A stretch of 34,305 nt of DNA, from positions 1 through 34,305 of the forward strand of contig JALTFO010000017.1 of assembly GCA_027007005.1 (NCBI GenBank), written 5' to 3'. Origin of the DNA: Candidatus Bipolaricaulota bacterium (GTDB taxonomy: Bacteria > Bipolaricaulota > Bipolaricaulia > UBA7950 > UBA9294). The number at the start of each line of letters is the position of its first letter. Position 1 is the stretch's first letter. Below the pieces are notes generated by a model. The model searched no databases and was not told where the DNA came from. It was given only the letters and a program-made list of their open reading frames with translations. This document shows, piece after piece, positions 1-34,305 of the stretch. The translations under genes and the position numbers were made by a program.

Positions 1-74
1 TACCATTACAGCTCCTGTATCTCTATTGATATTCATAACTCTTTCTCCTTTCCACCCTCTACACTAATTTTACG

Positions 75-476
75 GTGGTCAGGTGTCTCACTCATATTGA
101 CACAGAGGGCATTCCCCAGTCGGAGGCAACCAAGATCCAGTCATTCTACTCGGCCCGTGGAATATCCTCATCAATACTTATTCCACAGGCCAAGGAGACG
201 TTCAATGAGTACCTGAACTTCCATCGCCCATGTGGGTTTGCCACGGAGACGGTGGATGAGAAGGGAAAGATCAAGAAAGAGTACAACGACTACCTGACGC
301 CATTTGAGAAGCTGCAAACCCTGACAAAACCAGAGCAGTTCCTGAAGAAAGGAGTAACCATGGAGTCCTTAAAGGAGGTGGAGCAACGCCGCAGTGACAC
401 GGAAAGCGCTCAGCTGATGCAGGAGGAGAAGATCAAGCTCTTTCGTTCCTTCTCCAAATCGAGTATATTGACCTAG
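75..476 (+). pseudogene. C-terminal remnant of a DDE/integrase-core transposase
   Basis: Translation contains FNEYLNFHRPCGFATETVDEKGKIKKEYNDYLTPFEKLQTL, typical of the C-terminal part of integrase-core transposases; no catalytic N-terminal portion is present in the window. Confidence 0.6.
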
Positions 477-630
477 TAACTCACGCGCTCATGCTCATCT
501 TTCAATGAGAAAAGACTCTATTCGACCTCGCGATGAAGCGGATAACCGCGCAAGCCCTTTGACAGCGATCAAGGGCAAAGCTATACTTGCTGGTGAGGGT
601 TTTAGAGCACGATACGGTAGGAGGATGGCC

Positions 631-915
631 ATGAAGGTACTAAAGGTCGCATCCCGCTCAAACCCAAACTCAGCTGCCGGAGCGATCGCCAGGGTTCTGG
701 AACAGGATGGTGTGGTGGAGATTCACGCCATCGGTGCCGGCGCGGTCAATCAAACCGTAAAGGCGGTCGTCATCGCTCATCACCTCGTCAAAAAGAGCGA
801 AGACACGTCGATCAAGGTCATTTCCGGTCCGGGTTCATGGAGCTTCCAACTGCAGGAGATGAGAAAACAGGGCTCTGGTTTATCATCAGGAAGTAACTCG
901 TATCCTCTACCATAA
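631..915 (+). CDS. spoVS: Stage V sporulation protein S (SpoVS)-like protein, apparent frameshift near the C-terminus
   Basis: ATG at 631 after TAGGAGG; MKVLKVASRSNPNSAAGAIARVLEQDGVVEIHAIGAGAVNQTVKAVVIAHHLV matches the SpoVS family. The conserved C-terminus (FMELPTAGDEKTGLWFIIRK) continues in another frame, ending at TAA 894-896. Confidence 0.75.
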   Translation: MKVLKVASRSNPNSAAGAIARVLEQDGVVEIHAIGAGAVNQTVKAVVIAHHLVKKSEDTSIKVISGPGSWSFQLQEMRKQGSGLSSGSNSYPLP

Positions 916-922
916 GACTATT

Positions 923-2548
923 ATGCTAACTACATCTATCGAAAGATTGCTTACTGATGCTTGGAACAAGCTTAAGCTGCCTCCTGTTGCCTTTTCCGTC
1001 GACCCTTCCGAACGGCCGGAATACGGTGACTTCTCCTCGAACATCGCGATGGCCGGAGCCAAGGTCGCAGGGAGTTCACCGCGGGATCTTGCCGCGCGCA
1101 TTGTCGCTTCCCTCTCGGGTGACGCATTCGCACAGGTGGAGATCGCCGGCCCGGGGTTCATCAATCTGCACCTTAGGCCTAAGATGATCCACGCCTGTCT
1201 CAAAGGGATACTCAACAGTGGAAGCGCCTTCGGCCCGCGCCAGATAGGAACTGGGATCAAGCTGCAGGTGGAGTTTGTAAGCTCGAATCCCACCGGGCCT
1301 CTCACCGTCGGGCACGGTCGCCAAGCAGTCCTGGGCGATGTCCTAGCATCTCTCTATGCGTGTCTCGGCTATGATGTAACGCGTGAATACTACTTCAACG
1401 ATGAGGGACATCAGATAGACCTCCTCGCGCAGTCCCTGTGGGCACGCTACCGCCAAGAATTCGGCGAGGAGGCAGCAATACCTGAGCAGGGCTACGAGGG
1501 CGACTACCTGATCGATATCGCAAACAAGGTTAAGGAAGAAGTCGGCGATGCTTATCCGAGGTTCGACGATAAGGCATCTGCCTTCTTCCGCGAGCGTGGC
1601 GTCAGCGTCATCAAGCAAATGATCAAGGACGACCTGGACCAGCTCGGTGTTGAGTTTGATAACTGGTTTAGTGAGGCCGATCTTCATCGCCGTGGTGAGG
1701 TAAATGCCGCTCTAGAGGCGCTCAAAGAACGTGGCGGGACGTACGAACAGGACGGCGCGATCTGGCTCAAAGCTGAAGAGAACGGCGGACTCAAAGACTC
1801 CGTTCTCATCAGAAGCGATGGTCGGCCAACATACTTGATGGTTGACATCGCCTATCACATAGATAAGTTCCGCCGCGGATTCGCTCGCGTGATCGACGTC
1901 CAGGGGGCCGATCACCATGTTGAGCAGTCGTCCATGCAAGCCGCACTGAGGATCCTCGGCTATCCGCAAGATTTTCTTAGCTACGGAGTGCATCAGTTCG
2001 TGAGCATTGTGGAAGCGGGAAAAACAGTGCGTATGTCCACCCGCGCAGGGAGGTTCATACTGTTGCGCGATCTCACAAGCGAGCTTGGCCACGATGTGGT
2101 GCGTTACTTCATGGTCGCTCGCAAGCCGGAGACACACCTACGGTTCGATCTCGACCTGGCCCGCGCGGAATCGCTAGATAATCCTGTCTACTACATTCAG
2201 TACGCCCACACACGCATCGCCTCGATCTTCCGCAAGGCGGAGGTAATCATTGACCCGCGTGAGGTCGATCTGGCACCGCTGCAAGCAGCGGCTGAATTAG
2301 ATCTTATCAAGCAGCTCGACTCCTTTCCGCAGGTTGTGGAAGAGGCAGCGCTGCGTTTCGCCCCGCATCTGTTGGCAGAATACACCCTCAATCTTGCCCG
2401 TGCCTTTCACGCTTACTACGCCGACTATCGCGTCCTCGGTGAGCAGAGCGAGGTAATGCAGGCCCGTCTGGCACTCCTAGCAGCGGTACAAAGCGTCTTC
2501 AAGCATAGTTTAGACATTCTTGGTATGTCAACTCCGGAGATGATGTAA
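923..2548 (+). CDS. argS: Arginyl-tRNA synthetase
   Basis: 541 aa; SSNPTGPLTVGHGRQAVLGD (HIGH region), VRMSTRAG (KMSKS region), DNPVYYIQYAHTRI. Confidence 0.97.
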   Translation: MLTTSIERLLTDAWNKLKLPPVAFSVDPSERPEYGDFSSNIAMAGAKVAGSSPRDLAARIVASLSGDAFAQVEIAGPGFINLHLRPKMIHACLKGILNSGSAFGPRQIGTGIKLQVEFVSSNPTGPLTVGHGRQAVLGDVLASLYACLGYDVTREYYFNDEGHQIDLLAQSLWARYRQEFGEEAAIPEQGYEGDYLIDIANKVKEEVGDAYPRFDDKASAFFRERGVSVIKQMIKDDLDQLGVEFDNWFSEADLHRRGEVNAALEALKERGGTYEQDGAIWLKAEENGGLKDSVLIRSDGRPTYLMVDIAYHIDKFRRGFARVIDVQGADHHVEQSSMQAALRILGYPQDFLSYGVHQFVSIVEAGKTVRMSTRAGRFILLRDLTSELGHDVVRYFMVARKPETHLRFDLDLARAESLDNPVYYIQYAHTRIASIFRKAEVIIDPREVDLAPLQAAAELDLIKQLDSFPQVVEEAALRFAPHLLAEYTLNLARAFHAYYADYRVLGEQSEVMQARLALLAAVQSVFKHSLDILGMSTPEMM

Positions 2549-3462
2549 TGGCGTGGGTAGATAGGCTAAAGAAAGGATTGAGCAAGGCTCGCTTGGGGTT
2601 TGCAAACTCACTTGGTAATGTCCTCAAGGGCGGGAAGAAGCTGAGTGCTGACCAGATCGAACAGGTCGAGGAGATCCTCATCTCAGGTGACGTCAGTGCC
2701 CGTCTGGCGACACAGCTAGCAGAAAGCCTTGCCGAGCATAGCCGCCAAGAACTTGCAAACGGCGGCTTGATGGCTGTACTAGAAGGAGAAATACGAGAGC
2801 GGCTGCAGGGTTGCGAACGCAAGCTGGCAGTCCGCAGTGATGGCCAGCCAACGGTGGTCATGATGGCGGGAGTGAACGGTTCCGGGAAGACGACAACCGC
2901 CGCTAAGATCGCCTCACGCTTGCGGGAGGATGATCCGAAGATGCCGATCACCTTCGCTGCCGCGGACACATTCCGAGCAGCAGCGATCGATCAACTCGCC
3001 GTGTGGGCCGAGCGCATTGGCGTCGATCTCGTTCGCCATAGCATCGGTGCCGATCCATCCGCCGTTGTCTTCGACGCTATCGATCACACACAGCGCGTAG
3101 GGGGAGTCCTCATAGTCGATACCGCGGGTCGTCTCCAGACTAAGCACAACTTGATGGAGGAGCTCACAAAGATAGAGCGGACTGTCACAAAGAAGCTTGG
3201 ACGCGGCTCGGACGAGAGACTACTTGTCCTCGACGCAACCACCGGCCAGAATGGAATATCGCAGGCGACCAAGTTTCATGAGGCGATAGACCTGACCGGG
3301 ATCGTCATCACGAAACTCGATGGAACTGCGAAGGGTGGGGTAGTACTATCAATCTGGGATCAGGTTCACGTCCCGCTACTCTACATTGGCGTAGGCGAGG
3401 GTAAGGAAGACCTGCACGAGTTCTCTGCGCATCAGTTTGTGGAGGCGCTCTTTGAGAATTGA
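2548..3462 (+). CDS. ftsY: Signal recognition particle receptor FtsY
   Basis: SRP GTPase motifs GVNGSGKTTTAAK, DTFRAAAIDQL, VDTAGRLQTKHNLMEEL, TKLDGTAKGG; start overlaps the argS stop (TAATG). Confidence 0.96.
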   Translation: MAWVDRLKKGLSKARLGFANSLGNVLKGGKKLSADQIEQVEEILISGDVSARLATQLAESLAEHSRQELANGGLMAVLEGEIRERLQGCERKLAVRSDGQPTVVMMAGVNGSGKTTTAAKIASRLREDDPKMPITFAAADTFRAAAIDQLAVWAERIGVDLVRHSIGADPSAVVFDAIDHTQRVGGVLIVDTAGRLQTKHNLMEELTKIERTVTKKLGRGSDERLLVLDATTGQNGISQATKFHEAIDLTGIVITKLDGTAKGGVVLSIWDQVHVPLLYIGVGEGKEDLHEFSAHQFVEALFEN

Positions 3463-3470
3463 GGGATCGG

Positions 3471-3544
3471 CTGATTGAACTATTGAGCAATCGAGCGATT
3501 GAGTAGTCAAACCAATCTTTCACTCGCTCAATCACTCAATAGTT
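3471..3544. repeat. Intergenic octamer-phrase repeat folded as an inverted repeat
   Basis: TGATTGAA|CTATTGAG|CAATCGAG|CGATTGAG, then its inverted counterpart CGCTCAATCACTCAATAGTT; arms 3478-3497 and 3525-3544 match at 17 of 20 positions. Confidence 0.8.
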
Positions 3545-3563
3545 GTAACTTAACGGAGGTGTT

Positions 3564-6224
3564 TTGAAAGTGAAGTACGTGTATTTTTTCAGCAAAGGAA
3601 AGAGTGAGGGGAGCGCCTCGATGAAGGACCTTCTCGGAGGAAAGGGTGCAAACCTTGCCGAGATGGCCAGCCTAGAGATTCCGGTTCCACCGGGATTCAC
3701 CATCTCCACCGAGGTCTGCCGCTACTACGACGAACACGACAAGACCTACCCCGAGTCTCTCAAGGGCGAGGTGGAGAAAAATCTACATCAGCTCGAGGAA
3801 GTCACAGGGATGAAGTTTGGCAGTTCCGAGTCGCCGCTTCTCGTCTCGGTGCGCTCCGGTGCAGCGATCTCGATGCCCGGGATGATGGACACCGTCCTCA
3901 ACCTAGGCCTAACCGACGAAACAGTGAAGGGGCTAGTCGCCCGCACAGGGAACGAGAGATTCGCCTACGACTCCTACCGGCGGCTGGTGCAGATGTACGG
4001 CGATGTCGTCCTTGGGTTGAAGCCGGAGACGGAGACCGACATCGATCCGTTTGAGGAGATCCTTGATCAGGTCAAGGCAAAGAAGGGCGTGAAGCTCGAC
4101 ACAGAGCTCGAGGCGAAAGATCTCAAGGAGCTAGTGAAACTCTTTCAAGATGCGATCGTAGATCGGCTCGGCGTGGAGTTCCCGCAGGATCCTATGAAGC
4201 AGCTATGGGGAGCGATCGATGCCGTCTTTGGCTCGTGGAACAACCCTCGCGCCATCAAGTACCGTGAGATCAATGACATCCGCGGCTTAATCGGAACTGC
4301 TGTTAACGTGCAGACGATGGTCTTCGGGAACATGGGAGACACCTGCGGAACCGGTGTCGCCTTCACCCGTAATCCCGCCACCGGGGAGAACGTCTTCTAC
4401 GGCGAGTACTTGATGAACGCGCAGGGAGAGGACGTCGTCGCTGGAATTCGCACGCCGCAGCCGATCTCCACGCTGAAGGATGTCATGCCTGAGGCGTACG
4501 AGGAGCTGCTGCAGATTCGCGAGACGCTCGAAAATCACTACCGCGACATGCAGGACATAGAATTCACCATCCAGGACAAGCATTTGTACATGCTGCAGAC
4601 CCGCACCGGAAAGCGCACTGCGGCAGCGGCCGTGCGCGTTGCCGTAGAGATGGTTGCAGAGAAACGCATCCGCAAAGAAGAGGCACTAACGCGCGTTACG
4701 CCCGCACACATCGATCAACTCCTCCATCCGATGTTCGATCCGGCTGAAGAAAAGAAAGCAACGCAATTAACAAAAGGTCTCCCGGCAAGCCCAGGTGCAG
4801 CGACTGGGGTGGTCGTCTTCTCAGCTGAGGAGGCAGAGGCAGCAGCCAAGGAAGCAAAGAAAGTCGTCCTCGTGCGCCTCGAGACATCCCCGGAAGACAT
4901 AGGCGGGATGAGCGCAGCCGAGGGGATCCTCACCGTTCGTGGAGGGATGACAAGCCACGCCGCCGTCGTCGCCCGCGGCATGGGTAAGTGCTGCGTCGCC
5001 GGTGCAGGGAATCTCGTCGTCGACTACGTCGCTGGTAAATTCTCAGTCGGAGGCCACACGATCAAGAAAGGTGATCCGATCAGTCTCAACGGATCAACTG
5101 GCGCCGTCTATCTGGGAAGCGTTCCTACGATCGAACCGACTCTTTCTGGAAACTTCGGCACGCTTCTTTCTTGGGCCGACGAGGTACGCCGGCTCGGCGT
5201 ACACACCAACGCCGACACCCCGCACGATGCGCAGCAGGCTGTCAAATTTGGCGCTGAAGGGATCGGGCTCTGTCGCACCGAGCACATGTTCTTCGAAGGT
5301 GATCGGATCATCGCTGTGCGCGAAATGATCCTCGCTGACAATGAGAAAGGGCGCCGTGAAGCACTCAATAAGCTCCTCCCCATGCAGCGAAGCGATTTCG
5401 AAGGGATATATCGGGCAATGGGAGAACGGCCTGTTACCGTCCGCCTCCTCGACCCACCGCTGCACGAGTTCCTTCCCCACGATGAAGAGGGCCAGCGCGA
5501 GGTGGCCAAGGTGATGGGCGTATCCGCCGAGATCGTCAAAGAAAAGGTCTCTGCACTGCATGAATTCAACCCAATGCTCGGCCACCGCGGGTGTAGACTG
5601 GGGATCAGCTACCCGGAGATAACGGAGATGCAGTCGCGCGCCATCATCGAGGCAGCATGCAATGTCTACTCCGAAGGGATCAAGGTCCACCCTGAGATCA
5701 TGGTCCCACTGGTGGGCAACGTAAAAGAACTGGAGATGCAACGCGCCGTGATCGAGAAGACAGCGCAAGCTGTCCTCAGTGAGCGGAAGCTCTCCAAAGC
5801 CGAGATCCCATACAAGATCGGAACGATGATCGAAGTGCCACGAGCAGCGATCACAGCCGATGAAATCGCCCGCGAAGCGGAGTTCTTCAGCTTCGGCACG
5901 AACGATCTCACCCAGATGGGATGCGGCTTCTCGCGCGACGACGCCGGCAAGTTCCTCAAGGAATACGTGGCTAAGGGAATCTACGCGCACGACCCATTTC
6001 AGGTTCTCGACCAAGACGGGATAGGAAAACTCGTGAAGATGGCCTGCGAGTTAGGTCGCAAGACACGCCCCGACATCCACCTTGGCATCTGTGGAGAGCA
6101 CGGCGGCGAGCCGTCCTCGATCCACTTCTGCCACAAGGTGGGCCTCGACTACGTCAGTTGCAGCCCGTATCGCGTCCCCGTGGCGCGTTTGGCAGCGGCA
6201 CAAGCAGCCCTCGAAGACAAATAG
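3564..6224 (+). CDS. ppdK: Pyruvate, phosphate dikinase
   Basis: 886 aa; [36 protein letters not shown] (phospho-His domain), [27 protein letters not shown]. Upstream CGGAGG; start is TTG 3564 or GTG 3570. Confidence 0.97.
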
Positions 6225-6251
6225 GACGAATCTGAACTAGTGTTTCGCACG

Positions 6252-6280
6252 AAGGCCGGGAGAGATCCCGGCCTTTCTTC
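6252..6280 (+). terminator. Rho-independent terminator of ppdK
   Basis: AAGGCCGGGA-GAGA-TCCCGGCCTTTCTTC: strong GC stem followed by a T-rich tract. Confidence 0.85.
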
Positions 6281-6358
6281 TTCGCTCTGCCAGCTCAATC
6301 TCTTCGCGTGAGCAAGAAGTCATTTATCTCGACCGTCCGCTATGCTCGCTCAAGATCA

Positions 6359-6387
6359 CAACGTGGCAGACAAGCTGCTCACGCTAC
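6359..6387 (+). repeat. 29-bp dispersed repeat, copy 1
   Basis: CAACGTGGCAGACAAGCTGCTCACGCTAC, identical to the reverse complement of 13983-14011. Confidence 0.85.
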
Positions 6388-6427
6388 AGGAGCGTAGCAA
6401 TGAACGCGAGAGTGTTTCTATCCTTTC

Positions 6428-6462
6428 TCATTACTCGTCACTGATCACTTGTTACTGGTCAC
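6428..6462. repeat. Five degenerate tandem heptamers
   Basis: TCATTAC|TCGTCAC|TGATCAC|TTGTTAC|TGGTCAC; consensus TNRTYAC. Confidence 0.8.
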
Positions 6463-7394
6463 ATGATCGCGCGCGCGAGCAGCCCGAAGGCCACAGAGAG
6501 GGCAAAGGCAATGGTCGGAGTGCCAAGCCAACCGAACAACACGCGCACCAAGACACGTGAGTTGATCGTTTTCACTCCCTTGACAAGACCAATGCCCACC
6601 ACCGCTCCCACTACGGCCTGAGAGGCAGAAACAGGAACGCCAATCAGCGCATAGATGTTTAATGTAATTGCTTCGCCTAACACAACGACAAACGCAGCAA
6701 AGGGATCGAGGGGAACAAGTCCGCTTCCCACTGTACGGATTACCCGCTTGCTGAATGTCATTATTCCAAGAGCAATCGCAAGTGAGCCAAAGAGAGCTGC
6801 AGAAGGGGGAGATAACAACCCAGACTTCACATAGACTCCTGTCACATTGGCCACGTTGTTTGCTCCCAGGGAATAGGCCCCGTAACAAGTGACAAGCACG
6901 AGCCCCAAGCGAACGAACCGATCGTGACTGGCAAAACGCCCCATCAGCGTATGCGGATAGAGTGTTACAATCTTATAGGGGATGTAGGTAGCAATCATTC
7001 CCCCAATTGGGGTAAGAATCCAAGACACGAAAATCTTCACTAGGGGTTGCAGGTTCACCCCGCTTGCGTTAAGCAGGCTCCCTCCGATGATCGCTCCAAC
7101 TGTCGCCTGCGTACTCGAAACAGGAAGACCAAACAGTGTCATCATGGTAACGGTGATCCCTGCAGCAAGCATTACCGTGAAACTGGAGATAAGCGTCTGC
7201 GTCCCAATTGCTCCGTAGGTGGCAAATCCGCGACTTCCCATGAGGACTGCCCCGATAACGACAAACAATGAGGCAAGGCTAGCTGCCGTCCAGAAGCGCA
7301 ATGCGCGGCTGCCCACGGCAGGGCCAAACAGATTGGCAGCATCGTTCGATCCTAACCCCCACCCCATGAATGCGCCGGCGATCAATGTCCACAT
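6459..7394 (-). CDS. PiT-family inorganic phosphate transporter
   Basis: Duplicated PiT-type motifs (GSNDAANLFGPAVGS / GANNVANVTGVY; PVSSTQATVGAIIGG / PVSASQAVVGAVVGIG); many TM segments. Confidence 0.93.
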   Translation of the reverse strand: MWTLIAGAFMGWGLGSNDAANLFGPAVGSRALRFWTAASLASLFVVIGAVLMGSRGFATYGAIGTQTLISSFTVMLAAGITVTMMTLFGLPVSSTQATVGAIIGGSLLNASGVNLQPLVKIFVSWILTPIGGMIATYIPYKIVTLYPHTLMGRFASHDRFVRLGLVLVTCYGAYSLGANNVANVTGVYVKSGLLSPPSAALFGSLAIALGIMTFSKRVIRTVGSGLVPLDPFAAFVVVLGEAITLNIYALIGVPVSASQAVVGAVVGIGLVKGVKTINSRVLVRVLFGWLGTPTIAFALSVAFGLLARAIM

Positions 7395-7546
7395 ACTTGT
7401 TCCCTCGTGTCTTGTTAGTCTATTGAGAGCGATAGCCTATAGCCATGGACCCTAAGATGCAAGTTAAGCTACGGCAAGACCGCCCTACCGTAGCGCTGAG
7501 CACCAGGTATAATCACTCCATCAGGTTCCTAAAGGAGGACAATAAG

Positions 7547-8662
7547 ATGACGAAGTACCGCATTGCCTGGCTCCCCGGAGACGGTGTGGGCAGCGACGTG
7601 CTTGACGCGGCACGATTGGTGCTGGACAAGATCGGCTTCGACGCTGAATATATACCAGGAGACGTTGGGTGGGAGTTTTGGAAGACCGAGGGGAACCCGC
7701 TCCCCGAGCGGACAATCGATCTATTGAAGTCAACGGACGCCTGTTTGTTCGGCGCAATCACATCTAAGCCTAAGGACGAGGCAGCAAGGGAACTAGCCCC
7801 AAACTTACACGGGAAGGGGCTCGTCTATTCGAGTCCAATCGTTGGTCTTCGACAGATGTTCAATTTGCACACGAACCTGCGGCCGTGCAAGGCCTATCCA
7901 GGGAATCCACTCAACATGCGCGATGATATCGACCTAGTCGTCTTCCGCGAGAACACGGAGGGGTTGTACTCCGGGGTCGAATTTCATCCCGTGCCGGAGA
8001 GCATCCGCACTGCCCTGGACGCACACCCCAAGATGAAGCGCTACGCTCATGTCAAAAATGATGACATGGCGATCTCGGCCCGCATCTTAACACGCAAGGG
8101 ATGCCAGACTATCGCGCGGGATGCCTTCGAATACGCGAAGAAGCACGACTATCCAACGGTAACTGTTGTAGAGAAGCCGAACGTCATCCGCGAGACATCC
8201 GGTCTGATGGTGCGCGAGGCGCGGAAGATCGCCTCTGAGTATCCGGGGATCGAGCTGTGGGAGGCAAACATCGACGCAATGTGCATGTGGCTGGTGAAGA
8301 ACCCGCAGAAGTACAGTGTTCTCCTCTCCACAAACCTATTTGGCGACATCATTTCCGACCTCTCCGCGCAGCTCGTTGGCGGGTTGGGATTTGCCGCGTC
8401 GGGTAACATCGGTGACGACTACGCCGTGTTCGAGCCGACGCACGGCTCCGCCCCTAAGTACGCCGGGCAGAACAAGGTCAACCCGACCGCCACGATCCGC
8501 GCGGCCAAGATGATGCTCGACTACCTCGACGAGAAGAAAATGGCAGAGCGAATCGAAAATGCCGTTTCGCAGGTAATCTCTGAGGGGAAGGTGCGTACCT
8601 ACGACATGGGTGGATCAGCATCCACGACGCAGATGGCAGAAGCAATCGCTGCCGCGACATAG
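7547..8662 (+). CDS. Isocitrate/isopropylmalate dehydrogenase family protein
   Basis: [71 protein letters not shown] before ATG 7547. Confidence 0.93.
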
Positions 8663-8671
8663 GAGGAATAG

Positions 8672-10048
8672 ATGCTCTCGATCAGCCGCAAGTTGGCCCG
8701 CTTTACGCGCTCTCTTCACTACAATGACATCCCTGATCCAGCGCGCAAGGAGGCTAAGCGCTTCCTGCTGGACAGCGTCGGCTGCGCACTTGCTGCCGTG
8801 GATCATGAGGATATGAAACAGGCTTATCAGTACATCGAACAGCTCGGTGGAAGCGATCAGGCAACGATCATCGGCCACGGCATGAGGACGAACGCTCCCA
8901 ATGCTGCAATGATGAACGCCCTGCTGGTACGGGTGATGGACTACAACGACATCTACTGGAAGCAGGATCCGTCACACCCATCGGACATTATCCCGGCTGC
9001 CCTTGCCGCCGGCGAGCTGCACGGTGGGAGTGGTGAGGACCTGATCGTGGGGATTGTCATCGCCTACGAGCTTGAGATGCGGATGTGCCTCGCCGCAGAT
9101 CCCGGTGTGCGCGAGGTCGGGTGGCACCATGCCTCACTCACTCAGTTCGTCAGCCCGCTCGTCGCCGGACGCATGCTCGGCTTAAGCGAGGATCAACTCG
9201 TCGCCGCGGTCGGTATCAGCGGAGCGAGCCACTTCACCCTCGGTGGAGTCGTTGCTGGTCACCTGACGAACATGAAGAACACCGCCGATCCTATGGCCAC
9301 CGAGGCCGGCGTGCGAGCAGCGCTTCTCGCGCAGACCGGGTACACGGGGTCCGAAGAACTCTTCGAGGGAAAGGAAGGAGTATTCGAGGTGATCGGAAAC
9401 GTAACTTGGGACCCGGAGAAGATGGTCTCCGGCCTGGGCGACAAATTCATGATCACCAAATGCGGGTATAAGGCGTTCCCCACCGAAGCGCTGACCCACC
9501 AGCCGATCACCGCCGCACTGGAAGTGATGACAGAGAACGCGATCGATCCACATGACGTGGAGGAAGTCATCGTCAAAACCACCACTCGTGGTGCAGACAT
9601 CCTCTCCGATCCAAGCAAGTATCAGCCAACGACCAAGGAGACGGCCGATCACTCCCTTCCCTACTGCATCGCCGTCGCGGTCACCAAAGGGAACGTGCTG
9701 CCATCCGACTTCGAGGAGGAAGCGCTGAAAGACCCGTTCGTGTGGGAACTCTTGCCTAAGATCAAGGTAATCGCCGATCCGAAGATCGACGCCCTCTTTC
9801 CCAAGGTCAAACGGGCGATCGTCAGCATCACCACTGCTGATGGCGTGACCTACAGCAAACAGGAGGATCACGCTAAAGGACGTGCAGAGCGACCGCTAAG
9901 CGATGCCGAGCTGATCGACAAATTCACCGCCAACGCGCAGCATACACTGAGCGAGGATCACCTCAAACGCATTGTTGAGGAGACGTTTAACGTAGAACGT
10001 GCTGCTAGCATCACTGACTACATGGCTCAGCTAACGCGCGATCGCTAG
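8672..10048 (+). CDS. MmgE/PrpD family protein (2-methylcitrate dehydratase-like)
   Basis: MmgE/PrpD hallmarks: LLDSVGCALAAVD, MDYNDIYWKQDPSHPSDIIPAALAAGE, HHASLTQFVSPLVAGRMLGLSEDQLVAAVGISG. Confidence 0.92.
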   Translation: MLSISRKLARFTRSLHYNDIPDPARKEAKRFLLDSVGCALAAVDHEDMKQAYQYIEQLGGSDQATIIGHGMRTNAPNAAMMNALLVRVMDYNDIYWKQDPSHPSDIIPAALAAGELHGGSGEDLIVGIVIAYELEMRMCLAADPGVREVGWHHASLTQFVSPLVAGRMLGLSEDQLVAAVGISGASHFTLGGVVAGHLTNMKNTADPMATEAGVRAALLAQTGYTGSEELFEGKEGVFEVIGNVTWDPEKMVSGLGDKFMITKCGYKAFPTEALTHQPITAALEVMTENAIDPHDVEEVIVKTTTRGADILSDPSKYQPTTKETADHSLPYCIAVAVTKGNVLPSDFEEEALKDPFVWELLPKIKVIADPKIDALFPKVKRAIVSITTADGVTYSKQEDHAKGRAERPLSDAELIDKFTANAQHTLSEDHLKRIVEETFNVERAASITDYMAQLTRDR

Positions 10049-10049
10049 C

Positions 10050-10481
10050 ATGAATGCGGAACATGTGGCCCCACACCACCATGTCGCTGCAGGACTGGTG
10101 TGGGACCGTTCTCCTTCGCAGCAGACGCGCGTCCTCATCACAAAGCGGCGTGATGATGATGCCCACGGCGGGCTGTGGGAATTCCCCGGAGGCGGGCAGG
10201 AAGCGGGCGAGTCCCTTAAAGAATGCCTAGCGCGAGAACTCAGAGAAGAGCTCGGGATCGAGGTAAAAGTACAAGAGCCGTTTATCACGGTAGAACACAG
10301 CTACCCAAAATTCGACATAATTCTGCATACCTTTCACTGCCAAATGGTGCGCGGAAAACCACGAGCAATCGCCTGTGAAGAGTGGCGGTGGGTAACAATC
10401 GACCAGCTTAGTTCTTACACCTTCTCCGCAGCAGACAGACATATTGTCGCAAAGCTACAGGAAGCACACTTCACACAATAG
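10050..10481 (+). CDS. Nudix hydrolase (MutT-like, 8-oxo-dGTP diphosphatase type)
   Basis: Nudix box GGGQEAGESLKECLARELREELGI; 143 aa. Confidence 0.92.
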   Translation: MNAEHVAPHHHVAAGLVWDRSPSQQTRVLITKRRDDDAHGGLWEFPGGGQEAGESLKECLARELREELGIEVKVQEPFITVEHSYPKFDIILHTFHCQMVRGKPRAIACEEWRWVTIDQLSSYTFSAADRHIVAKLQEAHFTQ

Positions 10482-10889
10482 TAGGCGAGATTCTGGGTTT
10501 TCGAGGACAGACAGAAACTCTGCAAGATCCGCCGACTTGATCGCTGACTTGCGGAAATTCTCAGTGTTTCGTTTGATAATGGTTTCAGCACTGACTGCGT
10601 GATCAACTGGTGAGGATGACGCGATGACCCATTACACCACTTGACTGGACGTGGCCATTGCGCGCTTTGCCTCACCGCGCAGGCTATCTTCGTGTTCATA
10701 TGAAATGTGTTGGATATAGCAGGACAATATCCTGCCCTCTGGTTTGTTATTCTGTCACATCTCTGTCTGGGATTCTGTCTTGTTATCGCCAGAGCCAAGT
10801 GACCCACTGCGAACGGGTGCATAATTGCAATGCGTAATGTATGTCAATGGCGCGAACATAAAAGGTGAGAAGGTTCTCAGTGCTTTTCC

Positions 10890-10918
10890 TTGACTTCCTT
10901 GTAATTTAGCACTATTCT
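10890..10918 (+). promoter_or_regulatory. Sigma-70-type promoter
   Basis: TTGACT (10890-10895), 17-bp spacer, TATTCT (10913-10918), just upstream of a strong SD and small ORF. Confidence 0.65.
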
Positions 10919-10950
10919 GCGCCGCCTTCAACGAAGCAAGGAGGTGTGAA

Positions 10951-11010
10951 ATGCCTCAGAAGAAAGCCAAGAGTGGGAAGAAATCGGGCGGAAACGGGAA
11001 GAAGAGCTAA
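10951..11010 (+). CDS. 19-aa Lys-rich small peptide MPQKKAKSGKKSGGNGKKS
   Basis: SD AAGGAGGTG at 10939-10947, ATG 10951, TAA 11008-11010; promoter directly upstream; first ORF of the unit. Absent from the supplied ORF track because it is short. Confidence 0.55.
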   Translation: MPQKKAKSGKKSGGNGKKS

Positions 11011-11017
11011 GCTCTTC
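11001..11017 (+). promoter_or_regulatory. Hairpin with the stop codon in its loop
   Basis: GAAGAGC-TAA-GCTCTTC, perfect 7-bp stem; the TAA loop is the stop codon of the 19-aa ORF. Confidence 0.5.
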
Positions 11018-11033
11018 CACAATGGAGGTACAT

Positions 11034-11291
11034 ATGGTTATGGCAAGTTGCCCAGCTTGTGGAGCAAATGTTCCCATCGATGATACAACTGGCGTATCAG
11101 AACGTTTGCGGTGCCCGGAATGCGGAGCACTGCTTGAGTACACTGGGAATAGCCCATTTCCTGTAGAGTGGATTAAAGAGGGCTGGCGCTTGGAATACCC
11201 GTCTGAGAACTTTCCTACTCGGACGATTAGGCTCAAAAGACGGACCAAGGCCCAGAGAGAGGTAGCACCGCTGTCTAGAAGGAGACAGTGA
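11034..11291 (+). CDS. LysW-like zinc-ribbon small protein with a basic C-terminal tail
   Basis: MVMASCPACGANVP...RCPECGALLEY; CPAC/CPEC zinc ribbon; GGAGG at 11024-11028; 85 aa ending LKRRTKAQREVAPLSRRRQ. Confidence 0.75.
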   Translation: MVMASCPACGANVPIDDTTGVSERLRCPECGALLEYTGNSPFPVEWIKEGWRLEYPSENFPTRTIRLKRRTKAQREVAPLSRRRQ

Positions 11292-11293
11292 CA

Positions 11294-11476
11294 ATGAAGA
11301 AGACAATAGAGGGAGTGTGCCCCGCCTGTGGAAGTTCGATCTTCCTGCCACTGGAGGATGTGTACAACGGTAACGTTGTCCATTGCCCCAGTTGTGGAGC
11401 ACGCTTGATGGTAATTGACGAAAATCCAATTGACTTTGAAGAGATATTTGACGACGACGAGGAAGACGGACTTTAA
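11294..11476 (+). CDS. LysW-like zinc-ribbon small protein with an acidic C-terminal tail
   Basis: MKKTIEGVCPACGSSIFLP...HCPSCGARLMVIDENPIDFEEIFDDDEEDGL; SD AAGGAGA; 60 aa. Confidence 0.78.
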   Translation: MKKTIEGVCPACGSSIFLPLEDVYNGNVVHCPSCGARLMVIDENPIDFEEIFDDDEEDGL

Positions 11477-11499
11477 CATTCCTCTCTTGGCTGAAAGCT

Positions 11500-11535
11500 T
11501 GCGCCGTCTGAAACTAGCTCCAGACGGCGCTTTTC
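11500..11535 (+). terminator. Rho-independent terminator
   Basis: GCGCCGTCTG-AAACTAGCTC-CAGACGGCGC-TTTTCT: perfect 10-bp stem plus T tract. Confidence 0.9.
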
Positions 11536-11719
11536 TAAGACTGAAAATGTGGTTGGCACACTCTTGTTCAGTGGCTTCCAACGCAGCAGTCCTAACTTAA
11601 AGCAACTGGCTGTTGCGTGCTGGCAGTCCAATCATGGTTCTCTGAACGATCACAGACCTTTCGAGACAAACTCACTCTTCACATAGATCGTTGATATCCC
11701 GCCAGTCTTTCCCCGTATG

Positions 11720-11749
11720 TTGACAGAGCAGGGGTGGTAATAGTACAGT
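11720..11749 (+). promoter_or_regulatory. Candidate leaderless promoter
   Basis: TTGACA (11720-11725), 18-bp spacer, TACAGT (11744-11749); start codon GTG 11756/ATG 11759 lies at the expected TSS. Confidence 0.5.
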
Positions 11750-11758
11750 AGTGCTGTG

Positions 11759-13912
11759 ATGCACTGGAAAAATCTGAAACAAGGCTTGCGTATGTTGGGA
11801 TGGACTCCAATGATTATATCTCTTGTGTTGGCACTCACATGCGTGGACGTTACTGCGTGGCCACAGGATATCGATCTGAAGTCAGAGACAGCGTTCTTTC
11901 TAACTAACGATATTGTAGGCCTTGCCGAGCATGAACTCGATTCGACGCTCCCTGTGGATGTCTCGTTCTCGGTTGGGCGCGTAGATATCGATCTTGATGC
12001 CAAAGTGGATATCGCTTTAAGCCAGACACGGCTTGATACGCTACCTGTTCTGTACAGGCAAGTTGCCTCTCTTCCCGCGAGCGCTCTCGAGGATGCGCTG
12101 ACCCAGTCCATTATCCAGGCGGATACTGCAATCGATGCGATCAGGAACGCTGGGGGTGGAATCTCAATTGATGCACTGTACGATCAGCTGAAGATCATCA
12201 AGAAGGCGCTCGATGACGATTTCATCGATCTTGTTGATGATGCCCCTGATGTCTCGTTGATGACAAAGGCACGGCTTCTTGTCATCGTTAAGCCGGTTGA
12301 GCAACGCTACGACTACTTGAAATACATCGCAAGCAAGGTCAAGAGCTACGCTCTCGATGAAGTGAAGAACGAACTTTGCTCCGTGCTGCGCCAAGCCATC
12401 GTTGCTGTTGCGGATGGAGATAGTATGGCCTATCGGCTGGATCTGTTGGCAATTATCGCACGGGCCGAGAACTATCGTGGGACAATGATCAAACAGGAAG
12501 AGGCGGATCGGATCAGGTATAAGGCTGATTTACTCCTACGCAAGATCGCCGAGAACGGAACGAGCAGATTGTGTGATGTCGATCTCTCAACCACGATCGG
12601 GGATGTTGACGTTGATGGTGGACTGACCTGGAACGAAGCTGATTACCGTGCCCCGAGCAAGGATGTGCGCACGGATGGCTTGGATCTCACGGCAAGCTAC
12701 GCCGGTGATGATTGGACGGCTTCGGTCGGCTACCAGCCTGAGTGGCGTGATTATGCGGACCGGTTGAAGAATGATGACGATAGGATCAAGCACAGCCTCG
12801 ACGTTTCTGTCTCACGCAATGTCGATCCATGGAGTACGGAAGTGTCTTTGTCACTCGACTATGAGTTCTACCCGCGCGACATCGATGAAGAGATTGAGCT
12901 GGATCGAGTAACAGAGGCGAGTGCAAGGATTCACTATCTCGTGGATCGCGTACTTTCGCTGCCCATTTCAGCGACGTTGGAGGCCAAACTAGTCAAAGAT
13001 TTAGAAGAAGAGGGAGCGTTAGGAGCGCTGGACATCGGGGATAGAAGTGAGACCGTCGATTGCCTAGATGACTTCATCGGACATGTTCTCGATGCCGAGT
13101 GGAAGGGTGACATTGAGCCTGATACCTCGAAGGAGTTGATTGCCACAGCCCGCGCTATCCTCCCTCGTCGACGCATCTACAACATCGGCGTCCCGCTGTC
13201 ACTTGGTTTCCCATTTCGTGACGGTGATGCGACGCTCGATCTTGAGTGGGAGGGCAAAACCTATCCCGCAGACAGTCCTCTCGATCACGATACGTCAACT
13301 GGCAAGCTGAGCTACACCAAGGACGAATCCACAATCACTTTCAGTGGGTATCTCAAGCGTGAGGAACTCATCTATCTCAACGCAACAACGAAAAATCACT
13401 CTCTCCAGGAGTGGGAGGGATCGCTTGATGAAGAGCTCGCCTGCGGCGATCTTGCGCTGACGCTCTTCCAGCAACAGACAACCTACCCGTTTGCGAGCAA
13501 GAAGGATCAATCGGTCTGGAAGCTCAATCTTGATGTGAACATCGATCTTTCCAACGTAAGCGTTGCTCTTCAGTGGGGCAACAAGGTGACCACACACCCT
13601 AACGATGCCAGTAAATTGATCGTGCAAGTGACAGAGATGGGCCTCGATACCGACTGGGACATTGCACAGGGCTCAGTAAGTGTTTCTTTGAGCGATGAAC
13701 AGGAATGGAACGCCGATCGCACCGACGTGGGTCTAGCAAAGAAGATCCTTGCCAAGGAAACGGGTCAAGCTGAGCTTTCGTGGGATAGTGAGGTCACCGG
13801 CGATCTGACTGTTAAGCTATCCTCAACATGCAAGAGCGTGATTAACTTGGCAGATCCAAGCAAGAACAGTACCGATATTACCCTTCAGGCCGAGATTGCC
13901 CTTGCAATGTAG
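11759..13912 (+). CDS. Exported protein of unknown function, possible outer-membrane beta-barrel
   Basis: N-terminal hydrophobic segment (WTPMIISLVLALTCVDVTAW) resembling a signal peptide; C-terminal half has many alternating polar/apolar strands (LDVSVSRNVDPWSTEVSLSLDYEFY). No family recognised. Confidence 0.7.
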   Translation: MHWKNLKQGLRMLGWTPMIISLVLALTCVDVTAWPQDIDLKSETAFFLTNDIVGLAEHELDSTLPVDVSFSVGRVDIDLDAKVDIALSQTRLDTLPVLYRQVASLPASALEDALTQSIIQADTAIDAIRNAGGGISIDALYDQLKIIKKALDDDFIDLVDDAPDVSLMTKARLLVIVKPVEQRYDYLKYIASKVKSYALDEVKNELCSVLRQAIVAVADGDSMAYRLDLLAIIARAENYRGTMIKQEEADRIRYKADLLLRKIAENGTSRLCDVDLSTTIGDVDVDGGLTWNEADYRAPSKDVRTDGLDLTASYAGDDWTASVGYQPEWRDYADRLKNDDDRIKHSLDVSVSRNVDPWSTEVSLSLDYEFYPRDIDEEIELDRVTEASARIHYLVDRVLSLPISATLEAKLVKDLEEEGALGALDIGDRSETVDCLDDFIGHVLDAEWKGDIEPDTSKELIATARAILPRRRIYNIGVPLSLGFPFRDGDATLDLEWEGKTYPADSPLDHDTSTGKLSYTKDESTITFSGYLKREELIYLNATTKNHSLQEWEGSLDEELACGDLALTLFQQQTTYPFASKKDQSVWKLNLDVNIDLSNVSVALQWGNKVTTHPNDASKLIVQVTEMGLDTDWDIAQGSVSVSLSDEQEWNADRTDVGLAKKILAKETGQAELSWDSEVTGDLTVKLSSTCKSVINLADPSKNSTDITLQAEIALAM

Positions 13913-13935
13913 AAGAGAGATGGAGTGTCCCCGAA

Positions 13936-14069
13936 GAACATGGCGGACAAGATGCAACGCTGCAAAAGATTCCCTGGCTTCCGTAGCGTGAGCAGCTTGT
14001 CTGCCACGTTGAGAACCGCTCACGACACAAATCCACAAGCCGGGCGTTGCATACAAGATACAACGCTGC
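13936..14069. repeat. Composite palindromic intergenic repeat (contains copy 2 of the 29-bp repeat)
   Basis: GAACATGGCGGACAAGATGCAACGCTGC (13936-13963); inverted relative GTAGCGTGAGCAGCTTGTCTGCCACGTTG (13983-14011); third related copy ACAAGATACAACGCTGC (14053-14069). Confidence 0.75.
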
Positions 14070-14126
14070 GGAAACCCTTTCCCCAGCAACTTCGTAAGAG
14101 AGAGGGGGACAGGCCACTTCTCGGCC

Positions 14127-14155
14127 TTGTTACTGGCGACAATTCGTGGTATGTT
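14127..14155 (+). promoter_or_regulatory. Promoter of the beta-helix gene
   Basis: TTGTTA (14127-14132), 17-bp spacer, TATGTT (14150-14155); AAGGAGG follows at 14163. Confidence 0.5.
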
Positions 14156-14174
14156 TCTTGTTAAGGAGGTTTCA

Positions 14175-14921
14175 ATGAAACAAGTTCTTGGTGTCATGGT
14201 TCTGATTGCTATTTGCGGTGTAGTCGGCTTTGCAGCCGAGATTCATCTTCCCTCTGCTGCTCCCCTCTCCGGCACTGTGCTCATTGCCGAGTCGTTCTAC
14301 AAGACAGTTAACGATGAACAGGTCCCACTTCCTGTTGCTGTGTGGCAAAACGAAAACGGGATGCGCACCACAGCTTGGTTCGACACGCGAATCGAGGCTC
14401 ACCCCGGCGATGTGATCGTGATCGATCCCGGTCAGTACAAGGTTGACGTCTGGATTCTCACCCCAGGCATTACCGTCACTACCGATCCCAAGGCTAAAGG
14501 AATCGCTGACATCTGGGGAGGGCTGGAGGTGGATGCTGATAATGTGACCCTTGACCACATCGCCGTCACTGGCCCGCGCAAAAAAGAAAACATGTTGAGC
14601 GGACATGGGATCGAGGTGAACCGCGAACTCCTGAACACAATCACCATCAAGAACTGCCTTGTTGAGGGAAACGACTGGATGGGAATCCACATCATTGGCC
14701 CTCGAGGAGAGATCCAGACAATGCGGATCGAAAACTGCGTGGTTAAGAACAACGGAAGCTTTGGAATCGAGTGTCAAGGAACGGAGAACCTGATCATCAC
14801 TGGATGCACAATTACAGGGAACAAGCAGGGAATTCACGTCGGAAGCAATGTCCAGCACACTGATTTTGAGAACAACAGCGTTACTGGAAACAGCAAGGCC
14901 AACATCTTCCGCAAGCAGTAA
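14175..14921 (+). CDS. Secreted right-handed parallel beta-helix repeat protein
   Basis: Signal peptide MKQVLGVMVLIAICGVVGFAAE; beta-helix repeats (NVTLDHIAVTG, NTITIKNCLVEGNDWMGIHI, TMRIENCVVKNNGSFGIECQG, NLIITGCTITGNKQGIHVG). Confidence 0.85.
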   Translation: MKQVLGVMVLIAICGVVGFAAEIHLPSAAPLSGTVLIAESFYKTVNDEQVPLPVAVWQNENGMRTTAWFDTRIEAHPGDVIVIDPGQYKVDVWILTPGITVTTDPKAKGIADIWGGLEVDADNVTLDHIAVTGPRKKENMLSGHGIEVNRELLNTITIKNCLVEGNDWMGIHIIGPRGEIQTMRIENCVVKNNGSFGIECQGTENLIITGCTITGNKQGIHVGSNVQHTDFENNSVTGNSKANIFRKQ

Positions 14922-14944
14922 GAGGAGGACAGTTCCCTTTCTGC

Positions 14945-15721
14945 CTACGCTTGCTTGCGCGATGCCTCTTTACTGCGTGTGTTGATCAGATAGTGAACAA
15001 AGAACGCGAGCAGGACGCCGATGAATAAACCTAAAACGCCAGCAACGGCAACTGACATCTTTCGATTTGGGCCTATCTTGACAGTTGAGGATGTTCCCAG
15101 TGTCTTGACCGAAAGCAGATTGTTGATGCTGGTGTTGCTGAGTATTTCAAGGTGTGCCTGTTGCTCGGCGAGTGCTGCTTCAAGATCGGCGACCTTCTGG
15201 GCAAGTGCAGCAAACAACGGATTGTCCGGGCTATGAGGGGTGATCTCATCCATCTGTTGAGTAAGAAGCTCCTTCTGCCGATCCAGTTGTGAGATTACAG
15301 CCTGCATGTTTCCCGTTGCCTGAGAGACAGCATCTGCTTCCAGTGCTTGCAGCTGTCCTTTCACAAATGGCGTTAGCAGCGTCAAAGAGTCCGACAGAGC
15401 GGTTCGGGGCACGGAACCAGTGAGAGTAACCTTTATTTGATCATCTTCCACCTTTGCCTGTAACGAGAGGTGTGCGTTGAGGAAAGAAGGGCGAGTTCCC
15501 TCGATCGCATTGCTGATTTGTTGTCCATCCAAAGCCGAGACACCAAATACTTGCGAGAATTGAGAGATACGATATGTGATCATCCCCCTATACTCGTTCG
15601 GTTGCATCAACACAATCGCTGCACTCACGCCAACCGCAAGAACAAAACAGGCGATAATGATCCACTTACCCCACCACATCACCCGCAAGTAATCGATCAG
15701 ATCAACCTCGTAGTCATCCAT
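14945..15721 (-). CDS. Wzz/chain-length-determinant-like protein
   Basis: MDDYEVDLIDYLRVMWWGKWIIIACFVLAVGVSAAIVLM, coiled-coil middle, C-terminal TM segment VAVAGVLGLFIGVLLAFFVHYL. Confidence 0.82.
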   Translation of the reverse strand: MDDYEVDLIDYLRVMWWGKWIIIACFVLAVGVSAAIVLMQPNEYRGMITYRISQFSQVFGVSALDGQQISNAIEGTRPSFLNAHLSLQAKVEDDQIKVTLTGSVPRTALSDSLTLLTPFVKGQLQALEADAVSQATGNMQAVISQLDRQKELLTQQMDEITPHSPDNPLFAALAQKVADLEAALAEQQAHLEILSNTSINNLLSVKTLGTSSTVKIGPNRKMSVAVAGVLGLFIGVLLAFFVHYLINTRSKEASRKQA

Positions 15722-15775
15722 TTATCTGCCTCCCCTCATCATGGAAACTGTTTTACCCGATACAACACACCAAGG

Positions 15776-16936
15776 TCAAGTGGTTCGCTCATCCGGAGAC
15801 GACACCCAACGATGCAGGATAGATGCCACCTCAGGCCGCGTGAACTCTGGTGGAATCGGTTCTCCTTCTGCGAGCATCTCTCGTACTTTGGTCCCGGAGA
15901 GGAAGACATGATCCTCACTTCCGTGCGGACAGGTCTTACTTGTTGCCATTTGGCCGCATTTCTTACAGTAGAAGGCATGCTCAAATTTGAGTGGTGCTAT
16001 CCCGATCTCATCCTGAGTGAAGCGATCGAAGATCTCCTGCGCCTCATATGTGCCGTAATAGTTCCCAACGCCAGCGTGATCGCGGCCGATGATGATGTGT
16101 GTGCACCCATAGTTCTTACGACAGATGGCGTGAAAGATCGCCTCGCGCGGCCCGGCGTAGCGCATCGGAGCGGGAAAGGTTGCCAACATCACGCGATCGG
16201 CAGGAAAGTAGTTGTCGATCTCTGCGCGGTAGCACTCCATCCTGACTGAGGCCGGGATGTCTCCCTCCTTTGTCTTGCCGATGAGTGGGTTGATAAACAG
16301 TCCGTCAACCATTTCCAGGGCGCATTTCTGCAGGTATTCGTGCGCGCGATGGATCGGGTTTCTCGTCTGGAAGGCGACGATCGTCTTCCATCCACGCTCT
16401 TCAAAGGCCCGACGTGTCTGCTGTGGATCGAGGTGATACCCGGCGGCGGTGCTTACGGGAACGCGCTTGATGAGGCGAATCTGCCCTCCGATGAGCGTTA
16501 TTCGTTCAGAGTACATCTGCGCTACCCCAGGGTGAGCATCATCGGTCGTTCCGTACACCACCTGAGCCTCTTGCTTGCGGTCGCGAGTGAATACATCGCT
16601 TATGTCTATCGCTCCGTACACAATGCCGTCTTTCCCCTTCAGAGCGATAGTGGTGCCTACCTGCAACGCCTGCGTTTTCTCCATTGGCAAGACAATCGGG
16701 ATTGGCCAAACGGTCCCATCAGGAAGGCGCATCGAGTCGAGCACGCTGTTGTAGCACTCCTCGTCCATGAAACCCGTCAGTGGGCTGTACAGGCCGCTTG
16801 CGATGTTATCAAGCTCAGAAAGGTGGAATGAGTCGAGCTCCATCGTTGGGAGTATCTTGGCTTGCTCTTGGAAGTCCGCCAGCTCTTCGCCTGTCAAGAT
16901 GCGGTCGACAAGTTTGCTGCCGTGTGGAGCGATCAC
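15776..16936 (-). CDS. sat: Sulfate adenylyltransferase (ATP sulfurylase)
   Basis: [79 protein letters not shown]. Confidence 0.97.
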
Positions 16937-17514
16937 ATTCCCTCCGCTACTGATACCCGCGATGATAAGAGACCTTCGCTCACTGCTGGGATCAAGCCAC
17001 TCTCTTCCAAGAATGTCAGGATCTTTCCTGTCGACTCCTCGACCGTCTCTTGATCGGTATGCACAATGATCTCCGAATTCTCTGGAGGCTCGTAGGGATC
17101 ATCGATCCCCGTGAAGCCAGTGATCTCGCCGGCAAGGGCCTTCTTGTACAGCCCCTTGGGATCACGCTCGATCAGCACGTCAAGCGGACACTCTACGTAT
17201 ACCTCGATAAAGTTTCGACAGCGCGCACGCGCAGTTGCTCGCGCCTCACGATACGGGGAGATGAACGCACACGTTGTTGGGACACCATTCCTGCTGAGCA
17301 GTTCAGCGACGAAGGTCACCCGGTGAATGTTCTCGTTTCGGTCCTCTTTGGAGAAGCCAAGATCACGGGTCAGATCCTGCCGCACGACATCGCCGTCCAG
17401 CCGCTGTACGTACCGCATTCCGCGAGAACGCAGCTCGCGCTCAACCTCTTTGGCAAGCGTCGTCTTCCCCGATCCAGACAGGCCAGTTAACCAAATTACA
17501 AACCCTTCTTGCAT
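16933..17514 (-). CDS. cysC: Adenylylsulfate kinase (APS kinase)
   Basis: [60 protein letters not shown]; overlaps the sat start by 4 nt. Confidence 0.97.
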
Positions 17515-17568
17515 AGTCTAGCTCCTTCTTCGGCGTTCAAAGTTCCACGCTTAAGATCTTACATCCAG

Positions 17569-17589
17569 ATTCTGCGTTCTGCATTGAGC
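17569..17589. repeat. Three degenerate heptamers
   Basis: ATTCTGC|GTTCTGC|ATTGAGC in the region upstream of cysC. Confidence 0.5.
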
Positions 17590-17927
17590 ATATATCGTAT
17601 GACTCCATGAATGATAAAGCTTGCCCGGCTCACCTGCTTACGCAATATTCGACTCCACCAGCAAACGCAGCATTGATAATTGCTCTAAGGGAAGCTGCAG
17701 CAGGATTGACAGCCCCACTCAAGCCGGTGAATCAAGGGATCACCGATGAAGATGCACACCTCCGAGAAGAACCCTACCATATCTTGGCACCAGGGTAAGC
17801 TCTACACAACAAGAGCTTATGCACGCCTTTGCGTCGCGAAAAGTGCCTCCCTCTTGCGGGCCACAACCTTGGCACACTGAAAGAACAGAAATACTGTAAT
17901 AGCAGAGGACCGTTTTCTCACTTGTGT

Positions 17928-18716
17928 CTAGGGTTGTTTCCTCGCTCGCACAATGAGAAAGAAGGGGAATACTCTCGCGTCTTGCAGGTTTGGGTGCTGT
18001 AGCACTACCTCATCGCTCGGTCTTGGTTCAGCAAAACGTTCGATGGTGAACCCGGTATCGAGGAGGAGGTTCAACCACTCACTGAGGGTGCGCGTGAATC
18101 TCGCCACCTTGAACTTCCTTACCTGCTCCTGCTTTTCTAAGGGCAGCGTGCCGAACGTCCACTCTTCCACTTCTCCATCCAGCTTCTGAAAATATCCACT
18201 GATCTCAAATGCATAAGCGTTACCTTCCTCATCGCGCAGCTTCTTCCTATGGGGAGTGTCAAAACAGGGATGTGAGATTGAAAACTGGAAGAACCCGCCC
18301 GGCTTGAGTACACGATGTGCTTCCGAGATAGCGCGGCTTGCATCTGGCATGTCCATCAGGCTCATGAACGCGGTAGCGAAATTGAACGTCTCTGCAGGAT
18401 ACGGAAGATGAAGCGCGTCGGCCACGCGGTAGGAGATCCACAGCGTCTCCTCTTCCTCCTTTGCACGCGCGTGTTCGATGAACCGCTCTGAGATATCGAT
18501 CCCGGTCATCCTTGCTCCGCGACGCGCAAGGAGGCGAGTGTTGTGTCCCTCGCCGCAGCCGATGTCGAGCCCTTCCAGGTTGTTGATGTCAGAGAGAACT
18601 TCAAGGAACGTGGGCGTATTGAACGTATCGCGGCAGACGTCGTAGCCAGCTCGGCTCAGTTGCGTCCAAGTATCCGCGTTGTCATTCCACATCCTCCCTG
18701 CTTGCACACTGTCCAT
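17928..18716 (-). CDS. Class I SAM-dependent methyltransferase
   Basis: NNLEGLDIGCGEGHNTRLLARRGARMTGIDISERFIEHAR; start placed at ATG 18716 after a GGAGG (ORF open to 18734). Confidence 0.9.
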   Translation of the reverse strand: MDSVQAGRMWNDNADTWTQLSRAGYDVCRDTFNTPTFLEVLSDINNLEGLDIGCGEGHNTRLLARRGARMTGIDISERFIEHARAKEEEETLWISYRVADALHLPYPAETFNFATAFMSLMDMPDASRAISEAHRVLKPGGFFQFSISHPCFDTPHRKKLRDEEGNAYAFEISGYFQKLDGEVEEWTFGTLPLEKQEQVRKFKVARFTRTLSEWLNLLLDTGFTIERFAEPRPSDEVVLQHPNLQDARVFPFFLIVRARKQP

Positions 18717-18774
18717 CTTTCCTCCGTCGCACAAGCATCATTCTAGCAGCATCTATGCAACATGACCAACGCCC

Positions 18775-18804
18775 TTGCGTTTCACGTCGCCCCTCTGGTA
18801 CCGT
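18775..18804 (+). promoter_or_regulatory. Candidate leaderless promoter of csaB
   Basis: TTGCGT (18775-18780), 18-bp spacer, TACCGT (18799-18804), then ATG at 18811 with no SD. Confidence 0.45.
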
Positions 18805-18810
18805 TTTGTC

Positions 18811-20139
18811 ATGAACGAAACGCCGATTGTCATCGCTGGTTACTACGGGTATGGGAACCTCGGTGATGAGGCGATCCGTGTTGCGCTGCGAGAGGAACTT
18901 GCGAAGCATGGCATCGGTGCGCTTTGGCTCACTGCTCGTCCGCAAGCAGCCGATGAGATCGATCGCAAGTCACTTTATCGCGTCTACGCAGCGCTGCGGC
19001 AGGGCCGTGCGCTCGTTCTCGGTGGCGGCGGGTTGCTGCAGAATAGGACAAGCAACCGCTCGCTTTTGTATTACCTTGGGTTGATCGGCCTTGCGCGCAT
19101 GGCGAGGCGGCCTGTCCTCCTAATCGGGCAAGGGATTGGTCCGATCCATGGGCGCTTTGCACGGCATATGACGCGCATTGCACTGAAACGCGCATCATAT
19201 GTTGGTTGCCGTGACCGCGAAAGCGCTAACTTCCTACGCGGAATGGCGCTGGATGCTGTGATCGATGCAGACCTGTTCTTCCTCCTTCCCCCGATTGAAG
19301 CTTCATCGACGCGGTCCTCAGCGGTGCGTAACATAGTCCTCTGCCTGAAAGGGACGAAGAACGAGGGGCTTCTTTGTCGTTCCAGGTTGGTAACTCAAGA
19401 GAAAGGGTCAAGCTTCAAGACGCTCCCAGAGACAAAGAACTGTCTCACCACGAAGGACACGAAGGGGTCAGAGGACGAAACGCTTGATCCTGCTCCTGAG
19501 CTTGGTCACATTGCACAGCCAATTAGGGCATTTGATAGCTCATCGAGTTCCATTCTTCGTGTCCTTCGTGCTCTTCGTGGTGAATTCCCTTTGGTATCCG
19601 TCCCGCGCAAACCGAAATCGGAAATCACTGCCCACCCGAAACGACAAAGAACTGACAAGGCCGAAATGGTCGAGAAGACTGTGTACACGCTCGATGAGGT
19701 CTCACGGATGGTCCAGATCTCAGTCACCGTCCTCCCATTCTTCCCCGCGCAGGATTTGGCCCTTAGCCAGGTGATCGCTGAGCGGGCTAGCATTCGCTGC
19801 CGTATTGTGCAAGCCGATACGATCGACAATACAATGCACGTGCTTGAGGGAGCAGACCTTGTGATCTCATCACGCTTGCACGGGCTAGAGTTCGCGCTGC
19901 GCGCAGGCGCGCCAATGATCGCGGTAAGCGAAGACGCAAAGATTGACGCCTTCGTCGCTGAGGTGGAAGAGAGCTGTGAATTGCGCATCCCATGTGCCCG
20001 TTTCCCATCCTCGAAGCAGGTGATGCAGGCCATCAACTCACCGCCATCGCCTGAGGTTTTGTATGCCGCATATCGCGCCATGCACACGCGGGCGATAGAG
20101 GGATTCTCACGCTTTGTCGCAGCACTGGAGAGACTATGA
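18811..20139 (+). CDS. csaB: CsaB-type polysaccharide pyruvyl transferase with an in-frame insertion
   Basis: MNETPIVIAGYYGYGNLGDEAIRVAL; LVLGGGGLLQNRTSNRSLLYYLGL; VLLIGQGIGPI; SRLHGLEFALRAGAPMIAVS. Segment of about 100 aa after VLCLKG is atypical. Confidence 0.85.
   Translation: MNETPIVIAGYYGYGNLGDEAIRVALREELAKHGIGALWLTARPQAADEIDRKSLYRVYAALRQGRALVLGGGGLLQNRTSNRSLLYYLGLIGLARMARRPVLLIGQGIGPIHGRFARHMTRIALKRASYVGCRDRESANFLRGMALDAVIDADLFFLLPPIEASSTRSSAVRNIVLCLKGTKNEGLLCRSRLVTQEKGSSFKTLPETKNCLTTKDTKGSEDETLDPAPELGHIAQPIRAFDSSSSSILRVLRALRGEFPLVSVPRKPKSEITAHPKRQRTDKAEMVEKTVYTLDEVSRMVQISVTVLPFFPAQDLALSQVIAERASIRCRIVQADTIDNTMHVLEGADLVISSRLHGLEFALRAGAPMIAVSEDAKIDAFVAEVEESCELRIPCARFPSSKQVMQAINSPPSPEVLYAAYRAMHTRAIEGFSRFVAALERL
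19370..19651. repeat. Palindromic repeat element inside csaB
   Basis: Nested inverted arms: TTCTTTGTCGTTCC (19370-19383) vs GAAACGACAAAGAA (19638-19651); TCACCACGAAGGACACGAAG (19445-19464) vs CTTCGTGTCCTTCGTGCTCTTCGTGGTGA (19555-19583). Confidence 0.8.
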
Positions 20140-21101
20140 GCATGGAAGGAACAGATTATCAAGCTATCCACCGGCCGGTGCTCATGCACGAGGTCGTGAA
20201 GTTGCTGTCTTTGTGGCCAGGCGCAGTGATCGTTGATGGGACCATCGGCATCGGTGGGCACAGCGAGACGCTCCTTTCGGCATACCCGACGATTGAAGTG
20301 ATCGGCATCGACCGCGACGAAGACGCTCTTTCAATCGCCAAAGAGCGGCTTTCTTCGTTTGGTGATCGAGTCCGCCTTATTCACGGGAACTACCGCGATT
20401 GCGTCGAGATCTTGGGCGAGCTTGGAGTGGAGAGGATCGATGGCTTCCTCCTCGACCTTGGTCTGTCGTCGCTCCAGCTAGATCGACCCGAGCGCGGGTT
20501 CAGCTTTCGCGCAAGTGGTCCCCTCGACATGCGCATGGATCCTACGCGCGGAGTGAGCGCCGCCGAACTGGTCAATACTTCATCAGAAGAAGAACTCTCT
20601 GGCATCATCTCTCGCTACGGTGAAGAGCGATTTGCACACCGTATTGCCAAAGCCATAGTAACAGCGCGCGCGCAAGGGGAGATTAAGACAACGGATGAGC
20701 TCGCGAAGATCGTCTACGGCGCGATCCCTCGTAAGCTCCACCCACCGCGCATCCATCCGGCGACGCGAACTTTTCAGGCGCTGCGCATCGCGGTAAACGA
20801 TGAGCTCGATAATCTAAAAGCAGGGCTGGAAGCCGCCTTCTCCGTTCTCGCGCCAGGAGGGGTGATGGCGATGATCAGCTTCCACTCTCTGGAGGATCGC
20901 ATCGTTAAGGGGTTCTTCCGCTACAAGGCCCTCTCCTGCATCTGTCCACCGGATCTCCCAGTCTGCATGTGCGACAAGAAGGTGGAGATGGAGGTGCTGA
21001 CAAAGCACCCGATCACCCCCGCGCAAGAGGAGCTCGCGATAAACCCTCGGTCGCGCAGCGCAAAGCTACGAGCAGCGAGAAAGCTTGAAGTGCCCAACTA
21101 G
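20136..21101 (+). CDS. rsmH: 16S rRNA (cytosine(1402)-N(4))-methyltransferase
   Basis: HRPVLMHEVVKLL, DGTIGIGGHSETLL, GFLLDLGLSSLQLDRPERGFSF, RTFQALRIAVNDEL, ISFHSLEDRIVKGFF. Confidence 0.97.
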   Translation: MSMEGTDYQAIHRPVLMHEVVKLLSLWPGAVIVDGTIGIGGHSETLLSAYPTIEVIGIDRDEDALSIAKERLSSFGDRVRLIHGNYRDCVEILGELGVERIDGFLLDLGLSSLQLDRPERGFSFRASGPLDMRMDPTRGVSAAELVNTSSEEELSGIISRYGEERFAHRIAKAIVTARAQGEIKTTDELAKIVYGAIPRKLHPPRIHPATRTFQALRIAVNDELDNLKAGLEAAFSVLAPGGVMAMISFHSLEDRIVKGFFRYKALSCICPPDLPVCMCDKKVEMEVLTKHPITPAQEELAINPRSRSAKLRAARKLEVPN

Positions 21102-21339
21102 TAATTCCTGTTGCAGCGTTTGTGATTCGGCCCCTTCTTGATGTCCATCGATCCCTCCACTCCTTATCACTCTGGTGTCATCGTGCGCGTTCGCAAAGCG
21201 AGCAAAGAAACCACGACAGAACACCCAATTAGCTTACCTGTTGCGACATCCGATGAACATGTGAACGGAAAGGTAATCTAGTTCGCGTCCTTCGTCGACA
21301 AATGTCCCGATGGTAGACCGCGCTTTCCCTTAACTTGGG

Positions 21340-21708
21340 GTGAAGATGGAACGCCAGAGAGAAACGACGATCAGTTATCCGCTGCCTCGACCGTACAGTC
21401 AGTCACGCACGCGTGCGGCCACCTGGCCTCGCGCGACACTGGCCGTGGTATGTGGTGCCGTGATCATCGCTGCGGCCTGCTTCCTCTATGTCTGGCAGGG
21501 GACAAGGATCCTTGCCCTCACCGCGCAGCGCGAGAGCATGAAGCAAACCATTACATCTATCCAGGAGGTGAACAACTGGCTTGACTTCCAGATTGGGCAG
21601 GCGTTCTCGCTAGAGCGTGTCTCGCGGATCGCGCGTGAACAGCTCCACATGATCGAGCCAACCAACGTGCGCTATGTACACATCAATCCCTCCAAAACAG
21701 AGAAGTGA
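21340..21708 (+). CDS. ftsL: FtsL-like cell division protein
   Basis: 122 aa, single TM (LAVVCGAVIIAAACFLYVW), coiled coil, position between rsmH and ftsI. Confidence 0.65.
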   Translation: MKMERQRETTISYPLPRPYSQSRTRAATWPRATLAVVCGAVIIAAACFLYVWQGTRILALTAQRESMKQTITSIQEVNNWLDFQIGQAFSLERVSRIAREQLHMIEPTNVRYVHINPSKTEK

Positions 21709-23482
21709 GAAACTCCCAAACCGTACCTGGATTGTCGTTGCGCTCCTGGTGATCGGCGGGATGGTTGTGGTTGGCCGCCTCGTGCAGTTGCAGATTGTCC
21801 AACATGATCACTGGCTGACGGTGGCAGATGCAATTCAAGAACAAACCGTCGACCTTTTGCCACGGAGAGGAACGATCTACGACCGCAACGGCGTTGCGCT
21901 AGCCTATGACATCAAGGCAACAGCGATCGCTATCGACAGCTTCGACATGACAAACCCAGAGGCAATCTGCCAGATCCTCTCAGATGAGCTACACCGTCCG
22001 ATGAGCGAGATAAAGAAACTCGTCTACCGCCCGCGGTACTTCACATGGATCAACCGCAGCGTGGACCTGGAGACCGCAAAGGAGATCAGAAAACGTGCGG
22101 CGGAGGCCAACGCAAACGGATTGATCTTCATCGACACCTGGAAGCGCTGCTATCCGCAAGGCGATCTGGCGTCGAACATCATCGGTTTTGTCGGTACTGA
22201 CGGGCACGGCCTGGAGGGAATCGAGCTTGCCTATGACAGTGAGCTGGCCGGTGCAAGCGCACAAGTGCATGTTGTGAAGGGGGCCGACGGACGCACTTAT
22301 CACACAGAGACGATCCAGGAGGGGAAGCCGGGCGATGACGTCCATCTGACGATAGATTCAGACCTGCAGTTTATGTGCGAACAGGAGATCGATGGCGGCG
22401 TGAGCCGCTACAAGGCCAACATGGGATTTATTGTGCTCATGGATCCGAACACCGGTGAAGTCCTCGCGATGGCGCAGGATCGCCGCTACAACCTGAACCA
22501 GTTCTGGAAATCGACCCCAGCACAAAGGAAAAACCTGGCGACCGGTTTCATGTTCGAGCCTGGGTCGACATTCAAGGCCTTTGGCGGCCTCGCTGCGCTC
22601 GACTGTGGCGCCGTGAAACCGAGCGACACCTTCAACGGCAACGATGGGATTAACATTGCGGGGCACGTGATCCACAACTCTGACCACGAGTCGTTCGGCA
22701 CTGTCACCTTTGCTAAGACAATCAAGGACTCGATCAACACAGCGATGATCCGCGTTGCGCAGCGGCTGGGCGAGGACCGCTTGTACAACTTCCTCGTCGA
22801 TCTCGGCTTCGGCAAGATCACAGGGATCGAGCTGCCGGGTGAAGTGAACGGCATACTGCGCAATGTGAGCAAGTGGTCGAAGCTCGCCCTCGCCTCGACC
22901 GCGATTGGACAATCCGTTGGTGTAACCGGGATTCAGCTAGTGCGAGCGATGGCGGCGGTGGCAAATGGGGGGAAGGTCCTCGCCCCGCATATCGTCAAGC
23001 AGGTCGGTGATGAGGCAACTGAGATACCGAAAGTTCTACGCACTGTAGCGGCACCAGCGAGCGCAGCGACCATGCGCACTCTGATGCGCGCGGTCGTGAC
23101 GAAGGATGGGACCGCTCCATTGGCCGATCTGCCAGGGTTCGAGGTCGCCGGAAAGACCGGGACCGCTCAGAAGGCTGTTCCGGGAAAGGGATACGTTGAT
23201 GGGAAGTATACGTCCCTCTTCTCCGGATTCTTCCCGGCAGACTCACCGAAATACCTCGGCCTTGTCGTCCTTGACGAAGTGAAGACGACGCCTGTGTTTG
23301 GTGGGTATACAGCGGGAGTCATCTTTCACGATACAGCCTCGCGGCTCGTATTGGCAGAACACGTGGCTCCGGTTGCAAGTGCTGAAGGGCATTTAGTGAT
23401 GTACAGCGCATCGACGCAACCTCCTGTAGACACAAGAGTGTCCAGCATCGCTCCTCCCCCTGCATGGCTGAAACTGCCCTAA
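21674..23482 (+). CDS. ftsI: Penicillin-binding protein, FtsI/PBP2 type transpeptidase
   Basis: RRGTIYDRNGVALA, SxxK in EPGSTFKAFGG, SxN in KDSINTAMI, KTG in VAGKTGTAQKA; 602 aa. Confidence 0.93.
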   Translation: MYTSIPPKQRSEKLPNRTWIVVALLVIGGMVVVGRLVQLQIVQHDHWLTVADAIQEQTVDLLPRRGTIYDRNGVALAYDIKATAIAIDSFDMTNPEAICQILSDELHRPMSEIKKLVYRPRYFTWINRSVDLETAKEIRKRAAEANANGLIFIDTWKRCYPQGDLASNIIGFVGTDGHGLEGIELAYDSELAGASAQVHVVKGADGRTYHTETIQEGKPGDDVHLTIDSDLQFMCEQEIDGGVSRYKANMGFIVLMDPNTGEVLAMAQDRRYNLNQFWKSTPAQRKNLATGFMFEPGSTFKAFGGLAALDCGAVKPSDTFNGNDGINIAGHVIHNSDHESFGTVTFAKTIKDSINTAMIRVAQRLGEDRLYNFLVDLGFGKITGIELPGEVNGILRNVSKWSKLALASTAIGQSVGVTGIQLVRAMAAVANGGKVLAPHIVKQVGDEATEIPKVLRTVAAPASAATMRTLMRAVVTKDGTAPLADLPGFEVAGKTGTAQKAVPGKGYVDGKYTSLFSGFFPADSPKYLGLVVLDEVKTTPVFGGYTAGVIFHDTASRLVLAEHVAPVASAEGHLVMYSASTQPPVDTRVSSIAPPPAWLKLP

Positions 23483-23620
23483 CCCGCTCAAGCACCCTTC
23501 TTCTTCATCCTCCTCTTGCCTGAGACAATTCCTTTTCTTGTAGACGCGAGCGAAAGACTCTAGTATCAATTTGCCGGTTTGCATGCCGGCCAAATGCTCG
23601 ATGAAACCTAAAGGAGGATC

Positions 23621-24181
23621 ATGAACCTAACCGGGATTCTGAACGATCGAGAGATAAGGGCACTGTGCACGGAAGGAGAGATGATCCGGCCGTTCGTTCC
23701 AGTGCAGGCCGGAAAGCCGTCATACGGGCTTGGCAGTTTTGGCTATGACCTTCGCTTGGGAAGCAAGTTTCTCGTCCCAATCGGGGGGATCAACGCTGTG
23801 CTCGATCCGATCGCCTTTCCACGTGGACACTTCCGGGAAATCAAGGCTACGGACACACTGGAAGTAGCACCTGGCTCTCAGGTTTTGGCTGAATCGGTGG
23901 AGACATTTCACATACCAGACGACGTAACCGGCGTCTGTTGGGGAAAGAGCTCCTACGCACGGTGCGGGCTTCTCGTCAATGTGACCCCGCTCGAGCCGGG
24001 ATGGATCGGCGTTCTGACAATCGAACTGGCTAACCTGTCACCGCTGCCCATCAGACTTCACGTCGGGCAGGGGATCGCACAGGTGGTCTTCTTCCGCGGT
24101 GGAAGGCCGGAGCGCACGTACGCTGAGAAGGAATCCGGCGGCATCTATCAAGACCAGACTGGAGTCACCCTGCCTAAGTGA
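23621..24181 (+). CDS. dcd: dCTP deaminase
   Basis: YGLGSFGYDLRLGSKF, GVCWGKSSYARCGLLVNVTPLEPGWIGVLTIELANLSPLPIRLHVGQGIAQVVFF, GIYQDQTGVTLPK. Confidence 0.95.
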   Translation: MNLTGILNDREIRALCTEGEMIRPFVPVQAGKPSYGLGSFGYDLRLGSKFLVPIGGINAVLDPIAFPRGHFREIKATDTLEVAPGSQVLAESVETFHIPDDVTGVCWGKSSYARCGLLVNVTPLEPGWIGVLTIELANLSPLPIRLHVGQGIAQVVFFRGGRPERTYAEKESGGIYQDQTGVTLPK

Positions 24182-24191
24182 GGCGAAACAC

Positions 24192-24956
24192 GTGGAGTAC
24201 ATACGAAAGATCGCAGAGAAAGGGCTGTGGAACTCAGGGAAGGTGGAGCTGTGGAATTTCTCGCGGGCAAACCAAAACGATCCGTCACGCATTGAAGCCG
24301 TAGCAGCCGTGGCGAGCATCTGCTACGGAAAGCCACCTCGTGATGCGAAGAAGCTCGTCGAACGGCTGTGGAGCGAGAGCCGCGGGCTACCGTCCTCGGC
24401 GTTCGAATTCGTTCGTGACGGAAGAAGGCCTGGAATTGAAGATAGCTTGCGGAACAACCCGCAGCTTGCAACCTATGAAGACGATCAAAACGAACCCACC
24501 GAAGCGCTGGCAGAGCTACACCGAGCGATCATTGCTACGTTTCGGATCAAGGTCCCAATCTTCGTGGCTCGTCAGATCCTGCGCCATCGACAGTTCAGCT
24601 ATCAAGAGTTGAGCCGGCGCTACACGGACGATAAGCGTGTTCCGCTTGATTCTTGGTCACCAGAAGAGGATGAGATTGGAATCGCCCCGACGAATCTGTT
24701 TCAGCGTGCCTACACAATGGAAGAGCAAATCTACAAGCTTCTACGTGATTCAAACATCCGGGCAGAGATCGCGCGTGCTGTCTTGGGAACCGGCCTCTAC
24801 ACCGAGCTGTGGATGATGGGGGACAAGACGGCCTGGAGAAACTACTTTGCCCTCCGCCTTGACGCTCACACACAGAAGGAACACCGCGAGTTGGCACGAA
24901 CGATGCGTGACCTGCTCGAAGAACATCAGCCTGGATTGGTGCTTGAAGCGCCGTAG
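24192..24956 (+). CDS. thyX: Flavin-dependent thymidylate synthase
   Basis: RHRQFSYQELSRRYTDD (ThyX motif), SNIRAEIARAVLGTGLYTELWMMGDKTAWRNYFALRLDAHTQKEHRELA; start set at GTG 24192, just after the dcd stop. Confidence 0.94.
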   Translation: MEYIRKIAEKGLWNSGKVELWNFSRANQNDPSRIEAVAAVASICYGKPPRDAKKLVERLWSESRGLPSSAFEFVRDGRRPGIEDSLRNNPQLATYEDDQNEPTEALAELHRAIIATFRIKVPIFVARQILRHRQFSYQELSRRYTDDKRVPLDSWSPEEDEIGIAPTNLFQRAYTMEEQIYKLLRDSNIRAEIARAVLGTGLYTELWMMGDKTAWRNYFALRLDAHTQKEHRELARTMRDLLEEHQPGLVLEAP

Positions 24957-25002
24957 AGAAGCACCTGTTGGGTACCCGGGGTTTCGCCCCATGGGAGGGA
25001 AC

Positions 25003-25620
25003 ATGAACGACCGTTCTAATCTCTTTAATCGTTGGGCTAAAGGTTACGATGACACAGTGCGTGCCGCCACAGGATTTCCGTTCGCCGGGTACAATCGCGT
25101 GTCAGATGAGATCGTTCATCTTGCAGTACCGGACGCGGGGATGCGGGTGCTCGACCTGGGAACAGGGACGGGAAACCTTGCTGTGCGGTTCGCCGCGATC
25201 GGATGCACGGTTACAGGAGTTGATTTCTCCGGCGAGATGCTTGCTGCAGCGCGAAGGAAAGTCCCTAATGCGCGGTTCGTCCGCGGCAATGTGACACGAA
25301 GTTTAGATTTCCTCGGTGACGAGCGGTTCGATCTGATTGTGTCAGCCTACGTCTTTCACGAGTTTGATCTTTCGACAAAGGTCTTTATCCTGGGAAGGCT
25401 CGCGCGTGAGTATCTCACCCAACGAGGGAGAATAGTCATCGGCGATATCGCTCATCCCCGGGTCATCGAGAGAGAGGAAGCGCACCGAAGATGGGCCGCG
25501 CAGTGGGACGAGGAGGAACACTACAGGGCGGCTGACGAAGCACTTGCTGGATGTGAAGAAGCAGGATTGCTGGTGCGATATGTGCAGCTCTCGTGTTGCG
25601 GCGGCATGTTGTCTACCTAG
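25003..25620 (+). CDS. Class I SAM-dependent methyltransferase
   Basis: MRVLDLGTGTGNLAVRFAAIGCTVTGVDFSGEML; ATG 25003 after GGGAGGG. Confidence 0.9.
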   Translation: MNDRSNLFNRWAKGYDDTVRAATGFPFAGYNRVSDEIVHLAVPDAGMRVLDLGTGTGNLAVRFAAIGCTVTGVDFSGEMLAAARRKVPNARFVRGNVTRSLDFLGDERFDLIVSAYVFHEFDLSTKVFILGRLAREYLTQRGRIVIGDIAHPRVIEREEAHRRWAAQWDEEEHYRAADEALAGCEEAGLLVRYVQLSCCGGMLST

Positions 25621-25705
25621 ATTGCAAGTTCGTGTCCGCTCGAAATGTGATGTTCTGCTGATAAGGCATGGAAATGTCTAATAACCCATCAAGAAGGAGA
25701 TGAAT

Positions 25706-26221
25706 ATGAGCAACTTCGTCTATTGGTTCGCTGGTCAGGGGCCGCAGATCGGTCTGCGGATTGGTGGGGCGGTATTGATTCTGTTCGGCGGATGGCTTCT
25801 GGGGCTCATTGCTGTAAGGCTGGCCGGACGTCTGATGGATTTCTCGAAATTGGAGTTCTCCAAACTGTTACGTCAATTCATCTTCAAGTTGATCCGCTGG
25901 GGAATTGGCGGAATAGTTCTGATCATGGCGCTTGGACAGTTAGGAGTGGAGATCGGGCCGTTGATCGCCGGATTGGGAGTAACCGGCTTCATCCTCGGCT
26001 TTGCCATGCAACAAACCTTGTCCAACTTTGCGGCGGGGTTCATGCTTCTCCTTTATCACCCTTACAACGTCGGTGACGAGATCGAAGCGGCGGGAGCATC
26101 GGGAATTGTCGAGGGGATGAACTTGGTCAACACAACACTGCAGACGGAAGAAGGAACGATAATTACCATTCCAAATGGCAAGATCTGGGGGGGAGTGATC
26201 AAGAACAGAGGGCGCGGGTAA
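25706..26221 (+). CDS. Small-conductance mechanosensitive channel (MscS) family protein, short form
   Basis: GLGVTGFILGFAMQQTLSNFAAGFMLLLYHPYNVGDEI ... GTIITIPNGKIWGGVIKN; lacks the usual C-terminal alpha/beta domain. Confidence 0.9.
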   Translation: MSNFVYWFAGQGPQIGLRIGGAVLILFGGWLLGLIAVRLAGRLMDFSKLEFSKLLRQFIFKLIRWGIGGIVLIMALGQLGVEIGPLIAGLGVTGFILGFAMQQTLSNFAAGFMLLLYHPYNVGDEIEAAGASGIVEGMNLVNTTLQTEEGTIITIPNGKIWGGVIKNRGRG

Positions 26222-26409
26222 CTTGGTTGGTTCTCCAGTAATCGCGGTAGAGGAGACTTGGGCTGGTCTTGAGGTCTTCCCGATTTCATGACCAATGGCA
26301 ACGAGGAAACGCGTGTTAGTGTTTGCGAGTTCATCGGTGTTGTAATAACAGTTTTTCTGGAGCACAATCGCATCATCCAACAGACAGAACACCACAAGGG
26401 AGGCACTAA

Positions 26410-26994
26410 ATGCAGCTTCAGGACTGGGTTCAACGTTACGGGGTCGTAGTGGGTCCGGAGTTTCTACGTGTGGATGGGTTCCTCAACCACCGCATCGATC
26501 CCGCGTTCATGGAGGAGGTGGGCCAACGGCTTCTTGATAGATTTGCCAATTCAAACGTAAGCTGTGTGCTCACTGCAGAAGCGGCCGGAAACGTGATCGC
26601 ATATGAGGCAGCGCGTCGTCTGGGGGCAAGAGCGCTGTACGCGAAGAAGGGGCACGCCTCCACGATGAACAGTCCGTACGTTCGGACCCTTATTTCGCCC
26701 ACTAAGGGAACTGCGGCCGAACTTGCCGTATCCAAAGACTACCTCACCGAGAAAGAACGCGTCTTGATTGTGGACGATTTTCTCTATCGCGGCGACACCT
26801 CCTCTGCTCTAGCCGACATGGTAATTGAGAGTGGGGCAAGCCTGGTTGGGTTCGGCTTTGTGATTGCAAAGGAATTCGGCGAGGGAAGGCAGGTGCTCGC
26901 ACGCTACGAAAGACCGGTTGTCACGTTGGTCTCAATCGGCAGTATGGATCCAGAGACAGGAGGCATTGTGTTCGCTGAGGCAGAAGAAGACTGA
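26410..26994 (+). CDS. xpt: Phosphoribosyltransferase, xanthine phosphoribosyltransferase-like
   Basis: [33 protein letters not shown] loop [17 protein letters not shown]; next to guaA. Confidence 0.85.
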
Positions 26995-28514
26995 TGAGCG
27001 TCGTCATCCTCGATTTCGGGTCGCAATACACCCGCCTAATTGCACGTCGCATCCGGGAACTGCACGCCTATTCTGTGATCCTGCCTGGAAAAGCGACCGT
27101 TGAAGAGATCTCTAAACACGACCCGCAGGCGGTGATCCTCTCCGGTGGTCCTGCCTCTGTATTTCAGCCCGACGCTCCCCAACCAGACGAGGGCCTCTTT
27201 GACCTTGGTTTGCCAATCCTCGGAATCTGTTACGGGATGCAATACCTCGTGCTTCACTTCGGTGGCCACGTCATCCCTACTGGAACGAGGGAGTATGGTC
27301 GCGCACATCTTGTTCAATGTGATGGACCGCTCTTTTCTGGGCTAGATGGCGGCGATCTACAAGTATGGATGAGCCACTCCGACGCCGTGACAGATCTTCC
27401 GTTGGGTTGGAGAGCAACAGCGCGTACAGTAGACAACCCCATTGCAGCAGTTGAATCGCCGGATAAGCGGATGTTCGGAGTGCAGTTCCATCCAGAGGTG
27501 ATTCACACCCCTCAAGGAAGAACGATACTGGCAAACTTCCTTGCGATCGCCGGCGTGCCGCTCGATTGGACTCCAGAAAATACCTTAAAACAGCTTATCA
27601 AAGAAGTGCGGAAACAAGTGACAGATGGGGACCGCGTTCTGCTCGCAGCATCCGGCGGAGTGGATTCTTCCACTCTGGCTCTCCTTCTTACCCGCGCTGG
27701 GGTCGACCATACCGCGGTCTTTGTTGACCATGGGCTGCTCCGAATGGGAGAACGTGAGGAGGTGGAGAAGGCGTTACGTCCGCTGGGGGTAAACCTGGTC
27801 AGTGTGGACGCCGCCAATCGGTTTCTGCACGCCCTCGCCGGGGTCAGCGACCCTGAAGAGAAGCGGAGGATCATCGGACGCGAGTTCATCACGGTGTTCA
27901 GAGAAAAGGCGCTCGAGCTGGGACCGTTTCGATTCCTAGCCCAGGGGACGCTCTATCCGGACGTAATCGAATCCGCCGGGAGCGAGGGAGCAGCGAGCAT
28001 CAAGAGCCACCACAATGTTGGTGGGCTTCCAGATGATATCGGATTTGAGCTACTTGAGCCATTTCGCTACCTGTTCAAGGACGAGGTGCGCGAACTTGCC
28101 TCGCTTCTCGGGCTTCCAGAAGAGCTTAGGCGCAGGCATCCCTTCCCGGGGCCCGGGCTGGCGATCCGGATCATCGGAGAGATCACCCCGCAGCGACTGC
28201 GCATCCTTCGTAAAGCGGACGCCCTGTTCATCTCCGCTCTCAAGGAGGCGCGCTTGTATGGAGAGACCTGGCAGGCGCTAGCAGTGTTAACCCCAGTTCG
28301 GAGCGTTGGGGTAGTAGGTGACGAGCGGCGCTACGGCTACATCCTCGCCCTGCGAGCGGTGACGAGTGTGGATGGGATGACCGCCGACTGGGCCCGCCTA
28401 CCGCACAACTTTCTCGACCGGGTAGCCGCGCGGATAACTAGAAATATCCCCCAGATCGGCCGCGTGGTCTACGACATCACAAGCAAACCACCAGCGACTA
28501 TTGAGTGGGAATAG
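26994..28514 (+). CDS. guaA: GMP synthase (glutamine-hydrolysing)
   Basis: [69 protein letters not shown]-terminus. Confidence 0.98.
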
Positions 28515-28522
28515 CTCCCGCC

Positions 28523-28550
28523 TTGTACATCGATCCGGCTCGCTTATAAT
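28523..28550 (+). promoter_or_regulatory. pyr operon promoter
   Basis: TTGTAC (28523-28528), 16-bp spacer, TATAAT (28545-28550), upstream of pyrB. Confidence 0.6.
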
Positions 28551-28575
28551 CCGGTCAAAACTTTAGGGGGTTGGC

Positions 28576-29514
28576 GTGACTGCAAATCATTTCCTCGCTT
28601 CTCTAGACTTTTCGCCAGAGGAGTATAGCACCGTTTTTTCCCTTGCTTCCCGGATCATCGATTCTCCCATGGACTACGCCGATCGCTGCTCCGGCCGGCT
28701 GATGGCGACTCTGTTCTACGAGCCAAGCACTCGCACCCGCCTGTCATTTGAGGCTGCGATGCTCCGGCTGGGCGGAGTGGTAATTAGCGTAGCAAGCGCG
28801 AAGAGCAGCTCAGTCTCCAAGGGGGAGAGCCTGGGCGACACGATACGCACGGTAGGGGGATATGCGGACCTGATTGTCCTGCGTCATCCTAACGAGGGTG
28901 CGGCGGTACTGGCGGGCGAGTACTCCCCGGTCCCGGTCATCAACGGGGGCGACGGAGCGCGTGAGCACCCGACACAGACCCTGACTGATCTGTTCACCAT
29001 CCACCGGTTTAAGGGACGGTTTGACGGCCTGACGGTCGCGTTCTGCGGCGATCTGCGCTACGGTCGGACCGTGCACTCTCTAGTAAAGGCGCTCGCGCGC
29101 TACTCCAACGTTCGGTTCATCCTGATCTCCCCGCCCGAGCTGCGCCTGCCGGAGCGGATCAAGCGCGAGGTCAAAGAGATTAATCCAGCGGTGACGCTGA
29201 AGGAGACGACGCAGATGGAGAACGGGCTGAAGAGCGCGGACGTCCTCTACATGACCCGCATCCAGAAGGAGCGCTTCTTCAATGAGGAGGACTATATCAA
29301 GTTGCGTGATACATACATCCTCACCCCAGATAAGTTGAACACGGCCTCCGCCGAGATGATCGTCATGCACCCGCTTCCACGGGTGACCGAGATCGACTAC
29401 GCGGTGGACGTCGATTCGCGTGCGGTCTACTTCGAACAGGCGCGGTTCGGGATGTTCGCGCGCATGGCGTTGATCCTACACCTCCTCAGGAGAAAGGAGG
29501 ATGAAGATGCTTAG
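28576..29514 (+). CDS. pyrB: Aspartate carbamoyltransferase catalytic subunit
   Basis: TLFYEPSTRTRLSFEAAMLRLGG, NGGDGAREHPTQTLTDLFTI, MHPLPRVTEIDYAVD; GTG start. Confidence 0.97.
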   Translation: MTANHFLASLDFSPEEYSTVFSLASRIIDSPMDYADRCSGRLMATLFYEPSTRTRLSFEAAMLRLGGVVISVASAKSSSVSKGESLGDTIRTVGGYADLIVLRHPNEGAAVLAGEYSPVPVINGGDGAREHPTQTLTDLFTIHRFKGRFDGLTVAFCGDLRYGRTVHSLVKALARYSNVRFILISPPELRLPERIKREVKEINPAVTLKETTQMENGLKSADVLYMTRIQKERFFNEEDYIKLRDTYILTPDKLNTASAEMIVMHPLPRVTEIDYAVDVDSRAVYFEQARFGMFARMALILHLLRRKEDEDA

Positions 29515-29929
29515 GGTGGACCGGATCAACAATGGGATAGTGCTCGACCATATTCAACCCGGTCAAGGGCTGAAGGTATTCGAACGGCTTGGGCTGCGGA
29601 GAGCTGGTTATTCGGTAGCTCTCTTGATGAACGTCACGAGCAGCAAGATGGGACACAAGGACATCATCAAGATCTCAGATACCTTGGATATCGACCTCAC
29701 CATGCTCGGGCTCCTTGCCCCCGACGCGACCGTGGACTACATCGAGAACGGCGTGGTAACGCGGAAGGTCACCCCCGGTCTTCCGGAGCAGGTGATCGGG
29801 TTGATTGAGTGCAAAAATCCGCGCTGCATTACCACGATGGAGCGCCAGGGAAAATCCCTGTTCGTCCTTGTCGACCGAGAGGCAAAGGAGTACGAGTGCG
29901 CCTACTGCGGCGAGCGGGTCAGGGTGTGA
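29507..29929 (+). CDS. pyrI: Aspartate carbamoyltransferase regulatory subunit
   Basis: GIVLDHIQPGQGLKVFERL, VTSSKMGHKDIIKI, zinc Cys pairs CKNPRC/CAYC; AAAGGAGG before ATG 29507. Confidence 0.95.
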   Translation: MLRVDRINNGIVLDHIQPGQGLKVFERLGLRRAGYSVALLMNVTSSKMGHKDIIKISDTLDIDLTMLGLLAPDATVDYIENGVVTRKVTPGLPEQVIGLIECKNPRCITTMERQGKSLFVLVDREAKEYECAYCGERVRV

Positions 29930-31134
29930 ACAAGGGCCTCTTGATCACCGACGTCCGGCTGGTCGACGAAAGGAGTGATTTTAGGGGAGACCTGTACATC
30001 AAGGGCGGTCTGATCCGCGCTGTTGGGGTGAACTTGCGAATTCCTGGAGCGAACGTCCTTTCCGGAGAGGGGCGTACCCTCCTTCCGGCGTTCGTCGACC
30101 TGCACGCCCACTTTCGCGATCCGGGCTACCCGGAGAAGGAAGGCATCGGGAGCGGATCCGCGGCTGCCGTACACGGTGGCTACACCACGGTTGCGGTGAT
30201 GGCGAACACTGCTCCGGTCTGCGATCGCCCCGAGGTTGCCCTCTACATGCGCGTCGAGGCAGAGAAAGCGGGGTTGATTGAGCTGTACGCAATGGGAGCG
30301 ATCACCCGCGGTCTGGCAGGGGAGGAATTATCGGATATGGAGGCATTGGCCCCGCATGTATGGGCGTTCTCCGACGATGGATTTGGGGTGCAGCGGACCG
30401 ATATGATCCTTCGAGCCTTCCAGCGTGCCGCTACACTCGGCCGCCCGATCGCGGAGCACTCTGAGTACCTCGGGATCGACGATCCGGCATTGGCCGAGGA
30501 GCTAATGGTGAACCGTGACACGTTTCTCTCACGACGGATCGGCGCTGCGCTCCACGTCGAGCATGTGAGCTCTGCCGGCTCGGTCAAGCTGATCGCCGCA
30601 GCGAAAAGGGCCGGAACGCGGGTTACTTGCGAGGTCACTCCACACCACCTATGCCTCGAACCCGGCTATACTGTCAACCCGCCGCTTGTCACCGAAAAGA
30701 CGCGGGATCGCCTCATCGTCGCCCTCGCCTCCGGGGAGATCGACGCCGTCGCCACCGACCACGCTCCGCACACTGCAGTGGACAAGAACAGAGGAGCTCC
30801 GGGGATCTCCGGGATCGAAACAGCGTTTTCCCTCCTCTATACCCAATTGGTGCGATCGGGGAGGCTGGATCTTCCGACGCTCGTTCGCGCAATGGCGACC
30901 CGGCCGGCACAGATCCTCGGGTTGAACAAGGGTTCGCTCGGGATCGGCCGCGACGGGGACGTAGTGCTGGTCGAGGAGGGTGAGGAATTCACCGTAACCA
31001 CAGATTGGCTGCTATCGCGCGGGAAGAATACCCCGCTTCTCGGGGAGAGGCTGCGCGGGAGGGTGTGGGCAACCGTGCATCGCGGCGAGGTCGTCTACCT
31101 AGACGGAAAGCTACGCGGGAAGGTGGTTGGATGA
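29926..31134 (+). CDS. pyrC: Dihydroorotase
   Basis: LPAFVDLHAHFRDPGYPEKEGIGSGSAAAVHGGYTTVAVMANT, ATDHAPHT, GISGIETAF; GTG start overlapping the pyrI stop. Confidence 0.96.
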   Translation: MNKGLLITDVRLVDERSDFRGDLYIKGGLIRAVGVNLRIPGANVLSGEGRTLLPAFVDLHAHFRDPGYPEKEGIGSGSAAAVHGGYTTVAVMANTAPVCDRPEVALYMRVEAEKAGLIELYAMGAITRGLAGEELSDMEALAPHVWAFSDDGFGVQRTDMILRAFQRAATLGRPIAEHSEYLGIDDPALAEELMVNRDTFLSRRIGAALHVEHVSSAGSVKLIAAAKRAGTRVTCEVTPHHLCLEPGYTVNPPLVTEKTRDRLIVALASGEIDAVATDHAPHTAVDKNRGAPGISGIETAFSLLYTQLVRSGRLDLPTLVRAMATRPAQILGLNKGSLGIGRDGDVVLVEEGEEFTVTTDWLLSRGKNTPLLGERLRGRVWATVHRGEVVYLDGKLRGKVVG

Positions 31135-31991
31135 TCATTGATCGACTGTTTGACGCGGTGAAGCAGCGGGGACCAGTCTGCGTGGGGCTCGACACATCAC
31201 TGCAACTTTTACCTGCATCGCTCCTTGCAAAGCTCCCGCCGGCGCAGGCGGCGCTTGCGTTTAACCAAGAGGTGATCGACGCCACCGTCGATGTATGCGC
31301 CTGCTTCAAGGTGCAGATTGCCCATTATGAGGCGATGGGAGTGGATGGCCTCTCCTGTTATCGGGACACGATTGCCTACGCACACGATAAGGGGGCGCTC
31401 GTAATCGGGGATGTTAAACGGGGCGACATTGCCTCCACCGGCGAGATGTATGCCCGCGCTCATATGGACGGGGAATTTGCAACGGACATGATCACCGTAA
31501 ACCCGTACATGGGCTGGGACGCGATCAGTCCGTACCTGCCTTATCTGGAGCGAGGGGATAAAGGGATATTCGTCCTGATCAGGACTTCAAATCCGTCGGC
31601 ACAGGACTTCCAGGAGATCAACTGTGGGGATCGTTCCCTCTTTCTGCGGGTCGCAAGCAAGGTTGCGGAGTGGGGAAAGAACTACATCGGGGATTGCGGG
31701 TACAGTGCGATTGGCGGAGTGGTCGGGGCGACCGGGCCGGAACAACTGGCCACGGTGCGCTCGGAGTTCCCATTGGTCTTCTTTCTCGTCCCTGGGTACG
31801 GGGCGCAAGGAGGAGGGGGTAAGGACGTTGCTCCAGCGTTTCGGGACAGGAACGGCGCGGTGGTGAACGCATCCCGTTCGATCATCGGAGCCTACCGCGG
31901 ACAGCCTGACGGTGACCGGCGCTACACACACTACGCCCGCACCGCAGCGTTTACGATGCGGGAGGACATCACACAGTGGCAGGAAAGATAG
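31131..31991 (+). CDS. pyrF: Orotidine 5'-phosphate decarboxylase (type 2)
   Basis: MIIDRLFDAVKQRGPVCVGLDTS, VIGDVKRGDIASTGEMYA, TVNPYMGWDAISPYL, VVNASRSIIGAY. Confidence 0.96.
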   Translation: MIIDRLFDAVKQRGPVCVGLDTSLQLLPASLLAKLPPAQAALAFNQEVIDATVDVCACFKVQIAHYEAMGVDGLSCYRDTIAYAHDKGALVIGDVKRGDIASTGEMYARAHMDGEFATDMITVNPYMGWDAISPYLPYLERGDKGIFVLIRTSNPSAQDFQEINCGDRSLFLRVASKVAEWGKNYIGDCGYSAIGGVVGATGPEQLATVRSEFPLVFFLVPGYGAQGGGGKDVAPAFRDRNGAVVNASRSIIGAYRGQPDGDRRYTHYARTAAFTMREDITQWQER

Positions 31992-32707
31992 GAATTATCG
32001 AGTCGCGGGTATCCTCCAATGCGCAAGTGGGGGACGGGGTGTTCCTGCTCAAGGTGGAGGGCGACTACTTTGCTGTGCCGGGTCAGTTCTACATGCTGCG
32101 CGCGTGGGAACTTGATCCTCTTCTCTCCCGTCCGCTGAGCGTGTTTGACATAGCCGAAGAGGGAATCTCGTTGCTGTACGCGGTGCGCGGCCGAGGGACA
32201 GAACGTCTCAGCCGCCTTGCTCCCGGGAACGTGGTTACCCTCACCGGGCCGCTCGGGAATGGCTGGGAGCGAAGAGTTGGTCGCGTCGCACTCGTTGGTG
32301 GCGGCATTGGAATCGCCCCTCTCTACTACGCAGCGAAGGTCTTTGGGAATACCAACGTCTACCTTGGGTTTGCGGACACGCCATACCTGGTGGATGAATT
32401 TGACCGGGTTGGCCGCGTGCACGTCACATCGGAGACTGGGGTGCGCGGTACCCCGGGCTTAGTGACCGATATTTTCGATCCATCCGGTTACGATGTGTGC
32501 TACGCTTGCGGTCCGCGCCCGATGCTCGCTTTGCTTGACCGATTTTGCCGCAGCGATGAGGTCCCGCTTTTCGTCTCTCTTGAGGAGCGGATGGCGTGCG
32601 GCGTGGGGGCCTGTCTCGGTTGCGCGGTCAAAACGATACATGGGTACGCACGCGTCTGCCGGGACGGTCCGGTCTTCCGTTCCTCGGAGGTGGTGTGGGA
32701 TGGGTAA
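31976..32707 (+). CDS. pyrK: Dihydroorotate dehydrogenase electron-transfer subunit
   Basis: PGQFYMLRAWELDPLLSRPLSVFDI, GPLGNGW, VGGGIGIAPLYYAAK, ACGPRPML, EERMACGVGACLGCAV. Confidence 0.95.
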   Translation: MAGKIGIIESRVSSNAQVGDGVFLLKVEGDYFAVPGQFYMLRAWELDPLLSRPLSVFDIAEEGISLLYAVRGRGTERLSRLAPGNVVTLTGPLGNGWERRVGRVALVGGGIGIAPLYYAAKVFGNTNVYLGFADTPYLVDEFDRVGRVHVTSETGVRGTPGLVTDIFDPSGYDVCYACGPRPMLALLDRFCRSDEVPLFVSLEERMACGVGACLGCAVKTIHGYARVCRDGPVFRSSEVVWDG

Positions 32708-33599
32708 GGCGGGAGTTGTCGTTGGCAGGCTGCAGCTAAAGAACCCGGTAATCGCGGCATCGGGGACGTTCGGGTTCGGGGCCGAGTACGGGGAAATCTA
32801 CGATCCGTCCCGATTGGGGGCGATCTGCACGAAAGGGCTCACCCTGCTACCGCGCCAAGGTAACCCGTCCCCACGGCTGTGGGAAACCGCGTGTGGCCTG
32901 CTTAATTCCATTGGTCTGCAGAACCCGGGGATCGACGCCTTCATCTGGGATGAGCTTCCCCACATGAAAGACCAGGGGATAACGGTGATCGCCAACGTGT
33001 GGGCCAACAACATTGATGAATACGCTATAGCAGCTGAACGCCTCTCCGAATCGCTGATTGATGCGATTGAACTGAACGTCTCCTGCCCGAATGTGTCCGG
33101 GAAGGGACTCCTGGGAGAAGACGCGGCTGAGACGGCACGGCTGGTGCGGCAGGTACGGCGAGCCTGCGAAAAGCCACTATGGGTCAAGCTCCCTCCTACA
33201 GGAGGGAGTGCAGTTGCTCGTGCCGCGCAGGAGGCGGGGGCGGACGCGATATGCGCGGTGAACACCGTCCGCGCGATGGCGATCGACATAGAGACTGGAC
33301 GGCCGGTGTTCGCCAACGTGGTCGCCGGGCTATCCGGCCCAGCGATAAAGCCGATCGCCCTTCGGATCGTGTACGAGCTTGCCGCCGAGTTGACAATTCC
33401 GGTGGTCGGGATCGGCGGAATCAGCGATTGGCGGGACGCGATCGAGTTTATCATGGCCGGGGCGTACGCGGTCCAGGTGGGCACAGCGAACTTCGTCGAC
33501 CCGCTCGCCGCGGTGAAGATTGTCGCCGGGTTGGAGAGGTACATGAGCGAGAAGAATATCGATGATCTAGGGGTAATCCGCGGAAGTGCTCAGCAATAA
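32700..33599 (+). CDS. pyrD: Dihydroorotate dehydrogenase (type 1B) catalytic subunit
   Basis: KNPVIAASGTFGFGAEY, GAICTKGLTLLPRQGNPSPRLWE, GLLNSIGLQNPG, ELNVSCPNV, VVGIGGISDWRDAIEFIMAGAYAVQVGTANF. Confidence 0.96.
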   Translation: MGKAGVVVGRLQLKNPVIAASGTFGFGAEYGEIYDPSRLGAICTKGLTLLPRQGNPSPRLWETACGLLNSIGLQNPGIDAFIWDELPHMKDQGITVIANVWANNIDEYAIAAERLSESLIDAIELNVSCPNVSGKGLLGEDAAETARLVRQVRRACEKPLWVKLPPTGGSAVARAAQEAGADAICAVNTVRAMAIDIETGRPVFANVVAGLSGPAIKPIALRIVYELAAELTIPVVGIGGISDWRDAIEFIMAGAYAVQVGTANFVDPLAAVKIVAGLERYMSEKNIDDLGVIRGSAQQ

Positions 33600-34164
33600 G
33601 GAAGTTGAGGAACTGTTGATATCGGTAGAGGCGGTGCTCGACGGGCATTTCCTCTTGTCATCCGGGAAGCACGCTCCCCGCTACGTGCAGTGCGCTAAAC
33701 TCCTCCAGCATCCCGAGCTGGCGGAATGGGTAGCGAAATCGCTGGCGGAACGCTCCGAGGAGTTTGGAAAAATAGATGCGGTAGTCGGCCCGGCCCTTGG
33801 TGGGATTGTCGTTTCTTACGAGATCGCGCGTGCGTTAAGGGTGCGCGGAATGTTCTCGGAGCGGGACGCGGAAGGGAACATGACACTCCGGCGCGGATTT
33901 GAGATCGCCGCGGGTGAACGGATCCTCATCGTCGAAGACGTCGTCACCACCGGCGGGTCATCGCTCGAGGTAGCGCGGCTGGTGAAAGAGCACGGAGGTG
34001 TTGCGGTCGGGATTGCGTGCATCGTCGATCGTCGTCCTGAGGGGACCGAGCTTCCACTTTCGGTGATCGGGGCGGTGCGGATGCAGATCCCGGTCTATGC
34101 GCCGGGCAACTGCCCTTTGTGCCGCCGCGGGATCCCATACGTCAAACCGGGGAGCAAAAGCTAA
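33586..34164 (+). CDS. pyrE: Orotate phosphoribosyltransferase
   Basis: HFLLSSGKHAPRYVQCAKLLQ, VVGPALGGIVVSYE, PRPP motif ILIVEDVVTTGGSSLEV; GTG start. Confidence 0.96.
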   Translation: MLSNKEVEELLISVEAVLDGHFLLSSGKHAPRYVQCAKLLQHPELAEWVAKSLAERSEEFGKIDAVVGPALGGIVVSYEIARALRVRGMFSERDAEGNMTLRRGFEIAAGERILIVEDVVTTGGSSLEVARLVKEHGGVAVGIACIVDRRPEGTELPLSVIGAVRMQIPVYAPGNCPLCRRGIPYVKPGSKS

Positions 34165-34277
34165 ACCGAAGTTCCTGCCGATTTAGGGCTTAGAATAGGG
34201 ATGTAATGCTGTTGATATGCGGCATTGGCGAGATATGCCCTATCCATTTTGTAGACATGTTGACATGGTAGGTATGT

Positions 34278-34305
34278 TTGACATTACTACCTTTATGTGT
34301 ATAAT
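34278..34305 (+). promoter_or_regulatory. Consensus-like sigma-70 promoter reading out of the window
   Basis: TTGACA (34278-34283), 16-bp spacer, TATAAT (34300-34305). Confidence 0.6.

Follow-up and report, generated by a model that had tools for sequence, protein, structure and literature searches.

A MITE with the ends of an ISL3-family IS element has very likely inserted in frame into csaB, the polysaccharide pyruvyl transferase gene of a Candidatus Bipolaricaulota genome, leaving an enzyme with a tolerated insert of about 98 residues. The gene was analysed within a stretch of 34,305 nucleotides (the window; features in table 1), and comparisons were made with the congeneric genomes G001, G002 and G003, the window genome being G000.

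The reading frame containing csaB (18775–20139, ATG of csaB at 18811) is open throughout the segment, and the gene precedes rsmH and a penicillin-binding protein gene. The product was matched by the CsaB profile TIGR03609 at 214.8 bits against a cut-off of 213.1 with the insert present, and by PF04230 with E 2e-28. Each profile matched in two stretches with the segment in between, in agreement with the sequence-only reading, in which about 100 codons unlike the enzyme had been noticed in the csaB frame before family sequence resumed. When the segment was excised, the TIGR03609 match became a single stretch of 229.3 bits. All invariant columns of a 28-sequence family alignment were present in the window protein, and pyruvylation of cell-wall polysaccharide is its predicted function, as assigned from sequence. 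The protein resembles CsaB as defined by TIGR03609 in that both profile halves were matched above the curated cut-off, and differs in having about 98 additional residues in its middle. A PDB sequence search with CsaB returned no close CsaB structure, the only match being a weak one to Pyruvyl transferase 1 (5ax7), and a search of the genome contigs with the protein as query gave no match.

csaB is interrupted after about residue 183, and residues from about 184 to 281 are extra. The approximately 95 insert residues had no counterpart in an alignment with CsaB homologues from other genera of the family, the comparison that had been proposed for locating the borders of the insert. The element and its 8-bp target duplication together span 294 bp, or 98 codons, in the window gene. 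The proposal that a palindromic element had entered csaB in frame held up. The TIRs of the MITE are GGYTCYTTGTCRTTYCRAGTGGGTAA, and aligned copies start with a sequence resembling GGCTCTTTGTCATTCCAAGTGGGTAA and finish with a near inverse of it. The nested inverted arms were found as they had been described: the outer arms, of 21 nt and 86% complementary, lie at 19370–19390 and 19631–19651, and the inner arms pair 19445–19465 with 19563–19583 and 19449–19464 with 19555–19570, the latter pair over 16 nt at 100%. Within the window, the TIR pattern was matched twice (0.00 expected) and the 16-mer, with up to three mismatches, four times (0.39 expected).

Table 1. Features of the csaB region, in window coordinates.
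Feature	Position	Strand	Details
csaB, polysaccharide pyruvyl transferase	18811..20139	+	442 aa including insert; TIGR03609, PF04230
MITE	19368..19653	+	286 bp; borders ±1–2 bp; common end points of copies in G001–G003; paired TIRs
left TIR	19368..19390	+	3 mismatches to GGYTCYTTGTCRTTYCRAGTGGG; 0.00 expected
right TIR	19631..19653	-	2 mismatches to TIR pattern; ends like those of the ISL3-family IS in L130
left target-site duplication relic AACGAGGG	19360..19367	+	5/8 match to right relic
right target-site duplication relic GACAAGGC	19654..19661	+	5/8 match to left relic
inner palindrome left arm (TCACCACGAAGGACACGAAGG)	19445..19465	+	16-mer core 18 times in genome
inner palindrome right arm (CTTCGTGTCCTTCGTGCTCTTCGTGGTGA)	19555..19583	+	inverted-arm and 16-mer searches
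rsmH/mraW	20136..21101	+	PF01795, E 1e-117; directly after csaB; divergence yardstick

Copies of the arms, predicted to exist elsewhere in the genome and its relatives, proved abundant. The exact 16-mer CACGAAGGACACGAAG was found 18 times in the window genome (reversed control, 0), and the whole segment used as query matched 70 pieces there (E ≤ 1) and 28, 26 and 60 pieces in G001, G002 and G003, respectively (E ≤ 0.01). Many aligned copies finish at two identical points. Perfect 8-bp target duplications flank 6 of the 14 TIR-paired elements, against none among mismatched flank pairs, and 8 bp is the duplication length across the family. The CACGAAGGA palindrome is a second repeat, which lies inside the MITE and also stands alone at many sites; its exact 16-mers number 10–24 per genome within the genus versus 0–3 per genome elsewhere in the class. 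Some MITE copies, among them those in L115, L121, L119 and L101, also carry 27-nt hairpins (CCTGTCT...ACAGGCAGG) at two fixed positions, which adds a third layer of nesting; the G003 csaB copy has such a hairpin (L124, about 3300–3330) and the window csaB has none. When named genomes were scanned for the exact TIR, matches were found only in Candidatus Bipolaricaulota MAGs and congeneric contigs, a plasmid search for the element gave none, and no Rfam family, introns included, matched the segment, by which identity as a structured RNA family or intron was ruled out. The segment is thus a MITE that has ISL3-type ends and a nested CACGAAGGA palindrome: it is 286 bp long, has TIRs, encloses no transposase gene and is represented in each genome by tens of copies or pieces, while fixed-length target duplication is seen at the level of the family, the window copy itself retaining 5/8. 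The sequence-only reading was right that a palindrome is present, but a single repeat was ruled out, the palindrome being nested in a larger element.

A likely mobiliser was found in G001, where a 1,369-bp element at locus L130, bounded by GGTTCCTTGTCGTTTCGAGTGGGTAA/GGTTCCTTGTCATTTCGAGTGGGTAA, encloses a 434-aa ORF. Its transposase was assigned to ISL3 because it matches PF01610 (E 4e-67) and PF13542 (E 6e-10). Both 26-nt ends of the element are the same as those of the MITE, and locus L132 in G003 is a decayed IS element with these ends. Of the four congeneric genomes, three have PF01610 transposase genes or fragments, the window genome fragments only. Target duplications of 8 bp are typical of ISL3. 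The MITE therefore resembles this IS family in its 26-nt ends, as in the G001 element, and in its 8-bp duplications, and differs in having no transposase gene, the ends alone being held in common; judged from these sequences, the 1,369-bp IS element is the MITE's likely mobiliser.

In G003, csaB carries a similar insert at the same place, in the same orientation and in frame, spanning 115 codons. Element plus 8 bp amounts to 345 bp there versus 294 bp in the window, both multiples of three, so that the inserts differ by 17 codons, and neither contains a stop over its 115 or 98 codons. An assembly chimera is unlikely, because the insert is found in two separately assembled genomes. The target duplication in the G003 gene, read from sequence, is AACGATGG/GACGATGG (7/8 match). 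These data suggest that a single insertion probably took place in the common ancestor of the two species. Two independent insertions, or gene conversion, would be a variant of this explanation and not an alternative to it, and we consider it unlikely. In its favour, the element tree did not resolve the two csaB copies as a sister pair, so that a sister-clade proof of one insertion was dropped; they share just 2 rare states, against 19 in a clearly orthologous pair of copies in G000 (C23) and G002 (C163); and the 27-nt hairpin of the G003 csaB is common to other copies in G003 and G001 and not to those in G000. Position and orientation, however, are identical in both species, and the csaB pair has diverged by about 25%, much like the C23/C163 pair (about 21%).

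Selection was estimated by comparing G000 with G003. dN/dS was 0.13 for the N part of csaB, 1.02 for the insert (bootstrap 0.60–1.96) and 0.28 for the C part, against 0.13 for rsmH (dS 0.88), and changes in the insert showed no codon-position pattern. Both enzyme halves are thus under purifying selection, and the insert residues are free to change. The constraint on both halves makes translation through the insert the best explanation. The divergence of the insert is nevertheless below synonymous divergence in its flanks (0.6–1.15), which is unexplained under pure neutrality; gene conversion among copies or constraint at the DNA level are possible causes. The C23/C163 copy likewise diverges less than the synonymous sites of its flanks. 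As a separate observation, copies in or near genes (window 19368–19653 compared with L124 3007–3343) diverge evenly by codon position and less than their synonymous flanks.

An AlphaFold2 model of the window CsaB was built from 28 homologues. The core had pLDDT values mostly above 90, whereas residues 185–246 and 257–276 fell below 50, with a short helix (247–255) between these two stretches. In the model the insert sits in the loop between strand 173–178 and helix 283–300. Foldseek matched the model to GT-B-type enzymes, e.g. UDP-GlcNAc 2-epimerases, and the insert is predicted to be a mostly disordered loop of a GT-B-like two-domain enzyme. The CsaB protein very probably carries the roughly 98 extra, apparently disordered residues. 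Its identity as a conserved domain, which had been named as the finding that would speak against an insertion, was ruled out by its absence from other genera and a dN/dS of about 1; the one congener that carries the segment (G003) does so with no amino-acid constraint.

The following course of events would account for these data. A MITE with ISL3-family ends, moved in trans by a same-ended ISL3 transposase, would have transposed into csaB, probably in the ancestor shared with G003, and created an 8-bp target duplication. The gene would have stayed open because the combined length of element and duplication was divisible by three and one frame of one strand lacked stops. With the insertion in a strand–helix loop, about 98 residues would protrude in a largely disordered form; ribosomes would translate through them and the enzyme would retain its activity and remain under selection, while the insert drifts under little constraint other than to keep its frame open. 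Open frame and indel lengths were too weak to be used as proof by themselves: at least one open frame was found in 28% of shuffled segments, the probability of both csaB copies remaining open by drift was about 0.1, and one in two indels in the elements has a length divisible by three, partly owing to a 9-bp inner repeat unit.

Other fates of the gene were weighed against this account. Were csaB split, the N half would end in the element or be dead and the C half would be translated alone from an ATG (the M of EMVE). Both species have retained this ATG just behind the element, in the window AAGG lies 5 nt before it as read from sequence, and the dN/dS of 0.28 for the C part would by itself be compatible with a separate protein; but a GT-B-like fold needs both halves and both are constrained, and the two species have kept stop-free stretches of 98 and 115 codons with element plus duplication at a multiple of three, so that a split is very improbable. 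Bypass of the insert by ribosomes, or its removal from the RNA, would yield an enzyme without it. Mobile bypass elements are known elsewhere, and the predicted RNA fold of the segment is very stable (z = −5.35), yet such a process would have no need of the open frame and multiple-of-three length that both species kept, and the lack of a match in Rfam, introns included, also tells against it; we give it hardly any credence.

It is scarcely more plausible that CsaB has domesticated the insert as a functional module maintained by selection. Its retention in two species, a divergence below that of synonymous flank sites and the short helix predicted at 247–255 could be read in this way, whereas the dN/dS of 1.02 with no codon-position pattern, the 17-codon length difference and the predicted disorder could not; the C23/C163 copy, probably situated upstream of its gene, moreover diverges slowly too. 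The in-frame, tolerated MITE insertion thus remains the preferred reading.

The phenomenon has precedents. RPEs are short, open-frame repeats whose ends are inverted; they sit in frame within genes for conserved proteins and are tolerated by the enzyme, and an RPE-bearing Gmk was shown to be translated and active (PMC2229807, PMC10969869). In-frame MITE fusions have been reviewed for ERIC and the 107-bp Correia element (PMC2229807, PMC5896051), and Coxiella QMITE frames are fused into genes (PMC5896051). The analogy with RPEs that had been drawn from the sequence holds for an inverted-end short repeat with an open frame, in frame inside an enzyme gene, and for the peptide frame shared among copies. 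It fails for recurrent insertion into many genes: RPEs account for 19 reading frames in Rickettsia, while among 55 copies or fragments whose flanks were examined here csaB was the sole clear example of an in-frame insertion in mid-gene, with a recognised family matched on either side. The csaB element is also about twice as long (286 bp versus 105–146 bp), and duplications, marked '?' for RPEs in the review table, are found in its family together with a same-ended transposase element. With ERIC, Correia and QMITE it shares non-autonomy, TIRs, target duplications and in-frame fusions; those are found in other hosts and are, as far as described, different elements. The csaB MITE is accordingly a lineage-specific case of a known phenomenon, in-frame insertion of a MITE or RPE, with a plausible transposase. 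In-frame palindromic inserts are best known from Rickettsia, and a comparable event is now seen in an unrelated candidate phylum, in a case that combines element ends, duplication length, empty-site homologues and a same-ended transposase. The sister species supplies a selection test in which the enzyme is constrained and the insert of about 98 residues is not, so that tolerated junk versus new protein matter can be tested directly in one enzyme, CsaB.

The frame is open end to end, and the same frame, in csaB of both species, in G003 copies C21 and C9 and in the C23/C163 pair; in the other MITE subfamily the shared frame is broken. The C23/C163 copy (L110 2376–4058, L109 597–2312) lies in frame before a secreted NosD/DsbA-like, beta-helix protein, probably upstream of the true start of that gene, and may either extend the protein at its N-terminus or be no more than leader DNA. 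Copy C21 (L111 1829–2290) shares its frame with a weak match to the C-terminal half of a ParE toxin domain (E 1e-4). The open-frame subfamily might conceivably be an ISL3-driven portable peptide, inserted in csaB, before the secreted protein and at the toxin remnant by an RPE-like route, although we regard this as doubtful; if true, a candidate phylum would have an RPE-like mode of altering proteins for which the transposase is known.

Excision of the copies C31 and C25 of G003 and C37 of G001 yields joined, longer frames, and these copies may disrupt genes. A genome of another genus (G007) has its own MITE type (L138 415–869), bounded by GGCTCTTCGTCGTTTTGAGTGGGTAA and flanked by a perfect 8-bp duplication, for which 15 end matches were found in the genome, many of them at contig ends. 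The window also contains a 38-nt inverted pair with a GTAGCGTGAGCAGCTTGTCTGCCACGTTG core (6356–6393 and 13977–14014, 92% complementary); similar text occurs in L017, and the pair therefore represents another genome-wide repeat family.
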